Assembly (NCBI GenBank): GCA_012064415.1
Contig: SSNU01004331.1
Span: 578,135 to 642,134, forward strand
Length of the DNA stretch: 64,000 nucleotides
Direction: 5' to 3'
DNA from: Gyrodactylus bullatarudis
Taxonomy: Eukaryota; Platyhelminthes; Monogenea; Gyrodactylidea; Gyrodactylidae
Part shown: one piece after another, positions 1-64,000 of the stretch
Layout: the number at the start of each line of letters is the position of its first letter
Position numbering within the stretch: the stretch's first letter is position 1
Program-made: the position numbers and the translations under genes
The notes under the pieces: generated by a model
What the model was told of the DNA's origin: nothing
The model's database searches: none
The model's input: only the letters and a program-made list of their open reading frames with translations

Positions 1-218
1 ATATATACACACAGGCACAGTGTAATATGAGACACAGTGTTTATTGTTACTAATATATATATAATTATTATATGGGAATAATAAGAGAGATAATATTACA
101 AATTGAAAAAATACAAATTTTATTATCCTTTCTCTTACATCATATTAAAGTTTGTTAAAATGTTTTCCTTGCAAACAATCATCCCAATAACATAGTAGTA
201 AAGAAGGAAATATTATTA

Positions 219-1551
219 TCACTTGGGTAGAATTTCTTCTCGTAATACATGGCCTTTCACGTAGCCTGGTATGTAAAGGTTAAGCATGCAGCATGGAGCA
301 AGGCCCAGTTCAGCGATTTTACCACTGACTGTTTTTATATCAACTCTCGTTGCAGACGACTTTCTCACGTCTGTTTTAATAGTACCGGGAGGTGCAAACA
401 ATAGATATGAGACAGATGGGTCTCTTAGACAAGATGAGACCCACTGAATAATCTGCGAGACATCGTCGTTAGCACAGAAGATGCTCTGTAGATAGTAATC
501 ACCAGGCGTGTGAACCCTTATGAGGGAGAATTTGTAATTCCTTATTTCTCTAATTCGAAGTTTCTCCCTCAGAGCTGAGGTTAGCAACATGTCCTCTTGT
601 GTGGCTCTAATCTTGTTCTCGTTCATAATCTTCTTAAAGTGATCCTTGCTAAGAGTGAAAAAGTCATCGGATAGATCATCAACACCAACATGCAAACGAC
701 CCATTTCCCCAATTTTGAATACCTGAGTGGACCGATACAGCTCCGGAATGAACGGTTCAACTGATGAAAATGTTTCCAAGTATTTTTCATACTTTGAAGT
801 ATTAATTTCAGCTGAATCTGGAATGACAAATACTTCTTCTTCCTCTTCTTCGCCTTGATTGGGATTTTCAACTTTCACTTTTTCCTCTTTAAAGTTGAAG
901 ATTCCGAGAAATTCTGGAAAATGTTCTATGCAACATAAATCCCTGATAATTCCGTTGTTCTTTCGAAGTTTTCTAAACTTTGGATTATTTGGATCGTTTA
1001 AGAGATTTTGAATAATCTTTTGGATAAAAGTGAATCTCTTTTTGCGTAACTCCACTAAGCTCAATGCACCCGGATCATTGTGGTCATAGTTGGATGGAAA
1101 TTGAGATTTTTCTATATTACGGACTAAGCGAAGAATAGATGCATTGCAGGCGTCTTCTCCTTTGAAACTAGCCAAATGTTCATCTATTTTCTTATCAACT
1201 TCAGCATAAGAATTGATGAATGAATCTCCAAGAAGATTAGGACACCAAAAGAGAATCTCTTAGAGAAAAATCAAAAAATAAGCATACCAATTTGTGGAGT
1301 AGGTTTTTCCACTTCTATAATTTTGGGTTTGAAGCTCTCTGATTCTTTTAGGGCTGCGAGATAAGCTTCTTTTTCTAGTTCTAATTCTGTCTTTTTAGAA
1401 GAAACTATTCAATAAAAACAAAAAACAAACTTGATTTCTGTTTTTCAGGCTCAGGTGCAGAGTCTTTACGGCCTAGAACATGACCTGGGCCAGCTTTAGC
1501 AAAGGCTCTATCAGCCTTTTTCTTCCTTGCAAAATTCAGAAGTTCATTCAT
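219..1551 (-). CDS. UBXN6: UBX domain-containing protein 6-like (UBXN6/UBXD1), p97 cofactor, 3 exons
   Basis: The UBXN6 family are cytosolic adaptors of the AAA-ATPase p97/VCP that act in endolysosomal and ER-associated sorting; they bind p97 through an N-terminal VIM/PUB part and a UBX domain. Exons on the minus strand: 1470-1551, 1288-1404, 219-1225, total 1206 nt, 401 aa (human UBXN6 is about 440). The N-terminus MNELLNFARKKKADRAF followed by KAGPGHVLG resembles the family's start. A PUB domain spans about residues 85-180 (ALSLVELRKKRFTFIQK, then KFRKLRKNNGIIRD). An acidic Glu run follows. A UBX fold lies at about 298-385 (NYKFSLIRVHTPGDYYLQS). Donors GTAAAG (1464-1469) and GTATGC (1282-1287) give 65- and 62-nt introns and an open frame. 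An AATAAA on the minus strand at 119-124 could be the poly(A) signal. The start is the first ATG of exon 1. The family is clear; the exon 1 donor is less so, because a GT at 1429-1430 would also keep frame but leave only a 26-nt intron. Confidence 0.9.
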
Positions 1552-1671
1552 TCAAATTGGTTGAGATACTTAACAACGAGTAGTTTTCATCATGGGAATT
1601 AAAATGCAATTTTTGTTTCATAAATATCTAAAACTGCCGCGATAGTCGACTGATGTAAAACTTATCTTCTG
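1552..1671. promoter_or_regulatory. Bidirectional promoter between UBXN6-like gene and striatin
   Basis: Only 120 bp separate the two divergent start codons, so both 5' UTRs and core promoters must sit here or overlap the genes. There is no clear TATA box. The stretch is AT-rich apart from a small GC-rich patch around 1637-1652 (ccgcgatagtcgac). Function is inferred from position only. Confidence 0.55.
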
Positions 1672-4600
1672 ATGGAAGAAGAGTATGATTGTCCAGCTAA
1701 TTATGAGGGCACTGAAATTAATCCTGATGGCCAGAATCATCAGAACAATGACTCGCCCCAACCTCTTACCTCTTATTCATTCGATGGGATACTAGATTTC
1801 CTACAAAATGAATGGGCTAAAATGAATCTGGCCAGATCTCAGTGGTCTAATGAGAAGATGGAATATCAAATGAAGATTGGTTACCTTCAGAATGAAGTTA
1901 AACTACAAGAAAATCTCAAAAGAGATCTTGTACGTCGTATTAAAATGCTGGAATATGCTTTGAAACAAGAAAGACTGAAATCCAAAGGGACATCTTCTAC
2001 GACATCACTGAAAGATGATAACTTGGTTAAGGGTCAAGACCACCATACAGACAACGTTTTGAACATTTCTTCCAACTTTTCCGAGAATAACTCTACTTCT
2101 ACATTCAAAACAAATGCCGAAACAATACTCAGACGTACTAAGTTGACTGAAAACTCCGGATGGGATTCTTATGACAAGTCTGCCGCTTGTGAAAAGGATA
2201 TGCTCGATGCTATTGGAGAGTTGGACATGTTAGTTTCTAGTCATATGACGGATATTGATGATGATATCTCCAAAGAGGCCACGGACGAAGAGTTGAACGA
2301 TACACGATTAGTTAACAAATACAAGGAAATATACAGGATTGATTCCAGAGGCGGTGGTACGATCGGAAAGAATCGTAATCTGAAAACGACAAAGTACCTT
2401 TTAGCTAAAACGAAAAATACAAACATCTCCCTAGATAATAACAATCAGATTGATAATCAAAATGGAGGCTTCCTCCTCACTGATTCACTGGACAAGGTCG
2501 ACGAATCGAATATTAGCAGATTAAATAGTGAGTCTATCCCCTTTCAAATTGCCCTAATATTTTTTCTTGTTTCTCATCACAGCCTCTCCATTCCTTAGAT
2601 AATAATAATTTTGATTTGAAAAACACTGTGCCTTCATCATCCTCTCTGGGCGACCTAGCATCCCTTTCCCTAGCGAATAATGAAAATCAGACTACTCCCA
2701 CTGATGATGAGTGTTTAAAGTTTAACAGAAAAAAATCTCCTCCCAGAAATATTGATGAACTAGAGGAGCCCTCAGCAAAGTGCCTTTCAACCCAAAAGAA
2801 TAATAATACCAGTAAAAATAATAGTTTATCTTCTTCAATATCAAGTTGTGATTCAATTCAGTCTGTCATTGTGAGTTTTTTTTATCCAGTTAAAAATAAT
2901 TATTCTCAAATCATTAATTTCTCTAATGATCAGTGAAATAATAATAATCTAGGCTCATTTATTCTTAAACTATATTGTGCTTCAACTTGATTGGTGTTGT
3001 TGGAAATTTCTACTTTTCTCGTCAAAATTACTAACTATCTATAGAGTAGAGTTTGTGGTGGAATAGACAAGAATTTTCTGTCTTTACTTCTCCACTCACT
3101 CACTCACTCATCCATCTAGGTGATGAACATATTCTCACTTGAATCATTTCTCAAGTTTTAATTACATGTATGATCATTATCGATCTGGATCTTGAGAATA
3201 ATGCCTCTTGTGTAACAGATGCAAATGAAACACCTGCTTATACACACTGTTTACTAAACAGTGTTTAGTAGGATAACCTCTTTTTGAAATATAATATTAA
3301 AATAGTTTTTGCAGTTAACAAAAACATCCAGACGTCTCTAAAAAATTAACCCTTTTATATTCGTAGCAAATTTATAAATTTGACCATGAATGATTAGATA
3401 AACAATTAGGATATTAAAACTTTTATTTTGAAACATATTTAAACCATCAAAATTTTGTATAAATTTCAAGATATGATAAATTATAGCCAAATTATTATAG
3501 GAATTTATATAGCTGATATCTATTAATTTAACTCCAAAAAATTTGATTTTTGCCAGCACTGTTTAACTCTACTCCAAGTCTTGATGATTATCTTATTACT
3601 AATTAATTGTTCCTTTTAGGAATTAGAACCATGTGTAAGCTGGGCGCCAAAATATTCTCTAAGAAATCACTTTGATGGTGTTAGATCGGTCATGTTCCAT
3701 CCAAGTGAAAACATGGTCATTTCCTCTGGGGAAGATTGCACGGTGAAAGTTTGGAATTTAGATCGTACATTGTCTGGAAGGAAATCCAAGAATCTCGACG
3801 TTGAACCCATTTACTCTTTCAGGGGTCATTTATCCCCAATATTATCTCAATTGATTATTCCATTTAGTCAACCAATTAGCGTTAAAAAAATCAATCTCCC
3901 TCCCTCCACTAATGATAATGGGAAGAAGGATCAAGGGACTAATTCACCTGATGAAAAGCCATACATTGAAAATCTACCCTGTAGTCATGTCATCCTCTCT
4001 GGTGATCTTGACGGCCATTTACGCACATGGTGTCTCCCTGATGATATCAACAATTCGATTGAGTTGTTTGAACCATTCAACTACAACCTTATTGGGCCCA
4101 TCCACAAGATGGCTGACTCCATCTGGTCCATTATTCAATTGGAGGTGAGCAATTTCATTACATTCACCTCTGTGCTCTTCCAAGTTGAGACCATCAATCT
4201 CTTGATGTTTTCTAGTTTTACATGATGGCTCATATTCTACTCTCTCTATCTCTCTCTCTCTTTGATAATCTTTCTGCATGCATATATATAGATGGATATA
4301 TTGATTGTGATCACCTTCTCTTCAGTACCATATTCATATACTATATTTATACTTATACTTTAATAATGTAGTATTGGTAGTAATTTTTATTATTCAAATT
4401 GCAGTAGTAAAAGTGATGAGAATTTAGAGAAAAAAATCCATCATGCTTACTACCACCAAAATAGTACTAGCTTACTTTACTTTGGTTTATATGGAATATT
4501 GATTTAAAAAAATTATTTTGTATTTTTATAAATACTACAGTTGAGGGCTTATCTCTTTTCCTGCTTCTTCCTCCCTCGCCTTTTATACATGTATAGAATC

Positions 4601-7589
4601 AAATTGATGACATTGGGAGGCTTGCTTTTCTTTCTTTTACTTCCTTAACCCTTGCAGGGCCATGGTCCATGTGTGGGCCAAAGCATCAAGCCTAAAATTT
4701 TCTGTAAAAATAAAGATCCTATAACTTAAAGTTACACACCATTAGATAACCATAGAATTCTCAGTCATTCGTCATCCAAACGTTTCTACGGTGATTGTAC
4801 CACTGAATAAGACGTGTTAAGAGAATCACCACCGGAACGCTCTAATGCATTAAAAGAATTCTTGAAATTTTTTCGAGCGGTCGGTTGAAAGTAGATAGAG
4901 AAAATTTATAGAAAAGTATTCATTCTGATTCCGAATACCAGTATCCATATACATCAGTAACTTAAGTCATTAAATAGACTCAGTCCCTGATCTATAAAAT
5001 TCTCATGATTATAATAATATGTAATAGATAGAATAGATTCAGACTTCAGATCTCCTACTTTATGGGTCAATACACTCTTTTGTTTGGGGCCTTATAGTAA
5101 AAATGAAGTATTTTTTCACGTGTTGAGAAAGTAAAATTCTGCATTTCCATTCTTCTTCTACTATAGATTTTATCAACTCATGATGAAAGTTGGTTCCCAT
5201 CTATGAACCTTATCATTGTCATCTGTATTAGAAAACTTGTTAAATTATTGAAAAATTTCAATGTTGTATTTAAATAAAACATTTTATATATATTAGAGTA
5301 GGCCAAATTTTTCAACTTTTCCCAGCCTTAATCTCATCTTCAAGATTATTGAAAACTAGGCATTTTTTCCTATAAAACCATACGTCTTGGAGTTTCTTCT
5401 AATATACAAAATCTCGATTGAAGATGACAATTTTTAAACACGCGCCAAGATTTTTTCAATGAATTTCACTACGAGAAAGGACAAAATTGAGGTTTTTGAA
5501 TATTTTGTGGAAAATTTTGAATAAAAATAGGGCTTTTAGTAGAAATTGAGTTTTCTCAACATGCTGAAAGAAAGTCCTAAGAAATTGGGTAAATTTTGAT
5601 GATTTTTTGGGAAATGGGATTTTTGTATATCAGAAAATGAACAATTTTCAAAAATGTGTTTTTCATGGTTAAATAATCAATTTTTGATTAAAGCATAGAG
5701 CATTGTTCGGGGAAAATAAAATTATGTATTACATATGTAAAAATTTCAACTTTTCAGTCATCCAATTTGATTGCCAGCATCTCCTCCTCTTGCCAATTAT
5801 CCCTTTTCTCAAAGCCTTCCTTATTCACTTGGATAAGTGAACATCAGACAGCTATAGCCATCTCGAAACCCTCTACTGCCTACATTAAGCCAATATTGAA
5901 TATTGATCTTTGCAAGACATGTCCTGAAGTATACGGCAGGCCAACTGTCCTCCTACCAGTAGATAATCATAACACACACTCAATAATTGTTGGCTTCACT
6001 TCAGGTGACTTTGCTCAAATCGATTGTGGAACTGGTACTTTAACAAGATCTTTTAAAATTGGTAAGTCATCTCTCTATTTGCTTGATTGTAATCATGTCC
6101 TTTCTCTCTCTCTTCAATTTTAAATGCTCTATGTGTGAATACTCTTTTACAATTTGTACCCAGTTTGATAATCTACCTTTGCGCTCAAGTCAACTATGCC
6201 ATGCATGCTAGAATACTTTTTATAATGATTTCATGTGTGTCCTCTCTCATACAAACACACTCACATGTTCAAACTATTCTCCTCCTCTTTTTCTACTCAT
6301 GGAAAAAGGTCTCATCTACTTGCCATACACAAACACGTGACCCCTCTCTACACACACAATGTGTATACATACAATGGTATTTAATTGAAGAATATTCTTT
6401 CCTTCTTTCATTGCAAATTAACCACAACCCAAAATTCTTTCTCTCTCTCTCTCTTATACTATGGACATTTTATTAGTAATCAATACTTGTTACAGAGTTG
6501 TGCTTCCATTATTGAGACTACTCATTACTATTTACCCTATTAACTTGTTATTCCCTTTTGCTCAAATCTCAAAACCTCCTCTCCTTAATTAACCAAGAAA
6601 TTCCAGTGTATCAGTTCTCGGCTACCTTTTACTCCCATAGTTAATAATTAGAGCTGCCAAATTTTGGAATAAAATTTCATTAGAAATGGCATATTACGGG
6701 GCAAATTACTGACTGATTTGATTTAACGAAATTTTGAACGAAAACAGATCATCATCCCCATCCATAGTGAATTTTACCATTAAAGTTTCAATAAAAAGCT
6801 CAAGTTTTTCATTCATTTGAGCCAATCAGAATTAGGTAAAAAAACACATTTGAATAAAGCCTAATACCTTCAATAAATTCAATCTATATTTTCACCATTT
6901 TTAAACTTATTTTCCTCTCTTAGAATTCAATTTTTGTGATGCATGTTTTTTACTTATTTTTAATTTTTTACCCGAACATTGTAGGATATGCAAATTCTGA
7001 GCTTAGATTTGGAATCCGTATTAAAATGAAAGTTGGTAAAAATACTTTTATTTTACCCCCAATGTAATTATTGTATAAATAATAATTATTATTATTCAGT
7101 AATAGTTGAATTAACTAACTCTCAACCATGTCAATTTCAGACGACAACGGGATAATTGACAAGCTATCCTGCTCTCCTTATTCACCCGCCATTGTCAACT
7201 GTATGGCAGCAACCAATTCAACTGGCTCCCAATTTGTTTCTGGCCATGACGACATGAACATTCGCTTCTGGGATATTACACGAACAAATCCATTAATCAA
7301 ATCAGTCAAAGCTCATAAAGACAGTGTCACTGCCATCGCCACAAACCAAAGCAATCCCTCTCAGATATGTACCGGTTCTCATGACTCTCTCTTGAAAATA
7401 TACCGCACTGAAACCTATGAATGTCTCCAGGAGATTGCTTCCCACAAGAAGAAATTCAATGAAGCAATTCATGGGGTTGCCTTTCATCCGAAAAAGATGC
7501 TCCTCGCCTCATGTGGAGCTGATTCTCTCGTCAGGGTCTTCATTCGTGGTGATATCTCCTCGAACCTGTCCTCTTCCCAGAAAGACTGA
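1672..7589 (+). CDS. STRN: Striatin / connector of kinase to AP-1 (STRIPAK scaffold), 5 exons
   Basis: Striatins are regulatory B-subunits of PP2A and the scaffold of the STRIPAK phosphatase-kinase complex, which opposes Hippo/MST kinases. Exons: 1672-2527, 2599-2870, 3620-4144, 5758-6061, 7141-7589. They sum to 2406 nt and give 801 aa with every junction in phase; human striatin is 780 aa. Residues 35-48 (YSFDGILDFLQNEW) match the caveolin-binding segment. Residues 49-105 form the PP2A-binding coiled coil, with the near-invariant DLVRRIKMLEYALKQER. A Ser/Asn-rich linker runs to about residue 376. The WD40 propeller fills the rest (HFDGVRSVMFHPSENMV, LDVEPIYSFRGH, VSGHDDMNIRFWDI, TGSHDSLLKIYR, HKKKFNEAIHGVAFHP). 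The 2871-3619, 4145-5757 and 6062-7140 introns are long and AT-rich; the first intron is 71 nt. In arthropods the orthologue is called Cka. Confidence 0.95.
4145..5757. other. Striatin intron 3, containing dispersed repeat R1
   Basis: This 1.6-kb intron has a GTGAGC donor and a TTTTCAG acceptor. From about 5292 to 5660 it carries an AT-rich dispersed repeat that also occurs at 35736-36100 and, shortened, at 58380-58540 and more weakly near 18.4 and 29.4 kb. Diagnostic words are TTAGAGTAGGCC, CACGCGCCAAGATTTTTTC and GAATAAAAATAGGGCT. I see no coding potential. Confidence 0.6.
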
Positions 7590-10500
7590 ACCAATTGTGA
7601 TCTCCTCTTTTTTTCTCCTTGAAATTTATTTGGTTTTTATTTTTAAATTTTCATCCTCTCTGTCTTTTTATTTGTCTCCCTTTTTTGTACATTTTTGTGA
7701 ATATTTTCAATCAATGAACTTGGCCAGAGTGTGGCCCTTTTACTGTTGTGTATAGAAGAAGACTTATTTATTCCATGAAATCTTTCCTTCTTTTTTCATA
7801 ATATATACATACATAATTTTGAAGGATATATTATATAATTCCTTGAGAGACAAGAAGCCATTTTTACCATTTGAAATTTATCCTATATATTATATTTATA
7901 TGTTTTACCTTATCAACTTACCACTAATAATATTATTATTACTACTAATAATACACATGTATTGAACATCATTTTGATTACGACCAAATCTCCATCCTTG
8001 ATCATATCTATTTAACTACTCGTTTAAAATCTAGCTGAACAATGATGATCTATTGATGTTCAGATGAGGGAATCTCAATCTACCATCGGTACTTCTAGAG
8101 AGAAACTCCTTTTACTAAAGATTGGTATGAAATTTATTTTTCCCTCTAGGCTCATATACTTTTTATAGCCTATTCTCTTATTACTTAATATATAAATATA
8201 ATATTAATAAATCAATTGAATAGAAGAGAGAAAAACAATTTTTGAGATTTTTTTATTGAGTCTTGATACCTCGAGATATAGTGAGAATATAAGCATCGAT
8301 AAAAACATCAAACTACTTGAGAGTAAACACAAGGAAAAATTCCATAAATGACCTCGTAAAATCCGTGATTGGGAATTCTGAAGCCGAAAAAATGCAAAAT
8401 AATTTTTATTTCGTCCATTTACTTTCAAGTAATTATGGAATAAATTAATTTTATTTTATGAATAACATGATATCGTGACTTTTCATCAAAAAATTTCATG
8501 TTTACTTCAAAGTAACAACGTAAAATAATATTAAAACTTTATTTGAAATCTCAATTCTCGACTATTTAGCTCTCAAATTGTTCAATTGCCAAATTTAAAA
8601 TTCAGTCCGAGTATCTTTAATCAATCTTTATTCATTACAATCTTTTATCACCAGCACATCTTAAAAAATCGCTTATTCCAGAATTTTCTCTCTTATATCT
8701 CAATTATCCTGAATGTTGTTGTTGTTGTTGTTGTTCTCCATCACTTTGCAAATCCTAGGCATGAATCTGTTTTTCTATATTTTCTTTTTTTTCAAGTTTG
8801 TTTTTTGTAGGCTTGGTGGGGAGTAAGACTGGAAGATTACTTCTGTTTGTTGAAAAATCCCTTAGTAGTAGGGGGATAAAAGTCAAAACATTATCAAGGA
8901 AAATACAAGTTTATCATTTTATGATCTGTCTTGAGTCATTGTGTTTCATTAATTAGTTCAATCGTGTCACCTGTGTGGCCATTTTGTCAGCTCTCCCATA
9001 TTACTCAAGCAGACACATTTGTCGGATAATAGGGAACTATCATTTGGTAGATGGGAGCAATACGCTTTTATAAATGATGACGGGTGTAATTGTTAAGTGT
9101 TAAAAAAATCAACCTAAAACAAATAAAAAATAATATTATCTATTTTGTGTGTGCTGAAAAAGGGGAGAGAGAGGTGCATACCCTCTTAAGCAATTCTTTA
9201 CAATTCAGAGAACAAGAAGAGATTTCAAGGAGAGAAAAGAAACTATTACCAGTGTTACTATTCTTGATTATGGATTGGATTTAAAAAAAACATCTTTTAA
9301 AACTGAGGAAAGCTGCTCTTCTCTTGGCAGTCTGAGAACATCATCATCATCATTGTCGTCATAATCGGGACCAATGATTAACAAAATTTTAATTTGTCTA
9401 AATGCATAGCTAAGAACGCAAAAAAGGACAATCACAGAAAAGTGTGTCTTTAGGGAAATAGGGGTAAATTTCTAACATTTTTTAAGAATGGGACGGAGGA
9501 AAGTTTGTTCTTCGAGAGGTAGGCTAGGTAAAATCTAAAATCTGGTCTCTAGTGTGATCACAACAATAGCATCTGGATTGTACAGAGATGGGTGTCCATC
9601 ACACAAAGATTGTTAGAGGGGGGAGCATTTCAATATTTCTGGAATGTTTCTTAAAAATTCTTGTTCCTCAACTCTTTTTCTGGAGGAAGGGGCAGTCTAA
9701 ACTGAAATTCATTGGATAGGATATGAATGGGACCCAGTTGGTATAGCAGGATAGCAGGTGTTTGGATTTCCGTTCCATTGTTGTGAGTTGTGCAAATACA
9801 CTGAAAGAAAAGACATTTTTAAAAATCATGCAAATCGAAAATTGACTAAATTGCAACTTTTTGAGTAAAAAATTTTTCCAACAAAATTCGGAGATTTGAA
9901 CCGATCAAAATTGGACAAAATAATTCAGAGAAATTGAAAATATTGTCAATATCAAATGTTGATTTCAATAATAATTGTTGAAAGAGGCCTTATTTTAATT
10001 TCATTTCACTATCGGAGTTTTAAATTTAGCTTTCATTCGAATACGGCGAAAGAGTTGAGATGGATATTTTTAGATATTAAGGGATACGTGAGAATAAAAC
10101 AGGATCAACTGGGTGTCAATTTAAGTAGAAACCAGAGGAGAGGATTCTCTCCCATAATTGACATTTGAATGCGAATTTAAAGTAAAATTTATCATGGATG
10201 AATGGATGGATGAGGAAAAAAACTTTGTAGAGTAACAGAATCTACTTCTTTTGTATTTTGAATGATGATTGATCTGCAATTTGTACAACTCTCCTACACC
10301 AGACCAGGAAGCAGGAGGAGGAGGAGAGGGGGGAACTAACTGGAATGTGTGACTGACAAAACCTCAGCATATTTTAATTATTTATTTCATAATTTTTTCA
10401 TTTGTTATTAAAAATAGAAATACATCATCATCCACTTTTATTGAGAATTGAAATTGAATAAAGAGGGTTAGAAAGAAAGAAAGAAAGAAAGAGGGAGAGA

Positions 10501-10862
10501 GAGAGAGAGATCTGAAAGTAACCCACCATTGTCTTGGGACATTACATTGAAATCAGTCAATAATTCCAGAGCGCTATATACATAGTAGAGTGTAGTTGTC
10601 ACGTATTTCACTCCTATACTAATTGTAAATAGTTTTGTATTGTTTATTTAGATGAGAAAAATAATCTATTCAGTTTATTGTCTTGAGTATCAATCTTTGA
10701 GGTAACTTGATAGTTTGCAGAGGTAACCAGAGTATAATTGAATATAATTGGATCATCAAAAATATGACCTAAAAAACTCATTTACAGACACTTAAAAGAA
10801 AGTACTAATTTTTTTAGGTCATAATATATGACTTGAGAAATTTTCCTATTACTTATGAGTCA

Positions 10863-11378
10863 ATATTAATAATAAATAGAGCCTCAAAAACGCATATGTT
10901 GCATATTTTAATCACAAGGTTTACTTTTGCTCATTCGACGAAAAGTTTATATAAACTCTTAGTATATAAGGATTAAAAAGTTATAACTGCATATATCTGC
11001 ATATTTCAAATATAAATGCATGTACTAATGTATAAAGCATAAAAATTATCAGTCAATAGAATTTAACCTACAAACATGATAGGCCAATCAGAATCAAGTT
11101 AAAAAGTCAATGAATAGAATTTATACTTTGCAATGGCGTGGGATTTCAAAACTTGATTACAGCATGACTAAAATCTCTATTTCAAAATCGGTTAAAATTC
11201 AGGAATAGACAAATTGATTATTAAATAATATTATTCTATTTATTAAATGTGCCTACCTGTTATTTACTCATAAGTAGTAAATCTTTGAAAAATCTTAAAT
11301 GCATATTTTATGTGCACATATGAGTATGACTATTAAAACTGCATATTTTTTGAGGCTCTAAATAAATTATTATTAATA
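10863..11378. mobile_element. Short inverted-repeat element (MITE-like)
   Basis: Left arm ATTAATAATAAATAGAGCCT with CAAAAA following (from 10863) is mirrored by TTTTTTGAGGCTCTAAATAA and TTATTATTAATA at 11346-11378. The arms run about 35-45 bp with mismatches and the interior is about 430 bp without coding potential. No target-site duplication is obvious. Confidence 0.5.
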
Positions 11379-11767
11379 AGTAAGAAATAATTTCAATTCA
11401 TAAAATCATTTGCTTTCACACTCCAACAGAAAATCTTATTGGTACTTCATGTTAAAAGGAATTTAGAGCAAAGCATGCTGCATGACGTAATCAAAATGTC
11501 ATTCATGGGAAATCAAAGAATCACTGTGATTGGCCAATTAGAATTAGGTATGGGTATATTCTATGTATATTATGTATAAATATATTTGATCATATATATG
11601 ACCGATTCATAACTTTTTCGTATGAAACCTCACACCTCTTCTGATTATATCAATGTGATTTATTTGTACCTTACAAGTATGACTTTTTGATGTTCTAATT
11701 ATAATACAAGTAATACAGTAGAGAACCTGAAAATAATTTATTGACAACTTTTCTGAAATTGTCCATC

Positions 11768-12293
11768 TTTGAAGCTTTAGCTGATAGAATTCAGAAGTTT
11801 GCATATTTGAATTTTACGAGTATAATTACAGTATAATTAAGTTATTATAATCTTTACTACAATGATAAATTTTATAGAAAAAACCTATAATAGTTTAACA
11901 ATCAACCTAGTTGAATTCAATAAGATTTTGAGGGTAATTCATCCCATAAAAGTGTGTTTTGCATGCTAGTGAGAACACAATATCAATAAACTGATAGTCC
12001 TATCACACATCATTTCACCAACTCATTACTATTCATACATGACTCAGGAAATACTTGGTTTACAACCCATTCGATAGGAAATTCATTAATCACCTGGAAT
12101 ACGCAAACATTTCAGCTCTATCATTCGTCAAACTCGTGTTATACTAATTCAAAGAGAGTTGATTTTTTCCAAAATTTAATTTTTGTTTAAAACATTTTGT
12201 TTGGATGAAAGTAAGATAACTTTAAAAACGAGTAAACAAACCCGTAGAATTCAAATATGCAATGGCCTCAACTCTATCTGCTAAAGCTTCAAA
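11768..12293. mobile_element. Inverted-repeat element with arms at 11768-11817 and 12246-12293
   Basis: The sequence GAATTCAAATATGCAA...TCTATCTGCTAAAGCTTCAAA at 12246-12293 reappears inverted at 11768-11817. Part of the same element (about 12010-12300) also occurs as a direct copy at about 15887-16122, so this is a dispersed family. No coding potential. Confidence 0.5.
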
Positions 12294-12582
12294 AATAGCC
12301 TGTTTTTTGACCGAAACCCTTGAAGCAAAAATAACTTCATTAATACAACAGCAGATTTGTAATCAGCGCATTCGAAAACCAAATGGATAGACAGAATATT
12401 GAATGCAAGTCTTGAAAGAAAATTCTCTGGGACTTTAAGGGTTGGCTAAGATGAGTTTTCTGTGACATGAGCTCCAGATAACATATATTTGAGTGAAGAA
12501 GGTAGATGCCAGATTGTCTAACAATCAGAGATCTCCATTTCGTGTCTACTCAAATAAATCTTAAGTTCAACTAATCGAATTA

Positions 12583-15500
12583 TCACTTTATTTGTGAGAG
12601 AATCCGGCATCTTCTTACTTGATTTGAAAATAGGGATACTGTAAGAATATTGCACAATGAAAGCTTACTACTATCAGGAACGTATTGATGAGCCTGAGAG
12701 CCATTGGCTGCAGCAACAACAGCAGATAGGGCAGCAGAATTCTGTAGCATAGCCACAGCAAAGTTGAGTTTATTCGGGTTATATGTCTGGGAGTTGACAA
12801 ATGGTGCAAAGGTGTTTTGACTAAAGGACAACCCTTCGTTATTGCCAAAGTGTCCTGCATTTCCTTGGCCAGATAGCATATGGTAGGGATTTGTATGGTT
12901 TGGTCCATGATGATGGTCCTGGGAATTATTGCCAAGATGGCCATTGTTATTTCTTACTGTTTTGATATTACGAAATGAATCTGAAGAGTTTCCCTCGTGG
13001 GACCCATTGATTTTGTTGTGACCTCGAAATAGATTCGTCTTACCACCCGAAGGTCCTGATGATGCGTTTGTGTTGGAATCATCTGGATAGTTTTGCATCT
13101 TTGAGCCTAAATCAAAGTTGCGATAAGAGCTCTTCATTGGAGTAGACGAGGTCTGCTTCAACTGGGATAACCTGGAAATTAAAAAAATTAGAGTTGATTA
13201 GAAACTGTTATTGAATTGAGAATAAAATGAAAACTTACAAGGCTTGTTCCTCAGGAGTCTTTTGTCTGTCGGCTAATTTCACTTCCAAGGGTCGTTTAGC
13301 TCCCTCTAGAATAATTTGAGCTTTCCTTATACCCTCAATGGCCTTTTGGGCATCGTCACTCTGACAGAATCGTACGAATCCAGCACCTGTGCAAAAGTTA
13401 TTTGACCTTTTTGTCATGACAATAGCCGTGGATATTTGACCGTAGGGTTGAAAGATCTTTTTCAAATCGTCTACATTTGAGGCAGTCCAAATTTCCGGTA
13501 TGTTTGTTATGTAAATATTAAGGGGATCCTTTTCACTTTCCTATTGAAAAAAGAACATTAATTATGAATGACTAAGCAACAGAACTCTTTCAGTTGACCA
13601 ATGAGAGTTGAGCAATCATCCTGATTGGCTGTCACTTATTTCTCATGACAGATGAACCAATAAGATTGAAGTTACTCGATTTATTATTATTGTGTAATAC
13701 TAATCTATTCTTGACTCATTAGTGTATCGAATTCAGCATAGATTAGATATATTACAGTTACTTACAAATACATTTGTGTCACACTTTATCCAAATTTAAT
13801 CACAATGTTTGACAAGTAAGAAGAAGAAAATAATTATAATCAGACAGAGAGGTATAATTATTATTATCTTCCTTCTCCTTTGTATCACCTCAAATAAATA
13901 GATTATAGATTTATTTTTGCATCAAATTTATTCTAGGGCTAATTGAAATGAAGATGTATTTTGAAAATTTTCGAATTTTCCGCTAGTCTCGATGTAAAAT
14001 GTGGTACAAAAAACTTGATTTCAGAGTAAAACCCTTTATCATTTTGGACAAAGTGTGAAAAGTGAGCCAAGTTTAACCAAAAAAATTTAACTTACATAAG
14101 CAAAATTAACATAGACATCTGGATTTGTTTCCTTAATGTGGTTCAGGGCTTGTTTGGCTGACTCATTTGAGTTGAAGTCGATGAAACCATAGCCTAGTTA
14201 AAGGGGAAAAAATAAATGAATGAATAGATAAAAGAACTGGTATGATGGGAAGAGATAAATTTACATTCTGCTTCATCTTCGACAATCAACTTGACAGATC
14301 TGATTAGAGATTTATCCGGGGCAAATGCATGCAACTGTTCCTCAGTTAAATCCTTCGGGAGTCCCCTCAGATACAAATTGGTCTGAGAGGAATGCTAAAT
14401 TCCAATGTGAAAGAGATGTCAGTTTGAGAAATAAAAATTTGAGCTATACCATTTTAATATTAGAATAAGCATAGCAATAGAAGGTATTATTTTTTGAGAC
14501 TCCCGTGAATACAAGGGTTGACTTTTTTTCCCTTCATGAATATAGATGCTTTAGTATTTAAGGACTCTAGGTGTGAAAATTCTCTAAGAGTAAGCCTTTT
14601 CCTAGGGGTGATGTCAATATAACAAAGTTGAAAATTTTCTTTTTCACGTTCTAAGTAGTGTGTACATTTTCTCCAGGAATCCAGGGTTGGCTTGAACATA
14701 TAAATAACTTTCAACAACAAAAATTTGCTCAAATATTGATTATTTATAGCTTTCAAAAATTATATCAAGATAAATTCCAATTTTTAATTTGCTCAACCCT
14801 TGGGAGCTTACTCTCTTTGGTTTCAGAATATCTGAGCTCAAGAATGGCATTGCATCATAATTGAGGATCAACTTTTGGTAGTTATTCCCGCTAGGATAAC
14901 TCTTTCCATCACCATTCTTTGAGTCATCTTTACCCTTCTGAAGGTGATTACTGCCTTGATTTTGTCGGGGCAATGTTGAATGACCACCTCCCTGACTGGG
15001 CGATGAAGGGTTCGAGGATGCCTGATGACTAGTATGAGATGTTGAAGTGGTATTGTTACCAGAACTGTTGATGGGATTATTTCTCGGAGATTTTTTATTT
15101 GACCTCGATTGGTTCGTAGTTCCTGATGGGACTGAAAGGGATGGAAAGAAGAGGCCACGATTTGAGGAATTCCCACTTCCTGGCTGGAAACTGTTGATGT
15201 GGTTCGAATCGCTTGGATAGTGAAGGGTATTCTGAAATAAAAGAACAGATGATATTACCAGGGGGATAAAGAAAAATCAACTCTAACTATAGATAAGCTC
15301 ATTAAAATCATTAGGAGAACTTAAACTAGGAAGATTATTATTAAAACGACTACTGTGTTTGGATGAAAAAAGTAAATAACAAAATCGGATATTAACAATT
15401 ATTTGAAGGAGTTAATGTGAAGTGAGTGAGACTCTTTCTTTCGTCACTTCCTCGATTCATATTCCCCCTCCACCACTCTTCGTTCCCTTTACTACAACTC

Positions 15501-18500
15501 TTTAAATTCGCTCTTTCTCCCTGTCTCTACATGATATACAGTAGTTATATTATAGTTGTTCCAAAGAGAAATCAGAATCATCACTCTTGAACAGAGTAAA
15601 CAAGAGGAAGATAACTTCTACTAGAAGAGGCAATTTGGAGTTGATTTACGAGTAAAACAACTTTCGATACACTCCTTCCTACTGATATGGAGACAATATT
15701 CTATGGGTAGAGTTCTCATTCTATAGTTCTCAAAACCCTTTTGTGACAGTGTTTATATGAACTTTGAAGTTATTTGGGCCTAACATCCAATCTTGAACAT
15801 TGACCAAAGACTTATAAGTGAATAATTATTTATTATAATGCTCCGGAGAAAAATATATCAAAATTATGCTGGGTTATTTCTATCATTTTACCAACTCATT
15901 AATTTTCATACAAGCCACAAATAAATACTTCGTTTACCACCCATTCGATAGGATATTTATTAATCTTCTGGAATACGCAAAGATCTCAGCTCTATGATTC
16001 GTCAAACTCGTGCTATACTAATTCAAAGAGAATTGATTTTCCCAGATTTTCATAGATTTTTATAAATATACAATGGCCTCAACTCTATCTGCCAAAGCTT
16101 TAAAAATAGCCTTTTTTTAGATCATAAATTGGCCTAATTTTAGCTAGATTGAAAATTTACACTATCCGGAGAAAAATGTTGAACTTTTATTTCTTTCCCA
16201 AATGTGGGAAAACAATAAACTTTCCTAATTACACATTACACAGTTGATCAGTTGTAGATTTCAAAGCTTTTACTAACTCAAAAAATGATCAAAAGTAAAA
16301 AAATGAATCAACAAGACAGTAATTTATCTATAATGAAGAAGTAACTCAAACGTATTATTACTAATACTATATATAGATATCTGACTGGGATATCTGTAGG
16401 ATTGGTGAATTTCATAGATATCATATAAATACATGGATAAATTCCAAGTGTACATTTTAGACATTGTACATAAAAATAACGAGGGACACAAAGGGAGAAG
16501 ACTAGCTAACTAGAGATAGAAGCAAACGTTAGATGGGATTAAGACATCAAAGCAAAGAAATAAAATGAAAAACAGGAACTACAGTTTAGACAAATCTGCA
16601 AAGATCGATTAGGAAAATGAATTTGCATGGAAGAAAATTCAGAATTCAATTTCCCCTATCATTGATAGTCACACAATGGACATAACGATAGTATTATCTA
16701 GAGCATGTTAACCTAGAACACAGAGAACACCTTTAAAAAGTAATCTGAGATGATATTTATTGGAGAGTATTGGTGTTTTTTAAGCATACATGTATTCTAA
16801 TTTTCTTTTAATTTTACTATATATTATGCTCAACAATGTTACTACAATTTAGTTTAGATTATATTACTTAACTAATGGTGTAGGTACTTAACTTAATACC
16901 TCCATCAAGTATCCACTGTTATTAATAAATGGAAATTTTTCAGAAATACAGGAACTGTAAACTGCAAACTCAAATTTCATGATTTCTTCTGAAGGAAGGC
17001 ATTTCCGAAAGAAAACCATACAGATAGTTTTATCTAATTATTATTGATCTCTAGCTGTTCAACTCTTGCAGATGTAAATTTGGTTGATATGAAGTTGGGA
17101 AACTAGGATTTTTTTTACGGAAATTCCAATTTTTTACCTCATTTTTGAGAGATTTCGAATTTTCGAAATTTCATTGATTTTCAAGTAGTGAAAACGATAA
17201 TAAGGCTATGCATCAGATAAGATTCAGTTGAATTGATTTTCCTGTCTAAACTTGATCCTTAAAAACATCTTTTGATCGAGTTGTAACTTTAAAATCAATG
17301 AAAATGGGATTTTTGTGACAAATTGGAATTTGAAAAATGGCCATATTTTTCATTAAAAAATTTTCTTCAACTGGTAAAAGTGGGCAACATGAGTAGGATT
17401 CCAAAAAATCTTGAAAAAGTTCAAATTCTTGATGGAAAAATCGAGATTTCCGTAAGAATCATAGATTCCCAACTTCATATCAATTAGCTTTAGATTCAGG
17501 AATGACAGGTAAGTTCTCAGAGATATAGTGTTGTTTTCGTAGAATTTCAACCAAGGCACCTGTTTATTATCAGCAAACATCATGAGAATCATTCAATTTC
17601 ACTGATGGTTCCTCAGTTCAGGCATCAGAGTTTTTATTTTAATTATTTTGAAACACTCTCCCCTTTCTTAGGAACTTCTCTTTATATAAATTCTTTGAAG
17701 AAGATAAGTGACAATTTGTGAAAAAGATCAAGAATAGTCAAGTAGAATGACCAAAGGTTGAATAGAAAGTCCATAGAAATATGCTTTACATCAGTTAGCT
17801 TTTAAATTTACAGTAGCAAAATTATTGTCACTTGCTAACTTAATGAATGAGTGTTACAATACAATGTAAGAATATCAGGGTAGGCATAAAGAGGGAGAGA
17901 GAGAGAAATATGTAGATGTACAAGAAAAAAACACTATACTGTATATCTAAATATTGTTTAGATTGAGAAAGAACTTTGAAAAGTGAAAAAAGGTTGCTAA
18001 GATACATTTATATTCAATTAAAAACAAAGCAAAAAGAAATGAGGACAAAAGATACTTTTGAGGGACCAAGATATATAATCACACCCAAACTCATCCATCT
18101 TCATTATTTTTTTAAAATTATAAACAAATTAAGAATTTATCAATTTTCATTAGAGATGTAACGAATTTTCACCTTTTATTAAATCAAATAGGTTTTTAAA
18201 ATAGGTTGAAAAATTTGTTACATCTTTAATTCTCATAGTCACCCTTTCGGGACTCTTTCAAAGGGGTTTAGGATTCCAATAAGATGGGGAGATCGATAAT
18301 TGAGATAAATTACCTATTGAAAATTTGTGAAATCGTGTTGATCCAAGACCCACCAAGAGTAGTCTCATGTATTTCAACCAATTTCCCTACATAATAGGGT
18401 AATAAAAAATTCCCGAGTTTATGCGTTCATTTGATAGAAAATAAGAGGAGAAGAAAATATTTTCAAATTTGCGCCACTATTTTTCAATGAATTTTGGACA

Positions 18501-21500
18501 CACTATATGATCTTTTTGAATAGGATTTTCAATTCAAATTATTTTATCAAATATATTCTGAAAACACCCTGAAAAAATCTGGTCAATTTAGGAAGAATTA
18601 ATGATTTTAGGGAAAATGGGAAATGGCATATAAGAAGATGAAAATTTAGTTTTCGAAAACGAATTTATTCGAAGCATGAAATAGAAAAGTGTTTGGGAAA
18701 AGAAAGAAAATGGTTCTTCTCATATATATTTGTAGTAAAAATATTTCTTACTTAAGACTCTGTAAGGACACAGAGAGGGGTTTGTATCGAAAATCAAAGA
18801 AAGAGAATCGCCTATAGTTCATAATCATGCTTTCAAATCTATCAAATTGGAATGATATATAACTTTAGAATAGGCTTTAGTAGAGCTCAGATACACGAAA
18901 TAAAAGTACAATTGGAAAAAATCTCTCTTTTAATAGACTGCACATTCCTCTTCCGATCAAATCATGAGAGAGATGAAAATGTGTATAATTTTTAGGTGAA
19001 ACAGATAAACAATCCATTAGATGGCCTCCTTCTTTTGTAAGGCTTCCATGTCAACATTTATTCATGCCACTGGTCATAAATCACAGAGAAAATTTCCAGG
19101 ATTTCATCACGTATCATCTACACTAATCACCTTAGATTTGGTAACATTTGGTGGAAAGTGAGAGAAAGAAATAAAAGAAGTTGTCTCTTTGCAGAAAGTA
19201 CAGCAAGGAAAGCATGAATGATCTCTTTTGTCTTCAGCCTTGAACTTACTTTCTTGATAGCTTTCAAGTGAAGGGGTAGGAAAAACAAAAGAAATTTCTT
19301 CACATTATTTTGACAACCAAGAGACAATGAACACAAATAATACACTAGAACACCTTTAAAATGTTTTTACAATGGAATCTTGATCCACAAATTTTTCTTG
19401 CTATTTTCAGATCTGTAATTATTTTTTGTTTGTTTTTTGAGACAAGTTGAGAATTAAAAAGTAACTCAGTCTAGCAAAATAAATTTTTTTTCATTTTTAC
19501 AATTCTAAAAAATAACAGAAATATTCTACGAAAGATTCTCCATAAATTGTCCCCCCAACTATTATAGCTTCGCTCTAAAATTTTGAAGCTGTTAGAGATT
19601 TTTCTTGCATTGAAATGTGTGAAAATGGCTGAAATTTAGGATTATTAAGATCACAGTTGATCAAGAAACTCAAATTTACTAGATCTGATCTAATGGCTCA
19701 TCTCGCTATCGTTTGGGAAGAGAATTCTCAGGGATGAATTTATTCAAGACTTACCTTATTGTAAGGGATTCCGTTAAGAAGAAAGGAACTTCGTAAACTG
19801 GACACATTCCCAGGCCCACTGGGAATAGCTTGAGTAGAGTCGATAAATAACGGAGTCGAACCGGCATAATTGAAGAAGCCAGTCTGATTATTGGCAGAGT
19901 TGGGAAATAGTTGGAAATTTCCACCAGATGTTGGTGGACAAAAGAGAATGTTCGATTGACCCTGTGACCAGCCTAGTCCTAAACTTGGATCAATTTGAGA
20001 GGCATTCTGGCCAGTGAAATCCCCAGATTGCAAAAAGAGTGGTATGAGACTCTGAAAGTTTTGCGAGTCAACTGTTCCCCCTCCGTTGGTTGGGTTTGAG
20101 GCGAGATATTGACTGTACTCTTCCGAAGGACTTGATTGTGGGGGAGTTTGATGTTGAGAATTGGCAGTGTTATTCAATGACTGAGATGTGGGGACTGTAG
20201 AGGCTAGAGCTCCTGTCGTGGGATATATCTGATATTGATTGGTCTGATGATTTTGACCAGAGGATGGAGTAATCTCATCGATATTCTCCAGAGCATTTGA
20301 CCCCGTAGCCACTGGTACCATCACTATTTGTCCAGTTATCTTGATTAAAAGTAATATGAGTTTTGACTCTGTTGTGGGATTGAGTTTATCATGGTCTACC
20401 ATAAAATGTAGTCTAATCAGGAGTAACTCGATAATTAACCCTTTAGACCTCAATGTAGTTCATAAATGTGGGAAAGGTGACTTTCTAATTTATTAACCCC
20501 TTCTCTGAAGAAGATTCTAAATTAAGATTTTCAAATTCAGCAGTTATCTTGAATAAATTTAGGGTTGAATCTTAGACATTTAATCTTTAACCTACTTGAT
20601 TATAAAAGTAGAGAATTTGTGACTGATTAGCCGCATGGATAGTTGCGGTGGTCGATGTCATATCAAAGGCAGAATTCGGTGAAGTTTTTGTTTTATTTTG
20701 ATTACTCTGTGGTTGTAAGGGATTAGATGGGCTAGACATTTTAGTTAAACTGGTAAAACCTTTCTGAGATCTCGTGTAGTCCTCTTCATCTGATTGGATC
20801 TTTTTAACACCTTTTCTCTCGTCATTCCCATCGGAAGAGGCTTCCTTTGAATCTAGAAGAAAAGGATATCAGGATTGAAGATGATAATATTACTGGTCTT
20901 TCCACATAAAAGTATGTTAAACAATTAACCTACTAGCAAAATCTGGTCACTTGGTTATTACTATATCCATTCAATTCAATTCCGAAAGATAGAGTGAAAT
21001 AATATTCAACTCACGGTGGCAGATGTAGACGAGTTTCGCCATTATTAGAACTCGTCAGTACACCATAGCCAAGATTCGAACGTTGTGAGACAATGCTTCT
21101 AAACCCTAGGCCAAAACCCCCGTTCATCGTCTATTACTCTACACAAAGGTAGTAGGTTCAATGGATGAGTTAAATTTGCAAAAATCAATTAACCAGAAAG
21201 ATGAATCGATGGAGAAACCAAGAGAGAGAGAGAGAGAGAATACCAGTCAATCATGATGAATTAGGAAATAGACAAACGTTAGAGAAAATGAAAAAAGGCA
21301 TGGTCACATATAGCTCATCTCAAATAATAATTAGGCATGAATTATTTATTATGTACTCAACTCCATCTAAAAATAAGATGTGGAGTTGATCTCTCTTCTG
21401 TGTAGATGAACTGGCCGAAAGAGGAGACTAAGAGTTATCTCTCTCTATTCATTCTGCCTACTTTTTCCAACTTTGGGGGAAAGAAAATTACTAGAAGCAG

Positions 21501-24500
21501 TGGTACAGCTCAGAAAATTTTAATGATCAGCTGGAAAATAAGAAGAAAACCAACTGAATATGATGAAAGAATGAATGGATCAATGGAAACGAGAAAAAAG
21601 ATGGATGGGAATTTGTATATAGAAGTTGAAACATAGCTTTCCGCTTAACTAATTTTTCTCCATATTTTTACTTGTAAAAAATATTATTAACTGTAGCAGT
21701 GTAATACAGAGAAGGAAAAAACAACTCTTTTGTCTTATGTTGACATTAGCCTAATGGCTTATACATTACTCAGTAGCATTTCATTTCATTAATAGGTCAA
21801 CGGGTAACTAGTTCATGCCACATTCCTATCGCCCACCCTTGTAGGGTCCACATCTGGCCAAGTAGAAACTATAGTGACTTGATTCTGTATGAACTCTTTA
21901 ACATTCTCGTTCAAGTTAGATTTTCCCAACTAGAGAACTTTGAATTCTCTTTCTGATGATGATTCTGTATCGAATTGCTTTAAATCTATGAAATCGATAA
22001 AAATTATGTTTTCAAATTTTCGAAATGATCTCAACATCTCATTTCCCGTTTTCACTAGTGATTTCCGCCCATTCACTGATTTCCCATATTCACGGTAGCA
22101 AATATATTCTTTTGAGCTGAGCGTTGTACATGGTTGAAAACTTTTGGACTACAAAATAGCCTGAAATATGGAAATTTAGTTTTCTTATGTGTTAACTAGA
22201 AATATTTCGTTCTAGGTGCTTAGGTAATATATCCCACAGGAACGTCTTATTTGGTCGCTTTGTAGTCCAATGTTGAATCAACTTAGATTATTTCTAAATG
22301 CTTTGTGAGTTTCTTTCGTACGAGTCTCGGTGGGATCCATTAGTAAGCTGTAACATTCAGCGATATGGGCTAATCCATTACCAAATAAGGTGTTCCTGTG
22401 GGATATATTACCTAAGCATCTAGAACGTAGTAATAGCTTTATTTAATAATGTGACATCACTTCAAGTTTAATGCATAACAATGGAAACCTATGTCTTCAA
22501 AAGTAAGAGATATCTGAAAGAATGAAATGGAAATGAAAAGAGTAGATAATAATTGTAATTCCCTAATTATAATATCAAAATGCATCTTTCAGAGTCTGAA
22601 GGGAAATCAAAATTTCTAAAATAATGGCAGAGTAGCCCCTTGGCAAAATTGAGAGAGTATGGAAGGAACAATTCTTCTACTCTGTTGTTGAAAGGAAAAT
22701 TGCCCTATGGGAGTCTATTTAGATCCTTCCTACTTACTTACTCTAGTGGTGTAATGTAGCCCTTCAATCCAAGATAACGAGCAAAGTTCAATGTTGAGAA
22801 AATTCAAAGAAAAAGAGTGGAGAGATTGATTGTTTTCAATTCCCATGCCCGAGTGAGAAAGTTTGCACATTTCACTTATTAATTAACCCTTCATGTCCCG
22901 TTGCTCCACCAGTGGAACACAACACTTTCTTGAGCAATAATTTGAACTAAAAGATTCTTAGAATACTTTTTTTCAACTCTCATTAAAATCTATTAAGCTA
23001 CAAAATAGAAGACAAGTCGGCTTTTAAAGAAGAATTCAGATTCAGAATTAGCGTAATTATTTTGTAAATTTTCTCATTTGTGTGATGAAAAAAATTCTGT
23101 TACAGGTTAAAACTTTCAACTTGAATTATGTCAAGCTCGAATGGATAAAAGTAAGTTCTGACTAGTTGTTAGTTTTCCTCCATCGCTTCAACTATCATTT
23201 GAGGATGGAATAACCATTGGTTATTAACCAACAAGTGCCTCAAACTACCAAGATACTCTGGTTTAATTCATCTCAAAATTTGGCAAATAAGTTGGCAGAC
23301 AATAGAACATTTTGATTCTGCCTACCCCTATCACATTTAAGCACGAAATTATTTATCTCAAATCGTATTCATAGTCTCATTAAGTTGTTATTGTACGCAT
23401 GATAATTTCAAAATCCATAAACATTCTTTTGCACAATGACTTACAATCAACTCTGGAATTCGAACCATTTGCTAGGGGTGATGAGGAGAGGGCCTCTTTT
23501 GAACTTGTCTCTCCATCAAGGACAGATTCAGTGTCTACACCTGTTTTCTCCGGAGTAACGACAACTCTACAAAAGAGGTTGATATTAGGAATGTATTTTT
23601 AATTTTCAACACAGAGAGGATGTGGAATGGAGTTCTTGACTTACTCATGTTGAGCAGCTTCATCATCCATCAGGTTGAGGCTTCTAATCTTCTGCAAGAA
23701 ATATAGAAATTATGTTTAGAACTTGGATTTAATTTTGTGGAGTCTAATTTATATCAAGAGCTAGCGGTAAGTCTCATGGAGCTGAAATCGAATAAAATTG
23801 AAGGCTGCCTTTCAAGATTGTTTGTGTTCTTTCTGAGCCTCCAAAAAATACCCGAAATATCTTAGTTTCTGGTAAGAAAATATCTAAGATCCAAGGTCCA
23901 AGAAGTACAGACAAAAAAGGCTATAAAAAGTACTCAAAATGTGATGTTTTCCCATGCAGAGATCATGTTATGATTCTTTTAAATAAATCGAACCAAAATA
24001 AGCCTTTTTACAGAGCGATATATGGAAATTACTCCTAGTGGTGATATGAAGGTCGAAGAAAACCACATCTTTGAATATTGAATTCTTTTGTTATGATTTT
24101 AACTGATGAATATTTCCAGTTATCCGGACGTATATGAAAATGTACGAATATTTTTATCTAATAATTATAAAATTTTTCTTTGCAAATTATTTCTAAATTT
24201 TATTTAAACGGACAAGCATTTATTCAAAATACCCAGTCACAGGAAAGAATTAATTTGCTATTATTTTGTTACCTTTAGATAGCTATGTAAAAAGATGTGA
24301 TAAAACCCTTTTTATTATTGAACTAAATTCGTTTTTGACATATGCAAATTTGAGGCCCTGATAATAAAAGAGTATTGGAAAAAATCAATTTTTCTCAAGA
24401 ATTTTCAGGATTGATCTCTTTTGAACTAGTTTGAGATCCAAACAGACGAGAATTTTGTGAAGTAAGTAATAATCAAAAATCAATCTTCAAGATTAAGAGA

Positions 24501-27023
24501 GATGATCACTATCCACATACAAAAGAAGTCGATGATGACGATGAAAGATGTACCATCAACACCCCTACAATAAGATATACAACATGTATTTCTCCTAATT
24601 TGAGATATTTTCTGTGCATTCTTCACACTGAACAACATGGATGTGTGTGAGTTTGTAAATGTTGGTTAGCTAGCAAGATTTTGATCGCAACAATCACACA
24701 TCAGTAGACATTTTTTTTATTTTAACGTTGATATCATGTGGAAATTTTTGTTTCACGTATCCACGTAATATTGAATTGAAATGTAGGATTATTTTTTTTG
24801 TTAAATTATCTACCTCTGTTTTTCAAAATGAGTGATAAAGAAACATGGAAATGTGTGGGATTTGGAAGTTATCCCTTTCACATGTAAGTCAATCTGTGGA
24901 GATATCCATGCATAAATATACATCTATGTATAAAGATATAGGATATGTGTCATAAATGATCGGTTGGGAGAGAAGAAATGCCTTGAAGACCAAGTAGGCT
25001 GAGTATTTCAACATTCAACTCTAAGGGGTTGTTAAAATTCAGGACAATTCCATACGCGATTAGAGCACTGCTTTTATTCCGATTAAATCTACATTTGCAC
25101 ATACATAAGCTGAGAAAACCTTGAATTACTTAACAAGACTGTATGTTGAGAATATTTTTCTTTTCTGAGTTTCTTTATTACATAGGCATGAACAAGGTTT
25201 AAGAAAACTTATGCTAATAATACTAAAAAGTAAGGGGTCAAATAGTTTATTTTTAAAATCAATTTAGACGTAAATATAAATACCAAGTAGGATGAACTGG
25301 ATATATGAATCTAAAAGAGAGAGAGATCTGTCTTGGATCAAACACAAGTGAATATATATATATAAACTGTATATGGAGGAAATGTGTACATGTCCTTTGA
25401 AAAAATAAATATCTAAAAGCTACTTTGAAAAGACAACGAAATAGAGAGAATGTTCCAATATGTTTTTTGATTGATATTGTTCTCAATTCGATGAGAGTAC
25501 ATGCATTAAAAAACATTACTGAGCACAGTGATTGACAAGTTAAATTGTAATCATTATACTCATCTATCAGCTCCTAATTCTTTTTTTTTCCAATGTTATT
25601 ATTATTTTGAAGTAGACAGAAAAAATCAGAAGGATTCCTTCAATCATAACTGGTATCTATTTCCATTATTTTATTTCAGATTTTTAAGACTAAGATCATC
25701 GTTAGCTTATTCAGATATGACTGATCCCATCTTTTATTGTCTCATGTGTTTTAATAAACTCTGAGATCTTGTCAAAGAGAGACGACGACTTATGCTCAAA
25801 AGTCATCTTCCCATTGAACAAGATATATATAAAAGCTTGCATTTATAAATAAAATGAATTAATCATTCTTCTGTTTCATATACTAACTAGACAGATTTGT
25901 CCTCAACCCAAATGAGCATTGGCAAATCATTACTTTGATAAATGCACATAGATATCTCCACTCTGCATATAGTAGGTATGTATTCCATTAGAAAGAGAGA
26001 GAGAGAGAGAAAGAGTGGGAAGGGGAAAAGAAATTATTAGATGGCACAAGATTATACTACACAGTAGTATAGGCAGAGTTTTTCTTTAAAACTCAGAAGC
26101 TAATTGATTATCACTCGTTTCCTGAAGACTAGGCAGAAATATTTTACTTTGAAGTAATTAAAAAAAACAAGTCTTGTAAATATTAACTATTTATGATGCA
26201 TTTATATGAATGTTTGTTCTAATATCTTCAAATATTCTCTAAATAATCTGTTTCACCTAATCTTCCACTCTTGATTCATGATAAAAAAGTTTCCTATTCG
26301 TTATTCGTTAAAGAAGTAGAAATCCATTTGGTTCCAAAACACACGGGTCTAGAGGTTTAACAGAACTGCCATTCATTCTTTGAGCTGGGATCAATCAGGA
26401 GAATTGAAAGACGAAAAACAATCAATTTTAAAAAGTGTCTATCCAAAGTAAAATTGGAAAGAAATAGACAACAAACTTTAATTAGCTGTCTACTAGGATA
26501 TGTTCCCATCTTGAATCGAAACAATACCAGGTCAGTCAAGATCAATAGAGTACACCCCTCGAAATGATGTAAGTGGAATTTAGTTTCTAATCCAAAGACT
26601 CACAGGTACATTACTGCTATCCATAATAGAAATGGTGTTATTCTCCTTGCTGTTGCTTAGAGACTCGGCGATATTTTCACCAGATTTGGGACTATTCTCA
26701 CGAGGATTATTTCCAACTCCAAGGCTAGATCGACCACTGTCACTGGGTGAGCTCTGAGCGAAACTGTTGCTACTGCTTCCTTCACAACTTCCACTGGATA
26801 AAATGGCACTAGCTATGCTGTTATTCAAGTCATTGCAGGATTTGTCAGGGCCAATGCTGCTGTTGTTATTGGTTGAGGTCTTTTTCCGACTACTACTTCC
26901 CCGGTTTTCCTTGCCCAATCGTCGGCCTTGTCGACGAGCTCTATAGTTGTTATTTGTACTTGAACTGTTTGCGTTATTAACTGTCTTTGGTTGTGACTTG
27001 TCTTGGACTTCTGAAGACTGCAT
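12583..27023 (-). CDS. RBMS / alan shepard-like RNA-binding protein with two divergent RRMs, 10 coding exons
   Basis: Likely a single-stranded RNA-binding regulator. Minus-strand exons: 26604-27023, 23645-23691, 23445-23566, 20596-20852, 19755-20339, 14812-15231, 14265-14394, 14096-14193, 13239-13540, 12583-13171. They total 2970 nt (989 aa) and every junction phase agrees. Residues 1-617 are Ser/Asn/Gln-rich and largely disordered. RRM1 (about 621-693) has RNP2 LYLRGL and RNP1 CYGFIDF. RRM2 (about 698-785) has RNP2 IYITNI and RNP1 GAGFVRF and ends PLEVKLADRQ, like the 'PLLVKFAD' ending of shep/RBMS RRM2. The phrases TNLYLRGLP and DPLNIYITNIP also fit shep/RBMS, though ELAV/Sxl-like proteins are the nearest alternative. 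The tail is His/Asn/Gly-rich. Doubts: an upstream non-ATG first exon could exist, because an in-frame TGA lies just before the ATG at 27021-27023. The last exon contains donor-like GTAAGC and GTAAGA sites and an AATAAA right before the stop, so 3' variants are possible. Confidence 0.82.
15232..19754. other. Long intron of the RBMS-like gene with nested repeats
   Basis: This is a 4.5-kb intron between the exons ending at 19755 and starting at 15231. It contains a direct copy (about 15887-16122) of the 12.0-12.3 kb repeat, a family M1 inverted-repeat element (17084-17483) and a weak R1-like stretch near 18380-18640. No exon-like open frame was found. Confidence 0.55.
17084..17483 (-). mobile_element. 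M1 MITE copy with terminal inverted repeats
   Basis: The ends are TTGATATGAAGTTGGGA (17084-17100) and its mirror TCCCAACTTCATATCAA (17467-17483). The interior shares CCATATTTTTCATTAAAAA, GGGCAACATGAGTAGGATTC and TAAGATTCAGTTGAATTGAT with the copies at 31.8-32.4 and 55.06-55.58 kb. Orientation is opposite to the 55-kb copy. No coding potential. Confidence 0.65.
20925..21128 (-). mobile_element. Hammerhead-bearing tRNA-SINE, copy A (intronic, same strand as host gene)
   Basis: Read on the minus strand: a tRNA-like head (about 21128-21065) with an A-box-like TGGCCTAGGGT and a degenerate B box (GTTCGAATCTT, 21071-21081). Then comes a 43-nt hammerhead module (21022-21064), then a tail ending in GGTCACCAGATTTT-like sequence and GCTAGTAGGTTAATT (20922-20940). 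The same tail closes copies B and C. Total about 204 bp, so this is the cleanest complete unit. It lies in the intron between exons 20596-20852 and 23445-23566 of the RBMS-like gene, in sense orientation. Confidence 0.7.
21022..21064 (-). ncRNA. Hammerhead ribozyme motif, copy A (stem II weakened)
   Basis: Minus strand in order: stem I 5' strand GGTGTA, core CTGACGA, stem II GTTC / loop TAATAA / TGGC, core GAAA, stem III plus cleavage site CTCGTC, stem I 3' strand TACATC. Stem I pairs over 6 bp with one G-U. Stem III is the minimal A-U, C-G with a 2-nt loop. Stem II keeps one Watson-Crick and two wobble pairs and has lost its fourth, so activity is doubtful. Length 43 nt, identical to copies B2, C and D. 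Confidence 0.65.
22195..22436. mobile_element. MITE with about 55-bp terminal inverted repeats (family M2)
   Basis: The left arm CTAGAAATATTTCGTTCTAG with GTGCTTAGGTAATATATCCC and ACAGGAACG (22195-22254) is mirrored at 22381-22436. Related sequence occurs at about 54408-54560, 54742-54786 and, more diverged, 35041-35275. The interior includes a trace of the tRNA-like SINE head (TTGTAGTCCAATGTTGAATC). Non-coding. Confidence 0.65.
22883..23110 (-). mobile_element. TTAA-type (piggyBac-like) MITE, internally deleted copy
   Basis: A TTAA at 22883-22886 is followed by CCCTTCATGTCCC and GTTGCTCCACCAGTGGAACAC, the inverted form of the end at 40021-40045. The rest matches the family (for example CAGATTCAGAATTAGCGTAATTATTTTG inverted), with a deletion in the middle. 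The other terminus was not found. A short inverted match to the left part of the 39.1-kb copy lies at about 24105-24165. Confidence 0.55.
23692..26603. other. Intron 1 of the RBMS-like gene
   Basis: A 2.9-kb intron between the long first coding exon and the 47-nt second exon. Donor GTGAGT (minus, 26598-26603), acceptor TTCTTGCAG. It holds a repeat scrap at about 24105-24165 and GA microsatellites. No coding signal was seen. Confidence 0.55.
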
Positions 27024-28804
27024 TAATCAATTGACCAGGTTTTCTGGAACACAAGATACACAAGATGAAATTAACAGAGGATAAATGATTTAGAAAAGAG
27101 TTAAGCATTTTTTGCCATTTAGTTATCTCCAAACCCCCTCCCTCAATCATCCTTCTCTCTGAGAATGAAAGAAAAGACTTGAGAAAAAACTGGTCCCTCA
27201 GGAATCTAATTGGAATGAATGAAAGAATTGTGAATGAATTTGTCGTACTACTACTACTACTACTCGAAAATGCAAACACACTCACATACTGTAAAAAGAG
27301 GGAAAATAAATTTATAAATATAATTTTTCTTATCAGAGAAATAAAAATGTATAACTGCAAGAAAAAGAAGAGGGGAAAAGAATTTGCATTTTTCCATTTC
27401 TCCCATTCGTAATGATGATGATGATAGTATAATAGGAAATGAGTGAGCCTTTGTTGGTGTTAGACAGAAAAGTGGTTTACTTCATCTCTCTATTCTTCAT
27501 CAATGAGACTCCGATAGGACACTTAGCTGTACGACTAGTTGACCATGAGATTTATTGATGGGATTGGAATGAAATTCAAGATAAAATGGAATGGATCACT
27601 TACAAGAAAGTACCAATTTCTTTGAGATAAAAAATATAAATTCCTTATGCAATGATTTCTAGGTGAGTTGACGATTTTGATGTATGATATTCCAATATGA
27701 TCCCGTTAAAGAAATTTTGTCTCCTCAGATGTAGAGAGAGAGAGTAATCTGCTTGGAGAATGAGAGGGAAGTATTAAACAATTATTTGAAAGTATTCAAC
27801 TAACATTACCAATTGGGATCTATCTAGACAATATTTCATTGGCTAATAACATTGACCAATGAAATTTAAGATGTAATGTGTAGTACACATTTCATTGAGG
27901 AAATATTAATGTACTGTCTATTCTTCTTGTATGAATGAGTAGAGTTTGGCTATTATTTCTTTCTTAGCAAATCATGACTTTTTTAATTTCAATTTCGGCA
28001 GCGATAAAAATATTTGTCTATCGTGAATTTGACCACGTGAGACAGCAATACTTTTCTAATTTCACTTTTTATTCTAACACATTATTATCAAAATGTACTT
28101 GAAGGTGTAATAAGAATCGGCAGGGCCAATTCACACTTTTCAGAACCAAAATAAGCTAAGGAACCGATTATCAAATTTTTGACATTTCTCAGCTCAGAAA
28201 GTTTAAAAATTCCTTTTCCTTCGGTTTCATATCTACCACATTTAGATTCAACATGTAAGACCGAAATCAAGGAATAGAAGATCAATCTATGCATAGGTGT
28301 CGAATAAGACTTTCTGCCAAATCTCTCCTCCATATTTGGGTGGGGGGAGGGAATTGGTAGGAGTGAACTAACCAGAGAGAGAGAGAGAGAACATGTGTCT
28401 AAACTACTTATGAAGCAGAATTTCATTTTGATAAGAAATGGTTTGTTTATAAGAACCATCTGATATATAACACAAGAAGATGCCCACTAGGTATATGAAT
28501 GAATTATATTACAATAGAATAATGATTATTAGTAGTAGGGGAATATAGATGCAAGGAGAAAACTCGGAAATGCATTACCTTATCATTAAGAATAACAAGC
28601 CTAGGCTGCATATATATGTGGTGGGAATAAGGGCAACTGGTCAATTTCTAGATTTCTGTCTATAAATTTTGTTATTTCTCTGATAACTCCCTCACTCAAT
28701 CTGTACCAGATCCCATTTAAGATTATAGAGTGAACTTCTTCCTCTTCTTCTATTCTCTTAACATATTAGAGGTTCTTTGTCGCTTCTGCGTTTCCTGAAA
28801 AATA
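27024..28804. other. Upstream flank of the RBMS-like gene
   Basis: AT-rich sequence with a TAC/CTA microsatellite near 27247-27265, a GA repeat near 28374-28391 and no convincing exon. The 5' UTR, promoter and any non-coding first exon of the minus-strand RBMS-like gene would be expected here or further right. I cannot place them. Confidence 0.4.
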
Positions 28805-29179
28805 TCACAAGAAGGAAACGAGACAAGTTGATCTAAGAGGATCAGTAATGTCAGAGGGGATAGAATAAACTAATTTTTCCAAAAATTTGACAATTTCAAT
28901 GTCATAAACTGAGCGATCAAAAGGGGTTTGCTTGAATTTTGAAGGATGCCCTGATGTAGAAAATAAAAAAAGTTTATGGGCAATTCTGGAATCAAATCGA
29001 ATGAGTGATTCATCAAAGGGAACGATTTGAATTCTTGTCAGCTGTTTTTCACATTTCAATAAATCTTTGAAGCATAAAAGAGAAGCAAAAATTGATTTTC
29101 CAAATTGTTGAATCGATCTTTCATGATCTGCATAATCTGTATGAGACAAAATGATATCAATATTCTTAGAGATAGACAA
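28805..29179 (-). other. Unassigned 124-codon open frame
   Basis: An uninterrupted frame with balanced composition (phrases IQQFGKSIFASLLCFKDLL, TRIQIVPFDESLIRFDSR, GHPSKFKQTPFDRSVYDIEI). This is unlike the Phe/Leu/Ser-rich noise frames around it. A pyrimidine-rich acceptor-like TTTTGTCTCATACAG precedes DYADHERS. I recognise no family. It may be an exon of an unseen minus-strand gene, for example an upstream exon of the RBMS-like locus, or the relic of a retroelement polyprotein. No good donor follows before the stop. Confidence 0.3.
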
Positions 29180-30790
29180 GAAAAAAGGTGCTGTTCGTTT
29201 TATTTCACAAATGCAATCAAAATTTTAAAGGTAAACGGTTAAATTCAATCAAGTCCTCTGACCCTTACTTGTGAACTTTTTGCTCTGTGAAATCCACCCG
29301 AACTTCAAGAGACTGATCTGAATAAAAAGTAACACCTGGTTTTGAATTCTCTATTCAGTTTATACGGGCATTAGGGTAGGACATAATTTTTCGAGTTTAT
29401 GCTTTCATTTGATATAGTAAATTTTATGCTTAAATTTTTTTTTCAATGAAATTTACTACGAGAAATGATAAATTTTGAATCATTTGACATGTTATGAAGT
29501 TTTTAAATCAAATTTTCACGTCAAATTGTTATTAAACTTATAATGAAACACCCTAAATATTAAAATGGAAATAATAAAAATGGATAACAATAGGAAACAG
29601 TTTGTGATATATTTCTTTAAAAAAACAGAGTCATCTGAAGATCATTGCAAAAAAGTTGATATAGATTGATTTTTGAAATAGATTTTAACCAGAGTCAAAT
29701 TCAACGTGGCCTCTGATAGACATTTGCTGACTGAATGTCTTGTGCTTGGTACCTACCTGTAGATCAATTGGAATCAGGAAAATTTAATACCTCTAAAGTT
29801 GTATTCTCTCGAGTTTAACTTTCTTTGACAAATCAAGATATAAAAGAAGAATTGAAGGCTTAAAACAAGTTGATTAGAGTTTGAGAGGAAGCAGTTGGTA
29901 GCAAGCAATTCTTAATTGCCAAGTAGTTTTTTATTGCCAAGAACCAAATGTATGAGAGCTTCAGCTCACTTCTACTCTCTCGATATATAACTGGGAAATG
30001 TTATTAATTTCGATCTAGTTCTCTTCTTCTTCTTCTTCTTAGTTTGTCTTCGTCTCCCTGATAATTTCCCCTTTGTTTTATGTTCTCCTATCGTTTTATG
30101 TCCCTCAGAATTCTAGAATGAGAGAGAGAGAAATAAAGGGTCGTAAAATATGTCGAACGGGAGAAATTTTGAGAAAACAATTTTTTTTGAATTTACCTCC
30201 ACAGCAAGTTTTCTGTCATGACCCCCCCCACCATCATCATCATACACATAAATGGGAATAACTCTGTGATATTGAGCAATAAATCGAGAAACGGGTGAAT
30301 CGTGAATGGGGTGGGCTCGGAGACATTTCCTTCTTCTTCTTCTTAGATGGATGAAAAAGGGAAGCAGAATTATGGGGACATAAAACTGGCGTATTCACAC
30401 ACACTAACAGACTAACGAGCTAAGTAAGGAACGAAGGAAGGAAGGATCAGCCAACTTATTAGATAAATGTGGAGGAAATATTTCACCACCATCCAGAATT
30501 TGTTGCAAGTCAGGAGTAAAATGAAACCAGAGAATAGGGAAAGAAAATGAATTCTTGAAGATGAAGAAGACAGCGAAAGAAAATTAATCAAGATATATGT
30601 CCCCCCATCTTTATATAGACAGATTTCTATAGTTGAAAAGTTTTGAACTAAATGCAAAGGAAACAAATTGTAGTTAGAACGAATGGTTATGGATATTATT
30701 ATAAAATGTAATTTATTTCCAAGCCTAGAAGAAGACTAAGCTCACGATTATTAAAGTGAGAATGTTACCAGGCAAGAACCAACAAATCTC
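29180..30790. other. Gene-free stretch
   Basis: A weak R1-like repeat lies at about 29380-29560. CTT-type microsatellites occur near 30021-30041 and 30331-30344. No coding sequence, RNA gene or clear inverted-repeat element was recognised. Confidence 0.4.
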
Positions 30791-30791
30791 C

Positions 30792-30915
30792 ATCAAAAAT
30801 TTTTTACTTGGTGTTCTGCTCTAGCCTCTCGATATTCAGTTAGATGGACCTTCTTCGGTATGCCATTCTTGAAAACACGCCAGATCTTCTCAATTAGATT
30901 CAACACATGTGAAAA
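30792..30915 (-). pseudogene. Possible Tc1/mariner-type transposase C-terminal scrap
   Basis: The minus strand reads LNLIEKIWRVFKNGIPKKV and then HLTEYREARAEHQVKNF before a stop. The LN(P)IEk(I/V)W.v(F/L)K pattern is the hallmark around the third catalytic acidic residue of Tc1/mariner DDE/D transposases ('LNPIENLW'). About 40 codons survive and I see no flanking transposase. The identification rests on this one motif. Confidence 0.35.
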
Positions 30916-31789
30916 CAGAGCTATAATCTTAGAATTTCAACATTTGCCTAATTTAATTTCATATCTCAAACCGCAAAAGAGTTGTATATTGATTTTAGAC
31001 GTAATATGATTGTATTTTACTAAAATTATTCAAAAGGATCATTAATAATATTTCACAAATTTCATTCAATTAATGAATGAATTTTCGGCTCGCAATTTAA
31101 AATAACCATCCAGTATTATTTATCAAGTCTAATTTCTTAGGATGAATTTGTAGTTAATTTAGGGTTGTGGAATCGAATTTCTTGATGTAGAAAGCAATTT
31201 ATTATTGAATAGAAAAGTGAAGAAAACCCTGTAACAAAATAAAGTGAATGTACATTTTACGAAATCAGAATGGTTACAGTTTTGTTTATACAGAATATAC
31301 CTCTCTGTAAAATATAACCAGAAGGAATCAACAATTATTATCACTCTTTTCTTGTTTATTTTCCCATGTCTGATAGATATCTGACACACATTCAGATACA
31401 AAAATGCATTAACATGGTTCAGTTCATCTAACGATAAACTACCCAGTAATAAATATCTCTGAATTGTAAAGGATTTATTGAATTTTGTCATGCAGGACTT
31501 TTAAATGCTTCCTTTTTTGATAACCTTAAGCAAGTAACTGAAGTTTTATTTAATCTTGAGCTTAGGGGATTTTATAGACTTTGAGCTGAGAACGATGGTT
31601 TATTTCAAAGTTAGAGAGTCATCAAAAGTTGATTTTCAAGATCACGATAAGACAAAGAAATCAAATATGCTGGATAAAAAAATTTTGAGAATCAACCCAT
31701 TTTCGTCGGGAATATTGAATTTTGATTTTTTGATCATTTTCCCTACTTGAAAGTCGATGATATTTTGATGATTCAAGGAAAATATCGAA

Positions 31790-32404
31790 ATCTTACTGAT
31801 GTTGCCCACTTTTACCATTTGAAGGAAAAAAATTCTGAAAAAAAATATTTTTTGAAAAATATGGTCATTTTTCAAATTCCCATTTGGCGCCAAAATCCAA
31901 TTTTTTCGAACTTAGAGCTGAAAATTTTTGGAAGTTGGATGTTGATCAAAAGAGTCTTTTCAGGATCAAGATCAGACAAGAAAGCTGACTAGCTCCGTCA
32001 AATTACCGACAGTTACCCCATTTTCGAGAGATTTCGAATTATCGAATTTTCATTGATTGAAATTCCGCTCCCAAACGATAATTAGGTTATTCAACAGATA
32101 AGATTCAGTTGAATTGATTTTTTCGTCTAATCTTGATCCTGAAAAACCTCCTTTGATCAGCCTCCCACTTTCAAATCGATAAAAATTTTCGGTTCAAAGT
32201 TCGAAAAATGGGATTTTGGCGTCAACTGGGAATTTGAAAAATGACCATATTTTTCATAAAAATATTTTTTTTCAGAATTTTTTCCTTCAAATGGTTAAAG
32301 TCTGCAGCATGAGTAAAATTCTAAAAATTCTTTAACAAATTCGAATTCTTGATGAAAATATCGAAATTTCTGTAAAAATCATGGATTCTCAACTTCATAT
32401 TAAT
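31790..32404. mobile_element. M1 MITE copy, large fold-back
   Basis: The left arm (about 31790-31983: GATGTTGCCCACTTTTACCA, ATTTGGCGCCAAAATCCAA, GATCAAAAGAG) is mirrored by the right arm (about 32118-32318), giving a near-palindrome with about 200-bp arms. The right end TCTCAACTTCATATTAATTAG is the M1 terminus also seen at 17483. M1-like sequence continues leftwards to about 31550. It abuts the left edge of the palindromic SINE dimer at 32416. Confidence 0.6.
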
Positions 32405-32540
32405 TAGCTATAGCTTTATATCCATCCATTTGAACTCTAACTTGATAGAGATTGTCTTCTCACCCCTAAATGTTAGAATTCAGATAAGCAAGTGTCAATT
32501 ACATAAGAGAGTCAAATAATATTCAACTCATGGGTGCAGA

Positions 32541-32583
32541 TGGTGGAGCGTTTCGTCCATATTAGGATTCGTCAGTAAATGTA
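32541..32583 (-). ncRNA. Hammerhead ribozyme motif, copy B1 (degenerate)
   Basis: Minus strand: core CTGACGA, stem II ATCC / TAATAT / GGAC with a mismatched first pair, core GAAA, then CGCTCC where intact copies have CGCGTC. The cleavage triplet and stem III partner are therefore mutated and the copy is predicted inactive. It is the inverted partner of B2. Confidence 0.5.
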
Positions 32584-32611
32584 GTAAGAACTGAGTTCGA
32601 ATTCTGGCTAT

Positions 32612-32654
32612 GGTGTACTGACGAGTCCAAAAAAGGACGAAACGCGTCTACATC
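32612..32654 (+). ncRNA. Hammerhead self-cleaving ribozyme, copy B2 (intact core)
   Basis: Ordered elements: stem I 5' GGTGTA (32612-32617); core CTGACGA (32618-32624); stem II GTCC (32625-32628), loop AAAAAA, GGAC (32635-32638); core GAAA (32639-32642); stem III CGCG; cleavage site TC ending at 32648; stem I 3' TACATC (32649-32654). All conserved type I hammerhead positions (CUGANGA, GAAA, UH at the cut) are present. Stem II is four perfect pairs. Stem I is six pairs with one G-U. Stem III is only two pairs (A-U, C-G) with a 2-nt loop, the form known from satellite/SINE hammerheads that act best as dimers. Predicted cut is after C32648. Confidence 0.85.
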
Positions 32655-32745
32655 TGGTGGTGTGAGTTGAATATATGGAATTGACACTTGCTTATCTGAA
32701 TTCTGTGAGAAGACAATTTCCATCAAGTTAGAGTTCAAATGTAGT

Positions 32746-35700
32746 GATAACCTGTGACCACATTTTGATAGGTTAAAAACGAATTTCAAACTCAAAATTT
32801 AAAAATGACTATCTTTGTTAAAATCATAAATTCACAAATTCATCGAGCATAGCTGTACAGTGTACATATTATTCATTCTTTCTTGCTTGTATAATCTAAC
32901 TTTTACAGTTGCACGGAAAACTATAGATTTTGTAACGTTGATAAGATTCGGCAGATTCATGAAAAGATGTAAATTCTATGTTTGAGACTAGGTTAGTATA
33001 CCACAGTAAGTGACACCATTGTAAGATCAAATTTGTTCTTTAGATACCAAAAAAGTCGAAGGGGTGGGCGGAGGAATATGCTAGAGAATACGATATGCCC
33101 CCTATCTCTCTCCTCTTGAGCATAACTAAAGAAAGAAGACGACCGATCACAATGTTAATAATAAATCTAATAATTTCACGCGATTTAAAATTCTTCATCC
33201 TCTTCTACCATCATTATAGTAACAAAAAGAACCAAACGATAAATGTACACACTTGAGTCATCATCTACACAATACACAGATTGAATAGAATGATAATATT
33301 GCAAAAACTAAATACAAGATGAATTATTTTGATATACAACTCCTCTATAGAGCTGTAGTTAATATTATGAAGAGTCTTGATTGAAGATGAGAATTTATGA
33401 TTATTACAATATTTTCATCAAAAAATCGAATTTGATCGAGATATTTTAGAATCATGAGGCCCACTTTTACGATATGAAAAAGAGAAAACTATCTCTAAGC
33501 CTCGCCCTGGAAATAACAAAAATGTCATAGGAAGATCAATACAAATGCGGTCCACAGGGGGAGGGTTAAGAAAATTATCTCGAGTTAGCGCCAAATTCGA
33601 ATTAATTTTTTGCACTTTGAGTTAACAAATTGATGGTGCATCAAGTTCATACAAGAAAATCAATTATGCTAGATTTGATCTAAGCATTCACCTAATTTTC
33701 GTTTGTGATTTCTTGATCAAGTTGATAACTCAATGAATTTTTCGATAGTTCGAATATAGTGGGTCGAATAGTACGAAAAAATAGGAATTTGACGTAAAAT
33801 TAAAAACTTGAAAAAAGTAAAATTTCAAATTCTTGATGAAAAAATGAAATTTTTGTAAAACTATAAGCCAGGTTTAACGGTTAACCCTCCAAGCTAAAAA
33901 GAAACTAAAATTATTTTATTGAACACTTTTCTGAAAGAAAAATTAATATTCTCTCGAATGAACTATCACTTAACAAGTTACAATATTTTAGTGAGAAGTT
34001 AGGACAATTTAAAAATGACTCGTTTTTGAATAAATAAAGAACCATTCAATGAGATCGATCTAAAGTTGTCACAATATCTTCTCTAAACTAAAGGTGGGTT
34101 TTTGAAAAAATTGCATACTCGGGGCATTCTGAAACCATTTAAAATTTAGAATCTAAGCCGTGTTCCTTAAAAATGTTTTTTCTGAGTCTTTGAGGGTTAA
34201 TAGAAAGCGAGAAGTTGTAAGATGCTTAGTTAGAGAAACCATTTGAGGTGAAAATATATAAATATTTATCAGACAAGAGTGATGTAGATGATGAATGGAT
34301 GATGAAGATTACTTGAGAGAATGTGCTTGTAATTGTGTCAATCAGGAATAATTAATTCAATAGTAATAGTAGTAGTAATACAAGATGTAATAAATAATAA
34401 TATTTATCAAAAGATTATAATTATGTATGAGATATTCACAATAAATGGGTGTGCAGATTTACACCTAGGGAAGGATGCTGATTGATCTCCAAGACGGGAA
34501 ATACGTTGGGTAAGAGAGATACGAGAAGAAATGCATTTCCCCATTCCAACAAGCAGTTCGAAGGCCTTTCCATTTGTGTCCCTAGGATTGTGATGAAAGA
34601 ATGCTTCTCTCCACTTTTGAAGCATTCCAATAATAACTAATAGAAATAAGAGCTCAAGTATACAGTGATGGATGTGTGTTCAATCTGATAGAATAACCCC
34701 GTAGAAAATTTAGTATTGCTCAGAGGATGTAATGGATCAGAGGAATAATAACTATTTATTTTGGCACTTGATGAATGGAGAGAAGTGCCAGGCTTAACGA
34801 GGGAAGCCCTCTTTTTTAAAAATAATAATACTTTTGATTGATTTAATATGTAATGCAAATGGTTACAACTCTCTTGTAGGTCTGAATTTTATCTATATGT
34901 GTAAGCCCCATTATTGCAAATTAGACTATTGTTGTTTTTGTGTATTTTTAAATTCTAAAATTTTCTTATTAATGTAATCGTCCAGCACTTAATACTTACA
35001 AAGTTTATCTACACTTACTTCCTTCTAGGTTCTTAAATAATATACCGAGGTTCGTATAATTTGGTAGTGATTCAGCCCATGTCGCTTAATGTAACAGCTT
35101 TCAAATGGATCCCACCGCGACTAGTTAGAGATAGTATATGTAATCAAGTATGTTTCAAAAAAAGGTCTGAGAGTTTCTTTCGTACTGGTCACGGTATGAT
35201 CCATTTTTAAGCTGTAACATTAAGCGACATGGGATGATTCATTACCAAATAATACGAGCCTCGGGTAAATATTGTTCATAGATAGATGTAGCCTAATAGA
35301 TTTCCTTTCTAAGAAGAGATGTAAAAAAATAATTTTCAGTATAATATTATATCTTTACATGATCACATGGAACCTATTGAGTTAGTTAAGAAAATTCAAA
35401 ACATATTTAGTGTAAATGTTAAAAGATACAAATTTGTTAAATATTTTAGAGGTGGATAAAAGATTAGAATAAATATATTTTCATGGGAAAATTTTCACCC
35501 CTCTTTCCGAATAGTTTTCATTGGCAAATGTAACAAACGATGATGTAACGATTGAGAAATTTAAAGAAAAATCACCCTAATTAGCTTAATAATTTAAGAA
35601 TCTTTATTTGATAAACACGTCTACTTACAAGAATAGTAAGATTCTTTTAACATCTTTCAAGGCCATTTCCTATATGAAGTTAAACCTTGAAAAATTCTGT

Positions 35701-38700
35701 GTAAGAAAAGATTCTATAGCTACAAATTATGCCTGATTAGAGTAGGCCAAAATTTCCAACTTTTCCCAGCCATGTTCTCATTTTGATAAGATAATCGAAA
35801 ACTGAGCATTTTTTCCCATTAAATCATACGTTTTCGAGTTTGTTCTGATAAACAAATTCTTGATTAAATAAGAAAATTTTTAAACACGCGCCAAGATTTT
35901 TTCAATGAATTTTACTACGAGAAAGGATAAAACTGAAATTTCAAATATGTTTTTTATGCAACAATTTGAATAAAAATAGGGCTCATAGTTAAAATTGAGT
36001 CTTTTTTCGGATTTTGAAAGAAATTCCTAGAAAAATATAATTTTTTATTACCCTACTACTGATAATTTTCAGCTAAAAAAAGTTCAAAAAAGGTAATTTG
36101 GCGTCGAGTTAAAATTTGAAAATTGACACACAATTTATTTCTTCAAATGGTAAAAGTAGGCAACATGATCTGGGTCCCTTAATATCCTCAAATAGACTTA
36201 GGACTTTGTTAGGGGTTAATAGGAAGTGTAATAAACAAAAGTATTGCTTCAGTATGATCTCAGTAATTAACATTTCCCAAGACAAAGTATGGATAAATCT
36301 CATTCAGTGCAAATAAACTATCCCATAGTCTAGTTCAGTTTATAGTTTATGATAATACACGCACACACACAATACACAATGATACTACAGAGTAGTAGTT
36401 AGACACAGGATACACTTGACAGGTCTCCTTCTCTTACTATCAAATTTGGCATTACAGTAAAAATCTCTGTTTTCAGTACTGAATAGGCAATTTGAAGGTT
36501 TTCATACTCCATGAAAACAATGTTTTGCTATCAAAGAACTCAGTGAATTGATATTCATAGTTTCAAAATTGTGAGAACTATGTGTAATAGAGCTCTGTGA
36601 ACAAATATCCGCTTTTGTCTATCTAAATTTTGGACAAGTGAATGGGAAAACAAGGTAAAGTGGACCCACTGATCAGCTGGTGATCAAAAGTAGGAAAAGG
36701 TAGGCAAGAGAAGATAGAACAAACCCACCTGTATATAAATGGAAATGACCTTTCCACGAGAGCCAATACTTTGAATATCACCCACAGTAACATTAGGTAA
36801 CATTGGCAAAACATGTAAGAGAACTACAAAGTAACGATTCATTCAATGTGTGTAGTGTATTAAAAGCCAGCCAAATAACCAACCAACCAGCCAGGAAACT
36901 CTCTCTCTTTTATCTATACTTGATAAGCTTCATTATATTCATTATTTGCCTCAGTCAGATAGACGCTAGGGAATGTTGTGGAAAAATAGATGAAGGGGGA
37001 AGAAATTGATTCATAGATTTATACAAGAAGTCTAGAGAAAAGGATGATCTACTCTTTAAACCAACTAACTAAATAGCTACAGTTATTTTGGAGTGGATAG
37101 GGAGTGTAGTGTTAGCTTTGGTTGGTCAGCTCTAGTTTTTTCCTTCCTTAAATGTCAAAAATGTCATTTGGATAAGCTGCAAAATAGAGCTTGAAATGGA
37201 AAATAGCAGGGTTGAAATGTACGTTGTTCATTGTATTGTTTTTTTCATTTTGAAAATGTCACCACTGGATTGCAACTGATTGAAAAGAAATTGTACCTTT
37301 GATCAATTCTCTTTATCGATCAATAACCAGTCTAACGGAGATGCATACTAGGAATAGATTTTTCAATCCTTATACGTTCGATTTGTTAATTTTTGTTTCT
37401 ATTGCAACCAGTTCATAAATAGGTCTTGGATCATATATTTTAAACATTATTCGAATTCTCTTGAAGAGTCCATTCAGATATATCAATTTTATTTATCTAA
37501 TACTAATTTAAAAGTGAAAGAGTAAAATTTCTGAATGGTCCAAATCTCTTTTTATCATCCATACAAACATAATGCCATCTGGGAAAGCTAGACATTTTCA
37601 TTGCAGTTACAACTTTCATTAAAGAATATCAAGACCCATTTACGATTGAGATCAGATTTCGATCAGAAGAAATTCTCTATTCTGAATCTGAACTGTATCT
37701 AAACTTATAAATCATCATCAAGGAAAATGACCCAAAATAATCTTGAAGGAGACAAATTTCTCGGAACTATTAACTCAATGTAGTTAATTTGTAGATGTAC
37801 GTTTTCTATTCTCACACAAAAGTAATGATAAAAATTGATTCAATTTTTTCAAATCTAGGAAATCGTTGACAAAATTCTTGACCTCAAACGCTGAAAATAT
37901 AGAAAATTCATAGATGTAATTTTGTTTCTACTTTTAATACATTATGGGATTCGAAGAATATTCACGTCCCTGAGTGACTGGTGGAAAATAATGAGTATTT
38001 TTTAGAAATATTGTAAATTTTTCATTTGAGAACTGTTCTACATCTTGAGACATGTGATGGAGAAAAAATTTGAGGACTTTGAGATAGAAGTAACCCTCGA
38101 CCTGGAAATGACAAAAATTTCATAGGAAAATCAATTTATTTCAGGTATACTCATCCGGGTGATACGTGTTATATAAATATTTTTATTTTTAATGAATCTT
38201 AAGAATCATCAGTCGCGGTTTCATTCATACTTATTTTTATTTTAAAGAGATAACTGGCATGATTTTCTTATGTTTTCAAAATATTTTATAGAATATGAAA
38301 CATTAATTTTTCCTGTATCTGCTCATTACTAAAAAACAAAAGAATCATTTGATTTTTCCAATATTTATGGTTGATCTATGCTCTACTGTTCACTTTTGGA
38401 TTAACTCTAGCTATTATATTGATATATTGATGAAAGGGAAAATACTCGTTTAGTTTCAAATTTAAGAAAAACCTCTTGGTAGAATTTAGAAATAATTCAC
38501 TACAATCGAGCGATTCATTTTTTTCATTGCAGTTACAACTTTTATTGCTAGATGAATCTCGGCTCAAATTCAAGATCAAAAGAAATATTTGAGAGTATAG
38601 TTTTCTCTCACTCTCTGCAAGGGAAAAAAATTCCTACAAGTGTGTGATTGAAGGAGGATACTGAACGTCTCTCTCATCTCCTACTCTTGACTAAAATGGA

Positions 38701-38999
38701 GGGGAGTTTTCCAGCAGATAGAATATAAATAGGGATGAGCATTTCAAATTCTTAATCTCTTCTCCTTCGATATTACTTTTTTTATATTTCAAAACAGTCT
38801 AGAGATTATAATCATCTATGAGAGGCAGTAGTAAATAATAATAATAATAATAACAATATTGCTACAAATAATAAGACACAGAAACAGAAACAGAGAGTAT
38901 TAGCTATTATTATCTGGAAGGGGGTGGTAGGTGGGTTGAACGAAAAAGTAGTTGTAGAATAATAATAAGAAGAAGAAGAGAGTAGAAATGATAATAATG
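32746..38999. other. Gene-free, repeat-laden stretch
   Basis: No exon was recognised. Visible pieces are diverged M1-like sequence at about 33350-33870, an M2-like inverted repeat at 35041-35275, an R1 copy at 35736-36185 that runs into M1-like sequence (AAATGGTAAAAGTAGGCAAC), a CA-rich tract near 36358-36370, and AAT/AAC microsatellites near 38833-38855. Confidence 0.45.
35041..35275. mobile_element. Diverged M2-type inverted repeat
   Basis: TTCAGCCCATGTCGCTTAAT and GTAACAGCTT (about 35070-35100) are mirrored by AAGCTGTAACATTAAGCGAC and ATGGGATGATTC (about 35210-35240). The outer arms ACCGAGGTTCGTATAATTTG and AAATAATACGAGCCTCGGGT also pair. Inner words such as ATGGATCCCACCG match the 22.3 and 54.5 kb copies. 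Confidence 0.55.
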
Positions 39000-39124
39000 G
39001 CTTTTTCAGAGTGAAAAACTTGAGAGATTATTTTTAAAATCAAGACAATCAATTTGTCCCATCTGAAAGATTTGTTTCCCATGAGATAAACCCAACTGTA
39101 AACTTGCTAAAATCCAGTACTAAT

Positions 39125-40045
39125 TTAACCCTTCATGTTCCTAATTATTTTTTTCATTGGTTAGAAATATTCGTATAGCTTCGTATATGTCCGGAAAACC
39201 CGTGAATGTATTCATCATTATAAGGAGTAAATATTTATTGAAAAATACGAATTAGTATTAACCCAGGAATTGAAACTAATGAAACCTGGTGAAATACGTA
39301 TTTTTCAATAAATATTTACTCCTTACAATGAAGAATATTATTTTTTCATTACACCATACCAAAATAATCACACTGATTTAGAATCTGAATTCCTTTTTGA
39401 AAGCCGAGTTATCCTTTCAATCATGCAAAAAAGTAGGGAACCAATAAAATTTGGAGGGCTACATAGACTTTGATGTAAAAGTAAGAAATATCAAAAAAAA
39501 ATTTTATCCTATTATTTCTCAATCAATATTCATATACCATCAATGTGAAGAGCAGAAAATGTGCTACAATCCCTAAGCCTGACCACTTTGAGCTATAAAT
39601 TCCGAGATATTTCCAATAATAGTGAGATTTGTTCTAAAATTGAAAAAAAAGAAAAAATAATAGATATAATAGAGGTTAAAATTGGCATTTTTTGGTTCTA
39701 AAATCAGTTATCTTCTAAACTATAGGAGTAATCGAGCAGAAAATCTACAGCTATTTATTTACGATAAAAATTTTTTTTATTTTTTCCTAAGGCCTCAACA
39801 AATAGGTTTTCAAAAAAACGTTCTAAATATTTGACTAGATATTCAAAAAGTCACCCTTCTTTAAGTAACTCTGGTTAGCAGCATTTTGAGAAGCTATCTT
39901 TATGAATTATACACAGTTTTGTAGCTTAATAAATTTTCTTTCTAATGAGGGATGAAAAAAAGTATTTTAAGAATCTTTTAGTTCAAATTATCGCTCAAGA
40001 AAGTGTTGTATTCCACTGGTGGAACAATGGGACATGAAGGGTTAA
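39125..40045. mobile_element. piggyBac-like MITE bounded by TTAA target sites
   Basis: The left boundary is TTAA plus CCCTTCATGTTCC (39125-39141). The right boundary is GGGACATGAAGGG plus TTAA (40029-40045). TTAA duplication and termini starting CCC are characteristic of the piggyBac superfamily. The 921-bp interior has no transposase frame, so this is non-autonomous. The right 600 bp are shared with 62430-62894 and, inverted and shortened, with 22883-23110. It contains a 29-bp perfect inverted repeat (39221-39249 / 39297-39325). Confidence 0.7.
39221..39325 (+). repeat. 29-bp perfect inverted repeat enclosing a hammerhead-like remnant
   Basis: The arms 39221-39249 and 39297-39325 are exact reverse complements, separated by 47 bp, and imperfect pairing extends about 10 bp outward. 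The spacer and right arm read TTGAAA (stem I), CTAATGA (core with one G-to-A change at 39276-39282), AACCTGGT, GAAA (39291-39294), TACGTA, TTTCAA (stem I partner). This is the same layout as the Penelope-tail motif at 57541-57580. The core substitution predicts loss of activity. Confidence 0.55.
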
Positions 40046-42157
40046 GTTATCTCGAGTTTCTCTATACCTTATGCCTTCTAGACAGTAAAAATTATGGTTT
40101 TACTCAAAAATTGAATGAAAAATATTATTTATTCTTCTTTAATAATCGACACTCAAATCAAATGTTCAGGACTTCTTTTTTATCAGATGGTCAAACAGTC
40201 TACTTGCATGTTTGGCTATTCAAATTGCCACTTTTCAATATTAGTTTTTTGAGAAACCAAAAAAAGTAAACAATGTCAAGAGTGGAGGTGATAATATTCA
40301 CATAATATCAATTAAAAGAGGATCATTAAATGAAGAGAGATGCTATTGATGGATATTTTGACCATTTGATAAAAAAAAGTTCTGAACATTTGATTTGAGT
40401 GTCAATGGAAGAAGAATAAATAATATTTTTCATTGAATTCTTGAGTAAAACCATAAGTTTTACCACCTATGACGATTTCAATAACATTTCAAAGCATAAA
40501 ATGACGATTAGATTTTTCATAAACATTCAACTAGAATGCAAAAAGGTATATATATCCTTTACAAAGATTAACACACATTTCGCCCAAAGTGCAATTGGGT
40601 CAAGGTATAATCACTACTCATAAGTAACAAGAGTAATTTCGTTTCCAAGTAAGAATGAATGAAAGTTTGATGATTTCTACCTTGTCTACAGACAAGCCTG
40701 GTCACTGACCTTGGCAAGTTCACTTCTTGTCTGAGTGTGATAAAATAATAACCAAATGCTCAAAAAATTACTCAAAGAGGAAAGTGATCGAATGTAAAGT
40801 AGGAGAGGAAAGAAATATCTTGATATCTTTTCCTTGGAATTAGATTGTCTAATTAAGATTAATTGCTAGCTATCTTTCCTACTCCCACCATCCTCTTTCT
40901 TTTTCTCTCTTTCTCTGTGTGTGAGTGGTTTCTTTCTCTTTTTCGTTTTCTGATAGTTATCTTGATAAATCATAACTCTTTCTCTCTCTCTCTCTGTGTG
41001 TATCTTTCTCGAATATTTTTATCCTCCACGCATAGCTCAAGTATACTCTACAGTTCTGGTGCTTAGTAAAGGATATCTTCCACTGTTGTATTGTAAATAG
41101 TGAACGATGAAGAACCGTTTTTCATATTGAGTCTTTTGAAGACAGCTTGGATCTGACTAACTGTACAAAGATACTGTATTCTGATTGAAGACAAAATTTT
41201 TACTATAGTATATATAACATGCATCAAACGTAAACATTTATTTCAAAGGTACCAAAATAATTAATTTAATAGCTCCACATTTGGCAATGTAAAAGTATGA
41301 GATAGAATATGAAGCTTTCTAATATCATGTTATTATTTGACGATAAGCCAAATAAGCCAATAGAGGATGAAAATTTCTAAGAATGTTTTGTATTTTTGAT
41401 GAAAAGTATTTGGTCTTTGGATGGTATTTCTTTATTTGCTAAAAACTCCTAATTTTGACTAATGGAATGCTATTTTAGAAAATAATTTTTGCTATTTTCT
41501 GCGTACCCTATAATGATAACTTATCACACAACCTGTTAAATTCTAATCATATTTATAGAGGTAACTTATTAATCCTGAATGGGATTTTGCATGAGAGTAC
41601 CGAACACCTTTGGAAAATGAGCAGTTCTCAACTATGGCTTTTATGATAGAGTAAAGAGGTTTTTTTATCATTACACAGCACACAGAGTGAATGAAAGATG
41701 GGATGGAAGAAGTGGAAAGAAAAGTAGAGTTTTTGTTACAATCGAGAATAAAGTCATAAATTTCATCCTTTCTGAGCTATTATACTTGATATAACTGTAG
41801 GATAATAAAGAATATTTCTTTGAATCAAGCCACATCTATTATTATTATTGTTATCCAGTGAGATAATTAAATTAGGCGTATTTAATAGAATTAATCCGTT
41901 TCCATACTCATATTACTACTACTCATTTCTTCGTTTTGTTTGTCATGATATTTGATTAATAAAGAGTATTTGTCATTTTGTTTATCTAAAAGTATGAGTG
42001 TTGAATCTGGCTAAAAATCCGAGAATGATTGACAAAAATGTTGGACTCAATCAAAGCATCAAGACTCTATCTATATAACTGAACCATGATTGCATTGTAC
42101 AATTATATAGGTCCTATAAGGTGAGAAGAGGGCAAATTTTAGTCGAATATTAAGCAC
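40046..42157. other. Gene-free stretch
   Basis: AT-rich with a CT-rich microsatellite near 40978-40992. No exon, RNA gene or inverted-repeat element was recognised. The short open frames here are low-complexity. Confidence 0.4.
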
Positions 42158-43522
42158 CTTGAATTCTCCAAAATATCTTTTCTAGTACAGCATCAGAAAA
42201 TCTTTCGAAACTGTTTAGTTTAATAAATAAATTTATTGGTGAGAAACTTAATGAATTTCCGTCTATTTGCAGAATCCCTTCAAACTTAGTCTCGGAACTT
42301 ATCATGATGACGGTGAGAAATATTGATTTTCGATTTGGTGGATGCTATTTCAAACAAATAGATGGTGTCGCAATGGGAAGTCCAATTGGCCCTTTGCTTG
42401 CTGACTTGATTTTTTGCCTCTCTTGAAGATGAACAGTCTAATCGCTGGTAGCCGCCTGTATGCACGTTATATTGACGATACGTTTTTGGTCCTTGATGGT
42501 AGTAACGATGTTGATGAGATTCTTTCCAACTTGAATGCAATGCACCCAAACATTGGTTTTACAAAGGAAGATGAAAATGACGAGTCGTTAAATTTCCTAG
42601 ATGTTCTCGTGACCAAAAATAATCAGGTTGCCCAAACAAGGATGTACAGGAAAGCTTCGGTTCCATCACAATTCATGCCCTTTCCGAGCTTCAGTCCGGT
42701 GTGCCAGAAGAAGAGTCTGGTTAGAAATGAATGAACACCTATCTTCCGAGGTAAATAAAGCATCTGACAAAGAATTGTTGAAGGAGCTTCTCATGAAAGA
42801 TGGGTACCCTGAAGCATTTATTAACAAACATTCCAATCTGAGAACTAAGGTTGAAAAAGAAGTTGAGGATTTAACTCCTATTTATTTGAAGATTCCATTC
42901 AAAGGTGATGCTGCACACCAGATTTTAAATAACAAGCTGTTCGAAATCACTAAGAAGGCGTTCCCTGGTCATAAACTCAGCATTCTTCCCAAAACAACCA
43001 AGTTGATTCCTGACCTGAACAAAGACCCGATTCCATGGTTGGAAAGAAATGGGGTTATATACCGATTCAAATGTTCTTGTGGCTCGAAGTATGAGGAACA
43101 GACTGTCAGTCCAGTGAAAGTAAGAATTAAGGAACATCTGCAAGTAGGCAACGTCGGTTCAGCGGTCCAAGAGCACCTTTGCAATACAAGTCAGTGACCT
43201 ATTTCAGTATCTTGAACCAAGCCGATCCATGTGTTTCCCGAGCAGTTAGAGAACAAGTCATGTGCAAAGCCGAGGCCCATTACATCAAAACGTTGAAACC
43301 AGACCTCTGCAAGCAGAAAGAATTGGCAACGCAATTAGGTATCGAAGGGAAGAAGCGATTCACACAGAGAAAGAAAATCCAAAAAATTGCTAGATTGCTT
43401 AATGATGGCCCTGTTGCTACCTCAACTCAGAAAGCAGAAACAATTGAGATTGATAACAATTGTGAACAAAAAGAGCAAGTAGTTGAATCTACGTCTCAAT
43501 CAAATCAACTTCAGTTCTAATA
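42158..43522 (+). pseudogene. Penelope-like element: broken reverse transcriptase plus GIY-YIG-type endonuclease
   Basis: Four overlapping frames together cover the C-terminal two-thirds of a Penelope-like (PLE) protein: about 42158-42426, 42414-42734, 42628-43197 and 43179-43522. RT landmarks are KQIDGVAMGSPIGPLLADL (first frame) and ARYIDDTFLV (second frame, catalytic YIDD near 42470). The third frame reads NGVIYRFKCSCGSKYEEQT, the PLE-type linker and GIY-YIG nuclease start (the second YIG is degenerate, YEE). The fourth carries the helix ending AEAHYIKTLKPDLCKQKEL. At least three frameshifts (near 42415, 42680 and 43185) break it, and the 5' part (N-terminal region and early RT motifs) is absent, as is usual for 5'-truncated insertions. 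PLEs are retroelements common in arthropods and other invertebrates. No active product is expected. Confidence 0.88.
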
Positions 43523-43750
43523 GACAGATATGTGAAGAGGAAATAATGACCGTGGTGACTAACATTGTGATCCTATCCCTCCCCTTCATCAGTGTATAAT
43601 ATTGATTTCAACCAATCAGAGGATGACAAAGAACATTTATCTGTTGAACTTTACTATATATATCAAGCCGGTGTAATAGTCTGAAGAGATCCGGCGAGAT
43701 ATAAGCTTTATTACTAAATATTCACTCGATTTCTGAATCCTCACAATGAG
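43523..43750 (+). mobile_element. Penelope-like element 3' tail with hammerhead-like core
   Basis: This is the 3' region following the endonuclease stop. About 80 bp (43664-43745: CAAGCCGGTGTAATAGTCTG onward to AAATATTCACTC) recur at 57531-57605. Inside are CTGAAGA (43681-43687) and GAGA (43695-43698), where the hammerhead consensus is CTGANGA and GAAA. Penelope-like elements are known to carry hammerhead motifs in their pseudo-LTRs, which supports the assignment. The GAAA-to-GAGA change makes this copy probably inactive. Confidence 0.6.
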
Positions 43751-44880
43751 TATCTCATTGAATTCTGAGAAAATTTTCGAAGATGTTCGGCGTTTTTTCC
43801 CTCTTTGTAATAAATAAATTAATTAATCAAATAAGCTACAATGAGAATATAAAATGAATGGATTTTTTTGAATCCATGCATGTGGTCGAAATTGCAATCA
43901 CCTTGAAATCATCTCGTGAGATAAAAAAGGTTTCTCAAGATCTTTAAGGGTCTTTAAACACTAATCAAACTTGATTTTAGAGTGAATTGATGAAATAAAT
44001 TTGTTATGTTGTAGAGACCTGGGGAGGATAAGAACTTTGAAAATGAAGAAAGTGGACCCTGCTTTACTTTTACAGATGTGAAATACAAAAAGCTCAATCT
44101 ATGCAAGTGCTCAAATAGTGCTTCAATAGATATTTTCTTCTCGATTTGCTTCTGTATTTCGAATAGAAATTTCGTTTGACATCACTCTTACTTTGGCGAC
44201 ATGTAATTAAATGACAGCAAGACTAAATTAAATAATCCATTAATTCTGATGGCCAATAGCATAAACTGCCCCCTCCCTCCCTCCCCTTCTCTAAGATAAA
44301 ATTAATCTTGGGAATATTCAACTCAAGATGTTTTTTTAAATTAAAGAACCACTCACTCCGCCTTGCTATATAGAAAGATGGATGGGATTCGTTGTAGTTA
44401 ATTAAATGATCCTGTCATAATATAATGGATATTTTCCCATTTAATAATGCTACGGTGTCATCTTCAGATGTGTAAGCACAGTTGGTGTACGACACAAAAG
44501 AGCTGGATACAGATTACCTTTTCTTATCAGCATGATACACGAGTCATGAGTCATTTCTGGGAAGAGATGATGGAAATAGACATGATGTCATTAACAATAA
44601 ATATCACTTGATAATAAAAGAATCGTCAATATTTATGGTTATGGCCTAAATAGACCATTTATTGAAATTTAAAAATGTCACAATTTCAACCAGATTTTTA
44701 AACAAGAAGATATATTGACTTACCTGAAATATCAAGGTATTCTTTCTTTATTATAATCTTTCTGATTCTGGTTTCCCTGAATCTATTCAGTCAACCGACA
44801 GTTCGTCCTGCTGAAAATTTAAATTATCAAAATTAAAATACTTTTTGTTAATAAGCACAATGTAGAAATTACAGTGTTTT

Positions 44881-45250
44881 TAGACATTAAACCTACTAGC
44901 AAAATGTGGTCGCAGGTTATTACTATATCATGTGAAACTAACTTGATGGTGATTGTCTTCTCACCCCTAAATGTTAGAATTCAGATAAGCAAGTGTCAAT
45001 TACATAAGAGAGTCAAATAATATTCAACTCATGGGTGCAGATGGTGGAGCGTTTCGTCCATATTAGGACTCGTCATAACACCATAGCCAGGATTCGAACC
45101 CAGGTCTTCAAAATTGTGAGGCAACGCTTGTAATCACTTGCTTATCTGAATTCTGACATCTAGGTGTGAGAAGACAATCACCATCAAGTTAGATTCACAA
45201 GGATATAGTAATAACCAGTGACCACATTTTGCTAGTAGGTTTAATGTCTA
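44881..45250. mobile_element. Palindromic hammerhead-SINE element, copy C (about 120-bp terminal inverted repeats)
   Basis: The ends TAGACATTAAACCTACTAGC (44881) and GCTAGTAGGTTTAATGTCTA (ending 45250) are exact mirrors. Pairing continues about 120 bp inward with few mismatches (for example GATGGTGATTGTCTTCTCAC). The centre holds, on the minus strand, a SINE head with a perfect B box (GGTTCGAATCC, 45090-45100) and a hammerhead at 45040-45082. The structure is two SINE tails facing outward with a single head, a reduced version of the 32.4-kb dimer. Confidence 0.7.
45040..45082 (-). ncRNA. Hammerhead ribozyme motif, copy C (core mutated)
   Basis: Minus strand: GGTGTT, then ATGACGA where the consensus is CTGANGA, a perfect stem II GTCC / TAATAT / GGAC, GAAA, then CGCTCC in place of CGCGTC. 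It shares the CGCTCC change with B1, so the two derive from one mutated lineage. Predicted inactive. Confidence 0.55.
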
Positions 45251-46951
45251 AGATACTTTGTATTCGCTATAGATTGCTAGAAGAGATCTCAGTTTTTGAG
45301 CCTTGATAATCTGATGCCACTAAAAAGGGGGAGGGGAGGTTAATGAGAGACCAGAGTGTGATCAAGTCATGGGATCATGATACGAAAATTAATTAAATTC
45401 ATTTTAAAATACCCCCACCCCTTCCTTCCCATCTACAATATCTCTATCAGCAATTACAATAACGATTCTTTAATGAAATGTGTAACTTTGAATGGATCAG
45501 TTCTCAATTCGTTTGTTCGGACATGCCTAAAGATTAGGAGAATTGCCTTACCTAGAAAAAAACCTCTCTCTCCACCACACTTGAAATGCTAATGGAAAAA
45601 TTTCAATAATCCCCTATTTTAATTTCATCCTTACACTTTGTCCAAGGCAGAAAATCTTTCTAGTTTCCTCCAATATTCCCTTGCAATTGTTTCAGTGTTT
45701 TTCTTGCTTGCTTGCTTCCTTGCATGCCTGCTTACATAGAAAATTAATCTTCATTTTTGCTTAATCTATTTTTTTATATCAAATAAGGAAAAAAGTTTGA
45801 GTCAATCAGTGGATTAGACTTCTAAAATCTCTAGAGAACATGAGAAAGTCTTGAAAGTGAAAATCTTGAATTCTTTGGTTGAAATGGAATTTTTATATAA
45901 AATTGCATCGTTAGACGTGGATTCAACTTGATACTCAAAAATGATATTTCAATTAATTATCGTACAAAACTTTAAATTAGAAATTTTGAAACTCATCTCT
46001 AATGTTAATGATACAATACCAATTATTTCAATGATTAAAAATAAAATTATGATTCCTCCACCCCTTATGGATGGAAGGGGAACATTACAGAATAGAAAGT
46101 TTTCTTTTTACTCATTACAATCCTGTTTGAGAGTAAAAAGTAAAAAAAGTTTAGCTGAGAGAAATGATCCCCTTTTGAAGGGCAAGCAGAGGAGAGAACG
46201 AGAGAGACAGTGAAATATTTCTTGTCACGAAAGTCAGGCCAATTTATATGCTACTATAAATTTTCATTAAAAGGAAATGTGTCTTTGTGCCTGAGGTTGG
46301 ATTGTGTGTTTTGTAGATGACTGGAAATGGTAGAGAGAGGGAGGCGGGGGTTGAGTGAGATCATATACTGTAGTTGGAAATAATAAAAGAACACACATAG
46401 AGAACAGAGTATTGGTACCAGTTTTTTTGGTAGAAAGAAGAAAACAATGCATTTTTATGTGTCTAGGAGTATATTCCTTTCAGCATAAAAAATGCTACTT
46501 GAGAAGACTAAAAATTCAATCACTCAAAATGAAGAGTGAGTTTTGTATAGCTGAGCTGTTTTCCTCTGTTTCTTCAGTAGTTGAGAAAAAACAAATGAAC
46601 AGTAGAAAAGGGAGAAGATGTGTTTTTATTCCATCTTTATGGTAGTAAGAGACACAAACCGAGTGGAGAATTTAATGAAATTAATCAAAGAAAGACTCTT
46701 CAGATCTCCCTCTCAATAAATATAACTCTGAACATCTGAATGGAATGCTACAACCACATACACACACGCACACACACAATCTGTGTGTATAGTCTACACA
46801 ACATAGATAAATGGGGAACTGCATTTGTTGGTGAAATGGAATGAGACACTCAAATGTATAGTGTGGACTGCCAAAATTGCTGGACAGTATTCACTTTACA
46901 TTATAAATAATAATGATAATAACTCAAAAATATATTTGAATATATATCAGG

Positions 46952-47716
46952 TAGTCTTAAGACTAACGGAAAGGTTTGTTAAACTTGTTACTCGGTAACA
47001 AGATTAACAAGATTTTCAGCTATAAAATATAGTTTGTTGATCTTGATTCTCGGTAATAAGTGTGGTTGATTGAATCAAATTTTTCGAAAATAATATCAAA
47101 GATTAAGAAAACAATCCAACATTGTAAGGTCCCTAATTGGAACTTTTTATACAATTTTAGCTTTAGTTCGTTAAACTTATTATCAGGTTTCAAGAATAAT
47201 AAGTTTGATATCGAAATATGAATTTCGGCATATTATCAGAAAAGGTCCAAATGGCTTTAAATGGTGAAAAAAGTAGTCCTTCAAATATTCCTCATTTTAA
47301 GAATAGACGTGAATCAACAAATGAAAATACGTGATGAGAAGAAATTTATAGTAAGATCACTAACTAGTTATTCCTAAAACTCGGTAACAAATTTGACGAA
47401 CTATTGAGATAAAATCCTTACGTAAAATCAATACTGTTGGCTGAATTTCAACACATGATACGTCTTATTATCTGGAATTCATGAGTTTTGCATTGCACTG
47501 AATAAGAAGTCTCAATTTCAGACCCAACACAACTGGATTGTTTGATAAAAAATCTTCATAGCCTTAACAAAGCCTTATTTAATTCAAATTTATTTCAGTC
47601 AGCCAATCTTATTACCGAGAATCAAATTCAGCAAACTATATTTTATAGCTGAAAATCTTGTTAATCATGAAACCTGGTAACAAGTTTATCAAATTATTCC
47701 GTTAGTCTTAAGACTA
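46952..47716. mobile_element. MITE with about 120-bp terminal inverted repeats (family M3)
   Basis: The left terminus TAGTCTTAAGACTAACGGAA (46952) is mirrored by TTCCGTTAGTCTTAAGACTA (ending 47716). Pairing extends inward across AACAAGATTTTCAGCTATAA and AATATAGTTTG to CTCGGTAATAAG. The innermost outer word AGTCTTAAGACT is itself palindromic. The 765-bp element has no transposase frame. Target-site duplication is not evident. Confidence 0.7.
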
Positions 47717-49100
47717 TCAAAGATTCCAGTTAATTTTTAAAGAGAGAACACCGATGATCCTTTAAGAAATGTACATTTGGTTATAGAAATATCATCTTAC
47801 ATATTTCTAAAAGATGTGGGTTTTCGAATGTTTTTTAAAACTTATGTTAATCCCTTGATTGGGAAAATAAATCTGAATACTAAGTGGAATATGGATAATC
47901 GGTCGGGGAAGCATATCAAAGCAAGGAAATACTTTGAAACGTTAGAAAAACTGTTGAAAAATAAGACACGTTATTAATTTCAGAATATTGTAGAGGTTTC
48001 AATAGATGATACTGTCAAATAAGATGAGAAGACTAAAATTTTCATGAAACTTGATTGTTAAAGGGTGACAGTATTGGAAATTTCATTGATCAACATTAAA
48101 ATAATTAAAAATTGTCATTGAAGATTATTCAGTCTGATTCCTATTTATAGATTTATTTAAAGAATCTAAGGACAAGCTTTCCTTATGTGAAAAACTCCTA
48201 AAAGGATACTGTCTAAATGGTCTAGAAATAGAGTACTTACAAGAAATCTCGAACAAAAATATAACATACAGTAGCTATAGACATGGATCATATTCAAATT
48301 CTTTGAGAAGGCTAGTTAATAAAGGAATAACAGATGGAAACGAATGCTCATATTTGATTTTCAATTCAAGTTCATTCTGAATAGTTGCCTGCATATCAAG
48401 TTGAAACATATATCAACTGACAGAGTAAATTCAATACAGGCAATTCGTTCAACTAATCTGGGCTATTTAAAGAATTCATACGTTCTAAGAGAGTAGAAAT
48501 ATCGTTGACTTTGAAAAATGTAACATTTCAAGAGATAAAGATAAATTTCGAAAAGGTTTTCCTCGATATGTGCTTTATAGCAACAAGAAGGGTAAACATG
48601 AACAGTAATGGTAATAATAATAATCTGTAGTTGTGTGTGCATGTTTGGGTGATTTTACATTTAAAGTATGATTAATGGGAGTTTTTATAGACGAAATTAC
48701 AATGAAGGTAATCTCAGACGATTCTTATTCTATTCTAAACATATTACCAATGTAGTATGATTAACACTATAGTCGGGATGTTAATAGATTTGGTCCCTTC
48801 ATTATGATTATTATTGGGTTGCGGAAAAAAAATACTCATGTTTAATGAGATTTTTTATAATCTCCATTCTTTTCTGTACATATTTCTGCCTCTTTTCAAA
48901 AATTCTTGAGGTTTTTGAGGAAAAAACGCGTCAACAGAATTCAAAACTTCATCTCTTGGGTTGAAGATTTTTAATATATAATTCTTTCAAGTGATGATTT
49001 ATATTATCAGAGTTATTACTCTAATAATTCTGATTACTATAAAAATCACTTATACTTTAAGAAATACTACACCTTTCTCTGCCCTTTCTTTTTCTACAGA

Positions 49101-49200
49101 TAGGCCAATACAAGTCAGAAGACACCATGGTCAGGTAGCAAGCCAACAACGTTATAGTCAATCTATGCCAAACAGCACCTCTCTGAAGAACTGGTTGGTT
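49101..49200 (+). other. Isolated exon-like segment, unassigned
   Basis: A strong acceptor (CCCTTTCTTTTTCTACAG, ending 49100) precedes an open segment reading RPIQVRRHHGQVASQQRYSQ then SMPNSTSLKNWLV. Base composition is richer in G+C than its surroundings. No partner exon or family was recognised, and a GT donor within (CAGGTAGCA) is only moderate. It could be a lone exon of an undetected plus-strand gene. Confidence 0.2.
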
Positions 49201-50224
49201 CAAAATTGCATTTATTTATAATATTTATACATATGAATATATAGAATCAGAATACGGACTCTTCAGGAGAATTCAAATAATCTATAAAAAGGATCATGGT
49301 CCAAAACCTAGTTAGTGTTAATGAAGATGGGAATTTATGATTTTTACAAAATTATCTATGTTTCACCAAGAAATCGAGTTTGATCAAAATGAAATTTAAA
49401 AAAAATTAATTTTAAAAGATATTTTTACATATTCGAACCTAATAGGAGTTAGAAAATAAAGTCAAAGAAATAAAACATGCTAAATCTGATCGTGTGAAAA
49501 TCGAATTTTAACTTTTTAATCATTTAGCCTACTTGAAAATCGATGAAATCTTTGATGTTTCAAGATCTTTGAAAAATGACGAATTAATCTAAAATATAAG
49601 GGTTAGAACCGGTTTTCTTGTCTTATAGTGCTCACTTTAAAATGGGCAAAAATTTTCAACTCAATTTCAGAAAAATGTGAATTTGGTGAGATTGGAAATG
49701 GTACATCTTTTTCAAGAACCCAATTAGTTTGATTTCAATGTTTTTATAGAAATATCAAGTCTAAATCTTCTTTTTTTTCTCACTGACTCCGAGAAGAATT
49801 GATTGTTCTCCCTTGGATAAGGGAATAATAATTATAGAGTAACAATTTTGTGTGCCGTCAAAGAATATAATAGTTTTTTGTCGTAAAAAAAGAAGAGAGA
49901 AGAAGATGAAGACTATATACTCTAAAAAAATAAAACGTGATGATTCCTAATTATTATTATCGTCATTTTTGGAGAGATGAATTTCCATCGACACGGAAAA
50001 TTTATTGTAGGGAAGAATTCATCCCTTGAGTTTATCGGTAATGTCTATTGCCTTTTCAGTTGAGCAGCGAGGAGGACAGATTCTGAAAGCATTTCTGGTC
50101 TCAAGTTAAAAATACAGATTTTCTGTTGAATAAAAGGAGACATTTTCAATGAATATTAAGATTAAACGTAGATTTAATTGGAATATATAACAAACCATTT
50201 TCCAAAGTATCTTCCAGAGGTTTC

Positions 50225-50380
50225 GGTACTCAAGAACCTTTTTCAGTGGATGAGACGCTTGTAACCTAAACTCTCTTCAATTTTAACTAGTTATGGACCA
50301 ATAGGAATACCAAGGTTTTTTGATAAAATTGAAGAAAGTTCAAGTTACTAGCGTCTCATCCACTGAAAAAGGTGCTTGAC
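50225..50380. repeat. Small inverted repeat (about 60-bp arms)
   Basis: CAAGAACCTTTTTCAGTGGA and TGAGACGCTTGTAACC are mirrored by GTTACTAGCGTCTCATCC and ACTGAAAAAGGTGCTTG, around a spacer of about 45 bp. It looks like a very short MITE. Confidence 0.55.
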
Positions 50381-51038
50381 TACCTCAGTACTGAGATATT
50401 GTGAAGACACTTTGTAATACGTATTTGTATTAATAAAAATGACCAAGATAAAAAAGTAAATATAGCCCACGAGTTAGTGGCTATTTTTTGTATATGAAAA
50501 AAGGTGAATTCAAATCCAGAGTAGAAAACCAGAGAGGAAATTATTACATATTTAAGGGAGAAATGAAGCTAAAATCCGGTCCAGAGAAAACAATAAGGAG
50601 CGAATTATCATATGAGTGAATGTGAATTTACGTGAGCTGTTGTGTATTGGGAGATTTTGGGGAAATTGAATTTCAGTCATGCCTAAAAAGGAATAATGAT
50701 TTAAGAAACTAAACCATTATGGAGATACCAATATTGTTTTTTTCTATCTGATTTAATTTGGGTTTTATCGGCCAAAGACTAGCAACTAGAGACAGACTAC
50801 TAATATTTTTCACCAAATAATTGGAGAATTAAGCCTGTTCCCCCGACAATAATAATTTACAATTGAGAAAGAAATAGTAAAAATTTAAGAAATGAGAGTA
50901 GATGCAGGCTAAAAAAAAAACCAAAACTCTCCAACAATGGAGAGAAAAGGGAAAAAGCTCACATGGACCAGGGTAGTTGAAAACTAAAGGAATATAGTTT
51001 TTCTCAACACTTGAAGTTAGTTCTAATATTGACCCAAG

Positions 51039-51716
51039 TTTGAATCAGTATGTTTAAAAGTAGTAAAAGTTTTTAGTCAGTAATTGCATTGTTAAATGTG
51101 TGATTATTTTTTATAGTATCTAGCCACACATCTGATGTTTTGTTCAAAAATCAGAGGAATTTTCAACTTGAGATTAATATTTGTTATTTTTTAGTCTAAT
51201 TAATATGTAAATACTGTAAAGATAGTTGGTGTGTTCCTTTTCTCCTCACATTTTCAGTTTTATATGTATATGGAAGATGTTTTTGTCCTTGCGAACTCTT
51301 TATTTAAGACACTTTTATCAGTCTTTCAACAGAGTAGGATTTGTAGCTAGGTCCTAAAAAGTCATCTCAAATGATTTACAGATTTTACACTTGCAGCAGG
51401 TATATAGAACGTGTCGGAAGTGAGTGACATTGATGAAAAGTTCGTCCAATTTCTGCAACCTTATGAATCGAGTTTTTGATCATTCACTTCAGAGGTTGAG
51501 CATTTTGAAGAATTTGGAAGATAAATCATGTTTTCTTTATTTCAAAATGATTAACTTTTATGTTTGCTGAAGAACATCTTTATGAATTTAAAATTCCTTT
51601 ATTTTAAACAAAACATCATATGTGTGGCTAGATACTACAAAAATAATCACACGTTTGAGAATGCAATTACTGACTAAAAACTTATAATACTTTATTTGTA
51701 AACATACTGATTCAAA
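51039..51716. mobile_element. MITE with about 110-bp terminal inverted repeats (family M4)
   Basis: TTTGAATCAGTATGTTTAAA, GTTTTTAGTCAGTAATTGCA and AGTATCTAGCCACACATCTG at left (51039-51150) are mirrored at right (about 51605-51716) as CATATGTGTGGCTAGATACT, TGCAATTACTGACTAAAAAC and CATACTGATTCAAA. The interior is about 450 bp, non-coding. Confidence 0.7.
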
Positions 51717-52523
51717 GGTTATACTGTAACAAGAAGGGATGTTATTTCTGAAAGAGAGGATTTACTCCAAACATTCGTCCTTTTATCTGGTGATTTCAGA
51801 TGAGTAACAGATTCTGCTTACCTGAAAATATGTCAAAAAGATTAACCTACAAACTGTTGTCTTTCTATGATTAAAGTAGAGTTCTATAAACATGACTGTG
51901 TTGTGTGAGTAGAATATTCTTAAAAATCGACATTCAATCTGAGGATATATATTTCTTTTCAACTGATCAATAACTGATAACTGGATATCTATATGGATTT
52001 GTGTATACATCATTTATTAGGCTAAATTCTCCCATCAATTAAAGATTTATTTACCAGGTATATTTTTATATACATTTGTGAGAAAAAAATCCTCTCAGAA
52101 TTTCTGTAGCTTGAGGTATATTAGAAGAACATTGTCAGAGAGAGTGAGAGGGAGATGGATAAAACTACAAGTCTAAATACAGTTTATAGAGGGAATTGTG
52201 AATGTGTTTAGGGAAATGTGTCTTGTTTTTTATTCTATAGGATATCCACACAGTGAGATGTGTAGTAGAAACATATTGCATAAATACATATGTTGACCGG
52301 ATGTTGAGAATCGCATTTTTTATTCCATAAAAACTGTAGTCTAGATGGAAATTTCAGCTATCCCTCTAGAACTAAATAGAAATATGTATAATTCAGAGAC
52401 TTTACTTGATCAAGTTGATCAAGTGTAAATAAAGTTGGCAGAAATTAAGTGCAACAGTGCGGCTATGAAATATCGATATTGAGTAAAAATAATACAAGAT
52501 AACGTTTAGTTTATATATGTTAG

Positions 52524-53248
52524 AGTGAATCCGTGTCCTCCAGTGATTTACGAATTCACTAGTAATTCCGAGGAATCCCTAATAACAACTAGTAATTCCG
52601 TAGAATTTCGAATTAATTTTTTTTTTTTCATGAATTTTTGAGATAGGTTATCATTACTAAGATTATTAAAATTTAATTTTCTTCGAATCTTATATTTAAA
52701 GAAATTTATTTATTTCTACAACCTAAGCTACTATGGCAACGTGGACCTCTATTAAGAAAAATATCCAAAATGACATCAAAATCTTCATTAGCTGTTTTTG
52801 TTTTGAGAGGTCGCAACTGAATGAACTTGGTGAAATGATCTTGATAAACAAGAATGAATTTATAATCCTTGTCTGTGACAAGATTGTATATCAATGAGAT
52901 CTATTTGGACTCTTTCATTGTGTTTAGATAATACAATGGGATGAGAGACTTCACCTTTTTTCTTCATTTTAAGATTTTTCTGGCAAGTTAAACATAATTT
53001 CAGATATTGTGCAATTTGATCAAATGTAATACTGAAATAAAGATTATCCAGGGACTTTTTCAAAATTTTCAATTCTTCAAATAATGAATTAAAAAATTTT
53101 CAATGTTTTATCTGTTTTTGAAATAATCGCGGAATTACTAGTCCCTATTAGGAATTCCTCGGAATAACTAGTGAATTCGTAAATCGAGTTTACGGAATAA
53201 CTAGCCTTTTAGTGGTTCCGTGGAATCCCTGGAGGACACGGATTCACT
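52524..53248 (-). mobile_element. Short DNA transposon relic with terminal inverted repeats and integrase remnant
   Basis: The termini are mirror copies: AGTGAATCCGTGTCCTCCAG at 52524 and CTGGAGGACACGGATTCACT ending 53248. Extra blocks are shared inward (ACGAATTCACTAGT, ATTCCGAGGAAT, ACTAGTAATTCCG). The 725-bp interior encodes a broken retroviral-type integrase on the minus strand. A TIR element carrying an integrase, rather than an LTR element, points to the Ginger class of DNA transposons or to a Polinton-derived deletion product (Polinton termini also begin AG). No clear target duplication was found. Confidence 0.65.
52706..53072 (-). pseudogene. KRBA2/Ginger-type integrase fragment, frameshifted
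   Basis: The first frame (53072-52860) holds part of the HHCC zinc region (CLTCQKN) and the first strand of the catalytic core, RVQIDLIDIQS, with the first catalytic Asp. A frameshift near 52884 moves into the second frame (52894-52706), which reads DKDYKFILVYQDHFTKFIQL and RPLKTKTANE, then DIFLNRGP. That block is strongly conserved in the integrase-derived proteins annotated KRAB-A domain-containing 2 / SCAND3. The second catalytic Asp (consensus SDNG) is lost. Non-functional remnant. Confidence 0.75.
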
Positions 53249-54407
53249 GTATTGCAAATTTCTTAGAGATGGGAAATTCGAGTCTTGAATAAAAACAATT
53301 TGCTATCCATGACAATTGAGAACAAATTTCGATCAATTTCCTTCTTGTTAAAAATGATAAATGACATTTAATTTTATAGGGAAAATAGACACTTTCTTGT
53401 TTCTCGAGTCATTCACACTGCAAAAGAAACGTATATAAGCACCAATGGAATGAACCAAGAAGTTGAATAACACAACAAACACAGCGCATAGCTGTAGGAG
53501 AGAGCAATCTCAAAACTACTTCCACTCCATTAAGTGAAGCTAAGATTTTTATTTATTGCAAAATTCAGTTACACACACAAAATGAGGAAGCAAGAGGGAA
53601 CTGGGAGTAGAGAGAGATAGATTTTTAATTCCTCTGGGATGAATAAATTTTTTGGATAACTCAAAAAATACTGCTCAATAGACTGAACTTACATTGTATT
53701 GGGAATATGGTTTAGTGTACAATGCCAGTCTGTTATTATTATTATTATTGGTTATTAATGCAACATAAGTCTTGAGAGGTTTCTTGAGAAATTTAACCCT
53801 TAATTTAATTAGTCACTTTTTCTAGTGATGATTCTAGATCTGATCAAAAAAGAAAATCAGGATAGGTATTCTCTGGTGGTGCTAAATTCAGGTTCGCGTA
53901 TACCCACTTGCTGAGGTCGGAAGAAAAGATCAAATAGATTTTGATTTGTAAAGTCAAGGCTGGCATTTGAGTAGAAGAGCAAGAGAGAATTATTTTCTTT
54001 CCTTTTCTACTAGCTGAAGAGTTGGTCTTAAATCAATCAGATGACTACGTCAGCTTAAATCATGTCGATGGAATTAATCTTGGATATTTGCGTGCTCATC
54101 CCACATAGTCCCACACACCACCCACTCTCATGAGCTGGGTTGTAATAAAGGCAAAAGTAAAATTTATAGAAAAGAAAAGAAAGACAAGAGGAGTTAACTC
54201 AAGAGGAAATTGGAAAATAATAAATATTGGATGATTATTTTATAGACGAATATTTAATAATATTCTTTTCTTCAAAATATTCAATCTTTCCAATGTGATT
54301 TAATCAAATGGAGAATGGATTAGATGAATAGGAAAATTGAGAACTCTTATTGAAGTAGTTTAATATAGTTGAATACTAATGAATAGTGCAGCACCTATAC
54401 TTACAAA
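53249..54407. other. Gene-free stretch
   Basis: AT-rich; a TTA microsatellite near 53733-53748. Nothing coding or structured was recognised. Confidence 0.4.
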
Positions 54408-54786
54408 GGTTGCTAGAATTATTTCGTTCTAGTTGCTTAGGTAATATATCCCTCAGGAACGCCTTATTTGATAATGGATTAGCCCATGTCGCTAAATGTT
54501 ACAGCTTACTAATGGATCCCACCGAGACTGGTACGAAAAAAAATCACAAAGCATTTAGAAATAATCCAAGTCCTCATTTGGACTAGTCAGTATGCCACAA
54601 CCTGGGACCTAGGATCTCTCGCATTGTAGTCCAATGCTCAATCCACTCGTCCAACATCCCATGCAACTCGGATTATTTCTATATGCTCTGGCGTACCCTA
54701 AGGTTTTTCTAACTAATGCATGGTGCAGCATCTATACTTACAAAGGTTACTATTTCGTTCTAGGTGCTTACGTAATAAATCCCACA
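54408..54786. mobile_element. M2-type MITE sequence with nested tRNA-SINE copy
   Basis: The left piece (ATTTCGTTCTAGTTGCTTAG, ATATATCCCTCAGGAACG) and the interior (TTAGCCCATGTCGCTAAATG, GGATCCCACCGAGACT) match the 22.2-kb M2 copy in rearranged order. An eroded SINE head (54567-54655) sits inside. A second M2 terminus at 54742-54786 ends directly against the LINE scrap. Confidence 0.55.
54567..54655 (-). mobile_element. tRNA-derived SINE head with broken hammerhead (copy E)
   Basis: The minus strand begins GTTGGACGAGTGGATTGAGC (A-box-like TGGACGAGTGG) and continues through AGGTCCCAGGTTGTGGC (B-box position, eroded). It then reads GCATA, CTGACTA, GTCC, AAATGA, GGAC. This is the hammerhead 5' half with stem II intact, but G-to-T in the core and no GAAA afterwards. 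It is the most eroded copy of the family. Confidence 0.55.
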
Positions 54787-54942
54787 GTTGAATACTGCTT
54801 TACAGTATGGAATCCCGAATGGGATAAATGGTCAAAGAAAATCCAGACTACATATGAAAGATTCATACGCCGACTCTCAACCACATTCCAGACCGACCTG
54901 AAATTACCTAAAAACTTTTCAAGACTAAGAAAAGAGAGTTAA
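54787..54942 (+). pseudogene. LINE reverse-transcriptase C-terminal scrap
   Basis: The frame reads VEYCFTVWNPEWDKWSKKIQ then TTYERFIRRLS, which matches the 'leY...vW.P....ie.iQr.ftr.i' block after the RT domain of Jockey/CR1-type LINEs. It is followed by NFSRLRKES and a stop. A non-coding relative of the last part lies at about 57315-57395. Only about 50 codons remain. Confidence 0.6.
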
Positions 54943-55059
54943 AGACGCTCATTCTCATTAAATCTTCACCACTATAGTATACTCTAATCGATAGGGTTTA
55001 CGCAATAATATCCCAGAATTTGGTCAAATAAAAAAGCTTGCCATATTTAAAAAAGCTAA

Positions 55060-55582
55060 TTGATTTAAAGTTGGGAATCTATGATTTTTACAGAAATCTA
55101 GATATTTTCATCAAGAATTGGAATTTTCTAAAGATATTTTGCAATCTTACTCATGTTGCCCCCTTTTACCAGTTGAACAAAAAATTCTAAAAAAAAATAT
55201 TTTCATGAAAAATATGGCCATTTCTCAAATTTCAATTTGGCGCCAAAATCCCATTTTTTCAAACTTTGAACCGAAAATTTTCATTGATTTGAAAGTTGGA
55301 GGCTGATCAAAAGAGGTTTTTTAGGATCGAGATTAGACAAGAAAATCAATTCGACTGAATCTTATCTGATGCATAGTCTTATTCTCGTTTGGGAGCGGAA
55401 TTCCGATTTTTTGATCATTTTCACTACTTGAGAATCAATGAAATTTCGATAACTCGAAACCTCTTAAAAATGAGGTAACTGTCAGATTCAACATGAGTAA
55501 GATTCCAAAATATCTTTAGAAAATTCGAATTCTTGATGAAAATATCTAGATTTCTGTAAAAATCATAGATTCCCAATTTCAT
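55060..55582 (+). mobile_element. M1 MITE copy with about 95-bp terminal inverted repeats
   Basis: Left arm 55060-55157: TTGGGAATCTATGATTTTTA, CAGAAATCTAGATATTTTCA, TCAAGAATT, then CTTACTCATGTTG. Right arm 55489-55582 mirrors it: CAACATGAGTAAGATTCC through AATCATAGATTCCCAATTTC. This is the most complete copy of M1, 523 bp, and it defines the termini for the copies at 17.1, 31.8, 33.4, 49.3, 59.6 and 63.0 kb. Confidence 0.75.
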
Positions 55583-56879
55583 ACAAGAAGAAGAGTTATT
55601 TAATTTTTATAAAGATAACATATGATTTTGTTAAATAAATAATTATTATTTTAACCTGTACCTGATGAAAACACAAATGCTATTCCGAAGAATTTGTGAT
55701 TTTGAACAAAAATTTTTCTATCCTGAATAATGTCCAAGTATGTCGATAGAATGAAGCCTTCCTATATTTAGGCCTTATCTAGGGATGCTAGAGAGACTTT
55801 TCCTATTTATCTTATAGTAGCTCAAGTCAAATCTCAAATGGCTAACAAATGATGACCCCTAATAAGGGTGAAACATGAATCCGAGAAAGAACATCATTTT
55901 CATGATCTAATTGGTTTCCAATAAAAGAGTCTAAGCGGAGTCAAAGGGAGAAGAGAAATCTACACTCTGTTCAATCTATAGAGAATGATACATCTTTCAT
56001 AATGAAAAATTAAAATGAAAAAAAATCAAAAATAAACTACAGTGGGAGATGTGTTTGGAATCTAATGAAAAAAGATTGAATCAAATTACTTCGAAAAAAG
56101 TGTACATAAATTGGATGTATCATACGACGTAATGCCACTCTGCTCTGTACTACTACTACTACAGTTTGAGTTTTTTTGAAATCTTCCCCACTCACTCTTT
56201 CTTCACTTCTTCGTCAAGCTCATGGAATAGAGATGTTCCATTATTGAATTAGAAAATAGAAGGGGTGAGAGAGGAGGAAAATTACCACATACACACACAC
56301 ACACACACACCCCCACCAATACACACACATTCGCATTGGCATGAGGGGTGAGAAAAAATTTGAATTTCGTAGAAATAACACACAAAACAGAGAGAGATAG
56401 AGAGAGAATTGTTTGCCATTAGGAAATTCGATAACACCACAGAGCAAAAAGAGGAAAAGAACAAATTTGAGATAATTTACAAGATGAGCTGTTTTTTTAT
56501 CAATGAATTATGAGATCTGATTAAGTTGTTTGGATAAAGGGCGGAAGTTTTTCCTGTCATTTGATTTTCTTGTTTTCTTTCTCGGTGGAAAGTTTAGAAA
56601 AAGGAATTTTCACTGCTATTTATGTGAAATGGAAGATAATTTACTGAACTTGAATTATCTCTCGTGTAATTGATGTTAGTATTTCTGTATTTAATGATTA
56701 AGTTGGTCGTTGTGCAGTTGGGACTGTGTAGCAAATTTTGAAAATGAACAAGAAATTGAAATTCAACTCCCAAAAGATCAGATTTAGAGAAATTGATATC
56801 CTCCGAATTTCAAATCAGTAAAATCGAAATTCGAAAAATTACCATATTTTTCTTTTTAATAGTTTTTTTTCCTTTGAAT
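55583..56879. other. Gene-free stretch with CA microsatellite
   Basis: A (CA)10-type repeat lies at about 56291-56311. Open frames on its complement are repeat artefacts. No other structure was recognised. Confidence 0.45.
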
Positions 56880-56884
56880 GGTAG

Positions 56885-57059
56885 TAGGCAAGACGTTAAG
56901 TTAGAAGTTTCCCTTGAAAATTATGTCCCAAAAGAATCCAAAGTAATCTCCTTGAAAGAAGCTGACTCGGAGATTATCATGCTCTGTGACGCCGAAAATC
57001 TGAAGGAGTCGGAACTTGAATGTTACAAAATAAATAACATTCCCCAAAATATATATTGA
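56885..57059 (+). other. Unassigned open segment, coding-like composition
   Basis: After an acceptor-like TTTTTTTCCTTTGAATGGTAG, the frame reads RQDVKLEVSLENYVPKESKV, ISLKEADSEIIMLCDAENLK and ESELECYKINNIPQNIY before TGA. Its charged, balanced composition and third-position pattern differ from the flanking AT-rich noise. No family was recognised. It may be the terminal exon of an undetected gene or a transposon gag-like relic. Confidence 0.25.
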
Positions 57060-57530
57060 TTACAGTTTAGACTGAGACAAGAAAGATAATCCCAAAATGT
57101 CTGTATTGATTTGAGGAGATTCTTTCACCACCAGAGCAAATAAACTGGATAAATTTATCATTCATTTCCTTTCCAAAAAAAGTAATCACAGGAGGAAGAA
57201 ACTAAGATCACAGTGTGTGTGTGTGGGTGTGAAAGAGGAAAATATATTTGGTCATTTTCATAGCTAACTAACTAATGAGGGTTAAGAAAAAATGAAGAAA
57301 TAGACAAAGGTCTATTTGAATCTATTGGAAGAAGATTTCATACGCCTGCTATCGATCACATTTTAGACTGATCTGAAATTACCTAAAAACTATTAATCTT
57401 ATTAAACCACGAGTGTTCCCCGATGGAAATGAATGAACTTTGAGCAACAGCGGGTCATGTATGGTACAGGTTACTTTCTCAAGCCATAATTATGTTTTAA
57501 AGAAACTAAAAATAGTTTAATATAAATACC

Positions 57531-57605
57531 AAGCCGGTGTAATAGTCTGATGAGACCTGGTGAAATATAAGCTTATTCACTAAATATTCACTCCACTTCT
57601 AATTT
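57531..57605 (+). mobile_element. Orphan Penelope-like 3' tail with intact hammerhead-like core
   Basis: The tail is homologous to 43664-43745 but no Penelope coding sequence is nearby, so this is a solo tail. Core elements: CTGATGA (57547-57553) and GAAA (57562-57565), with the short GACCTGGT between. Flanking stem I halves (TAGT before, ACTA after, then GTG/CAC) and a 3-bp stem III (AUA/UAU) can form. Stem II is only about 2-3 non-ideal pairs, so catalytic activity is uncertain. Confidence 0.5.
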
Positions 57606-58790
57606 CTCATAAAGATATCTTCTTCATCAAGTATTATATATTAGAAGAAGCTCGGCACTATTTTTACTATAGTTTATTGAGAAGTTACGACTATTTAAGA
57701 ATGACTTACATTGGAATCTCTCTTACATTTACCAGTAATAACACCTTGTGTTTTGAAAATTTAGAGAATTTTTAAATTTCTTTTTTTCAGTCATCTGTCT
57801 CTCAGTGCTACACCCAGTTGTTGATATGTTTTGTATTTACAGGAACTCTGTCAACAAAGCTATTGTTATCGAAAAGTGTTCTACCTTATTATTTCCGACC
57901 TTATTCACTCTTTCTCTCTCTCTCTCTTGATTGCTGGTTTTTTTAGCACAGAACAATAATAATTATTATTACGATTCCCTTTGTTAACGAGATACAAATT
58001 TGAATTTAATTATTATGTTATGTTTTATAAATGTATATATATATATATGGGAGATAATTTTAATATTCAATACATATTATTTTCTTCTTTGATCTATGGA
58101 AAATATAACATATATCATACTGAAAGAATTAATATCCTGTATTGGAGATGTCTTGTAAAATTACTACGACAACAAAAGGGATTTTTTCAAAGAATCTCCA
58201 TTTTCGTAAGAATCCTCTCAGAGTCTAGAGATAATGTGTAAAAATGAATTCTCTGTAAGAGGGGTTTTTAGATCATCAACGTTTTTTTATGCATGCTGAT
58301 TCTAAATTTGTATTGAGATATGAATAGACACAGACCTGAAAGGGTTTTGAGTAGAGTGAAATTCTTTAACCTTTCCTACACTTTTGAACACTCGCCAAGA
58401 TTTTTTCAATGAATTTTACTACGAAAAGAAAAAAATAAGATTTTCAGTTTTTGCAGCATTTTGAATAAAAATAGGGCTTATGGTAAAAATTGAGTCTTTA
58501 CTGTTGGAACAAATTCCTGGTAAATTTTGACGGAAAATTTTTACAAAGTATTTCAGATACTTGATTAGAACCTAGTCTTTTAGAAGTTTCTAGCCTATGA
58601 ATTAGATAAAGGCTGAGTCTTCCTATCTCTGAGGCATATGTAGATTTGTAAAATAAAATACTAGAGAACCTACACCTAAATCCAAGATAAAATTAATTGG
58701 ATTTTTCAGTGCTCAGAAAAATTTGCAATTCTTTGATGGATTTTAAGTTAACAAAATCTCAGTCGAAATTCGACAAGATAGCTGGATGAT
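57606..58790. other. Gene-free stretch with R1 remnant
   Basis: An R1 repeat fragment occupies about 58380-58540 (ACTCGCCAAGATTTTTTCAA, GAATAAAAATAGGGCT). A CT microsatellite is near 57911-57928. Nothing coding was recognised. Confidence 0.45.
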
Positions 58791-58793
58791 TCC

Positions 58794-58985
58794 TTGATAC
58801 TCACTTGGCGTGTATTTACCTGTCTGATTTGTCAACGTAGAGCAGCGAATTTTAATCGATTAAGAGAATTGAGAGAAAAAGGTTTGATATCTTCTCAAAA
58901 TTCCTTACTAATTATAATAAAGGGTTCTTATCAAACACTCAAAACCTCTGGTGAAATGATTCAAGAGGAAGCAAAAGTTCTAGAG
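58794..58985 (+). other. Candidate exon of unassigned gene (1)
   Basis: The open frame ends at a donor GTGAGA (58986). A plausible acceptor CTGATTTGTCAACGTAG ends at 58835, after which the frame reads AANFNRLRELREKGLISS, QNSLLIIIKGSYQTLKTSGE and MIQEEAKVLE. It looks like genuine coding sequence (amphipathic, Lys/Glu-rich) but I cannot assign a family. It may pair with the hydrophobic frame at 59204-59505, although the simplest splice between the two is out of phase. Confidence 0.3.
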
Positions 58986-59203
58986 GTGAGAAAGACAAAA
59001 ATTTTTGGTTCTTTATTATTATTACTTCATAGACAGTCTGGGGAGAAACGAGTGAAAACCTGTTGGCAATAATAATAATAATAATGGTATGGTTTTCATA
59101 CTTCATACATCTTGCCTGGTCACATTTTATTTATTATCTTTCTGGCGCATTTTCCCCTTTCATCCAACTCTCGTCTCCTCTTACTATGGGCTTTATATTT
59201 TAG

Positions 59204-59505
59204 GGGTTTTCTCTTTTGCCATTATAACATATTTCCCTATACTTTTTATGGGTCTTTTTATAAAAAGAGGACATATTTTATTGGATATTATTCAATCTGT
59301 GGCTATTTGTAAGATGGATCAAACAGCAGCTACAAGGAAAAGAATTGTAGAAATGTTTTTACAAGTGTTAATTGGCGCAAATATTTTTCCAATTAACATT
59401 CTTGTTTGTGCATTAGGACGGGTTTTTCGAAAAATTCTAATTGTAGCCCGAGTTTTACAGGAGATTCTAATGATTTTCAAGCTATGTAAAGCTAATTTTT
59501 TATAG
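59204..59505 (+). other. Candidate exon of unassigned membrane protein (2)
   Basis: Following an acceptor (GGGCTTTATATTTTAG, ending 59203) the frame reads VFSFAIITYFPILFMGLFIK, RGHILLDIIQSVAICKMDQT, AATRKRIVEMFLQVLIGANI and FPINILVCALGRVFRKILIV to a stop at 59505. Two hydrophobic stretches could span a membrane. About 100 codons without a stop in such AT-rich DNA is unusual, and the block AATRKRIVEMF is not low-complexity. No family was recognised; it could be a last exon or a captured fragment. Confidence 0.3.
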
Positions 59506-59559
59506 AGTTGTCAATTTAGGATTTTTACTAAAGAATTTGTCTATAAGAATTCGAATACT

Positions 59560-59880
59560 TCTTCGAATCTGATAAAAAATAATTATTTTTCGAGTCTTGA
59601 ATTAATGCCAAATTCTCATCAGAATTAGACGAGAATAACAATTGAATCAATTTGAAAATTAATGAACTCAATATCCATCGAAAATTCTAGATCTGACGAA
59701 AATTTAATGGCAATATTCGGCTTTCTGGTTAAATTAGAATTTTGGCGCCTGAATCGTAAAATTAAAATAATTTTCTTCTTTTTTAAAAATCCCAAAAACA
59801 TATTTGAATTGTTGATGAAAAATTTGATAATTTCGTAAAAATAATAGACTCCTAACTTTTTATCAACCAACATTTGATTT
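59560..59880. repeat. Diverged M1-like sequence
   Basis: Words shared with M1 include AGAATTTTGGCGCC, AATTGTTGATGAAAAATTTG and the end TTCGTAAAAATAATAGACTC then CTAACTTTTTATCAA, a mutated M1 terminus. The left terminus is not clear. Confidence 0.45.
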
Positions 59881-60140
59881 ATAGTGCATTTTAGTTACGA
59901 GCTTTGAAGATATATCTTTTTGATAAATTGAACTTAATAAAGAAAGATAAGCTGTAGTAATTTTAAATTCTAAAGTAAATTTTCCCTGAGTTTATATGTA
60001 TTTTTGATGACGAGGGATAAGTGCTTAAGTCTTTTAGTATAATTGGATGCGGAGAAGTCACACATATTCCCTTAAACATAAGACTCAGCGTGTATCTAAT
60101 TTATAAGCTAGTAAAAGAAACAATTCAAACAAGTATGGCA

Positions 60141-60183
60141 GGTATAGACGCGTTTCGTCCTTATTGAGACTCCTCAGTATACC
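60141..60183 (-). ncRNA. Hammerhead self-cleaving ribozyme, copy D (intact core, perfect stem I)
   Basis: Minus strand elements: stem I 5' GGTATA; core CTGAGGA (CTGANGA with N=G); stem II GTCT / CAATAA / GGAC (three Watson-Crick pairs and one G-U); core GAAA; stem III CGCG; cleavage site TC; stem I 3' TATACC. Stem I is six perfect Watson-Crick pairs. Compared with B2 (GGTGTA/TACATC), one pair changes G-C to A-U on both sides and another changes G-U to G-C, so structure is kept while sequence drifts. Predicted cut is just 5' of TATACC. Confidence 0.85.
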
Positions 60184-60243
60184 GTAGCCGAGAATCGAAC
60201 CAGGGTCATGAGGATTGTGATTAGCCCACTGGACCAACTCCCC
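60141..60243 (-). mobile_element. tRNA-derived SINE with hammerhead, copy D
   Basis: The minus strand starts GGGGAGTTGGTCCAGTGGGC with A box TGGTCCAGTGG (60226-60236), then B box GGTTCGATTCT (60191-60201), correctly spaced for an internal RNA polymerase III promoter. The tRNA-like part ends just before the hammerhead at 60183. The tail downstream of the ribozyme differs from copies A-C (no GCTAGTAGGTT word), so this is a separate subfamily or the tail lies outside recognisable bounds. The tRNA-like 5' half folds only partly, as expected for a SINE head rather than a tRNA gene. Confidence 0.75.
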
Positions 60244-60425
60244 ATGTCTATCATATTTCTTTACAAATTGATAGATTAGATATACTCCCTTTGCACCCTT
60301 AGATATAACCCTGGTTATATATTTTATTTTTTAAGTATTTTAGATACTTAATTATTTTTTATATGTATTTTTGATGACGAGGGATAAGTGCTTAAGTCTT
60401 TTAGTGTAATTGGATGCTGAGAAGT

Positions 60426-62429
60426 TTATTTATCTTGGCCTACTTGAGAGTAGTTAGGCAATTTCAGAAGAACAACTCCTCCGAGAATGAACTCCTTTCC
60501 CCTGGTAAACTAAAATTCTTTTTCTTCAACTGAGTTGTCCTTTAATGCAAGGGAACTGAGAATCCAAATGGTAGTTTTTCTATTCCTTTTTTTTACTTTT
60601 GATTGAAAATATCGTGATTGAAATATTTTTTATTAGTATTAATACAGTATAGTATTGTGAGGATATAAGGGGATTGCGTGAGAGACAAATCAAAATTCAC
60701 ACACTATGAAATGCAAGGGGGGAGAGTGCTTCTGCGCCCCCTCTCACTCTTTTTAGTCTCCCTCTCTCTGTTGAGAAGAAATTGATTCGTTCGGACTTTG
60801 TTTCGAGTGGAAGAGAAAACCTAGAGAACTGGCACTTTGTATAGGTAACAGATTGAAAAGGGAGGACAATAAAATAGGCTCTCAAGTCGATATTAACTTT
60901 TGCATTTCGAATCTGAACTTGAGGGTAATTCTAACCGGAGAAATACTTAGTGGGAGTGTTTTTATTATTGGAGACATTTCAAAGTTTAATATATTTCTTT
61001 CTCCTGAACACCTCTCTATCTAATGCATCAAATAAATTCTTTATGCTTCGTAATTGCTGATTACAAAAAGTAAATATTTTTTAATTTCATTATTCCAATA
61101 TGCCAATATATGAATTCGTTAATTTTTCCCAAAATGACCGGATATTTTTCAGAATATAGTTAACAATAATTTGACGTGGAAGTCTGATTTTAAAAACGTG
61201 TCAAATAATTTTAAAAGATGATCATTTATCTTAGTGAAATTCATTGAGAAATGATGACGCGTATTTAGTATCGTAAAAATGAATTATCGAGGTTAAAACT
61301 ATCCCGTCTTAATATCGACCAGCTTTTTAATGTAAAAAGGGAAATTCACTCACCTGAATGAATTGCCGTGTGACACAGGACACCAACAATGTGGGAATGT
61401 GTCAATCTGATGGACATCTCATGTCAAAGAGGTGGGCCTTTTTCTTTTGGAGTAGATAGCTGTTGGGAGATTGAATTGATAGAAAAATGTCTAATCAACT
61501 TTAGTGCTGCTAATTAGAATAATTATTTAGAGAGGATTCGAATATTCACTTCAGAATATTGGATATTTGAGACGAAGGAAGATTCCTCACCATTCTAATC
61601 TAATTACCATGGATAATTTGTTATCTTCTAAATTATGACTAGGGCCTTGAAAGTGATACACCAAAATATTTTATCAAAGCTCTTTTAAAGTGTTGAGTTT
61701 GCTTACTTTTCTTGGGTGAGAACTGCATGATGTTTTCTTGGATCCACTATGGTCCTACCTACTGTATAGTCCATTATTTTTACCTATAATACCAAATTTG
61801 GTATTACACTGTGAAATGAAAAAAATCTTTTCGTGATTCTAATAAAGACATATTTCTCCAGAATAAAATAAAATCATGGTAGAAGAGAGAGGAAAAAACA
61901 AATATCCGAGTGCATATTATGGGATGTCAGCTGATTGGAAAAATTTTCATGGAATATATAAACCCCTATAAAATAGTACTGTACAGCTATATAGTTAAGG
62001 GATCCTAGTAAATATTATTATTACTATTATTAATCTGGCCAGACAAATGATAGAAATTATCTGCATGTTCAGTCATAACATTAATCAAATCTTAGATCAA
62101 ATGTCACTAGTTCAGTTGAGAAATAAAGAAAAATAAAAACTAAATGCCCCCAATTTTTTGATATGTTAGCTCAACATTTTTTTGTTTAATGATGTATTTT
62201 TCAATATCAGCTTTGACCTTGGATTTGCTGTCTGACATAGAGAGTAAAAGAAAAGCGATGCCTGATTTTTAAAAGATAAGCGCTATATTTCAGGCATACT
62301 CATCAGTATTTATATGACAAAACATAGGTGCTATAATTCTCTATGCATAGATTTCAATATTGGTGGGCGATTACCCACGATTATTTTTGTTTTCAACACT
62401 TGTTTGGGGTTCAACAGTTTTGGTCCCAA
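60426..62429. other. Gene-free stretch
   Basis: No exon, RNA gene or inverted-repeat element was recognised. The short frames are low-complexity. Confidence 0.4.
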
Positions 62430-62894
62430 ATTATTTTTTTTTATCACACCAACATAATTACGCTGATTCTGAATCTGAATTACTTTTTGTAAGCCGACTA
62501 ATCATTTCAAAGACTATAGAGGTTGAAATTGGCATTTATTGGCTCTAAAACCAGTTATCTTCCAAACTATAAGAGATATCGAGCAGGCGATTGCATATAT
62601 GAAGTCTACGGCTATTTCATTTTTTTCTAATACCTCAGCAAATAGGTTTTCAAAAAACGTTCTAAATATTTTTCAAATATTTGACAACATTTTCAAAAAA
62701 TCACCCTTCTTCAATTAACTATGGTGTGCATCAGTGAAAAGCAATCTTTATGAGTAATACACAATTTTGTAGCTGAATGAATTTCCTTTCTAATGAGAGG
62801 TGGAAAAAGTATTTTAAGTATCTTTCAGTTAAAATTATCGCTCGAGAGAGAGTTGTGTTCCACTGGTGGGACAATAGGTCATGAAGGGTTATGT
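62430..62894 (+). mobile_element. piggyBac-like MITE copy, right half
   Basis: Shares with 39340-40045 the words CTGATTCTGAATCTGAATT, AATAGGTTTTCAAAAAACGT, AATTATCGCTCGAGAGAG and the terminus GTTCCACTGGTGGGACAATA, GGTCATGAAGGGTTAT. The terminal TTAA has become TTAT and the left terminus is missing. Confidence 0.6.
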
Positions 62895-64000
62895 TATGTG
62901 CGAGAGTCTACTTCCTATTTTTCGATCATTATTGCTGCTTGGAAATTAATTAGGAATTAGAATGATTCAAGATCAGTTCAAAATTACGGGTTTTTTCAAA
63001 AAAAGAATGAGAATAATTATTTTCCTTGTGTGCATTGGTGATCCGGAAAAATAAAATTTTAATTCCTCTCGCACCTCGAAATCAACAAAAAAATTAAAGA
63101 ATTGCGCCAGCTCCAAATTTGAAATGTTTTCAAATTTTTCCAAAAACTTTTTTTACCAAGTTTTTCTTAAATCAGTGAAAGTATATCTTTTGAATCGGTT
63201 ACCAAAATACCTTCAGAAAATTTTTATACCTTCATGAAAAAGAAAACAGATTTTTGTAAAAATCCTGATTTCCCAAATTCTTTGAGTGAATAGCTGTATA
63301 ATTCAGAAATAAAATCGTTTTATATACTGACTTCTATATATAAAATATATATGAACTAGTCTATGGGCATTTTGGACTTTGTATATGTAACACATGAAAA
63401 TTGAAAAAGAAAGATTGAGATCTCTGTTCTAAATAGAAAATTAAACTTTTGACAGAAATCAAGATTTCCTTCAGATGAATTTTCAAAAGTCTGTGAAATT
63501 AGATTTCAGGATTATCACCCCTTTGTAAATTCATTTATTTGACAGGCTATTTCCAAAGGAATAAGAGAGAGAGACAGGGGGAAGAGAGTCGTCTGAAATG
63601 TTAATATTCAAGAAATATGCAATGAACAAAGTTTCCATTGCAGAAGGAACAAGCAAACATACAGTTCCTATTAATGACCATGAATTATTGCCTTAATAAT
63701 TATTATTATTACGAATTTTAATCGATCAAATTTTCAAGCCAGGCTCTCTTGCTCTCTCTCTCTCTATCGTTGTGTGTGTCTGTGCCAAGTTTTATGATCA
63801 TAACATGTTTAGAGTGTGGATTGTTTGTTACAAGGGGGTAGGTCCACTTCCCCCTCTCCAATTCCCAGCTTGTTGTAATGGGAGATTGAAGCATTGTTTT
63901 TCAAGATATTCCAATTCGAGCTCCATTCAGATCATTTTCAATATTTCCCTGTAAAAGCATCTGAGCGACTAATCACAAAGTTTGTTGAGATAAAGATGCA
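62895..64000. other. Gene-free window end with M1-like remnant
   Basis: A weak M1-like stretch lies at about 63000-63285 (CATGAAAAAGAAAACAGATT, TTTGTAAAAATCCTGATTTC, CCAAATTCTTTGA). CT and GT microsatellites lie at 63749-63780. No coding sequence was recognised. Confidence 0.4.

Follow-up and report, generated by a model that had tools for sequence, protein, structure and literature searches.

The closest described systems to the element reported here are the SMalpha SINE-like sequences of schistosomes, the metazoan retrozymes and the Penelope-like elements (PLEs). Passages of PMC2770079 describe elements derived from tRNA-Gln-TTG that are similar to SMalpha. For the retrozymes, Cervera & de la Pena (2020; excerpts of PMC7229834) regarded PLEs as ‘a strong candidate’ for the mobilisation of metazoan members, because PLEs and retrozymes both carry type I hammerheads, both occur in tandem and co-exist; according to excerpts of PMC7761336, the repeats of metazoan retrozymes contain no conserved motif from which the partner enzyme could be deduced. 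PLEs themselves are described in excerpts of PMC3846280 with head-to-head pLTRs, target-site duplications (TSDs) of 8–10 bp and a 31-bp tail that one of the two inverted pLTRs may carry, an arrangement that has been explained by two internal start sites together with cutting of both strands (PMC11167929). Among the open-licence papers searched, most of them at the level of listings, none was found to report PLE-type ends or insertion-level evidence in hammerhead elements.

We analysed a hammerhead ribozyme within a stretch of 64,000 nt (the window) and searched the 77.3-Mb genome assembly (471 contigs) for its relatives.

The hammerhead at 32612–32654 and its surroundings

The preliminary description of this DNA claimed a hammerhead with every conserved position, a 4-bp stem II, a 6-bp stem I and a cut site, and all of these were found where it had put them. 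The core reads CTGACGA and GAAA, the 4-bp stem II pairs GUCC with GGAC, the 6-bp stem I contains one G.U pair, and the cut site is GUC. The Rfam hammerhead type I model, proposed there as a check, matched over its full length (model positions 1–45 of 45) at a score just under the gathering score of 34. The features of the locus are as follows.

32612..32654 (+): type I hammerhead, matched by Rfam RF00163 (33.2 bits, E 2e-4); cut predicted after C32648
32595..32603 (+): B-box-like GTTCGAATT, left over from a tRNA-like head; read from the sequence, head positions 42–74 of 74 aligning at 32586–32617
32536..32575 (−): mirrored hammerhead in the opposite arm; stem II AUCC/GGAC, one pair broken
32424..32771 (unstranded): whole head-to-head fold-back copy of family B; tail arms 32424–32530 (−) and 32674–32771 (+)

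A perfect-core pattern, CTGANGAGTCCN{4,8}GGACGAAACG, gave 247 exact matches in the genome (121 + 126), against 0 for the reversed pattern. In parallel, RF00163 placed 29 of 73 scored candidates above the gathering score, the best at 45.2 bits, the 73 having been scored out of 11180 first-look candidates. These two results exclude chance, and the observation of a real hammerhead at 32612–32654(+) is confirmed.

The locus is an inverted repeat, with arms at 32419–32463/32705–32749, 32475–32505/32674–32704 and 32519–32577/32616–32674, and a short piece of tRNA-like head lies between the two hammerheads. Only positions 42–74 of the head align, the A-box half being absent. The inverted repeat, the mirrored hammerhead on the minus strand and the lost A-box half had all gone unmentioned in the preliminary description. 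Comparison of the flanks gave no convincing target duplication for this fold-back.

It had been argued that the ribozyme adjoins a B box, so that a pol III transcript would carry it. The B-box-like sequence is indeed present, and in the family the head stands directly 5′ of the ribozyme; this copy, however, has no A box, and its own pol III promoter is therefore incomplete. Likewise, the phrase ‘intact hammerhead inside a tRNA-SINE’ suits the family, with its lead, head, hammerhead and tail, but not this copy, which is folded back, carries a mirrored hammerhead and lacks the A-box half. In folding predictions the two arms pair with each other at −76.0 kcal/mol, versus −39.0 kcal/mol when the hammerhead stems are forced. 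The upstream inverted arm would pair with the ribozyme and mask it, and on these energies the copy is likely to be silent even if transcribed through. Having lost its A-box half, and with a ribozyme masked by the mirrored arm, it is probably inert. It is a single copy, decayed and folded back, of a non-autonomous flatworm retroelement, a tRNA-headed, hammerhead-bearing SINE or retrozyme.

Further copies in the window were placed by module alignment, unless otherwise indicated.

20917..21118 (−): family B copy; tail, hammerhead, tRNA-like head
22191..22432 (unstranded): family A tail fold-back without hammerhead
34976..35273 (unstranded): family A tail fold-back without hammerhead
44846..45251 (−): second family B fold-back; its long end lies on the left and its short end on the right, with an imperfect 12-bp duplication, ATACTTTTTGTT/ATACTTTGTATT, 10/12
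54378..54787 (−): family A copy exceeding unit length, with tail, lead, tRNA-like head, part of a hammerhead and a further tail
60137..60245 (−): copy combining a third head with a third tail; hammerhead of 24.9 bits at 60142–60182, far edge set by eye from the tRNA-like head

Around the last of these, a direct repeat of ~64 bp (59994–60057 and 60361–60425, by eye) encloses ~300 bp including the third-family hammerhead copy; it is too long to be the 12-bp duplication discussed below. Elsewhere in the window, pieces of a striatin-like WD-repeat gene were recognised by eye at 1672–7589.

Modules of the family across the genome

The unit consists of a lead, a tRNA-like head, the hammerhead and a tail, in that order; it is non-coding and ~375 nt long, as summed from the modules. 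Two main families, A and B, differ in their heads and tails and have the ribozyme core in common, and the element is a compact example of module shuffling, with one ribozyme and at least three heads and tails. The tails are the families' own, as had been claimed. The suggestion of an undescribed ribozyme SINE stands in part: the fusion of a tRNA-like head with a type I hammerhead is already known, as the SMalpha plan in the same phylum, but the palindromic, Penelope-type insertion of the copies is new.

The hammerhead loop is mostly AAAAGA in family A and mostly TAATAA in family B, to which the 32612–32654 copy belongs. Pairs 3 and 4 of stem I are kept between the families by double changes (C-G/U-A and A-U/G-C). 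Counted pair by pair, stem I is paired in no more than 22 to 33 of the 36 distinct variants, and many copies have decayed through loss of stem I pairs. Stem III of family B is formed by the loopless 6-nt palindrome ACGCGU, and a family B monomer would therefore be without a proper stem III. Two-strand folding predicted a double hammerhead for family A at −30.1 kcal/mol, compared with −16.0 kcal/mol for two monomers; for family B and for the 32612–32654 copy, the predicted dimer uses other pairs.

The heads were aligned to 20 of the 33 tRNA genes reported for the genome. Head B scored 23.0 against an Arg-CCT-like tRNA and head A 21.5 against a Ser-CGA-like tRNA, where the Arg and Ser names are those we presume from the anticodons. 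Both scores lay above those of all 200 shuffles, which keep single-base composition only (maximum 15.5), and above all 71 GTTCRA control sites in the window. The tRNA model RF00005 gave no match up to E 5 in nine loci, and ARAGORN called a tRNA in one of 15, which indicates that the heads are degenerate. At the level of the family, a tRNA-like head with putative A and B boxes lies directly 5′ of the ribozyme.

Copies longer than one unit, in which tail, lead, head, ribozyme and tail follow each other across a direct tail–lead junction, were seen at four of 50 loci (L046, L055, L098 and L100); at L098 an 11-bp duplication encloses ~530 nt. There were no direct tandem arrays among the first 100 of the 247 places, where the six neighbour pairs closer than 1 kb were all head-to-head.

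The mitochondrial code of the same genome was read from COX1, which opens with TGA as Trp. Against a solved COX1, over three of five alignment blocks, the three AAA codons fall at N, N and D and never at K, ATA at I in 6 of 17 cases and at M in 0, AGA at S in 4 of 4, and TGA at W in 6 of 9. As aligned, this usage fits NCBI table 9, the code used by flatworms and echinoderms, and together with the size of the genome we take it to point to a flatworm. A nematode origin was rejected on the codon usage; a search for the SL1 spliced leader also gave no match, a result that carries little weight by itself because the controls gave none either.

Fold-backs, duplications and ends of hammerhead SINEs and Penelope-like elements

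Insertions were examined in a sample of 50 loci taken in contig order (L039–L068 and L082–L101; 32 of family B, 18 of family A), in which L045 and L046 are a single place viewed from both sides. Modules were chained across gaps of at most 90 nt upstream and 60 nt downstream. Head-to-head inverted arms were found at 23 of the 50 loci (22 places), and tail-to-tail arms within 60 nt at none; L087 has an inverted neighbour copy whose distance from its last chained module, ~175 nt on the downstream side, exceeds the 60-nt limit. Four places were omitted from the sample (C126:154122, C130:203938, C138:154048 and C146:149244, corresponding to L034, L027, L032 and L030), and since L030, L032 and L034 are head-to-head, the figure of 23 is if anything low.

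Duplications of at least 9 bp flank 13 of the 50 loci (12 places), versus 19 of 977 mismatched flank pairs. Seven are 12 bp long, three 11 bp, two 13 bp and one 9 bp; the other 37 loci are without a duplication of this length. At eight fold-back places a single direct duplication of 11–13 bp encloses the whole palindrome, and the outer flanks are not inverted repeats in seven of these eight, L066 having a 34-bp inverted match. The palindrome therefore entered in one piece and is no artefact of assembly. PiggyBac-like TTAA ends, first considered for L002, were rejected on the grounds that the duplications are 11–13 bp and the ends variable. At L050, seen by eye, the right flank repeats ~70 bp of the left flank directly, the left stretch lying well away from the element end.

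The element ends fall into a short class and a class longer by ~30–40 nt. One long and one short end were paired in 25 of 32 fold-backs, where 16 would be expected (p=0.001); the cut-off of 57 of 76–78 was set after the distribution had been seen, an earlier count used three classes, and the 32 end pairs come from 77 loci (88 before de-duplication), including 38 picked by score. The seven exceptions comprise four short/short and three long/long pairs.

The genome is dense in PLEs, several of them with long open frames. The copy in the window is a fragment.

42628..43197 (+): PLE ORF fragment of 189 aa; 152 genome-wide matches, up to 91% to other copies

Pfam gave no match for this fragment. 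Open frames of 784–807 aa were found at L075, L078 and L080; Pfam recognised an RVT_1 domain in L075 and L078, the two scanned, and the GIY-YIG part was recognised by eye and not by Pfam. All seven PLE copies compared carry the minimal PLE hammerhead, L102 and L107 being nearly alike, and L070 alone among four copies inspected reads GAGA for GAAA. The minimal pattern has 1286 matches in the genome (606 + 680) against 0 when reversed. At L080 (62–864), an inverted repeat of ~800 bp (94.8% over 808) has been inserted into a PLE copy that is otherwise open, within its 3′ region.

Among the first 100 of the 1286 matches, PLE hammerheads with a neighbour closer than 1 kb form four head-to-head, three same-direction and no tail-to-tail pairs. 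The PLE 3′ ends are bimodal among the 44 matches listed, with 29 at query positions 164–171, 13 at 127–133 and two elsewhere. All five head-to-head PLE pairs among the matches listed have unequal ends, although at C307 the shorter end falls between the two classes, at position 140. Exact 12-bp duplications flank three of these five pairs and the other two are without one. In 25 of 32 fold-backs of the hammerhead SINEs, one inverted end carries the optional 30–40-bp tail and the other does not, and the PLE pairs have unequal ends in five of five; the SINE duplications, 11–13 bp in 12 of 13 loci, are equal in length to the 12 bp of the PLEs of the same genome. Duplication length, head-to-head arms and one long and one short end are, as read from the sequences, probably a Penelope-like mark on the hammerhead SINE insertions.

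It might instead be supposed that these are plain SMalpha-type SINEs moved by a LINE, with the inverted copies produced as 5′ inversions by twin priming. A tRNA-like head joined to a type I hammerhead is just what SMalpha has, and duplications of 11–13 bp also lie within the usual LINE range. However, a 5′ inversion by a LINE turns round the 5′ portion of one copy, whereas in the present fold-backs the 3′ tail recurs in the inverted arm up to, or almost up to, its end. Furthermore, we know of no LINE with one long and one short end, and no common poly(A) tail was seen by eye at 15 boundaries inspected. We consider mobilisation by a LINE unlikely.

The junctions of the fold-backs bear on a further alternative, a TIR/MITE-type DNA transposon that carries the hammerhead by chance and whose terminal inverted repeats are the inverted arms. 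Long inverted repeats with flanking duplications are what such an element would show. Yet by module coordinates the junctions differ in 31 of 32 fold-backs (a hand-made list of 22 from the 50-locus sample together with L001–L007, L012, L017 and L019), with L019 and L084 nearly coinciding, so fixed ends with a fixed interior were not found; the two ends are moreover mostly unequal, and single 5′-truncated copies with duplications exist (L063, L064 and L088). A DNA transposon is accordingly very improbable. The differing junctions indicate that the palindromes mostly arise anew at each insertion. Arms of the same copy resemble each other more (mean similarity 0.95–0.96) than arms of different copies (0.90–0.91), but in no more than 14 of 25 cases is an arm closest to its own partner, which would suit both fold-back of one template and joining of two templates.

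Hammerhead sequence on each strand, present at seven of the 50 loci (six places) and whole in four of these places, would also suit a retrozyme that replicates from RNA to RNA like a viroid, using hammerheads of both polarities and leaving DNA copies as by-products. A second hammerhead is, however, what a fold-back at insertion would leave: mirrored hammerhead sequence occurs in seven of the 23 head-to-head loci and is truncated or absent in the other fold-backs, and we give the viroid-like alternative very little credence. Least probable of all are inverted chimeras of sequencing or amplification, since, even if the genomes of small animals are sometimes amplified and at L049, by eye, the DNA flanking a single hammerhead copy is itself duplicated in inverted orientation with the copy at its tip, eight palindromes sit within one direct duplication each, seven of them between flanks that are not inverted.

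Mobilisation and relation to known systems

A tRNA-headed hammerhead SINE or retrozyme inserted by a PLE-type reverse transcriptase/endonuclease is the best overall explanation of the data, and we put its probability at roughly three in four. Module order, end classes, duplications and fold-backs can all be read from the DNA. A more detailed proposal, which we favour with somewhat less confidence, is that the SINEs live off the PLEs: a pol III-type hammerhead RNA would serve as template for the Penelope protein, and two internal starts with cutting of both strands would write fresh palindromes with unequal ends.

We infer pol III transcription, cleavage as a dimer, a circular or multimeric template and priming by a Penelope RNP. 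Pol III would read from the tRNA-like head through the ribozyme and the tail. The ribozyme would cut multimers into ~375-nt units, possibly in dimeric form with the palindromic ACGCGU or ACGCGCGU supplying stem III, and circles may form from these units. A Penelope-like reverse transcriptase/GIY-YIG endonuclease would then open AT-rich DNA with a 12-bp stagger, copying would start at either of two tail sites ~30–40 nt apart, and the cDNA would fold back, or meet another cDNA made from the opposite strand, with a palindrome as the outcome.

The SINE modules showed no significant similarity to the 3′ ends of seven PLE copies by blastn (best E 0.017). On this result a tail in common with the PLEs sampled was rejected, which weakens the case for a PLE partner, as do the seven exceptions among the 32 end pairs. 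Stretches of L055 and L017 match L078 and L075; by eye, these resemble a neighbouring repeat and a nested family A piece past the PLE ends.

A PLE partner for retrozymes was proposed earlier on indirect grounds (excerpts of PMC7229834), and the insertion-level evidence on the mobilising enzyme is new here. If the proposal is true, the same mobilisation by PLEs could hold for animal retrozymes and for SMalpha, which would settle who mobilises them. The question of the PLE partner becomes testable in other genomes, through ends and duplications, and in vitro with purified PLE protein.

Among described systems, the W-elements of Schistosoma mansoni (PMC8490949) likewise belong to a flatworm and contain hammerheads, some of them with activity in vitro, but unlike the element here they are satellite-like repeats. 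SMalpha and Sjalpha, the schistosome SINE-like elements, share with it a type I hammerhead, tRNA-derived sequence and the flatworm phylum (excerpts of PMC2770079 and PMC8490949). More than 10,000 SMalpha copies are cited in PMC2770079, against 247 perfect cores here, the two being counted differently. The heads here are closest to Arg- and Ser-type tRNAs among the 20 compared, and head-to-head palindromic insertions with Penelope-type ends go unmentioned for SMalpha in the passages of PMC2770079.

The metazoan non-LTR retrozymes (excerpts of PMC7229834) also carry a type I hammerhead and are non-coding, with co-existing PLEs, and the ~375-nt unit falls within their 150–450 bp. Direct tandem repeats are their hallmark, whereas here there were none among the first 100 of 247 places and only four of 50 loci exceed one unit. 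In addition, the element has a tRNA-like head, whereas retrozymes are seemingly without promoters (excerpts of PMC7761336).

The element is not an autonomous PLE with an RT and GIY-YIG ORF and a minimal hammerhead: the unit is too short for such an ORF, none is present, and the hammerhead is canonical. With the PLEs as described in PMC11167929 and excerpts of PMC3846280, it nevertheless shares head-to-head inverted copies, an optional tail of 30–40 bp on one end and short duplications.
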